Positions 1-43,932 of a stretch of DNA of 43,932 bases are shown here, in pieces. The notes beneath the pieces are model-generated. The model saw only the letters and a program-made list of their open reading frames with translations. It was not told where the DNA came from and ran no database searches. The DNA is taken from the NCBI GenBank assembly GCA_947587085.1, contig CANPXX010000007.1, positions 1 through 43,932 on the forward strand, read 5' to 3'. Numbering within the stretch: the first letter of the stretch is position 1; the number at the start of each line of letters is the position of its first letter. Source of the stretch: an uncultured Clostridia bacterium. Its GTDB lineage: Bacteria; Bacillota; Clostridia; Christensenellales; Borkfalkiaceae. Position numbers and translations under genes: made by a program.

Positions 1-205
1 TTTCCGTATCGCATGCCTTCCGGCATGCTTCAAGAATTTTGATTGCCTTACGTACTTTCGTTTCGCGATCGTCTGCCTCAGGCTCTCGCCCACAGCTTCC
101 TCTCGCTACTCCGCGTTTGCTATACAGTTGTCAATCTCCGGCTTCCCCTTCTTCAGAAGGGGCTTACTCGCGGCAAACAAAGCCATCCCGCGAGACAGCT
201 TACAT

Positions 206-234
206 ATCATAGCACTTGTCTTGTGTTTCGTCAA
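206..234 (-). promoter_or_regulatory. Sigma-70-type promoter firing leftwards off the window (TTGACG-17-TATGAT)
   Basis: Minus strand TTGACG (229-234), 17-bp spacer, TATGAT (206-211). No ORF follows; the downstream sequence reads GAGATTGACAACTGTATAGC, resembling an rRNA-operon leader. Confidence 0.6.
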
Positions 235-380
235 GCGATTTTGAAAGCTATTTCGGACTTTTTTTCGGGAAAATGGGGAAAATTTGCTCCCCACTCTCCC
301 CCATCGCATATCTATGGACGGGAGAAAAAAGAGGCACAAGATATGGACAGCCCCGCTCCCGCCGCGCGGACGCCCGACGC

Positions 381-578
381 TCAATGGCAGCCCGAGCACT
401 CCGAACATTTTCCCGAGCACTGTTTGGGAGGCTTGCCCGTGGCGGAATACACGCATCCGTTCCACACGCGTTCCGCCGCCCCGCCGCATGCGGGACAGCG
501 CACGGGCTCGTCGAATCTGCGCACGAGCTCCTCGAACGTCTTTCCGCACTGTTCGCATCTGTATCCGAGAACGGGCAT
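381..578 (-). CDS. FmdB-type small zinc-ribbon protein
   Basis: 65 aa, MPVLGYRCEQCGKTFEEL...VRCPACGGAAERVW: two CxxC knuckles and FmdB-like N-terminus. Starts 1 nt after the corA stop. Confidence 0.8.
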   Translation of the reverse strand: MPVLGYRCEQCGKTFEELVRRFDEPVRCPACGGAAERVWNGCVYSATGKPPKQCSGKCSECSGCH

Positions 579-579
579 C

Positions 580-1572
580 TCACTCCTCCGGGCGGCGCCT
601 GCGTTTTCGCCGAAGCTGGCGGGGCGCCTTCACTTTGATGGAATTGGAATAGCGCACGAGGAACACCGCCGAGACGACGGAGACGACGAGCGCGAGCGAT
701 ACGATCACCCAGAATCCCCACGGTCCCATCCCCTCGAAGGGGACCTGCACGTTCATGCCCCAAAAACTTGCGATGAGGGTGGGGATGGAGATGACGAAGG
801 TGATGACGGCGAGCAGCTTCATCACGATATTGAGGTTGTTGGAAATGACGGAGGCGAAGGCGTCCATCGTGCCCGAGAGGATGTCGCGGTAGATGTTGCA
901 CATCTCCATCGCCTGTCCCAATTCGATGGTCACGTCGTCGAAATAATCGCGGTAGTCCTCGTTCTCGGCGACCTCGCGGAGCCGCCCCACCTTGTTGTAC
1001 ACGCTGATGTTCGCGCTGAGCGACGTGGAGAAATAGACGAGGGAATTCTCCAATTCGAGGAGCTGGATGAGCTCCTTGTTCTTCATGGAGCGGTGGAGCT
1101 CCGCCTGCACGCGGTGCGACTTCTTGTCGATCTGGCGGAGGTTGGAGAGAAAGCGTTTGGCGTTCCCCATCATGAATGACAGGAGGAACTGCACGGGGTC
1201 GGACGTGGAGACCGCCATGCGGTCGGAGATGAAATCTCCGAGCACGGAGTTGCCGCGCAGGGACACCGTGACGACGCACCTGCCGTTAAAGAGCACCCCC
1301 ATAGGGATGGTCTCATAGGAGTCCCCCTCGTCGGTATCGGTGATGATGGGCGTATCCATGATGCAGAGGAGCGTCCCTTCGTCGCGCTCCACACGGCTGG
1401 TCTCCTCTTCATCGAGCGCCGCTTTGAGCATCTCTTCGGGGATGCCCGTGAGCGCGCTGGCGTCCTCCACCTCATCGTCGGTGGGATTGACGAGATCGAC
1501 CCAGCACCCCTCTTCGAAGGCGGGGAGCCGTTCGGTATCCCGGTCGAGTTCGGATTTGAAAAATTTGATCAT
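580..1572 (-). CDS. corA: CorA-family divalent cation (Mg2+) transporter
   Basis: ORF 580-1602; likely start MIKFFKSELD at 1572. C-terminal two-TM region with GMNVQVPFEG (GMN motif). Confidence 0.9.
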   Translation of the reverse strand: MIKFFKSELDRDTERLPAFEEGCWVDLVNPTDDEVEDASALTGIPEEMLKAALDEEETSRVERDEGTLLCIMDTPIITDTDEGDSYETIPMGVLFNGRCVVTVSLRGNSVLGDFISDRMAVSTSDPVQFLLSFMMGNAKRFLSNLRQIDKKSHRVQAELHRSMKNKELIQLLELENSLVYFSTSLSANISVYNKVGRLREVAENEDYRDYFDDVTIELGQAMEMCNIYRDILSGTMDAFASVISNNLNIVMKLLAVITFVISIPTLIASFWGMNVQVPFEGMGPWGFWVIVSLALVVSVVSAVFLVRYSNSIKVKAPRQLRRKRRRRPEE

Positions 1573-1609
1573 AGGCGTTTCCCTTCTTCGGTTTTTTTGC
1601 AAAACAAAA

Positions 1610-1634
1610 GCGCACGGAAATGCTCTCCGTGCGC
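1610..1634 (-). terminator. Intrinsic terminator-like hairpin between a short ORF and corA
   Basis: 9-bp stem GCGCACGGA/TCCGTGCGC, 7-nt loop; on the minus strand followed by CTTTTGTTTTGC. Confidence 0.65.
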
Positions 1635-1653
1635 CGGGAATCGCTCCGCTTCG

Positions 1654-1737
1654 CTATGCGCAGGCGCGCCCCAACCGAGATCCGCACGAGAGATCTTCCG
1701 TTATTTCATTACTTCGGTTGTTTGGCGCAGCGTCCAT
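1654..1737 (-). CDS. Putative 27-aa leader peptide upstream of corA
   Basis: MDAAPNNRSNEITEDLSCGSRLGRACA*, preceded by GAGGGAGAAGAAA (Shine-Dalgarno-like) and lying between a promoter and the hairpin at 1610-1634. Confidence 0.45.
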   Translation of the reverse strand: MDAAPNNRSNEITEDLSCGSRLGRACA

Positions 1738-1765
1738 TTTCTTCTCCCTCTGAAAAAGTACCTCT

Positions 1766-1794
1766 ATTATACCCGCTTCCCCGCGGTTTGGCAA
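1766..1794 (-). promoter_or_regulatory. Promoter for the corA leader (TTGCCA-17-TATAAT)
   Basis: Minus strand TTGCCA (1789-1794), 17-bp spacer, TATAAT (1766-1771). Confidence 0.7.
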
Positions 1795-1813
1795 CTGTTT
1801 TTCATAAGAATTT

Positions 1814-3259
1814 TCAAATGACGCACAATCCGTCCGTGAACGACGTGAACAACCCCGCGACGTTCGCGCCCGCGCGGCGGAAGCAATCGATGAGATCGTC
1901 GGGCGAGGCGAGCTTGCCCTCGTACGTCTCCTTGTACCGTTTGAGCGCCGCATAGAACCGCTTCTCCCCCGCCACCTCCTTCACGCGGTCGAAGAGGATG
2001 ACCCCCTTGTCGTAGGCGATGTTGCGGTATTCGTACTCCCCCGAGAAGGCGGTGAGCGGACGGTCCATGGTGGTATCCGCGCCGCCGTTCACCTGAGAAT
2101 ACACCGAGAAGAAGGCGCGGTAGGAGCTCTCCGAAGCCGCGACCGCCTCGGCGTACGTCGTTCCGTAGTCGGGATGGGCTCCCAAAAAGAGGGCGGCAGA
2201 GAACTCCGCGAGCCCCTCGTCCTGCCACGCGTGCTCGAATTGGTTGCTCCCCACCATGGCGTACCACCATTGGTGCGCCGTCTCGTGGGCTATGACCGCC
2301 GCCTTCTCCGACGGACGCGTGCCCGTCGCGATCCACGAGAGCGCGGGATACTCCATGCCGCCGTAGGCGAAGTCGGTCTCCGCCACCACATAGCGCGGAT
2401 AGGCGTACGCGCCGAACGTTTCGCCGAAATAGGAGAGCGACTGCGCCGCGACGGCGAGGGCGGTCTCGGGCGAAGGGTCCTTATAATAATAATATGCGAC
2501 CTCCACGCCGTTTGCATCCGACGTGATGCAGTTGTACTGCGTGCCGAGCACAAAGGCGATGTCGCGCACGTTCTCGGCGACGACGTGGCATTGCTTCTTC
2601 CCGTCCGCCGCCGTCTCCTCGGCGGGGAAGCCCGAGATGACGGTGTAATTCTCGGGCACGGTGAGCGTCACGTCGTAATCGGCGCAGGCGCTCACGAAGG
2701 GATCGCCGTTGTAGGAATAGACGTATTCCTCGAACCCCTCCTCGCCGAGCGCGCACAGGACGGGATAGAAGTTGGCGAGGTTCACAGACCCCCGCGTGAC
2801 GCCGAGCCGATGGTTCACTTCGGCGAGCTCCACCTCGAAGGAGAGGGAGACGGTCGCCGTCTCGCCCTTGCCGAGCGGCTCGTTGAGGGCGACGGAGAGG
2901 ATGTTCGCGTCCTCGCCGCCCCCCGAGAAGCTCTTCGCGCCCGAGAGCCCCGTGATGTCGATCTCGCCGTAGCTCATGCCGCGGTAGTACGCCGAGAGAT
3001 AGAGCGAGGAGACGGGCGCGTACTTCGCCCCCTCGCGGAAGGCGTTGGGCCAGAGCTGGAATTTGAGTTCGTCGAACACGAGCTCGGTCTCGTTGGAAAA
3101 CCGCACCGTCATATCGCCCGTGAGTTTGTGTTCGGACGGGAAGTACTCCGCGGCGATGGTATAGCCGCTCGGCGGGGCGGGCTCGGGCGAACAGGAGGGA
3201 AATACGGCGGCGGACAGGAGCACCGCCGCGCACATCGCACAGCTCAAAATTTTGCGCAT
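1814..3259 (-). CDS. M1-family metallopeptidase, secreted lipoprotein
   Basis: Signal peptide with lipobox-like LSAAVFPSCS; GGMEYP then HETAHQWW (HExxH) with downstream E in DEGLAEF. Confidence 0.9.
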   Translation of the reverse strand: MRKILSCAMCAAVLLSAAVFPSCSPEPAPPSGYTIAAEYFPSEHKLTGDMTVRFSNETELVFDELKFQLWPNAFREGAKYAPVSSLYLSAYYRGMSYGEIDITGLSGAKSFSGGGEDANILSVALNEPLGKGETATVSLSFEVELAEVNHRLGVTRGSVNLANFYPVLCALGEEGFEEYVYSYNGDPFVSACADYDVTLTVPENYTVISGFPAEETAADGKKQCHVVAENVRDIAFVLGTQYNCITSDANGVEVAYYYYKDPSPETALAVAAQSLSYFGETFGAYAYPRYVVAETDFAYGGMEYPALSWIATGTRPSEKAAVIAHETAHQWWYAMVGSNQFEHAWQDEGLAEFSAALFLGAHPDYGTTYAEAVAASESSYRAFFSVYSQVNGGADTTMDRPLTAFSGEYEYRNIAYDKGVILFDRVKEVAGEKRFYAALKRYKETYEGKLASPDDLIDCFRRAGANVAGLFTSFTDGLCVI

Positions 3260-3263
3260 AAAA

Positions 3264-3300
3264 AATAACCTCCCAACGGCTTGACCGTTGACAGGTTATT
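3264..3300 (-). promoter_or_regulatory. Hairpin enclosing the SD of the M1 peptidase gene, with adjacent U-run
   Basis: Minus strand AATAACCT-GTC-AACGG-TCAAG-CCGTT-GGG-AGGTTATT then TTTTATGCGC. The SD (GGGAGG) is inside the 3' arm. Confidence 0.6.
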
Positions 3301-3321
3301 CATATGAAAGGTATCGTCCGA

Positions 3322-4059
3322 TTATTCGCCCTTCTCTTCGGCGGGCGCCGCGGGCTCGGATGCTTCCGCCGCGGGCTCCCCGACGACAGGCTCCTCTGCG
3401 GGCGCTTCGGCGGGTGCTTCAACGGACACGGGCGCCTCGGCGGGCGCTTCCACAGGCGCTTCGGCGACCGCCTCTGCGGGCGCTTCGACGGGCGCGGGCG
3501 CTTCGGAGGCGGGAAGGCGCACGGGGGGAACGGGCACGGGCTTGCCCTGTGCCGCGAGCTTTTGGCGGAGCAGGTAGTTCTTCATCAGCTTGCGCACGTT
3601 ATGGATGGAGCCGCGGTAGAAGTTCCCCGCGAAATCCACGACATAGAGGCGCAACACGCCGAGATGCTTGCCGCGGGGCGTATCCACGAGCACGAGGGAG
3701 AGCTCCTCCTCGCTGAGGCGGAAGGTGACGGAGCTCCTCTGCTCGATGACGATGCGGGAGCTGTCCGTGAACGCCTTCTTGCGGCGGAAGAGGGGGGTGA
3801 GGTCGAAGTTCACCTTGCCGTTGCGGATGCCGATCTCGGCGATCCCGATGTCGTTGATGGACTTGTTCCCCACCGTGAGTTCGGCGTAATTTTCACGCGT
3901 GATCGGGTCGGTGGAATAGAACCCCAACATTTTGAGACGCTGTACCGCGATGCGGTTGCGCAGGCTCAGCACAAGGACGAGCACGACGACGAGGATGGCG
4001 ACGGTCAGCACGCCCGAAACGAGAGCAATGAGTCCCGCGCTTTCGTTCAACCATTCCAT
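3322..4059 (-). CDS. Membrane-anchored hypothetical protein with Ala/Pro/Glu-rich C-terminal tail
   Basis: Start MEWLNESAGLIALVSGV (one TM) preceded by GGAGGGAATATC; tail APAEAPVSVEAPAEAPAEEP. Confidence 0.75.
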   Translation of the reverse strand: MEWLNESAGLIALVSGVLTVAILVVVLVLVLSLRNRIAVQRLKMLGFYSTDPITRENYAELTVGNKSINDIGIAEIGIRNGKVNFDLTPLFRRKKAFTDSSRIVIEQRSSVTFRLSEEELSLVLVDTPRGKHLGVLRLYVVDFAGNFYRGSIHNVRKLMKNYLLRQKLAAQGKPVPVPPVRLPASEAPAPVEAPAEAVAEAPVEAPAEAPVSVEAPAEAPAEEPVVGEPAAEASEPAAPAEEKGE

Positions 4060-4186
4060 GATATTCCCTCCGAAGGATGATGAAAATATTATACGCCGCC
4101 CCCGCGGGAAATGCAAGAATTTTCGCGGAGTTTTCCGAAAAAATCTTTTGAGTGCAAATGAGTGCAAAAAAGAAGGGCAAGCAAAA

Positions 4187-4209
4187 GGAGACGGGCTGTC
4201 CGTCTCCTT
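4187..4209 (-). terminator. Terminator of the M23 peptidase gene
   Basis: Minus strand GGAGACGG-ACAGC-CCGTCTCC followed by TTTTGC. Confidence 0.6.
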
Positions 4210-4213
4210 CTCG

Positions 4214-4921
4214 TTACTTTTCGCTCAGCGTCCCTTCAAGATATGCCGCGGGATCGACGTTCTTCTCTCCCATCTTCATCTCGAGGTGGAGATGGGGTCC
4301 CGAGAACGCCTCCGAGCCGTACGCCTCGGCGACCGTTCCGATCTTCTGCCCCGCGGACACCGTATCTCCCACGAGGAGGGATTGGTCGGGCTCCACGAAG
4401 CGGTACAGGGAACGGAGCCCGTCGGCGTGCCGCACCACGATGAGATTGCCCGTCTCCTCGCTGTAACTGATGTTCTCGACGACGCCCTGTGCGACCGCGC
4501 GCACCTCGGTGCCCGCCTCCGCCGCATAGTCGATGCCCTCGTGATGATACCACCACCCGACCGTCTCGTTGTTGTAGATGTCGTCGTACTCCGCGAGGTA
4601 TTGGGTGGAAGTGACGGGCGCGACAAAGGTCACCTCATCGCCGCTCGAGGGCGTATCGGGTTCGACGGGATCCTTCTGGGGATCGTCGTTCCCGCCGCTC
4701 GAGGGCGTATCGGGTTCGACGGGATCCTTCTGCGGAGCGTCGCCCTGATCGCCCGGCGTCGTCCCCGCGGGCGTGTCGTCGGGCGGGATGTCGAGCGTCT
4801 GGCGGCTGTTCGTCACGAAATACACCGTGAGCACCGTTGCCGCGGCGAGCAGCAACACGCAGATTCCCATGATCAGATAGTAAATAATTCTCTTTTTGCT
4901 CTTCGTCTTTTCTTCTTTCAT
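4214..4921 (-). CDS. M23-family metallopeptidase, membrane anchored (SpoIIQ-like organisation possible)
   Basis: Start MKEEKTKSKKRI preceded by GGAGGAGATC; one TM; HHEGIDYAAEAGTEV and SGPHLHLEM (HxH). In-frame linker repeat DPQKDPVEPDTPSSG x2. Confidence 0.85.
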   Translation of the reverse strand: MKEEKTKSKKRIIYYLIMGICVLLLAAATVLTVYFVTNSRQTLDIPPDDTPAGTTPGDQGDAPQKDPVEPDTPSSGGNDDPQKDPVEPDTPSSGDEVTFVAPVTSTQYLAEYDDIYNNETVGWWYHHEGIDYAAEAGTEVRAVAQGVVENISYSEETGNLIVVRHADGLRSLYRFVEPDQSLLVGDTVSAGQKIGTVAEAYGSEAFSGPHLHLEMKMGEKNVDPAAYLEGTLSEK

Positions 4922-4985
4922 GATCTCCTCCGAAAAAATGGTATGTAGATGATTGACGGCATGTCCCCGTTTTATACGGAGATTT

Positions 4986-5399
4986 TCAAAAACCTCCGAA
5001 GATGAGAGGGGTCCCCGCCGCCGTCTGCCCATCCCGCACGGCGATGTGCAGATTGATGCGCTCCCCCGCGACCCGCACGCCCTGCCCGAGGAAGGGGGAG
5101 AATAGGTAATAGCTCGTCACGCCCGCCGCCTCCTCGCAAAACACGAGCTCGGCGCAAAAGCGCGCGCGGAGCGCCTCGTAGCAGTCCCCCTCGTAGACGG
5201 CGCTCTCCCCCGCCGCGGCGAGGAGAAGGGGCTCCTCGGAACAGACGATCTCCCCGTTTGAAGAGGGCGCGCCGTAATATTCGTACCGCACCGCTCCCCC
5301 GAACGCGGGCGAGAGATGCAGGAGAAAGACGGCGCCCGCGAGGACCGCCGCGGAGGCGGCCTGCACCGCCGCCTTCAACCATATCCGCAATCTGCGCAT
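4986..5399 (-). CDS. Secreted/membrane hypothetical protein upstream of the M23 gene (YwmB-like identity possible but unproven)
   Basis: 137 aa, N-terminal hydrophobic segment, ends INLHIAVRDGQTAAGTPLIFGGF; RBS GGGAGGA. Confidence 0.6.
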   Translation of the reverse strand: MRRLRIWLKAAVQAASAAVLAGAVFLLHLSPAFGGAVRYEYYGAPSSNGEIVCSEEPLLLAAAGESAVYEGDCYEALRARFCAELVFCEEAAGVTSYYLFSPFLGQGVRVAGERINLHIAVRDGQTAAGTPLIFGGF

Positions 5400-5405
5400 C
5401 AAAAA

Positions 5406-5431
5406 AATCCTCCCGAATCTTCGGAAGGATT
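5406..5431 (-). promoter_or_regulatory. Hairpin plus T-run overlapping the SD of the 4986-5399 gene
   Basis: Minus strand AATCCTTCCGA-AGAT-TCGGGAGGATT followed by TTTTTGATG; SD GGGAGG in the 3' arm. Confidence 0.55.
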
Positions 5432-5492
5432 ATGGTCGGCGCCCTCTCTTTTTATACCCCGCGGCGGACGCCGCGGGGAGATCTTTTTTCGC

Positions 5493-5825
5493 TCAATCCC
5501 AGCCGAGGCGCTCCCCGCCGAGAATGTGGATGTGCAGGTGGGGCACCGTCTGCCCCGCGCTCTCGCCCTGGTTGACGACGAGGCGGTAGCCCTCCCCGAG
5601 CCCCAGCGCGGGCGCGAGCGAGGCGATTTTCAGGAGCGCCCGCCCGAGCATCTCCCCCTGCCCTGCGTCCGCCTCCGCAAGGTGCGCGAAGTGTTCCCGC
5701 GGCACGCACAGAAGGTGGATCTTCGCCTTGGGGGCGATGTCCTTGAAGATGACGATCTCGTCGTCCTCGTACACCCTTGCGGACGGAATCTCGCCCGCTA
5801 CGATCTTGCAAAAGATACAATCCAT
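5493..5825 (-). CDS. hinT: HIT-family (histidine triad) nucleotide-binding protein
   Basis: MDCIFCKIVAGEIPSARVYEDD...VPHLHIHILGG; RBS GGAGGAGGATGAAAT. Confidence 0.93.
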   Translation of the reverse strand: MDCIFCKIVAGEIPSARVYEDDEIVIFKDIAPKAKIHLLCVPREHFAHLAEADAGQGEMLGRALLKIASLAPALGLGEGYRLVVNQGESAGQTVPHLHIHILGGERLGWD

Positions 5826-5844
5826 ATTTCATCCTCCTCCGGTC

Positions 5845-7068
5845 CTACCGGTATTCTTCCAAAATGACCGCGCCGAAGCCCCCCTCTCTTCTCTCTGTGA
5901 GGCGCACGCGCGCGAGCATGCCCTCCCGCGCGCCCTCCGCCTCGACGCGGATGTACTGTTCGGTGTAGCCGCCCTCCGATTCGAAGAGGGCGACCGCCTC
6001 CTCCCCCTCGAAGGCGGTGAGAAAGCGCGCTTCCTGTTCGGCGCACGCCGCCGCCATGCGCGCCATGCGCTCGCGCTTGACTTCGGCGGGAAGGTCTCGA
6101 AGTTTCGCCGCCGCCGTCCCCGCCCGCGGCGAGAAGGGGAAGGCGTGCACGCGCAAAAAGTTTGCCTCCTTCACGATGGAGAGCGATTGCAGGAAGTCCT
6201 CCTCCGTCTCGGTTGGATAGCCCACGATGATGTCGGTTGTGACCGCGCCGCGCGGGAAACGGCCGTAGATCTTGCGGACGGCGCCGAGGTACTCCTCCCG
6301 CGAATAGCGGCGGTTCATGGCGCGGAGCACCCGCGTGGAACCGCTCTGCAGCGACAGGTGGAAATGGGGCGCCACGTTCCCCCCCTCGACCGCGTCGAGG
6401 AGGCGGTCGGTGACGGCGCCCGCCTCCAACGAGCCGAGACGGATACGCGCGGGGAGCTGTCCGAGCCGCACGAGGAGCGCCGCGAGGTCGGTCTCGCCGT
6501 CCCGATACGAACTCAGGTCCACCCCCGTGAGGACGATCTCCTTCGCGTCCGAGGCGCGCGCCTCCTCCACGATGCTCTCCCATCCGCGCGAGCGCGACCG
6601 CCCTCTCAGATAGGGGATGATGCAGTACGAACAGAAGCGGTCGCACCCGTCCTGTACGCGGAGCAGGGCGCGCGTGCGCGTGCGCTTGGGGGCGGGGAGC
6701 TCGCAGAAGGCGCGCTCCTCCTCCCGCTCCGTCCCGTGCGCGCCGATGAGGTCGGGGAGTCTGTCCTTCCGCATGGCGCCCGCCACGAAGGTGACCCCCT
6801 CGCGGGCGGAGAATGCAGACGGGTCGCGCTGGGAGGCGCATCCGAACACGATGACGGGCGCCGCGGGATTGAATTTCCTCAGCCGCGCCACCGCCTGTCT
6901 GCTCTTCCGCTCCGCCTCCGCCGTGACGGCGCAGGTGTTGAGGAAGTAGACGTCGGCATACCCCGGCTCCTCCGTCGTCTCATAGCCGCGCCCTTCGAGC
7001 GCACGCATGAGGGAGGCGCTCTCCGCTTCGTTCATCTTGCACCCGAGGGTGAACACGCACGCCTTCAT
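5845..7068 (-). CDS. mtaB: tRNA (N6-threonylcarbamoyladenosine(37)-C2)-methylthiotransferase MtaB
   Basis: MKACVFTLGCKMNEAES...CDRFCSYCIIPYLRGRSRSR (radical SAM CxxxCxxC), UPF0004 N-terminus. Start trimmed from the 567-aa ORF; overlaps rsmE by 4 bp. Confidence 0.92.
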   Translation of the reverse strand: MKACVFTLGCKMNEAESASLMRALEGRGYETTEEPGYADVYFLNTCAVTAEAERKSRQAVARLRKFNPAAPVIVFGCASQRDPSAFSAREGVTFVAGAMRKDRLPDLIGAHGTEREEERAFCELPAPKRTRTRALLRVQDGCDRFCSYCIIPYLRGRSRSRGWESIVEEARASDAKEIVLTGVDLSSYRDGETDLAALLVRLGQLPARIRLGSLEAGAVTDRLLDAVEGGNVAPHFHLSLQSGSTRVLRAMNRRYSREEYLGAVRKIYGRFPRGAVTTDIIVGYPTETEEDFLQSLSIVKEANFLRVHAFPFSPRAGTAAAKLRDLPAEVKRERMARMAAACAEQEARFLTAFEGEEAVALFESEGGYTEQYIRVEAEGAREGMLARVRLTERREGGFGAVILEEYR

Positions 7069-7781
7069 CCGAGTTCTCCCGCCTTCTTCATGACGACCGC
7101 CAAGAGGGCGATCGCCGCCGTCTCGGCGCGCAGGATGCGCTTGCCGAGGGAGACGCCGCGGTAGCCCTTCTTTCGAGCAAGTGCGAACTCCTCCTCCGAG
7201 AAGCCGCCCTCGCTCCCCACGACAAGGCAGTACGAGCCGCCCATGTCCGCGATTCCCCCCTCGCTCTCCCGCAAAAATTCGCAGGCGAACAGCTTGTCCG
7301 AGTACACCATGCCCGCATCGAGCGCCATGTCGAGGGTCTCGAAATACAAAATCGAGGGCACCCGTGCCCGCAGACACTGTTTTGCCGCCTCCCGCGCCAC
7401 GCGGCGCAGCCGCTCTAACTTGTTGTCGTTCATATAGGCGGAACAGTACCGCGACGAGAACACGCCGATCGCGTTCACGCCCAGCTCGGTCGCCTTCTGC
7501 ACGACGAGCTCCGTCTTGTCTCCTTTGAGCGCGCCGACGAGCAGACACACGTCCGCCCGCGGTTCGCGTTCGGAGGGCGCATGCCCGAGCACATGCAGGG
7601 TGAGCGCGCCGCGCGTTGCCGCCGCGACGATCGCCGAATACTCCTCGCCGCTGCCGTCGAGGAGGGTGACCTCGTCCCCCGCGCCGAGGCGCAAAACGTC
7701 CTTGGCGTGGCGGTATTCGTCGCCCGTGAGGACGACCTCCTCCGCGATCTTTTCCACGAAGAACCGATGCGGCGTCGCCAT
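7065..7781 (-). CDS. rsmE: 16S rRNA (uracil(1498)-N(3))-methyltransferase RsmE
   Basis: MATPHRFFVEK...GALKGDKTELVVQKATELGV...VGSEGGFSEEEF...LGKRILRAETA. Confidence 0.93.
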   Translation of the reverse strand: MATPHRFFVEKIAEEVVLTGDEYRHAKDVLRLGAGDEVTLLDGSGEEYSAIVAAATRGALTLHVLGHAPSEREPRADVCLLVGALKGDKTELVVQKATELGVNAIGVFSSRYCSAYMNDNKLERLRRVAREAAKQCLRARVPSILYFETLDMALDAGMVYSDKLFACEFLRESEGGIADMGGSYCLVVGSEGGFSEEEFALARKKGYRGVSLGKRILRAETAAIALLAVVMKKAGELG

Positions 7782-8719
7782 CACGCTCTCTCCTTCAACA
7801 CGAGCGCGCACCACTCGCCGCGCCGCTCTTCACGGACGGGGAAGAGCCCCGCCGCCCCGAATGCCGCCTTCACCTTCTCCATCCTGTCGGGCAGGATGCC
7901 CGAGAGAATGACCGTTCCGCCCTCTTTCAGACGGGCGGGCAGGGCGGGCGCGAGCCGCACCAAGATCTCCGCCGTGATGTTGGCGAGGACGAGGTCCGCG
8001 CGCACCTCCGCCCCGTCCGCAAGATCGCCCTGTTCGATGACCGTCTTGTCCCCCACGCCGTTCCTTTCGGCGTTGTGCGCGGCGCTCTCGACGGCGATGG
8101 GGTCGATGTCGGTGAGATAGCATCGCTTTGCCCCCAGCTTTGCCGCCGCGATTCCGAGGATGCCGCTCCCGCACCCGACGTCGAGCACCACGTCGCCCCC
8201 GCGAAGATAGTCCTGCATGAGCTCCGCGCACATCGCCGTCGTCTCGTGCTCGCCCGTGCCGAACGCCATGTTCGAATCGAGGAGAACGACCCTCTCGTCA
8301 GGCGCCGCGTCGTATCCGATCCACTCGGGCACGGCGACGACCTTCCCCAAATGGATGGGACGGAAGTGCTTCTTCCAGATGTCGATCCAATCGTCGCCGT
8401 CGATCTCGCGCACGCTCTCCTCGAGGGTGCCGAATCGGATGGCGCCCGCCGCCCTGTCGCGGCAGGCGTAAATCTCTCGCATGATCTCGGGGACCGCCGC
8501 CTCCTCTTTCAGAAACGCCTTGACGAGCACGTCCTCCCCGCGGGCGCGCACGCTCTCGTCGAGATAGTCCCAAAAGACGCCGCTCTTCCCGCTCTGCAGG
8601 GCGATGACGTCGGCGAGGTCGGAGACGGCGACCCCGCCCTCCGAGTAGTTCCAAAGGACGTCGCAGACGAGCTCGCTCGCCTCGCTCGTCGTATGTACGG
8701 TGAGTTCGATGTATTTCAT
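7781..8719 (-). CDS. prmA: 50S ribosomal protein L11 methyltransferase PrmA
   Basis: MKYIELTVHTTSEASELV...FGTGEHETTAMC...VLDVGCGSGILGIAAAKLGA. Confidence 0.93.
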   Translation of the reverse strand: MKYIELTVHTTSEASELVCDVLWNYSEGGVAVSDLADVIALQSGKSGVFWDYLDESVRARGEDVLVKAFLKEEAAVPEIMREIYACRDRAAGAIRFGTLEESVREIDGDDWIDIWKKHFRPIHLGKVVAVPEWIGYDAAPDERVVLLDSNMAFGTGEHETTAMCAELMQDYLRGGDVVLDVGCGSGILGIAAAKLGAKRCYLTDIDPIAVESAAHNAERNGVGDKTVIEQGDLADGAEVRADLVLANITAEILVRLAPALPARLKEGGTVILSGILPDRMEKVKAAFGAAGLFPVREERRGEWCALVLKERA

Positions 8720-8726
8720 ATGCGCT

Positions 8727-8755
8727 ATTATAAGCGCAAGAAGGGAAAATGTCAA
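8727..8755 (-). promoter_or_regulatory. prmA promoter TTGACA-17-TATAAT, 7 nt from ATG
   Basis: TTGACA 8750-8755, TATAAT 8727-8732, ATG at 8719. TATAAT is flanked by inverted GCGCT/AGCGC (8722-8737). Confidence 0.8.
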
Positions 8756-8764
8756 TCGAATCAA

Positions 8765-8791
8765 AAGACCGCCTGCAAAGAGGCGGTCCTT
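8765..8791 (-). terminator. Terminator after the 8804-9556 lipoprotein gene
   Basis: Minus strand GACCGCCT-CTTTGC-AGGCGGTC followed by TTTTGATT. Confidence 0.65.
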
Positions 8792-8803
8792 CCAGAGCTT
8801 GCT

Positions 8804-9556
8804 TTATTCGGACACGGTGGGAAGCGTGAGCTCCGTCGCCGCGTACGAGATCCCGAACGAGTAGGTGTAGGACATCTTGATGCCCTCCTCTTCCCCTTCG
8901 GAGATGAGCACGAAGGCGACGAGCTTTCCGTCCGCATTAAACTTGTAGTTGAGCGATATGCCCTCGATCGCCTCTTTGAGGATGTAGCCCTTCTCCTCCT
9001 CGCTGTACACGCAGCTGTCGAACTCCCACTCCGTGACGGCGCTCATGAGTCCCCTCGAAAAGTCGAGAGAACCGGACGCCGTTTTCGTCCATTTCCCGTC
9101 CTCTTTCCGATAGACGGAAATGCCCTGCGCCGTCTTTTCATAGTACTGCTCTTCGGTCTCTCCGAATTCCCCGCCGGGCATCCCTATCGCCGACGCGACC
9201 GCTTCGAGCGCCTTGTCTCCCTCCGTCTTTGAGTTGCTCTTCAAGTATTCCTTGGCGCCGTCCTTCACCCCGCGCTGTTCTTGGATCACCGAGAACTTCC
9301 CGCTAACCGTCTGCCCCTCATGCTCGGGATCGGGGAAGGAGCTGAATTCATACGACACCGTAAGCGAGGCATCGACCGTGTATTGCGCGTCGTCCTTTTG
9401 GAAGTACTCCATCGCCGACGTCCACTGCGCCGCGGTGACCTCGCTCCCCTCTACCTTCTCGGGGGAGGGAGTCTTCGCCTCGCCGCACGCCGCAAAGCCG
9501 ATGCACATCGCGCCCGCGAGCGCCACCGCCATCATCGTTGCAAATTTCTTGTTCAT
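8804..9556 (-). CDS. Putative secreted lipoprotein
   Basis: MNKKFATMMAVALAGAMCIGFAACGEAK signal peptide with lipobox; RBS AAAAAAGGAGAAACAACC. Confidence 0.8.
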   Translation of the reverse strand: MNKKFATMMAVALAGAMCIGFAACGEAKTPSPEKVEGSEVTAAQWTSAMEYFQKDDAQYTVDASLTVSYEFSSFPDPEHEGQTVSGKFSVIQEQRGVKDGAKEYLKSNSKTEGDKALEAVASAIGMPGGEFGETEEQYYEKTAQGISVYRKEDGKWTKTASGSLDFSRGLMSAVTEWEFDSCVYSEEEKGYILKEAIEGISLNYKFNADGKLVAFVLISEGEEEGIKMSYTYSFGISYAATELTLPTVSE

Positions 9557-9588
9557 GGTTGTTTCTCCTTTTTTCATTGGTTACATTT

Positions 9589-9615
9589 ATTATACCCCCC
9601 CCCGGGATTTGTCAA
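9589..9615 (-). promoter_or_regulatory. Promoter with homopolymeric C9 (G9 on minus) tract in the spacer
   Basis: Minus strand TTGACA (9610-9615), AATCCC plus nine G (9 C at 9595-9603 on plus; spacer 15 bp), TATAAT (9589-9594). Confidence 0.7.
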
Positions 9616-9820
9616 CTCTTTTAACGCATTTGTGAGAAAATTTCATAAAAAATTTTTTGGAGATGCGTTGACGCGGAATAAAGCACACCCCCGCCTTTGC
9701 CCCGCCGCGCCGCACCGATTGCACACAAGGCGCGGAATGCGCCGCCCGACGCGAGACGCCTATTGTAGAACACGCGCAAAGCTTTCTATAATGTCATGCC
9801 GCCCCGCGCATACGCTCTTT

Positions 9821-9909
9821 TGTCATTTTGAGCGGAGGCGAAGCCGAAGTCGAAAAATCTCTACCTTGTTATAATGTGGTAGAGATGCCTCGACAGGCTC
9901 GGCATGACA
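9821..9909. repeat. R1 palindromic repeat, copy 1
   Basis: TGTCATTTTGAGCGGAGGCGAAGCCGAAGTCGAAAAATCTCTACC...TTATAATG...GTAGAGATGCCTCGACAGGCTCGGCATGACA. Confidence 0.85.
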
Positions 9910-9949
9910 TTAGAGGACAAGGGCACGGTTTACCCATTCTATTAAATTG

Positions 9950-10156
9950 ACTCGCGCGGAGCAAAATCGCATTTTGCGGAGCGCGCCTCAATTTGCGCGG
10001 CTCGTCCGCGCTTGTTGTCAGAGCAAGCGACAGAGAGCCCCAAACTTGTTTCCCATCCCCGCCAATTTCCGTCGCGAAATTCTTTGCCCTTATTATAAGA
10101 ACACGCGCGATGAAATCGCGCGTGTCTATTCGATGAAGAATTTCGCGAAATGTTTC
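9950..10156 (-). repeat. R2 repeat, copy A (downstream of dnaJ)
   Basis: Shares exact blocks ACTCGCGCGGAGCAAAATCGCATTTTGCGGAGCGCGCCTCAATTTGCGCGGCTCGTCCGCGCTTGTTGT and CCGTCGCGAAATTCTTTGCCCTTATTATAAGAACACGCGCGATGAAATCGCGCGTGTCTATTC with 15052-15255. Confidence 0.9.
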
Positions 10157-10182
10157 TATGAAGAATTTCGCGAAAAACTCGC

Positions 10183-11325
10183 TTAGGTTTTTTTATACGC
10201 GTCCTTGCCGTAGAGGGCGGAGAGGTCGTCGGCGTACCGTTTGGACCGCTCGAATTGTTTCAGTTCGTACCCGTCTGTCGCCTCGAGGAGGGCGCGCTTT
10301 TGCTCCTTGGAGAGCTTGGTGGGGACCTCCACGAACACCCTCAGATACAGGTTGCCCGTACCCGCGCGCGACTTGATGCCCTTGCCGCGGACGGTGAACG
10401 TGGTGTCCGACTGCGTCCCCTCGGGGATGTTGTAGTCGAAGGCGTCGTCGAGGTCGGGAACGCGCACCGTCCCGCCCAATGCCGCCGTGCGGAAGGGGAT
10501 GGGAAGATCGACGTACAGGTCCATATTCTTGCGGCGGAAGAGCTTATGCGGCTCCACGCGGAACACCACGATGAGGTCGCCCGCGGCGCCCCCCTCCGTG
10601 CTTGCCTGCCCATACCCGCGCTTGCGGATGTACGAATCAGTATCCGCGCCCGCGGGGATGTCGAGCGTGAGCTTGGTCTCCCTGCGGAGCGCCCCCTTGC
10701 CCTTGCATTCGGGGCACTTCTCGGTGATGATCTTGCCGCGCCCGCCGCAATCCGGGCATGCGCCCACGCGGACGGTGGTGCCGAACATGGTCTCCTGTTT
10801 GAAGCGGACCTGCCCCCTGCCCTGACACTTGGGGCACGTCTTATACGCCGAGCCGTCCTTGGCGCCCGTCCCCCTGCACGCGGGGCAGGGCTCGTTGCGG
10901 AAGTAGTTGACCTCCTTCCTGCACCCCTTCGCCGCGTCCATGAAGGAGAGCGTCATGCGGAGCTGGATGTCCTCGCCCGTGGTATCCCGTTGGACGGACG
11001 CCCCTCCGCCGAAGCCCTGAAAAATGGAGCCGAAGATGTCCTCGAAGCCGCCGAATCCGCCGAAGCCGCCCCCGCCGAAGCCGCCGCCCATGCCGCCCAT
11101 GCCGGGGTGCTCCCGCTCATAGTCGTATGCGGCGCGCTTCTGCTTGTCGGAGAGCACTTCGTTCGCCTCGTTGATCTCCTTGAACTTCTCGGCGGCGAGC
11201 TTATCGCCCGGATGCAGATCGGGGTGATATTGCTTGACGAGCTTTTTATACGCCGCCTTGATCTCCTCCTCCGAGGCGTCCTTCTTCACGCCGAGAACTT
11301 CGTAATAATCTTTCTTGTCAGCCAT
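10183..11325 (-). CDS. dnaJ: Chaperone protein DnaJ
   Basis: [37 protein letters not shown]-domain (HPD), Gly/Phe region, four CxxCxGxG zinc motifs. Confidence 0.98.
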
Positions 11326-11469
11326 ACTGTTTTCCCGCGAAGGGGAAGCCGACCGAGCGGCTCCCCCATCTCATAGCGTTCGCTTCGCCGCATGTCTGCG
11401 GCTTCTGCGGTCATTCCTTGTCAAAACCGACGACCGTTTGCGTCCCTGCCGCCGAAACGGCGGCGGGCT

Positions 11470-13266
11470 TCACTGGTGGAACTCTTCGTCGCCGCCGTTC
11501 GGCGCGCCGTCCGCGCCGCCCGCACCCGCCGCGCCGCTCTGGTACAGCTTTGCGATGACGGGCTGGATGCGCTTGGAGAGCTCCTCGAATGCCGCGTTGT
11601 ACTTCTCCTCGTCGTCGCTTTCGAGGTCCTTCTTCGCCTCGTCCACCGCCGACTGCAACGTCGCCTTGTCCTCCTCGGAGAGCTTGCCCTCGCTATCTTT
11701 GAGAGTCTGCTCCACCGAGAAGATGAGCCCGTCGAGCTTGTTCCTTGCCTCCACCTTCGCCTTGCGCTTCTTGTCCTCCTCGGCGTACTGCTCGGCGTCC
11801 TTGACCGCCTTGTTGATCTCGTCCTCGGAGAGGTTGGTGGAGGAAGTGATGGTGATGTCGGTAGACTTGCCCGTGCCGAGGTCCTTCGCCTCCACGTGCA
11901 CGATGCCGTTGGCGTCCACGTCGAAGGTGACTTCGATCTGCGGGATGCCGCGGGGCGCGGGCGCGATGCCCGTGAGCATGAACCTGCCCATCGTCTTGTT
12001 GTCGCGGCAGAACTCGCGCTCGCCCTGCAGGATGTGGATCTCCACGCTCGTCTGATTGTCCGCCGCGGTGGAGAACACCTGCGACTTCTTGACGGGGATG
12101 GTCGTGTTCCTGTCGATGAGGCGGGTGAACACGCCGCCCAGCGTCTCGATGCCGAGCGAAAGGGGCATGACGTCGAGCAGAAGGACGTCCTTCACCTCGC
12201 CCGTGAGCACGCCGCCCTGAATCGCCGCGCCGACCGCGACGCATTCGTCGGGATTGATGCCCTTGAAGGGTTCCTTCCCCGTGAGCTCCTTCACCTTGGC
12301 GACCACGCAGGGAACGCGCGTGGAGCCGCCCACGAGGATGACCTTATCGATGTCGTTATAGGAGAGCCCCGCGTCCTTCATGGCGAGGCGCATGGGCTCC
12401 GCCGTCTTTTCCACGAGGTCGGCGATGAGCGCCTCGAACTTGTTGCGCGTGATCTCGAGCTCGAGGTGCGCGGGACCTGCGTCCGTCATGGAGATGAAGG
12501 GAAGGGAGACGGAGGTCTGGTTCATGCCCGAGAGCTCGATCTTCGCCTTCTCGGCTGCCTCTTTGAGCCGTTGCATCGCCATCTTGTCCTTGGAGAGGTC
12601 CACGCCGTGGCTCTTCTTGAACTCCTCCACCATGTAGTCCATGAGGCGCTTATCGAAGTCGTCGCCGCCGAGCATGTTGTTGCCGTTGGTCGCGAGCACT
12701 TCGAATACGCCGTCCGAAATTTCGAGGATGGAGACGTCGAAGGTGCCGCCGCCGAGGTCGTAGATCATGACCTTGCTGTTCTCCTTCTCCTTGTCCAGCC
12801 CGTACGAGAGCGCCGCCGCCGTGGGCTCGTTGATGATGCGGAGCACGTTGAGCCCCGCGATCTTGCCCGCGTCCTTGGTCGCCTGCCGCTGGGCGTCGGT
12901 GAAGTAGGCGGGGCAGGTGATGACGGCGTCCGTCACCTTTCCGCCAAGATATGCCTCCGCGTCCGCTTTGAGCTTGGAGAGGATCATCGCCGAGATCTCC
13001 TGCGGCGAATAGCTCTTCTCGTCGATCTTCACCTTATAATCCGATCCCATCCTGCGCTTGATGGAGATCACCGTCTTGTCGGGATTGGCGACAGCCTGCC
13101 GCTTCGCCACCTGTCCGACGACGCGGGATCCGTCCTTCTGGAAGGCGACGACGGAAGGCGTCGTGCGGCTCCCCTCCGCGTTCGCGATGACGACGGGCTC
13201 GCCCCCCTCCATGACCGCTACGCACGAATTGGTCGTGCCTAAATCGATACCGATTACCTTTGACAT
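11470..13266 (-). CDS. dnaK: Chaperone protein DnaK (Hsp70)
   Basis: [60 protein letters not shown]. Confidence 0.99.
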
Positions 13267-13349
13267 TTTATTCACCTCTACTCGAATTTTTTCTTTGAAC
13301 GTCCCTCGCGGGACGGCGCGCCCGCCTCTGAGCGGGACGTATCCCGAAA

Positions 13350-13985
13350 TTATTTCGCCACGACGACCTGCGCGAAGCGCAACACCTTGCCGCCCTGTTC
13401 GTATCCTTTGAGATACACTTCGCGGACGGTGCCGCTCTCCTCCCCCTCCGCGGGGTCCACCGCCATGATCGCCTCGCACTTCTCGGCGTCGAAGGGCTCG
13501 CCGACGGGGCAAATGCAGGTGATGCCCTCCTCTTCGAGCACCTTCCCGAACGCGGTCAGCACCATTTCGATGCCGCGGCGCGTCCCGTCCTCCTTACAGC
13601 TTTTGAGGGCGCGCTCGAGATTGTCGCCCACGGGGAAGAGCTTGGAGACGACGTCCGCCCGCCCGTCCCGATAGCGTTGCGCGGAGAGCCCGTTGGTGCG
13701 GCGGCGATAGTTCTCGTACTCCGCCGTGACCGAATACCACTTGCGCTTGAAGTCCTCCGCCTGCGCCTTCGCCTCCTCGAGCTCGTTTTGGACATCAGAC
13801 GCGGTCTCTTCCGCCTCCGCGGGCTGCGAAGCGGACTCTTCGGTCACCGCCTCTGCGGCGCCGTCGGACCCTTTTGCCACCGCCTCTGCGGCGCCGTCGG
13901 GCTGTTCGCTCGCGGGCGCGGCTTCCTGCTTGTCTTTTTCCTTGTTTTTCACTTTCCTACCGCCGTTTTTATGCTCTTTGAACAT
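13350..13985 (-). CDS. grpE: Nucleotide exchange factor GrpE
   Basis: [20 protein letters not shown]...[14 protein letters not shown]...[19 protein letters not shown]. The exact start is uncertain; an internal GTG with SD is an alternative. Confidence 0.93.
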
Positions 13986-14068
13986 TCTTAATATAATGTA
14001 AAAACCGCACGGCTAAACGGGTTTCGGGAAAATTTTCCGAAATTCCCGAAAAATTTTCTTCACCGCTC

Positions 14069-14097
14069 TTTACAAGCCGCCCAAGATGGTTTACAAT
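14069..14097 (+). promoter_or_regulatory. Promoter TTTACA-17-TACAAT for the 14116 gene
   Basis: TTTACA 14069-14074, TACAAT 14092-14097, followed by GAGGAGGCAGAATATG. Confidence 0.75.
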
Positions 14098-14115
14098 AGA
14101 ACGAGGAGGCAGAAT

Positions 14116-14748
14116 ATGGAAACCAAGGCTTTCGAATTGTTTGCACGCAGGAACAACCGCGTGAGCATTCGCGTCATTCCGGGGCACTTCGCCACCCAGC
14201 ATTCGCACGTCAATTACTGCATAGATATGACGCGGGTGAAGTCGGAGATGAACGCCGCGCGGAGCGCCGCGCAGCTGTTCGCCGAGAGCTTTAAGGGCGT
14301 GGAGATCGACACCATCATCACGTTGGAACGCACCAAGATGGTGGGCGCGTTCATCGCCGAGGAGCTCGCCCATTCGGCGGGAATCAATATGAATCAGGAG
14401 ATCGCCGTCATTTCGCCCGAGCTCACCGCCGATGAAAAGCTCCTTCTGCGCGACAACCTTCTCCCCTATGTGAGAAGCCGCCACGTGCTCATCCTCTGCG
14501 CCACCGCAACGACGGGCATGACCGCCATGGCGGCGGTGCGCGGCATCCGCTATTATGGCGGCGACCCCGTCGGCGTCGCGACGGTGTTCGGCGGAAAATT
14601 CGAGATTCCCGGCGTGCCCGTGGTGCGCCTCGTGGGCGTGGAGGACCTGCCCGACTACGCCTCCTACCGCCTCGGGGAATGCCCCCTCTGCCGCGACGGC
14701 GTGAAGGTGGAGGCGGTCATCAATTCCTACGGATACAGCAAGATCTGA
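14116..14748 (+). CDS. Phosphoribosyltransferase-like (orotate PRTase-related) protein
   Basis: METKAFELFARRNNRVSIRVIPGHFATQHSHVNYCID...VLILCATATTGMTAMAAVRGIRYYGG resembles a PRPP-binding region; RBS GAGGAGG. Confidence 0.7.
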   Translation: METKAFELFARRNNRVSIRVIPGHFATQHSHVNYCIDMTRVKSEMNAARSAAQLFAESFKGVEIDTIITLERTKMVGAFIAEELAHSAGINMNQEIAVISPELTADEKLLLRDNLLPYVRSRHVLILCATATTGMTAMAAVRGIRYYGGDPVGVATVFGGKFEIPGVPVVRLVGVEDLPDYASYRLGECPLCRDGVKVEAVINSYGYSKI

Positions 14749-14901
14749 GCGGCTGTCCGCCGCGGCGGACGCACACCGCCGCACGTTTTCTATTGTCATG
14801 TTGCCCGCCCGCACATTCTATTTGCCGAATGGCGGCACGAGGCATATACAAAGTAGCCAAGCTACATCTATTTTCATTTCAACCGCGCTTACGCTTTCTT
14901 T

Positions 14902-15020
14902 TGTCATTTCGACCGAAGCGTAGCGAAGTGGAGAAATCTCTACCATATTTTTATAATGTAGAGATGTTTCGACTCGCGAGCCCACGTCCGCTGGACGTGG
15001 GCTCGCGGCTCAACATGACA
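14902..15020. repeat. R1 palindromic repeat, copy 2
   Basis: TGTCATTTCGACCGAAGCG...GAGAAATCTCTACC...TTATAATGTAGAGATGTTTCGACTCGCGAGCCCACGTCCGCTGGACGTGGGCTCGCGGCTCAACATGACA. Confidence 0.85.
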
Positions 15021-15051
15021 TAAAAGAAGCGACTTCGCCTCCATTCTAACT

Positions 15052-15255
15052 ACTCGCGCGGAGCAAAATCGCATTTTGCGGAGCGCGCCTCAATTTGCGC
15101 GGCTCGTCCGCGCTTGTTGTTGGAGCAAGCGACGAAGAGACAAAACTAAGTTTCCCAAGCAAGTTCCTTTCCGTCGCGAAATTCTTTGCCCTTATTATAA
15201 GAACACGCGCGATGAAATCGCGCGTGTCTATTCCATGAAGAATTCCGCGAAACTT
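15052..15255 (-). repeat. R2 repeat, copy B
   Basis: See copy A; includes the 11-bp hairpin ACACGCGCGAT-GAA-ATCGCGCGTGT at 15203-15227. Confidence 0.9.
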
Positions 15256-15268
15256 TTTTCGCGAAACT

Positions 15269-15400
15269 TTACTCCTTTTCCTCCTTCTTTGGCTCTGCCG
15301 CGGGCGTACTGCAGCCGAGCACGACGGCGACGCCGCAGGCAACGAGGACGAGAACGCAGGTGCCGAGGAACTCGGCGACATACTTTTTCATGTTTTCCAT
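15269..15400 (-). CDS. 43-aa small ORF resembling the first helix of MIP/aquaporin proteins
   Basis: MENMKKYVAEFLGTCVLVLVACGVAVVLGCSTPAAEPKKEEKE*; upstream GAAAGGAGATAAAGGA RBS. Below the ORF-track cutoff. Confidence 0.6.
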   Translation of the reverse strand: MENMKKYVAEFLGTCVLVLVACGVAVVLGCSTPAAEPKKEEKE

Positions 15401-15504
15401 TCCTTTATCTCCTTTCGATTTTTTCGCTTTTTCTATCTTTCCGACCGAACGGTGCGTATGCGGTCATCGCATGCCGCCGTGCGGCAATATCGGGAAGGTG
15501 CGAT

Positions 15505-16530
15505 TCAGTCCGCCTTTTCTTCGATGTTCTTGGAGAGCTCCTTCTGCTCCTCCACGAACTCGCGCGCGCCGCGCTCCATCTTCTTGGTGATCTTGGCGTC
15601 CTCGAACACGGCGGGCTGGTTGAGCACGATCTGCGGGAAGGGAATGTTGATGCCGTTCGCGTCGAACATGAGTTTGAGCTCGCGGTTGAGGTCGCGCTGG
15701 ACCTGATAGATATCCTCCTCCTTGCACTTGGCGACGAAGAGGAGATCGACGCCCGAAGCGCCCAGCTCGTTCACCCCCTTATAGAAGGGGCCCTCGACGA
15801 TGGCGGGGATGCGCTCACGGATCTTGTCGAGATTGTCGCGGATGACGATCTCGACGCGGGGGATGGATTCGCCGTACTCGATGTCGATGTACGCCTTTGC
15901 CACGGAGAGCTCCTGCGTCTGGTTGACGATGGAGCGGATGTCGCTGTTGTTGACGATCTTGACGTTCCCGCCCGCGTCCACGATCTTGGTGGTGCGGATG
16001 CCGATCTCCTGCACGGTGCCGCGCCAATCGTCGATGACGACGATGTCCCCGACCTGATACTCTCCCTCGATGACGATGAACAGTCCCGCAATGATGTCGG
16101 CGATGAGGCTCTGCGCGCCGAGCCCTATGACGAGGGACAAAATTCCCGCGCTCGCGAGCAGGGTGCCCGTGTTCACCCCCCATGCGCCGAGGATGATGAG
16201 GACCGCCACGATGCCGATCGCCCAGCTCAAAAAGCTGCAAACGAGCTTGACGATGGTGATCCCCCGCTTGCTCTTGGTGAACAACTTGTTCAGCAAGAAT
16301 TTGACGGCGATGGAGAGCACCCACGCGATGGCGACGATCTGCACGCTCCGTATGAGCGCGGGAATCTTCGTATAGAGCGTCTGTACAAAGGAATTGTCCG
16401 AGACGTGGCGGTTGAACACCGAGCTCTCGCCGAAGATCTCGGAGGAGAGCGCGAAGGCGGCAATGGTCGCTCCGACGAGCAGCGCAAGCAGCACGATCTT
16501 CACGACGGGGATGCGTTTTTCGGTTGTCAT
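15505..16530 (-). CDS. MscS-family mechanosensitive ion channel
   Basis: GTLLASAGILSLVIGLGAQSLIADIIAGLFIVIEGEYQVGDIVVIDDWRGTVQEIGIRTTKI; RBS GGAGGATTCAC. Confidence 0.92.
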   Translation of the reverse strand: MTTEKRIPVVKIVLLALLVGATIAAFALSSEIFGESSVFNRHVSDNSFVQTLYTKIPALIRSVQIVAIAWVLSIAVKFLLNKLFTKSKRGITIVKLVCSFLSWAIGIVAVLIILGAWGVNTGTLLASAGILSLVIGLGAQSLIADIIAGLFIVIEGEYQVGDIVVIDDWRGTVQEIGIRTTKIVDAGGNVKIVNNSDIRSIVNQTQELSVAKAYIDIEYGESIPRVEIVIRDNLDKIRERIPAIVEGPFYKGVNELGASGVDLLFVAKCKEEDIYQVQRDLNRELKLMFDANGINIPFPQIVLNQPAVFEDAKITKKMERGAREFVEEQKELSKNIEEKAD

Positions 16531-16540
16531 GTGAATCCTC

Positions 16541-17335
16541 CTAAATTTTTACCGTGGCGCGGTACAGTTCCACGGTCTGTCCTTGCTCTGTGCACCAAAC
16601 GACGAATTCCGCCGTCTTGCCGAGAAGAGACGCGTACCTCGTGACGTCGATGGTCTGCTCCGCGTGCGCGTCCTCCGAGAAGTCGCACGCGGAGACCGTC
16701 CCGTATGCGTCGGTGAGGGTGGCGGAAAACGCCGTCCAAACGCCTCCCTCGTCCTCGAAATCCAACTTGAAGTGGAAACAGCCGTCGATGGCGCAGGTGC
16801 ATTCGCTCCATACGCCATAGAACCCGAGCGCGGGGGGCGCGGTCGGAAGGGCGTCGGTGCGGACCGCCCTCGCCGCGAGCTCCGTCTCGCCGAAGGCGCC
16901 CTCGCCCAGAACGGCGAGCGTGTACTGCATGGCGGGTTGAAGATCGGAGAACACGCCCTCGTTGCTCCCCGGAAGGAGGGGCGCTTCGCGGCGGGTGAAG
17001 TCGTTATACAGCACCACGCGCAAGTCCTCCCCCTCTGTCACCTCCACTAAGTAGCTGACCGTCGTATCGGTGACGGAGGCGGACCCGATCGCCGCCTCCC
17101 CCTTGGGCGCGTTGGCGGCGGAGGTCACCGCGACCGCCGCGACCGTGACGGCGAAAACCGCGGCGAGCCCCGTCGGGAGCCCCGTATGTTTCCTCTTCAC
17201 CGCGCGTCCCGCGCTCTCCTGCGCCTCGACGTATTCCCTTGCGGAGCGGTTGTCGCCGCCTCCGCTCATCTCCTCGGGGGCCCGTTCGCGGGGCGCCTCC
17301 GCGCTCTCCCGCGGCTCATTGTTGTATTCGATCAT
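16541..17335 (-). CDS. Single-TM protein with extracellular Fn3-like region, gene overlapping the giant surface protein gene
   Basis: 264 aa, cytoplasmic N-terminus, TM TGLAAVFAVTVAAVAVTSAA, beta-rich ectodomain; ATGA overlap with 17332. Confidence 0.75.
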   Translation of the reverse strand: MIEYNNEPRESAEAPRERAPEEMSGGGDNRSAREYVEAQESAGRAVKRKHTGLPTGLAAVFAVTVAAVAVTSAANAPKGEAAIGSASVTDTTVSYLVEVTEGEDLRVVLYNDFTRREAPLLPGSNEGVFSDLQPAMQYTLAVLGEGAFGETELAARAVRTDALPTAPPALGFYGVWSECTCAIDGCFHFKLDFEDEGGVWTAFSATLTDAYGTVSACDFSEDAHAEQTIDVTRYASLLGKTAEFVVWCTEQGQTVELYRATVKI

Positions 17336-20300
17336 CTCTTTCCTTCCATGGTGCCGTCCGACGGCGCGTCCTCAGCCTCTTTGCCCTTGCCGTCCGCTTC
17401 GGGCGTCTCGTCGTCCTCCTCATGCGATCTCTTGACCGCCACCACGATGTTCGCCACGATCAGGGCGGCGAGGATGACGGAGAGCAGGATGATGATCCAC
17501 CACCACCAATCGCTCTCCTCCTTCTCGCCGAGAATGACGAAGTCGGAGAAGTGCGTCGTGGTGAACACGAGGTATTTGCCGTCCTCCACGGTCGTCTCGT
17601 ACACCTCCACCGTGCCGTCGTCGCCGACGTACACGACCTGCAAGGTCTCCGCTCCCTCGCGGAGCGCGGCGGGTAGCAAGATCTTGACGACGTATTTCCC
17701 TTCGAATGCGTCGAAGCGGGCGTTGTTTTTGAGGAGGTAGATATCCAGCTCGCTCACCGCGCGCTTGCCCGAGACGAGCGCCTTCATCTCCTCGGGCGTG
17801 AAGGACGCGCCGTCCGCCGCTTTGAGATTGCCGCTCTTCGCCGCCGCCTCGATCGCCCGTTCGGATTCGCTGTCCGCCTTCTCGATGACGAGGCGGATGC
17901 CGCCCGGCATGCTCTCGTCGTTGGTGACGATGCCCCAGATCTCGTCGGCGCATTCGGGATAGTCGCCCGTGCCGCCCTCCTTTGAGGCGCTCTTGTCAGC
18001 GCGGATGTCACCCGCCGTGACGGCGACGACGGGCACCGTCTCATAGGCGTCGCGCGCGGCGCCGAGCACCTCCGAGAGGAGCTCTTCCGCCGTCTTGCCG
18101 CCCCTGCCGTCCTTGGGCACCTCGTTCGCCTGCTGTGCGTACTGCGCCGCGAGCGCGCCGAGCTGCGCCTGTTGCGCCTCGTTGTAATTGCCGCTCGCGG
18201 CGAGGTCGTTCGCCTCCTCCGTGAGGGTGTTGACGGCGCGCTGGACCGCCTGCGCGTGCTTCACGTCGCCCTGCGCGTCCGCGCCCGCATCCGCGAGCGC
18301 TTCGAGCGCCGCCTCGATATGGGCTTCGCGAAGGGAGTCGTCCTTGCACGCTTCATAGGTGACGCCGCCGATCTTTTCCTTCGCTTTCTCCAAGGCGCTC
18401 TTCACCTCTTCGCCGTCGCATTCCTTGGCGAGCGCCTCTGCCTGTGCCGCCGCCTCCTTCTTCTTGCCCTCGAACTGCGCCTTGGCGGTGCGGTCGGCTA
18501 TCTCGCCCGCGAAAGAGGAGTAGCCCTCCTCCTTTGCCGCCGCGTCGATCGCGGCTTTGCCCTCGGGCGAGAGCGCATCATAGGCGCCCTTCGCCGCGTC
18601 AAGCCCTTCGAGGTCGGCGTCCGTCACCGAGCCGAACGGCTTCTCCGCCGCCGCGAAGTTGGCGAAGAAGTGCTTGCGCACCGCCTCCGCATACGCCTCT
18701 TCGAGCGCCGAGCGGAGCGCCGCCTCCTTCTCTTCGTTGGTGCCCTCGCCCGTGAGCGTCTCGCGGAACTTTTCGCGCATCGTCTCGTTGAGCGACGCGA
18801 TCTCCTCCTCGGTGAGCCCGTCTGCCGCGGCGCGCTCCGCGTTCCCCCTCTGCGCCTCGAAGAGGGAGACGGCGATCTCGAGCGCGTCGGTAGCCCGTTT
18901 GACCGCCTCGTCGCGGGAGGTCTCGTCGTCGCTCTTTTCGATCTCCCCGACGCCGTGGTCCACGATGTCGAGAAGTTCCTGCTCCTCTGCCTCGGTCTTG
19001 GCTTTATCGCGGAGGGATTCGTACTTTTCGGAGAGCTTGGAGACGCCCTCGTCACGCGCGGCGCGCATCCGCGCCTCCACCGCCTCGAAGAGGGTGCCCG
19101 TCCCGCTCATCGTCCCGCCGAAGGCAACTTCGCCGAGCGCGGGAAGCCCCGCAAAGTCGAGCAAGCCGCCCGGGACCATCGGCTCCGCGCCCGTCCCGAC
19201 GGCATCTTTCGCCGCCGTGAAGAGCTCCTGCACGCTCCCGAACTTCGCCGCGCCCTTCTGCGCCGCGTCGAGGAGCGCCGAAACACCCGCTTTGAGCGCC
19301 TCGTTCACGCCCTCTGTATCCGTCTGCTCTTCGATGGCTCCGAACACTTCGTCGCCCTCGTCCGCCGCGGCGCCCAAGATCTCTTCGTGCGCTCTGCGGT
19401 AATTCTCCTTTGCGGCGTCTTTGGCGGCGAGAAGATCGAATTCGGCGCCCGCGACGATGCCGTCGAGCGCGTCCCCGAGGCCCTCTCCGCCGACGGCGGC
19501 AGACACCGCCTCCTTCGCCGCGGACAGCGCCTGCATGAGCTCCGCCTTTCCCTCGGCGGTCATCGCGCCGCCGTACCCTCCGAGCGCATCTTCGTACGCC
19601 CTCTGCAACGCCACCTCCGCCTTCGCGCGGAGATAGAGTTCATCCGCCTCGGCAAAGCCCGTGGCGTTCGCTCCCTCATCGGGGAGGACGATTCTCCCCG
19701 TGTATGTCTCGATGATGTCCTCGACCGCCTCGGAGGGCGCTTCGCCGCCGAGCAGGGCGAGGTCCTCCTTCACGCTCTCCAAATAGGCGGGAAGAAGGCT
19801 CTCATACGCCTCTTCGACGAGTGCTTTCGCGCCCGCGCCGAGCGCGCCGTACGCCTTCACGGCGTCTTTGGCGGCGCCTTTGAGCGCGGGGGTGAGCTCT
19901 GCCCCGCTCGCCGCCGCTTCGAGCACTTCCGCATAATCCGCCTTCCACTTCTCCGCCTGTGCGCGGTCGTACGAAGCAGAGAGCGCGGCGGATTTCTCCG
20001 CGATGGCGGGAAGGTTTTTCACGCCGTCGGAGAGCGCCCGATAGGCTTCGAGCACGTCCTCGTGCTCCTTAACGCTCGCGGGAGAGGCGGGAGCGGGGTC
20101 GGTGTACAACCTCTCGCGGATTCCCTCATATTGGCTTTCGAACGTCTGTTTCCGAGAGAAGTCCTCCTCGGAGAGGGAGAACGCCTCCGCCGCGGCGGTG
20201 TACGCGCCCGCGAGGACGCCGTCCTCTTTTTGGGCGGGAACGCGCACCGCGAGGGTGTATTTCTTCCCCTTCGGGAGCCCTTCGAACACGACCTTTCCGT

Positions 20301-23300
20301 CCGAAACCGACTTCCATTCCCCGACGACGGCTCCGTCCTCGTCCAACAAATTGTATTCGTATTCCCGATCGCCCGTCACCGTGAAGGTGAGGGTCTGCTC
20401 CTCCGACGTGCCGCCGATGTCGTTCAATACGGCGTCGGGCGCCTCCGCCGCCGCGGCGCGCACGCCGAGGTGCACCTGCGCTTCTGTGCAGTCTGCATAG
20501 CGGAATGCCGCGTTCCCGTCCTCGAGCGCGATGTCGTTGGGAAGGAGGTGCTCTCCTTCGGGGAGAGGCTTCCATTCTCCATCCGTCGAGTAGTACTCTG
20601 TGCCCGTCGGCGCCGTGAGCATGTCGTCCGCCAACAGCACGGCGTTGACCGACGCGCCCTCCATGTTGTAGCTCTCCCCGCTCTCGCCGTATTTCACTTG
20701 GATGGAGACGGCGGGCGTCGCGGAAGAGACCTCCGCCGTAAAGGAGAAGCTGCCGTTCCCGTCGATCGTAGCATCGCTCTTCGTGAACGTATGCGCTTCC
20801 CCGTCCACCGTGACGACGATGGAGGTGACGTTCCCGTCCACCGTTCCGCGGAAGGAGAGCTCGTTGGGCTCGGTCTGCTCGTATCCGATGTCATAGCTCC
20901 CGATGCCCTTCATGGTGTACGCCTGCCCACCGATCGTGGCAGTGTACTCCACGGCAAATCTGCTGCTCAGCCCCTTCGCCTCATCCGCAAAGAGCCCCCC
21001 GACTGTCTCGGGGAACGAACTGTCCGTCACGCCCGCCAGCGCGCCCGCGGGACGATCCTTTGAGAAGGCGAGGGTGACGCTTCCCGTGAGCCCCGTGACG
21101 TCCACGAACGCCTCGTAATGAACGTCATGCCCATACACGTCGCAGGGATCGTCGAGGTACACCTTGCCCGTGATGGAGGGATCTCCCGTGATAGAAAGTC
21201 TGCCCGCGTGGTTGCCCTCGATGTACGGCTTCGCGTCCGCCTGTGCGGCGGCATAGTCTGCCTCGCTGTAACGGTTGTAGAGATAGATCGCGTTCGCATT
21301 CCCATCTGCCGCAAAGATCCCGCCGTCCGACACGGTGAGGCTCGCGCCCTCCTCCACGGAGAGCACGCCCAGATCGTGGAGCGAGAAGTTATCCGAGAAC
21401 GTGCCGCCTTCGATGGACGTTTTCGCTTCGCCGTAGATGGTCTGCACCGCCGCGCCCTTCATCTGGGAGGCGTTGCCCGTGATGGCGCCGCCCTTGATGG
21501 TGACCTGCGGTCCGACGCCCTCTGCGGGCGCTTCGTAGCCGTCGCTTTCAGGCTTATTGATATTCAGAATCGCGCCGCCCTCACGCGCATAACAGCCCGT
21601 GACGGTGCCGCCCGACATGGTGAAATTGCCCTTGCCCTCGTTGCGGACGCCGCCGCCGTAGTTCTGCGAGCCGAAGCCCTCGCCGGGTGCGGCATAGTTG
21701 TTGTCGTTGTTCTGAATGGTCGCGCCCCCGTTCATCGTGAGCGTGCCTTGGTTGACGACGACGGGCGCGTGCGCCGTGACGCCCTTGTTATTGGTCTTGA
21801 CGGAACCCGCCTTCCCATTGTCGTCTTGAAGGGAGATCGTGCCGCCCTCCCACACTGCGCCGCCGTCGAGGATGACGTTTTCAAGCGTGAGCGAGCCGCC
21901 CTCCGCCACCGTGATCATCGCGCCCGTGTACGAACTATCGCGCTTCAAGGTGTTCGTTCCCTCTTCCGTGTAGGCGACATCCGTCCCCTCCGCACCGCTC
22001 ACCGTCCTCTTGACGCTCGTGAGGGTGAGGTTCATCCCGCTCGGCACGGTCGCGCCGCGGAGCAGTTCGGCGACGCCGCCGTTGGTGCCGTTCTCGACGA
22101 CGCCGATGGTCACTTCGCCCGTACCCGCCGCCTCGATCGCCGCCTGCAAGTCGTTATAGGTCGTGCTTTCCCATGTACCGTCCCTCTTTATCGCAAAGAG
22201 GACGTCGCTGCTCTTGATGAGGGCGAGCGCATTTCCCTCCTCGGCGGGGTTGAAGGTATAGCCCGCATTCTTCACCCGAAGATACTCTTTGAGCGTGTCG
22301 CCCGAATTGACGTCGCTCGTCACATAGGAATGCGTTTTGTTCTCAATTTGCGCCGCGGGGTCGGCGAAATCCACCGTCACGCGGTGGGAAAGAGCGCCCT
22401 CGATCGCAACGGAACCCGTGCCCGCGATGCCGATGCCGTCCTCCGCCCTCGCCTCGGCGCTGAGTTGGAGGGTGCTGTCCGTGCTCCCCGCGCCGTCCGT
22501 GCCGAGGTAGACGCCGTCGCCCACCTTCGCCGCGTTGTTGTAGACGGAGGCATTTGCCCCGAGGGCCGCCTCTGCGCCCTCGAGACAGACGGCTCCGCCG
22601 TTCACCGCCGCCCTGTTGGCGTGGAAGGCGGCGCCCGCTTCCGTGCCCGCCGCAAGCGAACCGCCCTTCAGATAGACGGCGCCGCCGTTCGCTAAGGCTC
22701 TGTTCTCGGTGAACGTGCCGCCCTCGACGGTGACCGTCGCCCCTTCCGCATAGATGGCGCCGCCGTTTTGCGCCTCGTTCCCCGAAAAGGTCGCGCCCGC
22801 CCGTACGGTGACCGACGTGCCGCTTCCCGCATGGACGGCGCCGCCGTTTTCCGCCTTGCAGTTTTGGAGCGTCGCGCCTCCCTCGGCGAGGAGGGAAGCC
22901 CCCTCTTCAAGGGTGATGAAGGACCCGCTCGCCGCGCTCTCCGCGGCGCCGTCGAGAGTGACGTCGCGCAGGGTGAGCCGAGCGCCTTTCACCGCAAACA
23001 CGGTGCCCGCGTCTGCCCCGCGGGAGAGCACGCTTTCCGCACCCTCGCCCGCAAGGGTGAAATTCTTCCCGACGGTGAGCGTCTCCCCCGCCGTCGCATG
23101 TCCCGCCACATAGACGGTGCCGCCCGCCTCGACCGCCTCATACGCCGCTTCGAGCGTTGGATAGGCGGTCTTGCCGTCGCTTCCCACAAGGTAGAAGCAG
23201 TCCTTCGCCTCCGTGACGACGGTGAAGGTCTCCTCATACGCCGCATACAGCCCCTCCGCGGGGTGGGAGACGGTCACGGTCGCCGTGCCGATCTTGCCCG

Positions 23301-24945
23301 TCGGGGTGAGGGTGATGGTCGTGCCGCTCACCGAAACGCCTATGATGCTGTCGTCGTCCGACCGAACTTCCCACCCCGTGGTCGGGAAGAGGTTGCTGTC
23401 CGTCCCCCTTTGGGTCAGCTCGATCGTCTGCCCGCCGCCAAGCGCGCTGTACGAATAGCTCTCTTCGAGCGGCTCCACGGCGATACTGCCCGGTTCGATG
23501 GTATAGGTCTTTTGCAGGTCTGCCTCTTCATAGAGGTCCGTCCCCGCGATGTGCGCCTTGACGGTGACGCTCCCCGCGCCCGTCGGCGTGAGAACGCCCG
23601 TTGCCCCGTCGATCGAGGCATTCCCCTCTGCCGACCATGTAATGGTCCCCTGCGCGCCCTCCACGGCGAGCTTCGGGGTCTCCCCATATGGAATGGTGTC
23701 CCCCGTTACGCCGCCGATCGTGAGCTCCGATTGGCTCCCCTTCTTGATTTCGATGTCCTTGGTGACGGTCGCCCCGAGATAGTTGGCGGACTCGGCGATG
23801 GTCGCCGTGACCTTGACGGTGCCGACGCCCGTCGGCGTGAGAACGCCCGTCTTTTCATCGATCGTGGCATCCCCCTCTGCCGACCATGTAATGGTCCCCT
23901 GCGCGTTCGCCACCGAGAGCGTCACGTCCTGTCCGTACGCCGCGCCGTCCCCGCCGCTGATGGCAGTTGCGGGCTGAGCCGCCTTGCCGAGCGTCCATGT
24001 GATGATCTTGGGATCTGTCGAGCCGTTGCTCCAAGTATATCCGCTGTTGGGTGTGACAAGTGCGGTGTGGCTCCCCGCATTGTTGCCGTCCCCGATGGGC
24101 ACCACCGTCCAATATGAATTGCTCGAGACGGGGCACCCGTCGCTTGTACCGTTATAGGTGCCGTTGGCGGAATAGTTCTGGTTTGCCCATTGTGTTACTT
24201 GACTCTCTATTTGAGAAGGAATCGGCGTGGTCTGCGAAATGATATCTTTGGAGTTCGCGTTCGTCGTGGCTCCGTTCTGCGTGAGATAATACGTTGTGCC
24301 GCCGTACTGAAAACAGGCTTTCCCGTTGACGATCTGAATGCAATTTCCATACGGGAGATAGACATTCGCATTGACCAACGAATTCCCCGAAACAATGCCC
24401 ATTTGAGACGCATTGACGGTAGCCGCACCGCTCGAACTCAGCTTTACCATCCCCGCCTGAATGGTCGAGGAGCCCGTCGTTTTCAAAAAATACGGCATAT
24501 ACGTCGAACCGTTAAACCACACGGTCTGCACGGTCGCATAGAATTTATAGGGTCCCCATATGTTCGCCTTGGGCTCATTTCTATAAAAGTCCCACTGCAA
24601 AGATCTGGTGCTGCCCTGAAAAGTCGGCTCGTCGTAGAACTCCATCGAAATCTGCGTAGTGGTGCTCTTCGCGGTCTTCTTGCCCGCGGCGTCCGTCGTC
24701 GTGTGGCTCACGCCCGGCGTCCAATCTCCCAAGAGATTGGTTTCGCCAAAAGTAAACACGTTCACCGCCGAGCCTTGGTTTTCGAAGGTCACCTGCTGCG
24801 TCGTCACCGTCCCGTTGCTCGCCGCGTCCGCGCTTCGGGGAACTCGCCCGTTGGACGCCAACCCCAACATGCCTGCGATCATCAGACACAGCGCAAGCAC
24901 GAGCATCAGCGCCTTCGTTTTCCCCGCGGAAAGAATTCTTTTCAT
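17332..24945 (-). CDS. Giant multidomain surface protein (Ig-like repeats, beta-helix repeats, long Ala/Glu-rich helical region, C-terminal TM)
   Basis: 2537 aa; signal peptide MKRILSAGKTKALMLVLALCLMIAGMLGLASNG; repeated QGTITWSAEGxAxIDxxTGVLTPTG; GGAVHAG/GGAIYAEG/GGAVYLKG repeats; C-terminal SDWWWWIIILLSVILAALIVANIVVAVKR plus acidic tail. RBS AAAAGGAGACGAT. Confidence 0.9.
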   Translation of the reverse strand: MKRILSAGKTKALMLVLALCLMIAGMLGLASNGRVPRSADAASNGTVTTQQVTFENQGSAVNVFTFGETNLLGDWTPGVSHTTTDAAGKKTAKSTTTQISMEFYDEPTFQGSTRSLQWDFYRNEPKANIWGPYKFYATVQTVWFNGSTYMPYFLKTTGSSTIQAGMVKLSSSGAATVNASQMGIVSGNSLVNANVYLPYGNCIQIVNGKACFQYGGTTYYLTQNGATTNANSKDIISQTTPIPSQIESQVTQWANQNYSANGTYNGTSDGCPVSSNSYWTVVPIGDGNNAGSHTALVTPNSGYTWSNGSTDPKIITWTLGKAAQPATAISGGDGAAYGQDVTLSVANAQGTITWSAEGDATIDEKTGVLTPTGVGTVKVTATIAESANYLGATVTKDIEIKKGSQSELTIGGVTGDTIPYGETPKLAVEGAQGTITWSAEGNASIDGATGVLTPTGAGSVTVKAHIAGTDLYEEADLQKTYTIEPGSIAVEPLEESYSYSALGGGQTIELTQRGTDSNLFPTTGWEVRSDDDSIIGVSVSGTTITLTPTGKIGTATVTVSHPAEGLYAAYEETFTVVTEAKDCFYLVGSDGKTAYPTLEAAYEAVEAGGTVYVAGHATAGETLTVGKNFTLAGEGAESVLSRGADAGTVFAVKGARLTLRDVTLDGAAESAASGSFITLEEGASLLAEGGATLQNCKAENGGAVHAGSGTSVTVRAGATFSGNEAQNGGAIYAEGATVTVEGGTFTENRALANGGAVYLKGGSLAAGTEAGAAFHANRAAVNGGAVCLEGAEAALGANASVYNNAAKVGDGVYLGTDGAGSTDSTLQLSAEARAEDGIGIAGTGSVAIEGALSHRVTVDFADPAAQIENKTHSYVTSDVNSGDTLKEYLRVKNAGYTFNPAEEGNALALIKSSDVLFAIKRDGTWESTTYNDLQAAIEAAGTGEVTIGVVENGTNGGVAELLRGATVPSGMNLTLTSVKRTVSGAEGTDVAYTEEGTNTLKRDSSYTGAMITVAEGGSLTLENVILDGGAVWEGGTISLQDDNGKAGSVKTNNKGVTAHAPVVVNQGTLTMNGGATIQNNDNNYAAPGEGFGSQNYGGGVRNEGKGNFTMSGGTVTGCYAREGGAILNINKPESDGYEAPAEGVGPQVTIKGGAITGNASQMKGAAVQTIYGEAKTSIEGGTFSDNFSLHDLGVLSVEEGASLTVSDGGIFAADGNANAIYLYNRYSEADYAAAQADAKPYIEGNHAGRLSITGDPSITGKVYLDDPCDVYGHDVHYEAFVDVTGLTGSVTLAFSKDRPAGALAGVTDSSFPETVGGLFADEAKGLSSRFAVEYTATIGGQAYTMKGIGSYDIGYEQTEPNELSFRGTVDGNVTSIVVTVDGEAHTFTKSDATIDGNGSFSFTAEVSSATPAVSIQVKYGESGESYNMEGASVNAVLLADDMLTAPTGTEYYSTDGEWKPLPEGEHLLPNDIALEDGNAAFRYADCTEAQVHLGVRAAAAEAPDAVLNDIGGTSEEQTLTFTVTGDREYEYNLLDEDGAVVGEWKSVSDGKVVFEGLPKGKKYTLAVRVPAQKEDGVLAGAYTAAAEAFSLSEEDFSRKQTFESQYEGIRERLYTDPAPASPASVKEHEDVLEAYRALSDGVKNLPAIAEKSAALSASYDRAQAEKWKADYAEVLEAAASGAELTPALKGAAKDAVKAYGALGAGAKALVEEAYESLLPAYLESVKEDLALLGGEAPSEAVEDIIETYTGRIVLPDEGANATGFAEADELYLRAKAEVALQRAYEDALGGYGGAMTAEGKAELMQALSAAKEAVSAAVGGEGLGDALDGIVAGAEFDLLAAKDAAKENYRRAHEEILGAAADEGDEVFGAIEEQTDTEGVNEALKAGVSALLDAAQKGAAKFGSVQELFTAAKDAVGTGAEPMVPGGLLDFAGLPALGEVAFGGTMSGTGTLFEAVEARMRAARDEGVSKLSEKYESLRDKAKTEAEEQELLDIVDHGVGEIEKSDDETSRDEAVKRATDALEIAVSLFEAQRGNAERAAADGLTEEEIASLNETMREKFRETLTGEGTNEEKEAALRSALEEAYAEAVRKHFFANFAAAEKPFGSVTDADLEGLDAAKGAYDALSPEGKAAIDAAAKEEGYSSFAGEIADRTAKAQFEGKKKEAAAQAEALAKECDGEEVKSALEKAKEKIGGVTYEACKDDSLREAHIEAALEALADAGADAQGDVKHAQAVQRAVNTLTEEANDLAASGNYNEAQQAQLGALAAQYAQQANEVPKDGRGGKTAEELLSEVLGAARDAYETVPVVAVTAGDIRADKSASKEGGTGDYPECADEIWGIVTNDESMPGGIRLVIEKADSESERAIEAAAKSGNLKAADGASFTPEEMKALVSGKRAVSELDIYLLKNNARFDAFEGKYVVKILLPAALREGAETLQVVYVGDDGTVEVYETTVEDGKYLVFTTTHFSDFVILGEKEESDWWWWIIILLSVILAALIVANIVVAVKRSHEEDDETPEADGKGKEAEDAPSDGTMEGKR

Positions 24946-24993
24946 ATCGTCTCCTTTTCAGCCTCTCGCTGTTTTTCCCATTTTTCCAAAAAT

Positions 24994-25011
24994 TGAGTGA
25001 ACCCTCACTCA
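24994..25011. promoter_or_regulatory. Palindrome O1, TGAGTGA-ACCC-TCACTCA (probable TetR operator)
   Basis: Perfect 7-bp inverted arms, 4-bp centre. Confidence 0.75.
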
Positions 25012-25064
25012 CCCAAACCGCATAGCCATCGCCCGTCTCTCGGCTTAGAACGCTCTTACGGAAT

Positions 25065-25082
25065 TGAGTGAGCCCTCACTCA
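25065..25082. promoter_or_regulatory. Palindrome O2, TGAGTGA-GCCC-TCACTCA (probable TetR operator)
   Basis: Same arms as O1, 71 bp centre to centre. Confidence 0.75.
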
Positions 25083-25101
25083 CCAAAGCCGCAAAAAAAC
25101 A

Positions 25102-25701
25102 TCACGCCAAAATGGCGCCGATTCCGCCGAAGATGAGCTTCCAGATCGCCTCGTAGCTCTCCTCCGTCGCGGGGAGCTCCCCGCGGATCACCCGCTTCGC
25201 GAAGATGCCCGAGGTATCGAGCACATACGTCCACAGATGGGCGCCGCCCACCTTCTCGGTGAACCGCACCCGCTCGTTGAGGGCGTGCATGATGAGCGCA
25301 AAGTCCTTGAAATAGGTCACCCGCGCCTCGTCGTCGTGCCGCTCCACGTCGCGGATATAGGGCGAATCGCGGTAATCGAAGTAATACACCGTCTGATAGT
25401 CGCCCTTCACGAGGAAGTCGAAATAGGTGAACCAGAGACGGCGCACGACGTCGTAAAATTCCCGCATGGAGCCGAGCACGGGAAGATCGAAATTGCGGAA
25501 GAGCGCGGCGATGCGCATGTGGACGCTCTCGAAACAGGCATAGAGAAGGCGCTCCTTCGTCTCGAAATACTTGTAGACGAGCGCCTCCGACACCCCCATC
25601 CTGCGGGTGACCTGCTTCATGGAAAAACCGCCCAAGCCCTTCTCGGCGACGAGCTTCATGGTGGTATGAAGAAATTCTTCCTTTCGCGCCTCTTTCCCCA
25701 T
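25102..25701 (-). CDS. TetR/AcrR-family transcriptional regulator
   Basis: MGKEARKEEFLHTTMKLVAEKGLGGFSMKQVTRRMGVSEALVYKYFETKERLLYACF: TetR N-terminal HTH. Start trimmed from the 511-aa ORF. Confidence 0.9.
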   Translation of the reverse strand: MGKEARKEEFLHTTMKLVAEKGLGGFSMKQVTRRMGVSEALVYKYFETKERLLYACFESVHMRIAALFRNFDLPVLGSMREFYDVVRRLWFTYFDFLVKGDYQTVYYFDYRDSPYIRDVERHDDEARVTYFKDFALIMHALNERVRFTEKVGGAHLWTYVLDTSGIFAKRVIRGELPATEESYEAIWKLIFGGIGAILA

Positions 25702-25708
25702 ATTTTCT

Positions 25709-25737
25709 ATTATAATATAAATCATTATAAAAGTCAA
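25709..25737 (-). promoter_or_regulatory. tetR promoter TTGACT-17-TATAAT, 7 nt from ATG
   Basis: TTGACT 25732-25737, TATAAT 25709-25714, ATG at 25701. Confidence 0.75.
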
Positions 25738-25830
25738 ATCCTCTCCGCCCTTTTCCCCATTTTTCCCTCCGATTTTTTCGGCATCTTTTTTCCCTCGCTT
25801 CCCGCCTCGGCGCCGAGGAAGAAAAATCAC

Positions 25831-25859
25831 TTGCATTTTTTTGAGTCCTGTGCTATGAT
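25831..25859 (+). promoter_or_regulatory. Promoter TTGCAT-17-TATGAT for the PTS IIC-like gene
   Basis: TTGCAT 25831-25836, TATGAT 25854-25859, ATG 25870. Confidence 0.6.
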
Positions 25860-25869
25860 ACCCTTCGCT

Positions 25870-27027
25870 ATGGACGAAAGAGAGACCTTGGAAGAGAACG
25901 AAGCGCCGTCCCGCGGACAGCGCCTCGTTCGATGGATCAAAAAATTTGCGAACCGTTACCTCATCGTCGCGTTTGCGGGGATGGCGAACGGGCTGTTCTG
26001 CACCCTCATCGCGGGGACTATCGTCTGCCAGATCGCCCGCCTCTTCGGCGAGGGGGCGTCGGGCGTGCCCTTCCTCGACCTGTGCTATCGCTTTTTGAAC
26101 GGCATAGGAACGTTCGCGAAAGTGATGATGGGCGCGGGAATCGGCGTCGGCATCGCGTGCAGTCTCAAATGCCCGCGGATGGCGACGGCGTGCAGCGTCG
26201 CCGTGGGAATCTTTGCCGCCAACGCGCCCACCCTCATCGCCTATGTGACGGCGGGGGACACGAGCAAGCTCTCCGCCTCCGTCCTCATCGCGACGGGCAA
26301 TCCTATCACCTGCTATCTCGCTTCCGTCATCGCGTGCGAGCTCAGCTCCCTCGTCTCGGGCAAGACGCGGCTCGATATCCTCTTCGTCCCCCTCGTGAGT
26401 CTCCTCTCGGGCGGACTCGTCGCCGCCCTCCTCGGCACCCCCGTGGAGTGGCTGATGGGCAAGATCGGCGAGGGCGTCAACGCGGCGACCGAATTGCAAC
26501 CCTTCCTCATGGGGCTCGTCATCTCCGTCGTCATGGGGCTCCTTCTCACCCTCCCCACTTCGAGCGCCGCGATCGGCGTCTCCATCGGGTTGAAGGGCAT
26601 CGCGGCGGGCGCGGGCGTTGCGGGATGTTGCGCGCACATGATCGGCTTCGCGGTGGCGAGCTTCCGCGAGAACGGCGTCTCGGGGCTCGTCGCGCAGGGG
26701 CTCGGCACCTCCATGTTGCAGATTCCCAATCTCAAAAATCCGCGCATCCTGCTTCCCGCCGTCGTCAGCTCCGCGATCGCGGGACCCATGTCCTCCTGTC
26801 TCTTCCGTTTACAGGCGACCGCCGTCGGCGCGGGCATGGGTACCGCGGGACTTGTGGGCGTCATCGACATGGTGGGCGCCTCCGCGGGAATCCTCCCTGC
26901 ATGGCAGCTTGCGCTCGGCGTCGCCGTCGTCTGTTTCCTTCTGCCCGCCGCCGTCTCTCTCGCCGTGAGCGAACTGCTCCGCAAGATAGGCTGGATCAAA
27001 GCGGGCGATATGAAGATCGCGCTCTGA
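25870..27027 (+). CDS. PTS EIIC-like multi-TM membrane transporter
   Basis: GMANGLFCTLIAGTIVCQIARLFG...IATGNPITCYLASVIACELSSLVSGKTRLDILFVPLVSLLSGGLVAALLGTPVEWLM; many TM segments, EIIC_2-like. Confidence 0.7.
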   Translation: MDERETLEENEAPSRGQRLVRWIKKFANRYLIVAFAGMANGLFCTLIAGTIVCQIARLFGEGASGVPFLDLCYRFLNGIGTFAKVMMGAGIGVGIACSLKCPRMATACSVAVGIFAANAPTLIAYVTAGDTSKLSASVLIATGNPITCYLASVIACELSSLVSGKTRLDILFVPLVSLLSGGLVAALLGTPVEWLMGKIGEGVNAATELQPFLMGLVISVVMGLLLTLPTSSAAIGVSIGLKGIAAGAGVAGCCAHMIGFAVASFRENGVSGLVAQGLGTSMLQIPNLKNPRILLPAVVSSAIAGPMSSCLFRLQATAVGAGMGTAGLVGVIDMVGASAGILPAWQLALGVAVVCFLLPAAVSLAVSELLRKIGWIKAGDMKIAL

Positions 27028-27033
27028 CGTTCC

Positions 27034-27930
27034 CTATTCGCACACGTAGGTGTGCGCTTCGAGGAAGGAGAGCACCGTCTCGACGGCGGTCGTAAGCGCG
27101 GTCCCGCCGAAGCCGTGTCCCGCGCCGGGGAGGACCGTAAGCTCGACTCGCTCCTCGCCGTACGTCTCCACGGCTCTGTCGATGTACTGCCTCTTCACGA
27201 GGGCGTCCTGATCTCCCCATACGATGCAGACGTCCTTTTCGTACGCCCCGATGACCTCATAGGGGTCGAGATCCTGCACCGAACGGATGAACTCCGCCCC
27301 GATGGAATAGCCCATAAGCGCCGTATCGCGCTCGGGCTTGCCTCTCCAATCGTCGGGGATGTTGAAGGCGGGGAAGTACAGGGCGACCGCCGCGATGTCC
27401 TTCCGCACCGTCTCGTCCGCGGCGGCGAGCGCCGTCACGAATCCCCCCTGACTGCCGCCGAAGAGGAACACCTGCGACGTATCCACGTTGCCGAGCGTCT
27501 TGATCTTCGCGACGGCGGCGAGCAGGTCCTCCTTCATCGTGAAGGGCGTATAGTCGGAAGCCGTTCTGCCCGTGCTCTGCCCGCCCGCCTGCGCGCCGCT
27601 AAAGTCGAAGGCATAGCACACATACCCGCGCGAAGCGAACCGCATACATTCGGTGGGGAAATCCCGCCAATGCCCGTTGAAGCCGTGGCTCAAAATCACC
27701 GCGGGATACTTCCCCTCCTGCGCGGGCTGCCAGATCTTGCCGTACAGCGAGATCTCCCGTCCCGACCCGTCCGTGTAGTCCACCGTGCAGACTTCTTCGT
27801 CCACCTCATAGGAAAAGCCTGTGGGCAAATGTCTCAGTTCTCTCTCTTTCATCTTTTCCTCCCCGCAACCCGCGAAGATCGCGACCGCCGCAACGACGAC
27901 CGCCGCCGCACACATCAGCCAACGTTTCAT
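27034..27930 (-). CDS. Alpha/beta hydrolase, secreted lipoprotein
   Basis: Signal peptide ...VVVAAVAIFAGCGEE; LSHGFNGHWRDF; GGSQGG nucleophile elbow; GAGHGFGG. Confidence 0.85.
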   Translation of the reverse strand: MKRWLMCAAAVVVAAVAIFAGCGEEKMKERELRHLPTGFSYEVDEEVCTVDYTDGSGREISLYGKIWQPAQEGKYPAVILSHGFNGHWRDFPTECMRFASRGYVCYAFDFSGAQAGGQSTGRTASDYTPFTMKEDLLAAVAKIKTLGNVDTSQVFLFGGSQGGFVTALAAADETVRKDIAAVALYFPAFNIPDDWRGKPERDTALMGYSIGAEFIRSVQDLDPYEVIGAYEKDVCIVWGDQDALVKRQYIDRAVETYGEERVELTVLPGAGHGFGGTALTTAVETVLSFLEAHTYVCE

Positions 27931-27945
27931 ATTCTCTCTCCTTTT

Positions 27946-28389
27946 TCATTCCGCACCTCGGTGCGTTTGGTCCCGTAAATTTTGTGCCGCGCGCCAAAGG
28001 AGACGCATCAGTTCCCCGCGTTCCGCTTCCGTCATCCCGCCGAGCCCGCGCGCTTCGAGCGCCTCTACCCCCTCTTCGAGGCGGTCCGCCTTCTCCCTGC
28101 CCGCCTCGGTCAAAGAGACGAAGTACGCCGCTCTGCCCGTCTTGGCGACGCGCCGCTCCCTTCGGATGAGCCCCTTTTTCTCGATCTTCGAAAGGAGCAC
28201 GGTGAGCGTGGATTCGCGGACGCCGCACAGCTCGGCGAGCCGCTTCTGCACGAGCCCGTCGCCGCGGCGGAGGATATAGAGCACCTTCGGCTGCCCCTTG
28301 GTGAGCGACAGCTCGGCGAACAGCTTCTTGCTCGCCGCGGCATGTGCCGCCGAACAGTCCAAAAGCGCCAAAAACAGCTTGTCGTACAT
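27946..28389 (-). CDS. MarR-family transcriptional regulator
   Basis: KLFAELSLTKGQPKVLYILRRGDGLVQKRLAELCGVRESTLTVLLSKIEKKGLIRRE: winged-HTH MarR pattern. Confidence 0.88.
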   Translation of the reverse strand: MYDKLFLALLDCSAAHAAASKKLFAELSLTKGQPKVLYILRRGDGLVQKRLAELCGVRESTLTVLLSKIEKKGLIRRERRVAKTGRAAYFVSLTEAGREKADRLEEGVEALEARGLGGMTEAERGELMRLLWRAAQNLRDQTHRGAE

Positions 28390-28403
28390 CTTCCCTCCCG
28401 AAT

Positions 28404-28421
28404 AAATTCGTATACGAATTT
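28404..28421. promoter_or_regulatory. 18-bp perfect palindrome AAATTCGTATACGAATTT, probable MarR operator
   Basis: Between marR start (28389) and its -10 (TATACT, 28428-28433). Confidence 0.75.
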
Positions 28422-28427
28422 AATCAG

Positions 28428-28457
28428 AGTATAGCACGCCTTCCCCCCCTCCGTCAA
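28428..28457 (-). promoter_or_regulatory. marR promoter TTGACG-18-TATACT
   Basis: TTGACG 28452-28457, TATACT 28428-28433; spacer contains a run of 7 G. Confidence 0.65.
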
Positions 28458-28488
28458 GGGGAAAGCTGATTTTTTTCTCTGAAAAAAC

Positions 28489-28521
28489 GCCGTCCGCCGA
28501 CAGAGCTGTCGGCGGACGGCG
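28489..28521 (-). terminator. Strong intrinsic terminator
   Basis: GCCGTCCGCCGACAG/CTGTCGGCGGACGGC arms, then GTTTTTTC on the minus strand. Confidence 0.85.
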
Positions 28522-28533
28522 CGTTCGCGCGGG

Positions 28534-29133
28534 TCACAGTTTATATTTCGCCGTCATGCGGAGGACGGAGGCGAGGCAATCGTTGAGCCCGCGGAGCTCC
28601 TCCTCGGTGAGCGCCCTGCCGCGGTAGCCCTCCATCGTGTGGGTGAGCGCTTCCGCTTCGAGGCGGTCCGCGGCGGAGAGGGAAGCCTTTTTGAGCTTGC
28701 CGAGCATCTCCTCCGCATGCGAGAGGCGCATGCCGCACTCCTCGGGCGAGGCGACGGGCGTCCGCTCGAAACAGCACACCTTGGGCGGCGAGGCGGAGGC
28801 GGCGGGCGCGCAGTCGTTCCGCAGTCCCTCGCGGAACTTGCGGTACATCTTCTCCTCGCGGTCCGCCCTTTTCCGCTTCACGAAGCATACGCCGCACAGC
28901 GCGGCGAGGGCGAGCTCCATCCCCGCCACGGCGGCGGCTGCCCGTGCGCCCGAGACGCAGGCGGCAAGGGCGGCTCCCGCGCCGATCAGTCCCGCGGCGA
29001 AAACGGGATACGCGCGGCGCGCCTTCGTCAAGGCAAAGAGGGGAGCGGCTCCCGCGAGGAGGGCGGGAAGGAGGATGAGAAACACCCATTGGGGCGTGCG
29101 GGACAGAGAGTCCATCCAAAGTTCGATATCCAT
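28534..29133 (-). CDS. Membrane protein of unknown function downstream of addA
   Basis: MDIELWMDSLSRTPQWVFLILLPALLAGAAPLFAL; hydrophobic N-terminal half and charged C-terminal half. Confidence 0.65.
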   Translation of the reverse strand: MDIELWMDSLSRTPQWVFLILLPALLAGAAPLFALTKARRAYPVFAAGLIGAGAALAACVSGARAAAAVAGMELALAALCGVCFVKRKRADREEKMYRKFREGLRNDCAPAASASPPKVCCFERTPVASPEECGMRLSHAEEMLGKLKKASLSAADRLEAEALTHTMEGYRGRALTEEELRGLNDCLASVLRMTAKYKL

Positions 29134-29205
29134 AGCGATGGTACAAGGATATCCCATTTGCCGCCGCCCGTTTTGGCTGATTTCGCCGAAAAAGCGCGAA
29201 CGCCG

Positions 29206-32200
29206 TCACATGGGAATCTCCCGTCCCTCGGCGATGTTCACGATGACGGCGCGCACCCGCTCGGGCGGGACCTTCTCTATCTTGGCGACGGCGGCGCGGT
29301 ACAGCCTGAGCTGCACCGCATAGTGCGCCGCGGCGGAGGCGTCGTCCAGCGAGGTGAACTTGTAGTCCACGATGAGATACCCCCCGTCCTCCTCGGCGAG
29401 AAGGTCGATGGCGCCCTGATAGACGATCTCGTCCGCGCAGTCCGTCCCGTACGCTTCCCCGAAGAGGGAGGCGGGGAGGGAGACGAGGAAGGTCTGCTCC
29501 CGCCGCGTGGGCTTTCCTTTGAGCGAGGCGAGCACGGGGAGACGGAGGACGCGCTCCAAAAGCGCTCCGTCGATGAGATCGAGCTGCCGCGCGGTGAGGA
29601 CGCCGCTCTCCTTCAACCGTCCGAGTTCCGCCTGCACCGGCTCCCCGAAGCGGCAATGCTCCAAAAAGGCGTGGTAGGCGACGCCCTCCTCGGGCGTGTG
29701 TCCCGCGCCCGCATGCTCCTCGGGCGCAAGACCGCTCCTCAGACGGTCGAGGAGCCCCGTAGCGGAATCCTTGACGGGCAGCCGTTCGCTCCCCGCGTGC
29801 GGGTACCCCTCCCACAGCGCCTCGATGCTTTTCACCATGGCGGGATCGGCGCGGTAGACGAGCGGCTCTCCCTGCCGCGGGGGCGGGAGTTCTCCCCCCG
29901 TGCGGCGGCAGGAGGCGATAAGATCGCGCGGGAGGAAGTCGGCGAGACAGCGCGCCTGTCCCCTCTCCCGCTCCTCCGCGATGAGGTGGAGACGGCAGCG
30001 GGCGCGCGTCATGGCGACATAGAGCAGGTTGCGCTCCCCGTCCTCGTCCTCGCGGCGCAGAAGCGCCTTCGCCGCCTGCCGCACGATGGTCTCCCGCCGC
30101 ACCTTGCGCGCGGGCTCGAAGGCGTGCAGAGCCACCCCGAGTTCCTCCGTCCAGAGGAGCTCGTCATGATGGTCCTTGAAGAGTTCGTTGAGTTCGGCGA
30201 GGATGACGACGGGGTATTCGAGCCCCTTGGAGGAGTGCATGGTGACGATTCTCACCGCGTTCTCTCCGCCGCTCTCCGAAAAGCGCACGCGGAAGGCGGC
30301 GGCGCGGAGCTTCTTCAAGAAGGCATGCACGCTCCCGCACCCCTCGCTCTCCTGCACGAGACGGCTCACCCGCGCGAGGCGGTTCTTGCCGTCCCCCTTC
30401 GCCGCGATCTGCGCCTCCAACCCGTCGGCGAGGAGAACGGCGAGCGTCTCGGCGGCGGTATGGACGCGCGAGAGACGGCGGTAGCGCGCCGCCTCCTCCT
30501 TAAAGCGCTCCAGCTTGCGGGCGAGCGGGTCGGCGGGGAAGCGCGCACGGTAGAGCGCGCACGCCGCGCGGAAGTCGGAAGCCCCCGCGTCCTGCGTTTT
30601 CAGGCGCACGAGGGCGAGCTCGCGGTCGGTGAAGCCGCCGAGCACCGAGAGCATCGCCGTCGCCATGGGGATGTCCTGTTCGGGGTCGTCGAGGAAGGAG
30701 AGCCAATCGATGAGGAGCCTCCCCTCGAAGAAGTCGCACACGTTCACCTCGGCGGAGGAGGTGACGGGGATGCCCGCCTCGGAGAGCTTGCGCACGATGG
30801 AGCCCGCCTCCTTGGAGCGCTTGCGCACCAGAACAGCGATGTCGCCGTAGCGCACCTGTCTGTCGGCGGCGGGCACGGCGTCCACGTCCCGCCAGCTCCT
30901 GCCCGTCCCCTCCGTCTCGCCGCACTCTTCGAGCACGATGCGAAGCACCTCGTCGGCGACGGGGCTCTCCTTGGAGCGCGCCGCGGCGCGCTCCACCGAA
31001 TAGACGCCCCTCTCCTCCGATATGCGCTCCTCTCTGAGGGGGGTGCGGACGGTCACCTCGCCCGTGAAGTCGCCGTACCGCCTCCCGCCCCGCATGGGCA
31101 CATAGCCCTCCGTCTCCCCAAAGGCGCGGTTGACGAAATCCAGCACCGCCTGCGCCGAACGGAAGTTCTCGGTGAGGCGGAGATGTTCCGCCCCCTCCTC
31201 CCGCTCGAAGGCGCGCGCCGTATCGGTGAAGAAGCGCGAACGGCTGCCGCGGAAGCCGTAGATCGCCTGTCTGTCGTCCCCCACGAAGAAGATGTCCTCC
31301 CCCGCGAGCCGCTCCAAAATGGCGCTCTGCATGGGATTGACGTCCTGAAATTCATCCACAAAGACGTAGCGGTAGCGCGCGCGCACGGCTCTCCCCGCCT
31401 CCCCGTCCGAGAGGACGGCAAGCGCCTCATGTTCGAGATCGTTGTAGTCGAGCAGTCCCGCCTCCCGCTTCCAGCGCGAAAACGCCTCGTGATAGCGGAG
31501 GACGAGGCGGGCGAGCGCGGAGGCATAGCCGCGCGCCGAAGCGGCGCAGGCGCGCTCGGTCTCCCTGTCCGAGAGGGCAAGGAGCTCTTTGCACAGCTCT
31601 TTGAGCTCGGCGGCGAGTGCGCGGAGCGCGTCGATCGCGGCGACGTTGTCGGGGTCGGAGAGATCGCGGTTGGGGGCGCGAAGGGAAGGGAGCTCCGCCG
31701 CGCGGGCGCGGAGCGAATAGAGGTCCTTCGCCCCCGAGAGGCGCGCGTACGCGTCGGAGAGCGCGTCCCACAGCTTGACCGCCTTGGGCGCGTGGACGAG
31801 GACGGGCTCTCTCGCCCGTTCCAGCCGCGTCTGCCACCCGTCTATTCTGCGCAGGTCAGCTTCGAATACGATGCGCTCGGCGCGGAGAGTCTGCTCCTCC
31901 CCGTCCGCCCCGATCGCCTCGAGCGTCTCGCGGAAGGAGGCGAGCTCCCTCACCCGCCCGTACAGTTCGAGGACGGCTTTGCGGAGCGCCTCGTCCTTCT
32001 TCTTGCGGAAAAAGACGGAGAGGAGGGATGCAAAGCTCTCGTCCTTCTCCTCGAACGCCCGCTCGAACACCTCGTCCATCGCGCGCGCAGAGAGGGCGCG
32101 CATCTCGGCGTCGTCCTCCCCCGCGATGCGGAAGGCGGGGTCGGCGCCCGTCACGAAGAACCACGCGCGCACCAGCCTCCCGCAGAAGGCGTGCAGGGTG

Positions 32201-32487
32201 CACATGTCCGCCGCGGGCAGGGCGCGGAGCTGTGCGAGCAGCCGATCGCGCGCGTCCCCCTCCGCGTCCTCCAAACGGTCGAGAAGGGCGCGGCGGAGCC
32301 GTTCGCGCATCTGCGCCGCCGCCTTGTTGGTGAAGGTGACGGCGAGCGCCGAGCGCACGTCTGCCCCCTCGTCGGCGATGAGCGCGATGAGCCGCTCGAT
32401 CATCACGCGCGTCTTGCCGCTCCCCGCCGCGGCGGAGACGATCACCTTCCCCCGCGCCCGCACGGCGCGGCTCTGTTCCTCCGTCAT
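29206..32487 (-). CDS. addA: ATP-dependent helicase/nuclease subunit A (AddA)
   Basis: MTEEQSRAVRARGKVIVSAAAGSGKTRVMIERL (Walker A), YVFVDEFQDVNPMQ, VAMTRARCRLHLI, C-terminal nuclease YLIVDYKFT. Confidence 0.95.
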   Translation of the reverse strand: MTEEQSRAVRARGKVIVSAAAGSGKTRVMIERLIALIADEGADVRSALAVTFTNKAAAQMRERLRRALLDRLEDAEGDARDRLLAQLRALPAADMCTLHAFCGRLVRAWFFVTGADPAFRIAGEDDAEMRALSARAMDEVFERAFEEKDESFASLLSVFFRKKKDEALRKAVLELYGRVRELASFRETLEAIGADGEEQTLRAERIVFEADLRRIDGWQTRLERAREPVLVHAPKAVKLWDALSDAYARLSGAKDLYSLRARAAELPSLRAPNRDLSDPDNVAAIDALRALAAELKELCKELLALSDRETERACAASARGYASALARLVLRYHEAFSRWKREAGLLDYNDLEHEALAVLSDGEAGRAVRARYRYVFVDEFQDVNPMQSAILERLAGEDIFFVGDDRQAIYGFRGSRSRFFTDTARAFEREEGAEHLRLTENFRSAQAVLDFVNRAFGETEGYVPMRGGRRYGDFTGEVTVRTPLREERISEERGVYSVERAAARSKESPVADEVLRIVLEECGETEGTGRSWRDVDAVPAADRQVRYGDIAVLVRKRSKEAGSIVRKLSEAGIPVTSSAEVNVCDFFEGRLLIDWLSFLDDPEQDIPMATAMLSVLGGFTDRELALVRLKTQDAGASDFRAACALYRARFPADPLARKLERFKEEAARYRRLSRVHTAAETLAVLLADGLEAQIAAKGDGKNRLARVSRLVQESEGCGSVHAFLKKLRAAAFRVRFSESGGENAVRIVTMHSSKGLEYPVVILAELNELFKDHHDELLWTEELGVALHAFEPARKVRRETIVRQAAKALLRREDEDGERNLLYVAMTRARCRLHLIAEERERGQARCLADFLPRDLIASCRRTGGELPPPRQGEPLVYRADPAMVKSIEALWEGYPHAGSERLPVKDSATGLLDRLRSGLAPEEHAGAGHTPEEGVAYHAFLEHCRFGEPVQAELGRLKESGVLTARQLDLIDGALLERVLRLPVLASLKGKPTRREQTFLVSLPASLFGEAYGTDCADEIVYQGAIDLLAEEDGGYLIVDYKFTSLDDASAAAHYAVQLRLYRAAVAKIEKVPPERVRAVIVNIAEGREIPM

Positions 32488-32489
32488 AC

Positions 32490-35462
32490 TCACGGCTTTT
32501 CCTCCCTGTGCCGCCGCGCGATGGCGGCGATCTCCGCGCACTTCACGTCGCTCTCCCGCCGCGGGGCTCCCGTGAAGCCGCACATGCCGAGCAGTTTGCA
32601 ATATTCACAGCAATCCTCATAGGGGGAGGGCGTCACGTTGCCGCGCTCCATCTCCTCCTTGGCGCCCTCCGAGACGGCGACGGAGTAGTCAAGGAAGTCC
32701 TCGAATGCCTCGCGCGCCATGCCGCGGTCCGTCCTGCGCGCCCCGCTCCCCCCGCCGTCCGCGGCGGGAACGTCCTCCTCGCACCAAAATCCCCGCATGC
32801 GGAAGCGCTCCTCGCCCTCCCCCGCGAACTCGTCCGCCGCGGGGAAATAGAAGGCGCCCGCCGCCTTGCCCTCCCGCGCCGCCGCGCGGAGGTAGAGCTC
32901 GAGCTGTAACTTCCTGCCCGTGTAGTACGCCCCCGCGGTCTCGTCTATTTTGCCCGTCTTGTAGTCGATGACGCGCACCAGCTCGCCCGACTCGTCCACG
33001 CGGTCCGCCTTCCCTTTGAGCCCGAGCTCGGGAAGGACGATCTCCGCCTCGGCGGCGCGCACGCGGTAGGAGGAGCCTTTGAGCTGTCCGTAGGCGGCGA
33101 CGGTGACGGCGGCGGCTTCCCCTTTGAGCCGCTCCGCCGTATAGGAGCCCGCGGCGGTGTCCCTGAGCCGCGAAAAGCGGGAGGCAAGGAGGGCGTCCGC
33201 CTCTTCCTCTGCCCGCGCGCGGCAAGCCGCCTCGTCCGCGATGTCGTTGAATTCATGCGCCACCGTTTCGAGGACGGCGTGCACGAACACGCCCGCCTCC
33301 GCGCCGTCCAGAGCGCCCTCGTTGCGCTCTTTCAGCCTCAGCGCGCGCCGCGCGAATCCCCTGTACGGACAGGCGAAATATTCTTCGAGAAGGGTGGGAG
33401 AGACCTCCCGCGAAAAGTACAGGTCCGCCGCCTCGGGCACGGGCGGCTTGCCGTCCGCCGAGAGGAAGTCCTGCGGGTCGGCGCCCCTGCCTTCGAGCGC
33501 CTCGCGGATGGCGGCGCGCCGCCTGCTCCGCTCCGCTTCGCCCACACCGTGTCCGTCTCCCTCCTCCATGCGCAAAAACGTTAAAACGGCGGGCATGGGT
33601 GCCGCGCAGTCGTACGGGAAGAGCGAAGGGGCGGGCATGGACGTGAGCAAACGCTCGATCTCGAAGAGCGCTTCGCTCCGCCGCGCCTCTTCTCCGCGGA
33701 AGCGGGCGGGACAGCTCAGATATAGCGCCTCGTTGAACGCGCACAGGTTGAGCGCCATCGCCTCCCGCGCGCGCTCGTTGACAACGGCGATGGCGGGCTC
33801 GACGATGACGGAGAGCTCCCCGAGCCGCCCGATGTCGCGGTCGGAGAGGAGCGCCGCGTCCTCCGAGACGCGGGGCACCGCGTCGGTCAGCCCCACGCAG
33901 AAGAGCACGTCCGCGCGGCGCAGTCTGCTCTCGGTGATGTCCCCCACGAACACCGCGTCGGCGTATTGCGGGACCATCGAGATGTTGAGGGAGCGCAGTC
34001 CGCTCTCCAAGAGATCGGCAAACTCGCGCGCGGAGAATCTCTGTCCGCCCGCCACCTCCACGATCTCCGAGAGCACCCCCTCGAGGCGTTCGGCGCCGAG
34101 GAACGCCTTCTCCTCGCCCGTGAGTCCCTCCATGAGGGAGAGGGTGACGGCGTCGCCGTCCACATACCGATAGAGCGCGCGCACGCCCTCCGCATAGTCG
34201 CTCCCCGTGCCCTCCCGCCTGAAAAAGCCCACGACGGCGCGCATCCGCTCGCGGCAACGGGCGAGCTCCTCCCCGTCGTACTCCTTCACGGCGTCGCCCG
34301 TCTTGATGGGACGGAGCGCCCCGCCGCGGAAGGCGCCGAAGCGCAGAAGATAGTTCCTGTACCCGTCGGACGGTCCGAAGTAGACGGAGGACGCCACGTC
34401 GTCCGCCTCCTCGGGCAGAACGCCGTTGCCCGCCGCGCGGATCGCCGCGAGCGCAAAGGCGCAGAAGGGATGTTCGGAATAGGGGCGCTTCATGTCCATG
34501 AAACAGGGGATGCGGTAGGCGCCGAACGCCTTCGCCGCGGCGAGGAAGTAGCTCGCGTCGGGCACCAGAACGGCGAGATCGCGGTACCGCTTTCCCTCCT
34601 TTACATACTTGGAGATGAGCGCCGCCACGGCGTTCATCTCCTCCGCCTCGTCGTCGGCGCGGAGCGTAAAGACGTGCTCGGCGCGCCGCGGGAGGGCGCG
34701 TCTGCCCGCAAAGAGTCCCTTGCGCAACAGTTCCGCTTCCCCCCGCGCGGTGGAGGGGACGTCTCTGCGCTTCTCCCCCGTAAGGCGGGAAAAGGCGCGC
34801 GCCGCCTCGTTGGAGTACGCCCCGTCCTCCCCCGCGAGGAAGATTCCCGTGACCGACCGCGCCGAGGCGATCGCCGCCTCCACCCCCGAGAGCGCCTGCC
34901 GCGTGAAGGAGGGAAAGGCGAAGAAAAAGACGTTCCTGTCCCCGACGCCCTGCCCGATCGCCTCGGGGAGAAGGGCGAGATAGCCGCTCTCGTCGTATAG
35001 TCCCCTCTCGTGCAGGAACGCCTCGTACGCCTCAAAGAGGAGGGCGAGATCGCGCAGCTTCGCCCCGAGCACCCCCTCCGCCTCGGCGGCGCTCCGCAAG
35101 AGGTCCTCGGGCGTCACGCGGGATGCGGCGAGCTGGGCGATGGTCTCGTACACCGCTTCGGCGGCGCTCCTGCGGAAACAGGAGAGCTCCCGCTCGCGCC
35201 CGCTGAGAATGGCGGAGATCGCCGCCACGGAGCCCTGTTTGGAGAGCACGCGCTCCTCGCGGGACAAAAACCGCTTGAACGTGCTCACCTCGGTGAGGAA
35301 GCTCCCCCCGCGCGCCGCGAGCACGGCGCGCTCCGCGAGAAGGGTGAGCCGATCCTCGCAAAATACCAGATTTTTTTCTCCCGCCGCCTCGCGCGCGGCG
35401 ACTTCCCGTCCGAGGGCGGAAAGCGCGTCGTCGAGCGTGGGCGCCCCGATCAGTTTGACCAT
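32490..35462 (-). CDS. addB: ATP-dependent helicase/nuclease subunit B (AddB)
   Basis: MVKLIGAPTLDDALSALG; nuclease motif VRVIDYKTGK; C-terminal cysteines CCEYCKLLGMC. RBS GAAAGGGAT. Confidence 0.9.
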   Translation of the reverse strand: MVKLIGAPTLDDALSALGREVAAREAAGEKNLVFCEDRLTLLAERAVLAARGGSFLTEVSTFKRFLSREERVLSKQGSVAAISAILSGRERELSCFRRSAAEAVYETIAQLAASRVTPEDLLRSAAEAEGVLGAKLRDLALLFEAYEAFLHERGLYDESGYLALLPEAIGQGVGDRNVFFFAFPSFTRQALSGVEAAIASARSVTGIFLAGEDGAYSNEAARAFSRLTGEKRRDVPSTARGEAELLRKGLFAGRRALPRRAEHVFTLRADDEAEEMNAVAALISKYVKEGKRYRDLAVLVPDASYFLAAAKAFGAYRIPCFMDMKRPYSEHPFCAFALAAIRAAGNGVLPEEADDVASSVYFGPSDGYRNYLLRFGAFRGGALRPIKTGDAVKEYDGEELARCRERMRAVVGFFRREGTGSDYAEGVRALYRYVDGDAVTLSLMEGLTGEEKAFLGAERLEGVLSEIVEVAGGQRFSAREFADLLESGLRSLNISMVPQYADAVFVGDITESRLRRADVLFCVGLTDAVPRVSEDAALLSDRDIGRLGELSVIVEPAIAVVNERAREAMALNLCAFNEALYLSCPARFRGEEARRSEALFEIERLLTSMPAPSLFPYDCAAPMPAVLTFLRMEEGDGHGVGEAERSRRRAAIREALEGRGADPQDFLSADGKPPVPEAADLYFSREVSPTLLEEYFACPYRGFARRALRLKERNEGALDGAEAGVFVHAVLETVAHEFNDIADEAACRARAEEEADALLASRFSRLRDTAAGSYTAERLKGEAAAVTVAAYGQLKGSSYRVRAAEAEIVLPELGLKGKADRVDESGELVRVIDYKTGKIDETAGAYYTGRKLQLELYLRAAAREGKAAGAFYFPAADEFAGEGEERFRMRGFWCEEDVPAADGGGSGARRTDRGMAREAFEDFLDYSVAVSEGAKEEMERGNVTPSPYEDCCEYCKLLGMCGFTGAPRRESDVKCAEIAAIARRHREEKP

Positions 35463-35537
35463 ATCCCTTTCCGAAAAAATATTTTTCATCATTATAGCAT
35501 AATTCGCAAAATTTTCCCCGCTTTTCACCGATTTATT

Positions 35538-35566
35538 TTTACAAACGGGAAAATTTGTGCTATAAT
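35538..35566 (+). promoter_or_regulatory. Promoter TTTACA-17-TATAAT for the 35598 lipoprotein gene
   Basis: TTTACA 35538-35543, TATAAT 35561-35566; RBS GAGGAG before ATG 35598. Confidence 0.8.
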
Positions 35567-35597
35567 GGCGTGGAATGCAACGCATGAGGAGCCTACT

Positions 35598-36599
35598 ATG
35601 AAACTTCGACGCATCGCGGGGCTCGCGGCGGCCGCGCCGCTCGTCCTGCTCGCCGCTTGCGGCGGCACCCCCGCAACCCCCCTCTCCGCCAATTGGTACC
35701 GCAACACGGAGATCTCCTCCAACCTATCGGGCACCGAGGAGTCCCTCGTCTATTCCGTCACCTTCCTCCCCGACAAGGAGGTCGATCCCACGATCTCCTC
35801 CGAGGGGCTCCGCATGTCGTACGATACGGGCGAATACACTGTCCGCCTCAACGACGAGAGCATCCCGTGGGAGAGCGGCACGCCGCAGGGCTACCATCTC
35901 CACAGCGAGCTCACCATGACGGGCCGCGTCGCGCTCGACGGCACCGCGGGCGAGGACTTCCACGACAGCGTCGTCTCCGACGTCTGGTTCCTCTCCGTCG
36001 CCGAACAGCTCCGCCCCGTCCGCAGTGAAAAGACGGTGGTGAGCACCCTCCCCATGATGGGCGAGAAGGACGTCGCGAGCTCGACGTATACCTACCGCTA
36101 CCGCTATATCGCGACGTATGAACAGGACCTCTCGAAGAGCTATGTCGTCTATGACGACCTCTCCCGCGAGGACGACGACCTCACCCCCAAGGAGATCAAG
36201 TTGGGCAAGAGCGGGCTCTTCTTCGACAACGAGCAGATTCTGTTCGTCATCCGCGGCATCGACCTGAATTCTTCCTTCTCCTTCCGCACGGTCAACCCCG
36301 TCAGCCGCAAGGAGGTGAAGCTCACCGCGGGCACCCCCACCGCCATGACGATCACGGGCGCCGCGTTCACGGTGAACGGCGCCGCCTTGCCCGAGGGAAC
36401 GGAAGTGAAGGCGAACACCTGCTCCATTTCCTATGATATCGCAAACCCCGGCTCCCCGCAAGAGCTCACCTACGCCGCCGTGACGAGCCCCACCGACAAC
36501 GCCTACCGCAGCGTTCTGCTCACGATGGAGACGGCGGTGTATAACTCGTACGGGACTCTGCAATACGCGCTCAAACAAGCCGTATTCAACGACAAATGA
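35598..36599 (+). CDS. Secreted lipoprotein of unknown function
   Basis: MKLRRIAGLAAAAPLVLLAACGGTP lipobox; soluble beta-rich remainder. Confidence 0.8.
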   Translation: MKLRRIAGLAAAAPLVLLAACGGTPATPLSANWYRNTEISSNLSGTEESLVYSVTFLPDKEVDPTISSEGLRMSYDTGEYTVRLNDESIPWESGTPQGYHLHSELTMTGRVALDGTAGEDFHDSVVSDVWFLSVAEQLRPVRSEKTVVSTLPMMGEKDVASSTYTYRYRYIATYEQDLSKSYVVYDDLSREDDDLTPKEIKLGKSGLFFDNEQILFVIRGIDLNSSFSFRTVNPVSRKEVKLTAGTPTAMTITGAAFTVNGAALPEGTEVKANTCSISYDIANPGSPQELTYAAVTSPTDNAYRSVLLTMETAVYNSYGTLQYALKQAVFNDK

Positions 36600-36625
36600 C
36601 CGCGGCAAGCGCCGCATCCGTTCGG

Positions 36626-36655
36626 AAGGAGAGCAGTCCGCATGCTCTCCTTCTT
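36626..36655 (+). terminator. Terminator after the lipoprotein gene
   Basis: GAAGGAGAGCA-GTCCGCA-TGCTCTCCTTC then TTATTTG. Confidence 0.6.
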
Positions 36656-36685
36656 ATTTGAAGGTCGGAAAGGAGCGTCGGTCTC

Positions 36686-37849
36686 ATGTACGGACTCTTA
36701 CTTGCACTCATCTATCTCGCTTTTGTCAGTCTCGGACTGCCCGACTCCCTGCTCGGCGCGGGATGGCCCGCCATGCACCAAGAGTTCGGCGTGCCCGTCC
36801 CCTATATGGGAATCGTGTCCATGGTCATCTCGGGCGGGACCATCCTGTCCAGCCTGTTTTCGGACGCGCTCACGCGGCGGCTCGGCACCAAGTGGGTGAC
36901 GGTCATAAGCGTCTTTTTGACGGTCGCCGCCCTCTTCGGCTTCTCCTTTTCGACGAAGTTCTTCGCCCTCGTGCTGTGGGCGGTGCCGTACGGGCTGGGC
37001 GCGGGCGCGGTGGACGCCGCTCTTAACAACTATGTCGCCCTCCATTACAGGGCAAGGCACATGAGCTGGCTGCACTGCTTTTGGGGGGTGGGCGCCATCG
37101 TGAGCCCCTTCATCATGGGCTATGCGCTGACGGCGGGCGGCTGGGAGGAGGGCTACCGCATCGTCGGCTATCTCCAACTCGGCATTGCCGCCCTGCTCCT
37201 CGCGACCCTCCCCGTGTGGAACGCCTGCGCCTCCCCCAAAACGGAGCGGGAGAAAAAGCGCGTCGGTCCCGTCGGTGCGCTCAAAATCAAGGGCGTTCCC
37301 TTCCTGCTCCTCGGCTTCTTCGCCTACTGCGCCGCGGAGGCGACCGCGATGCAGTGGGCAAGCACCTATTTCGCCGAAGTCAAACACATCAGCGCGGAAC
37401 AGGCGGCGAACTTCGCCTCCCTCTTCTACATCGGCATCACCGCGGGGAGATTTTTGAGCGGCTTTCTCACCGAACGCTTAGGCGACAGACGGATGATCCT
37501 CATCGGCGCATGCGTCCTCTGCTGCGGCGTCCTCGTTCTGTTTTTGCCCTTCGAGGCGTACGGCGCGGCGGTCGCGGCGTTCCTCGTGATAGGGTTCGGA
37601 TGCGCGCCCGTCTATCCCTGCCTCATCCACTCCACGCCCGAAAACTTCGGCGCGGAGAACGCGGGGGCGATCATCGGCATCCAGATGGCGAGCGCCTATG
37701 TTGGCTCCACCTTCGCGCCCCCGCTCTTCGGGCTCCTCGGGAACGCGGCGGGCTATGCCGTTCTGCCCGCCTATCTCCTCGCGCTCGTCCTCTTCATGGT
37801 CGTCATGACCGAGCTCACCTTCCGCACCGCAAGGAGGGCGAACGCCTGA
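36686..37849 (+). CDS. Major facilitator superfamily transporter
   Basis: 387 aa, about 12 TM; YLAFVSLGLPDSLLGAGWPAMHQEFGVP; RLGTKWVTVISV; FLSGFLTERLGDRRMILIG. Confidence 0.88.
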   Translation: MYGLLLALIYLAFVSLGLPDSLLGAGWPAMHQEFGVPVPYMGIVSMVISGGTILSSLFSDALTRRLGTKWVTVISVFLTVAALFGFSFSTKFFALVLWAVPYGLGAGAVDAALNNYVALHYRARHMSWLHCFWGVGAIVSPFIMGYALTAGGWEEGYRIVGYLQLGIAALLLATLPVWNACASPKTEREKKRVGPVGALKIKGVPFLLLGFFAYCAAEATAMQWASTYFAEVKHISAEQAANFASLFYIGITAGRFLSGFLTERLGDRRMILIGACVLCCGVLVLFLPFEAYGAAVAAFLVIGFGCAPVYPCLIHSTPENFGAENAGAIIGIQMASAYVGSTFAPPLFGLLGNAAGYAVLPAYLLALVLFMVVMTELTFRTARRANA

Positions 37850-37880
37850 CGGACGAGAAGGACGGTTTAATCATGCAGAC

Positions 37881-37921
37881 ATGCGGAAGCGCCGCCCCTG
37901 TATGGGGGCGGCGCTTCCGTT
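37881..37921. terminator. Convergent hairpin terminator between MFS and hpt
   Basis: GGAAGCGCCGCCCC/GGGGCGGCGCTTCC stem, loop TGTATG; weak T-run. Confidence 0.6.
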
Positions 37922-37929
37922 TGGACCGC

Positions 37930-38466
37930 TCAGCGGTAGATCTCCGGTCTTAAAACGCCGATATAGGGCAGATTGCGGTACCGTTCGTTGTAGTCCAGCC
38001 CGTACCCCACCACGAATTCGTTCTCGATCTCGAAGCCGACGAAATCGGGCGTGATGTCGTATTCCCGCCGTTCCTTCTTGTCGAGAAGGGTGACGATCGC
38101 CACCGAAGCCGCCCCCCGTTCGAGGAGGAGAGCGCGCAGATTCGCCAGCGTGAAGCCGCTGTCGATGATGTCCTCCACGACGATGACGTCCCGCCCGCGC
38201 ACGTCGCGGTCAAGGTCTTTGCGGATGGTCAGCTTCCCCGAGGAGACCGCGCCCGACCCGTACGACGACACCGCCATGAAATCCAGCTCGACGGGACAGG
38301 AGAGATGGCGGATGAAATCCGAATAGAAGATCACGCTTCCTTTGAGGATGCCCACCGCGAGCGGCGTCTTGCCGCGGTAGCGTTCGTCCGTCGCGAGAGC
38401 GATCTCCTTCACGCGCGAGCGCAACTGCTCCTCGGTGAGAAGGATCCTTTCACAGTCCTTGTGCAT
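37930..38466 (-). CDS. hpt: Hypoxanthine phosphoribosyltransferase
   Basis: VIVVEDIIDSGFTLANL PRPP motif; GILKGSVIFYSDFIRHL. Confidence 0.95.
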   Translation of the reverse strand: MHKDCERILLTEEQLRSRVKEIALATDERYRGKTPLAVGILKGSVIFYSDFIRHLSCPVELDFMAVSSYGSGAVSSGKLTIRKDLDRDVRGRDVIVVEDIIDSGFTLANLRALLLERGAASVAIVTLLDKKERREYDITPDFVGFEIENEFVVGYGLDYNERYRNLPYIGVLRPEIYR

Positions 38467-38503
38467 ATTTGTCCTCCGTATGTCTCCGCCCTCCGGCGGT
38501 TTT

Positions 38504-39811
38504 TTATGAAATGATCGCCCGCCGCTTGGTCGTCTCGGTCACCTTCACGGCGTCCGAGATCTCCACGCCGACGACGGCATAGACCTCGCTCCCCTTTGCG
38601 ATGAGGGGGAGCTTGCGCGAGAGCCGCGCCGAGATCTTTCGGTCGGTCAAAAACTTTTTGAGCGACTTTTTGGGCGCATGGTAGGGAGTGATGAAGTCCC
38701 CCTCCCGCCGCGTCCGCACCACACAGCCCGCGGGGAAGGCGTCGAGGTCCACGAGAAGCGTCCGCGCGTCCCCCCCTAAATCGGCGGGCGCCGCGGCGGC
38801 CTCCCGCACCGTGAAGGGCACGGGCGAGAGATAGTCCCCCGCCGCGGTGAACGGGCATTCGGGGAAGGGCTCCTCTTCCCGCGCGAAGGCGATGTGCTCC
38901 CTCTCGCGGAAAGCGTACCGCGCCGCGCCCCCCTCCGACCCGTCGGGGACGGGCAGGGCGACCTTCGACCCCACTTGCAGGGCGCGGAGCTTTTCGATCT
39001 CTTCGATGTTCGCGCGCGTGTACCCGTCCTCCCGCGGGCACTGCCGCATACAGGCAAGGCACGCCCGCGCGAAGAGCACGTCGGGGAGATTCACGGGCAC
39101 CCACTCCTCCCCCGCGACGCGCACGATCGCCTCCTCCGCCTGCCGTTGCAGGAAGTCGTCCTCCGCCGCGGCGAGGGCGGCGAACTCCACGAGGTGCCTC
39201 GCCGCATTCCCGTGAATCTTTCCGAAGGCGGGCAGAACGGTATGGCGGATGTAGTTGCGGGTGTAATTCTCGTCCCCGTTCGTCCCGTCCTCCACATGGC
39301 ACAGCCCGTGCTCGGCGGCGTACGCCTCGATCTCGGCGCGGGTGCGGGAGAGGAGGGGGCGGACGATTCCCCCGTACTCCGCGATCGCCCGCATGCCCGA
39401 GATCCCCGTCCCGCGGGCGAGACGGAAGAGAACGGTCTCGGCGACGTCGTCCGCATGGTGCGCCGTCGCCACCAGATCGACCTCCTTCAAGAGGGTGCGG
39501 AACGCCTCGTAGCGCACCTCTCGGGCGACTTGCTCCACATTGCCGCCGTGCTCCTTCGCGAGCGCGGGCACGTCCACCCGCCGCACGGCGAGCGGGATTC
39601 CCCACGCCCTGCACAGCGCCTCGCAAAATTCCATGTCGCGCATGCTCTCCTCGCCGCGGATGCCGTGCTCGATGTGACAGGCGGAGAGGGCGATCCCGCA
39701 CCCCTTGGCTTGCTCTTTGAACGCGTGCAGGAGACAGACGGAGTCCACGCCGCCCGAGAGGGCGACGCACACCCGCTTGCCCTGATATCGTTTCGCGTCG
39801 AAAAGCGTCAT
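38504..39811 (-). CDS. tilS: tRNA(Ile)-lysidine synthase TilS
   Basis: MTLFDAKRYQGKRVCVALSGGVDSVCLLH (SGGxDS P-loop); HHADDVAETVLFRLARGTGISG; adjacent to hpt as is common. Confidence 0.95.
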   Translation of the reverse strand: MTLFDAKRYQGKRVCVALSGGVDSVCLLHAFKEQAKGCGIALSACHIEHGIRGEESMRDMEFCEALCRAWGIPLAVRRVDVPALAKEHGGNVEQVAREVRYEAFRTLLKEVDLVATAHHADDVAETVLFRLARGTGISGMRAIAEYGGIVRPLLSRTRAEIEAYAAEHGLCHVEDGTNGDENYTRNYIRHTVLPAFGKIHGNAARHLVEFAALAAAEDDFLQRQAEEAIVRVAGEEWVPVNLPDVLFARACLACMRQCPREDGYTRANIEEIEKLRALQVGSKVALPVPDGSEGGAARYAFREREHIAFAREEEPFPECPFTAAGDYLSPVPFTVREAAAAPADLGGDARTLLVDLDAFPAGCVVRTRREGDFITPYHAPKKSLKKFLTDRKISARLSRKLPLIAKGSEVYAVVGVEISDAVKVTETTKRRAIIS

Positions 39812-39821
39812 CGGAGAAAAC

Positions 39822-39850
39822 AGTATAGCATATCCCGCCCGAAAAAGCAA
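39822..39850 (-). promoter_or_regulatory. tilS promoter TTGCTT-17-TATACT
   Basis: TATACT 39822-39827; TTGCTT 17 bp upstream; ATG 10 nt downstream. Confidence 0.6.
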
Positions 39851-39905
39851 GAGGAAACGCGCACCGAAAACAGCTCCCTTGCCCAAAGAATTTTTTCTCA
39901 AAGAC

Positions 39906-39934
39906 TTGCAAATTTTTCTGCCCCGTGGTAGAAT
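39906..39934 (+). promoter_or_regulatory. Promoter TTGCAA-17-TAGAAT for the structured leader RNA
   Basis: TTGCAA 39906-39911, TAGAAT 39929-39934; predicted start about 39941, the first base of the long hairpin. Confidence 0.65.
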
Positions 39935-39940
39935 AAAATT

Positions 39941-40084
39941 GCGTCACAATTTCATATACTAACGTTCGCAAGATACAACGGCATCGGTGTATCCTTTTTC
40001 CACGTGAACGTTAGGAAATTGTGACGCAGACAATACGGGATACTCAATGCGGGCGCCCGAGATTGTCGGGCGTCCTTATTTTTT
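39941..40084 (+). ncRNA. Candidate structured leader/small RNA upstream of the LRR lipoprotein gene
   Basis: 22 base pairs in two helices (13+9) with a 5-nt bulge on one side, apical GATACA/TGTATC hairpin, then an intrinsic terminator. Confidence 0.6.
40051..40084 (+). terminator. Intrinsic terminator before the LRR gene
   Basis: GGGCGCCCGA-GATTG-TCGGGCGTCC (10-bp stem, one G-U) then TTATTTTTTAT. Confidence 0.85.
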
Positions 40085-40114
40085 ATCCCGCAAAACTCAA
40101 AAGGAGAAAGGAAC

Positions 40115-43063
40115 ATGAAACACAAACTTTTGACGGCGCTCCTGTGCCTCGCCTCGGCGCTCTGCCTCTGCCTCGGTATTACGGCGTGCGGCGGGGAGAG
40201 GCACACGCATGCGTTTACCAACTATGTCTACAACAACGACGCGACGTGCACGACGGACGGCACCGAGACGGCGACCTGTTCGTGCGGCGAAACGGACACG
40301 CGCACCAAGGCGTGGAGTAGGCTCGGGCACGATCTGCAACCCCAAGCGGAGAAGGCGCCCACCTGCACAGAGGCGGGGTGGGAAGCATATCAAGCGTGCT
40401 CCCGCTGTGATTATACCACCAAGCAAGAGATTCCCGCCACGGGACGACACACCTACCATGAGGGGAAATGTACCGTTTGCGGACATGAGCGTCCCGTCAG
40501 CGAAGGACTAACGTATCAACTGAATGCAGCGCAGGATGGATACATCGTAACGGGAATAGGTGATTGTAAGGATACCGATCTTTTCATTCCAGAGATTCAC
40601 GAAAATTTATCCGTGACTTCAATCGCAGATGCTGCGTTCGGATCTTGCACCTCTCTCACGAGCGTTGATATCCCCGACAGCGTGACCTCAATCGGGTGGT
40701 ATGCGTTCCAGGGTTGCACCTCTCTCACGAGCATCAAGATATCCGACAGCGTGACCTCGATTGGGGACTATGCGTTTCGGAATTGCGACTCTCTCACGAG
40801 TGTGACGATTGGGAACGGTGTGACCTCGATTGGAGAGGAGACGTTCTCCAATTGTCCGATCGAAGAAGCGACAATGCCGGCATCGGCAATTTCGTCTATC
40901 CCCCAAGAGTCCTTAAAGGCCGTCACGATCACAAGCGGCGCAGTCGGAAGCAGTGCGTTCTATAAGTGCACCTCTCTCACGAGCGTGACGATTGGAAACG
41001 GCGTGACCTCGATCGGGAATTATGCGTTCGAGTATTGCACCTCTCTCGCGAGCGTGACGATTGGAAACGGCGTGACCTCGATCGGGTTTTGGGCGTTCGA
41101 TGGTTGCACCTCTCTCACGAGCATTGAGATTCCCGACAGCGTGACCTCGATCGGAGAGGATGCGTTCAAGGGGACTGCCTATTATGGCGCGTCGCATTGG
41201 GACAAGAGCGGTGTGCTCTATATCGGCAATCATCTCATCGAAGCAAAAGAGACTATCTCAGGCGCATACACCGTTCGGGCAGGGACTAAGACAATCGCGA
41301 AGAGTGCGTTCTATATGTGCACCTCTCTCACGAGCATCAAGATTCCCGACGGCGTGACCTCGATCGGGAGCAGTGCGTTCTCTTGGTGCACCTCTCTCAC
41401 GAGCGTGACGATTGGAAACGGCGTGACCTCGATCGGGGAGGATGCGTTCTATTATTGCCGCTCCCTCACGAGTATTGGCATTCCCGACAGCGTGACCTTG
41501 ATCGGGGATTGGGCGTTCGAAAATTGCTACTCTATCACGAGCGTGACGATTGGAAACGGCGTGACCTCGATCGGGGAGAAGGCGTTCGAAGATTGCTACT
41601 CTCTCACGAGCATTGAGATACCCGACAGCGTGACCTCGATCGGGGAGGCGGCGTTCGGATATTGTTCCTCTCTCACGAGCATTGGCATTCCCGACAGCGT
41701 GACCTCGATCGAATATCGTGCATTCTATTATTGCACCTCCCTCACGAGCGTGACGATCGGAAATGGCGTGACCTCGATCGGGAATTATGCGTTCTCGGTT
41801 TGCACCTCTCTCACGAGCATTGAGATACCCGACAGCGTGACCTCGATCGGGGAGGAGGCGTTCTATGAGTGCTATAAACTGATCGAAGTGTGGAATCACT
41901 CCGACCTTCCCATCGAAAAAGGGACAGATTCCTACGGCGATGTTGCTTATTATGCGAAGAACGTCTATCAAGGGGACGAGCCGAGCAAACAGACGGTGAC
42001 GGACGACGGGTATATTTTCTATGAGGACGGCGGGGAGAGCTATCTCCTCGGGTATCTTGGCGAGGAGACAGAGCTCAATCTTCCACAAGTGAGTCCGAGT
42101 GGTAATCAATATGCGATCTATCACTATGCATTCTGTGGTTGCGACTCTCTCACGAGTGTGACGATCGGGAACGGCGTGACCTCGATTGGGTACCGTGCGT
42201 TCTGGGATTGCGACTCTCTCACGAGCATTGATATTTCCGACAGCGTGACCTCGATCGGAGATGGGGCGTTCGAGGATTGCCGCTCTCTCACGAGCATTGA
42301 AATTCCCGACAGCGTGACCTCGATTGGGTATGAGGCGTTCTATGGGTGCTCCTCTCTCACGAGCATTGAAATTCCCGACAGCGTGACCTCGATCGATAAT
42401 TATGCGTTCGAGTATTGCTATAAACTGATCGAAGTGTGGAATCATTCCGACCTTCCCATTGAAAAAGGGACTGATTCCTACGGCTATGTTGCCTATTACG
42501 CGAAGTACGTCTATCAAGGGGACGAGCCGAGCAAACAGACGGTGACGAACGACGGGTATATTTTCTATGAGGATAGCGAAGAGAGCTATCTTCTCGGGTA
42601 TCTTGGCGATGAGACAGCACTCACCCTCCCCCAAGCGAGCCCGAGCGGAAAGAAATATGCGATCTATCAATATGCGTTCTATGATTGCACCTCTCTCACG
42701 AGCGTGACGATCGGAAATGGCGTGACCTCGATCGGAGAGGATGCGTTCGATGGTTGCACCTCTCTCAAAAGTATCGAAATTCCCGACGGCGTGACCTCGA
42801 TTGGGAATTATGCATTCTATTATTGCCGCTCCCTCACGAGCGTGACGATCGGGAACGGCGTGACCTCGATTGGGTACCGTGCGTTCGTGGGTTGCACCTC
42901 TCTCACGAGCGTGACGTTTACCGAAACGGAGGGCTGGTTTGTTTCAGAAAATGAAAACGCGACGAGCGGAATTGTGCTTTCAAGTGCAAACTTGCATAAC
43001 CCCGCCACCGCCGCAAACTATTTGAAGAATACATACACAGATTACTATTGGAAGCGGAAGTAA
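40115..43063 (+). CDS. BspA-like leucine-rich-repeat (LRR_5 type) surface lipoprotein
   Basis: MKHKLLTALLCLASALCLCLGITACGG lipobox; Cys/His-rich N-terminal region; about two dozen 23-aa repeats SIGxxAFxxCxSLTSxxIxxxVT. RBS AAAGGAGAAAGGAAC. Confidence 0.93.
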   Translation: MKHKLLTALLCLASALCLCLGITACGGERHTHAFTNYVYNNDATCTTDGTETATCSCGETDTRTKAWSRLGHDLQPQAEKAPTCTEAGWEAYQACSRCDYTTKQEIPATGRHTYHEGKCTVCGHERPVSEGLTYQLNAAQDGYIVTGIGDCKDTDLFIPEIHENLSVTSIADAAFGSCTSLTSVDIPDSVTSIGWYAFQGCTSLTSIKISDSVTSIGDYAFRNCDSLTSVTIGNGVTSIGEETFSNCPIEEATMPASAISSIPQESLKAVTITSGAVGSSAFYKCTSLTSVTIGNGVTSIGNYAFEYCTSLASVTIGNGVTSIGFWAFDGCTSLTSIEIPDSVTSIGEDAFKGTAYYGASHWDKSGVLYIGNHLIEAKETISGAYTVRAGTKTIAKSAFYMCTSLTSIKIPDGVTSIGSSAFSWCTSLTSVTIGNGVTSIGEDAFYYCRSLTSIGIPDSVTLIGDWAFENCYSITSVTIGNGVTSIGEKAFEDCYSLTSIEIPDSVTSIGEAAFGYCSSLTSIGIPDSVTSIEYRAFYYCTSLTSVTIGNGVTSIGNYAFSVCTSLTSIEIPDSVTSIGEEAFYECYKLIEVWNHSDLPIEKGTDSYGDVAYYAKNVYQGDEPSKQTVTDDGYIFYEDGGESYLLGYLGEETELNLPQVSPSGNQYAIYHYAFCGCDSLTSVTIGNGVTSIGYRAFWDCDSLTSIDISDSVTSIGDGAFEDCRSLTSIEIPDSVTSIGYEAFYGCSSLTSIEIPDSVTSIDNYAFEYCYKLIEVWNHSDLPIEKGTDSYGYVAYYAKYVYQGDEPSKQTVTNDGYIFYEDSEESYLLGYLGDETALTLPQASPSGKKYAIYQYAFYDCTSLTSVTIGNGVTSIGEDAFDGCTSLKSIEIPDGVTSIGNYAFYYCRSLTSVTIGNGVTSIGYRAFVGCTSLTSVTFTETEGWFVSENENATSGIVLSSANLHNPATAANYLKNTYTDYYWKRK
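40600..42920 (+). repeat. Tandem approx. 69-bp coding repeats (LRR units)
   Basis: Recurrent TGCACCTCTCTCACGAGC...GTGACCTCGATCGG blocks. Confidence 0.9.
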
Positions 43064-43075
43064 GAGGGGGGGCGA

Positions 43076-43135
43076 AAAGTTTCGCGAAATTGTTAGTTTC
43101 GCGAAATTCTTCATCGAACAGACACGCGCGGTGCA
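43076..43135 (+). repeat. R2 repeat, partial copy C in inverted orientation
   Basis: TTCGCGAAATTCTTCATCGAACAGACACGCGCG is the reverse complement (one difference) of part of copy A. Confidence 0.8.
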
Positions 43136-43176
43136 TTCCCTTTTTGTCATGACCCGCGCGGCGCATTCCCCTTTTT

Positions 43177-43303
43177 TGTCATGTTGAGCCGCGAGCCAAC
43201 GTCCAGCGGACGTGGGCTCGCGAGTCGAAACATCTCTACCGCATTATAATAAGGTAGAGATTTTTCGACTTCGTTCGCTTCGCTCACTTCGCTCAAAATG
43301 ACA
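43177..43303. repeat. R1 palindromic repeat, copy 3
   Basis: TGTCATGTTGAGCCGCGAGCCAACGTCCAGCGGACGTGGGCTCGCGAGTCGAAACATCTCTACC...TATAATAAGGTAGAGATTTTTCGAC...AAAATGACA. Confidence 0.85.
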
Positions 43304-43376
43304 TTAAAGAACGCTTTGCTTCGCGCTTTGTCTGCAATAGAAACCTCGCGCGGGGCGGCATGACATTATAGAATAG

Positions 43377-43406
43377 CCACGCGCGGTGCATTCGCACCGC
43401 GCGTGG
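43377..43406. repeat. 13-bp perfect hairpin, R2-type
   Basis: CCACGCGCGGTGC-ATTC-GCACCGCGCGTGG followed by TCTTATAATGCGG. Confidence 0.7.
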
Positions 43407-43443
43407 TCTTATAATGCGGAGGGGTGCCTCATTGTTTCTTTTC

Positions 43444-43564
43444 TGTCATGTTGAGCGGAGGCGAAGCCGAAGTCGAAACATCTCTACCGCTTTATAATAA
43501 TGTAGAGATGTTTCGACTCGAGCGCCCGCGTCCATTGGACGCGGGCGCTCGGCTCAACATGACA
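43444..43564. repeat. R1 palindromic repeat, copy 4
   Basis: TGTCATGTTGAGCGGAGGCGAAGCCGAAGTCGAAACATCTCTACC...TATAATAATGTAGAGATGTTTCGAC...GGCTCAACATGACA. Confidence 0.85.
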
Positions 43565-43722
43565 AAAAGCAGCGGCTTCGCCTTACGGCTACTTCGCGCT
43601 TCACGCTCGTACCGCCCTTCGACAAAGAGAACGTGCGGGCGGGGCGTGCCGCGCTTGGTCTACAATAGAAACCGCGCGGCGGCGGTCTTTTCAAAAAAAA
43701 TCATTTTCAAGCACAAAATCGA

Positions 43723-43751
43723 TTGACAAACGCTTTCCGTTCCGCTACAAT
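43723..43751 (+). promoter_or_regulatory. tRNA operon promoter TTGACA-17-TACAAT
   Basis: TTGACA 43723-43728, TACAAT 43746-43751. Confidence 0.85.
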
Positions 43752-43780
43752 AAATAAGCCAATCAATGATTGGTCTATAT

Positions 43781-43857
<77 letters not shown>

Positions 43858-43858
43858 T

Positions 43859-43932
43859 GGCGATGTAGCTTAGTTGGTTAGAGCGATCGGTTCATACCCG
43901 ATAGGTCAGCGGTTCGACTCCACTCATCGCTA
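43859..43932 (+). tRNA. tRNA with CAT anticodon (elongator Met, or Ile2 read with lysidine), cut at the window edge before CCA
   Basis: GGCGATG...CATCGCT acceptor stem, TTCATAC anticodon loop, TTCGACT T-loop. Confidence 0.9.

Follow-up and report, generated by a model that had tools for sequence, protein, structure and literature searches.

The 43,932-nt stretch of DNA analyzed here (the window), from an uncultured Clostridia bacterium, carries in front of a leucine-rich-repeat (LRR) lipoprotein gene an element, with a promoter of its own, that probably (we put it at about 0.8) attenuates transcription in cis and belongs to a new RNA family found in Clostridia. At the level of sequence, comparison of its copies establishes the family, the placement of the promoter, the P1, P2, P3 and terminator helices, and two pairings that compete with these helices. 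The family is real and widespread, and it is apparently described neither in Rfam 15 nor in the open-access papers searched.

The element in the window

The initial annotation of this region had proposed a promoter whose start base lies at the foot of a 22-bp rod, made of two helices with a 5-nt bulge, followed by a GATACA/TGTATC hairpin, a terminator and, 31 nt further on, a gene with its own Shine-Dalgarno (SD) sequence. All of these parts are where it placed them in the window sequence, and the rod is seen in the fold as well (Table 1). The minimum free energy (MFE) of positions 39906-40114 was -83.3 kcal/mol, as against -48.3 +/- 4.2 for shuffled sequences (z -8.3). In a profile search the protein encoded downstream matched PF13306 with an E value of 3.4e-189, and its N-terminus, MKHKLLTALLCLASALCLCLGITACGG, resembles a lipobox-type signal sequence.

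Table 1. Parts of the element and of the gene behind it, in window coordinates
Feature	Position	Strand	Sequence, pairing and basis
Sigma-A-type promoter	39906..39934	+	-35 TTGCAA 39906-39911, 17-nt spacer, -10 TAGAAT 39929-39934; sequence
Predicted RNA 5' end	G39941	+	sequence
Probable attenuator RNA, promoter-proximal	39941-40084	+	sequence and fold
P1 5' strand (outer helix, at predicted RNA 5' end)	39941..39953	+	GCGTCACAATTTC; pairs with GAAATTGTGACGC 40015-40027
P1/P2 bulge, 5' side	39954..39958	+	ATATA in the window; AATA/CATA-like in most members
P2 5' strand (inner helix)	39959..39967	+	CTAACGTTC; pairs with GAACGTTAG 40006-40014
P3 apical hairpin	39972..39993	+	P3a GATACA 39972-39977, P3b TGTATC 39988-39993; fold and covariation
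P3 loop	between P3a and P3b	+	GGCAU, conserved
P3b strand GTATCC	39989..39994	+	complement of linker GGATAC 40038-40043; proposed competing (pseudoknot) pairing
P2 3' strand	40006..40014	+	sequence, fold, covariation
P1 3' strand	40015..40027	+	sequence, fold, covariation
Putative switching linker	40029..40043	+	antiterminator 5' strand GACAATACGGG 40029-40039; GGATAC 40038-40043 pairs with P3b
Antiterminator 3' strand	40056..40067	+	CCCGAGATTGTC, the terminator 5' arm and loop, open to capture by the linker
Predicted intrinsic terminator	40051..40084	+	10-bp stem 40051-40060/40066-40075, loop 40061-40065, U-tract 40076-40084
Shine-Dalgarno of downstream gene	40101..40106	+	AAGGAG; sequence
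Gene under probable control (982-aa BspA-type LRR lipoprotein)	40115..43063	+	PF13306; ATG 40115

Past the U-tract, TATCCC (40084-40089) can pair with GGGATA (40037-40042), which would enclose the terminator in a readthrough transcript; other copies in the genus have GCGGGC/GCCCGC at similar places.

An RNA family of the Clostridia

BLASTN revealed two further copies in the genome that contains the window. Of 61 relatives, 21 also had the element, every one of them in the same genus. With a covariance model (R1; the E-values of all the covariance models are rough) 86 of the 101 genomes of the genus were positive, with up to 13 copies each, as were 43 of 248 genomes of the order, belonging to 24 of 115 genera. 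A second model that included divergent copies (R2) identified the element in 76 of 392 genomes of the class, in 45 of 222 genera. A sample of the phylum gave just two other hits, both marginal and neither convincing; one (L189) was rejected as a T-box-like GGGUGGUACCGCG stretch and the other (L190) because nothing beyond a terminator hairpin was present. A third model, built on the class-level copies, found none in 398 other genomes of the phylum. Since the hairpin is nearly palindromic, it casts shadow matches on the opposite strand (for example window 39929-40027, minus), and these were discarded. The genome of the window contains a fourth copy, which belonged to neither training set and has kept both competing pairings. 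Among public species genomes, the apical motif was matched exactly only in assemblies of 'uncultured Clostridia bacterium' from rabbit gut ('Lapin'). This RNA, which about one fifth of the sampled genomes of the class carry, often in several copies, and which lies outside Rfam, would count among the more frequent of the so far unassigned regulatory RNAs in gut Clostridia.

Across 46 members 94.6% of the cells at paired positions held standard pairs, and 37 of the 39 pairs had changed on both sides, with a covariation score of 0.610; shuffling lowered it to 0.202, and sliding to 0.134 or less. An independent set of 26 class-level members, not used in building R2, was again 94.6% paired, with changes on both sides in 30 of 39 pairs and a score of 0.644 (0.183 shuffled). 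Both alignments (A3 and A6) had been made to fit the structure in the model. Compensatory changes were found in 11 of the 12 modeled pairs of P1 and in all 11 pairs of P2, whose sequence is almost free while its pairing is kept, and seven of the eight modeled pairs of the terminator helix covary, with 99.7% of its cells paired among the 46 members and 100% in the class set. Sequence conservation is concentrated in a few places: the P1 core CACAA/UUGUG across the class, an [AC]ATA motif in the 5' bulge in 114 of 129 copies, and GGYA or GCCA in the apical region in 113 of 129. Conserved P1, P2 and P3 helices, a bulge and an apical motif, all upstream of an expression platform and strongly covarying, make up the arrangement of a riboswitch-like aptamer.

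The copies used for counting positions were found by the RNA alone. In 127 of 129 a TANNNT -10 box ends 4-7 nt ahead of the element (mostly 6 nt), which predicts an RNA 5' end at the foot of P1. At least 87 of the 129 (68 of 100 in the genus and order, 19 of 29 in the class) have an SD sequence and start codon within 60 nt past the U-tract, with most start codons at 11-35 nt, in many families; several of the copies that lack a nearby start codon are interrupted by the end of a contig or locus. In most copies, as in the window, the terminator lies between a promoter and a gene.

The initial annotation had placed the RNA in front of an LRR lipoprotein gene, which is accurate for the window and too narrow for the family, since zinc-ribbon, DUF6273, AMP-binding, GDSL, AAA and small uncharacterized genes follow it too. 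Of the 52 proteins encoded behind copies in the genus, 27 matched LRR_5, 13 matched DUF6273 and about six were zinc ribbons; outside the genus the RNA precedes LRR lipoproteins, zinc-ribbon membrane proteins, AMP-binding proteins, a GDSL lipase, DUFs, AAA proteins and small uncharacterized proteins. In the window's own genome only some LRR_5 genes have the leader, two LRR_5 coding regions (contigs C7 and C54) lying behind a copy. No pathway is shared by the downstream genes, which is unusual for a metabolite riboswitch. Because the RNA precedes surface lipoproteins and accessory genes of unknown function, identifying its trigger would bring to light a regulon of host-associated bacteria that at present goes unseen. 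Two recurring types were seen among the small class-level proteins (L165 and L183; L163, L168 and L176), the cysteine-rich 'M(I/L)IDITGI..TPGN' and 'MADYKKLYFKLF'; neither matched Pfam.

Tandem copies, each with its own promoter, occur in three loci (L160:2746-2888 and 3038-3180; L178:1259-1451 and 1501-1664; L180:1501-1660 and 1726-1886). In L180 an SD sequence and ATG stand between the first copy and the second promoter, which looks like a duplication of the entire leader. Two records labeled 'Bacteriophage sp.' from human faeces, MT835845.1 and MT837627.1, each contain a family member in front of a lipoprotein or zinc-ribbon gene. The member in MT835845 adjoins ordinary chromosomal genes (ClpB- and YicC-like ORFs), and for that reason carriage by phage was dropped and is not claimed. 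Viral contigs scanned with one motif pattern gave no match.

The Rfam check agreed with the initial annotation, which could not match the RNA to a known class. Against the 4227 families of Rfam 15 the window yielded nothing at the gathering score except two tRNAs, and the best match to the element at low stringency scored 18 bits against a threshold of 40. Neither 14 divergent loci nor 20 class-level loci had a match at the gathering score; one class-level member searched at a low threshold gave no family, the trpB motif (threshold 59) reaching 18.9 bits. Searches of the open-access literature turned up no paper on this RNA, and the main texts of PMC11109978 and PMC8040213 contain no matching motif.

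Competing pairings and the proposed switch

Both competing pairings lie outside the covariance models, and since the alignments had been fitted to a structure, these pairings were tested without an alignment. For 69 representatives we compared the duplex energy of each member's own strands with that of strands swapped among members (20,000 permutations). The linker and the 5' half of the terminator paired at -16.4 kcal/mol when taken from the same member and at -10.0 when swapped (z -17.5, 0/20000), and the apical strand and the linker at -15.0 versus -10.1 kcal/mol (z -15.2, 0/20000). The order set supported both pairings too, as did the class set taken by itself, with 0/20000 in each for linker and terminator. 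The controls pairing the apical strand with the reversed linker, and upstream DNA with the linker, were not significant, while a composition control, the reversed linker with the terminator, had a small effect (-9.1 versus -8.2, z -3.4, 5/20000). Examples of competing strands are AAAAGUGCUUCCC/GGGAAGCAUUUU (L160), GUAUCUC/GAGAUAC (L138), CAAUUCGGGG/CCUCGAAUUG (L018) and CAUUGAGAGA/UUUCUUGAUG (L156).

In the window the antiterminator noticed earlier, GACAAT (40029-40034) with ATTGTC (40062-40067), does pair; it is lengthened by CGGG (40036-40039) with CCCG (40056-40059), and it covaries with the terminator across many genera. It excludes the pairing of P3b with the linker, as both use the linker, and two covarying pairings that exclude each other indicate an RNA built to attenuate transcription in cis. 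Its antiterminator is likewise mutually exclusive with the terminator. The riboswitch-like attenuator of the initial annotation is strengthened by this covarying antiterminator and by the second pairing that competes for the same strand. For window transcripts ending at 40067-40070 the MFE structure is the antiterminator, and from 40075 on the terminator overtakes it (-22.0 versus -15.0), being about 7 kcal/mol better, so that polymerase would read through only with the help of kinetics or of a factor.

We infer the following course of events, in which transcription, termination, the direction of switching, the default state and the trigger are all predictions. Transcription would start at the base of the long P1-P2 rod, topped by the small P3 hairpin. 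If the linker pairs with the 5' half of the terminator, the antiterminator would form and RNA polymerase would run on into the gene (ON); if the 3' strand of P3 takes the linker, the linker would be withdrawn, the terminator would form, and the transcript would end at about 145 nt (OFF). Because the open or closed state of P3 would decide the fate of the linker, a signal that closes or opens P3 would set expression. For P3b to pair with the linker while the 22-bp rod stays intact is geometrically demanding, and partial opening of the rod or action in trans may be involved. The competing pairings supply the exact mutations for tests of mechanism.

In its working the element resembles a riboswitch-type attenuator, with the label of riboswitch class putative. 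We favor direct sensing of a putative ligand by the P3 loop and bulge region as the likeliest mode, at somewhat less than even odds. It is more tentatively suggested that the family forms a new riboswitch class, in which a common signaling molecule or ion would control surface-protein and accessory genes across Clostridia through a three-way competition of P3a:P3b, P3b:linker and linker:terminator.

Alternative readings and related systems

P3a is similar to the linker, and P3b to the 5' half of the terminator, so that the signal between apical strand and linker could in part reflect a repeated hairpin read twice by a protein. A leader bound by a putative RNA-binding protein, which would recognize P3 and the similar antiterminator hairpin and stabilize the latter as in ANTAR- or BglG-type regulons, is a less probable reading that nevertheless has to be taken seriously. 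P3 and the antiterminator could pass for duplicates of a single hairpin, the many unrelated genes per genome would suit a global protein regulator, and the P1 CACAA/UUGUG core is unusually conserved. Against it, no CAT_RBD protein was found in the approximately 93%-complete genome of the window, where controls were positive in four genomes; that genome has a single NusG-family match, and therefore no LoaP-like paralogue was seen; and the antiterminator loops are not hexaloops. A search for ANTAR proteins gave no match in the genome of the window, nor any in the control genomes. Known protein-dependent antitermination leaders (BglG/RAT; ANTAR, such as EutV, PMC3369931; LoaP, PMC12691694) do have, as here, a hairpin over the 5' half of the terminator as antiterminator, but the present RNA carries its own competing strand and lacks the ANTAR-type pair of hexaloops.

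The initial annotation had also considered a stand-alone sRNA of about 145 nt, which would act in trans with the nearby genes present by chance. A complete promoter-to-terminator unit and some copies without an obvious gene close by would fit this, but we regard it as improbable because the start codon, with its SD sequence, follows within the short distance counted above in most copies, and an RNA acting in trans needs no antiterminator, yet the antiterminator pairing is under selection. Multiple near-palindromic copies in front of unrelated genes, and the tandem duplicates in three loci, could also indicate the end of a mobile element (a MITE or an IS200/IS605 end) or a 'mobile attenuator'. 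However, copies in distant families keep the pairing by compensatory changes and not the sequence, the conserved unit spans promoter to U-tract, the downstream proteins scanned had no transposase domain, and neither the window copy nor a class-level copy matched plasmids, which leaves such an origin quite improbable. Attenuators scattered before unrelated genes have been described (Naville and Gautheret 2010, PMC2965389); those are related to one another and precede unrelated genes, as here, but the present family is old and covarying, has its own promoter, and extends over many genera of one class, and its copies are not recent IS remnants.

Ribosome stalling in a short ORF that sets the fold, as in a leader-peptide attenuator, is very improbable: a window ORF from ATG 40047 does reach the LRR start codon, but only 29 of 69 representatives have any frame of at least six codons with an SD sequence and start codon inside the element, even under a lenient rule. 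This window ORF (40047-40117) crosses the terminator, its TGA overlaps the LRR start codon, and it is not conserved in the family. The order of promoter, structured RNA, terminator and gene is also that of a type III toxin-antitoxin RNA antitoxin (ToxIN-like) with its toxin gene; heterogeneous downstream genes (LRR, DUF6273, AMP-binding, GDSL, zinc ribbon), none of the ToxN family, and a transcript without tandem antitoxin repeats make that reading exceedingly improbable.

Among the closest known systems, the c-di-GMP riboswitches of Clostridia occur in many copies per genome in the leaders of adhesins and other surface proteins, with terminator control. Our family shares this copy number, surface-protein context and terminator control, but neither class of c-di-GMP riboswitch was matched in Rfam and no common fold was seen. 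Orphan riboswitch candidates with terminator platforms, such as the trpB motif (RF04312) and other motifs of Narunsky et al. 2024 (PMC11109978), likewise combine a structured leader RNA, a terminator, a complementary antiterminator strand and an unassigned ligand. The trpB motif differs from the present RNA in fold and sequence, and ours is set apart by its 22-bp rod, by the second competing pairing that covaries, by its many copies in a genome and by downstream genes that share no pathway.
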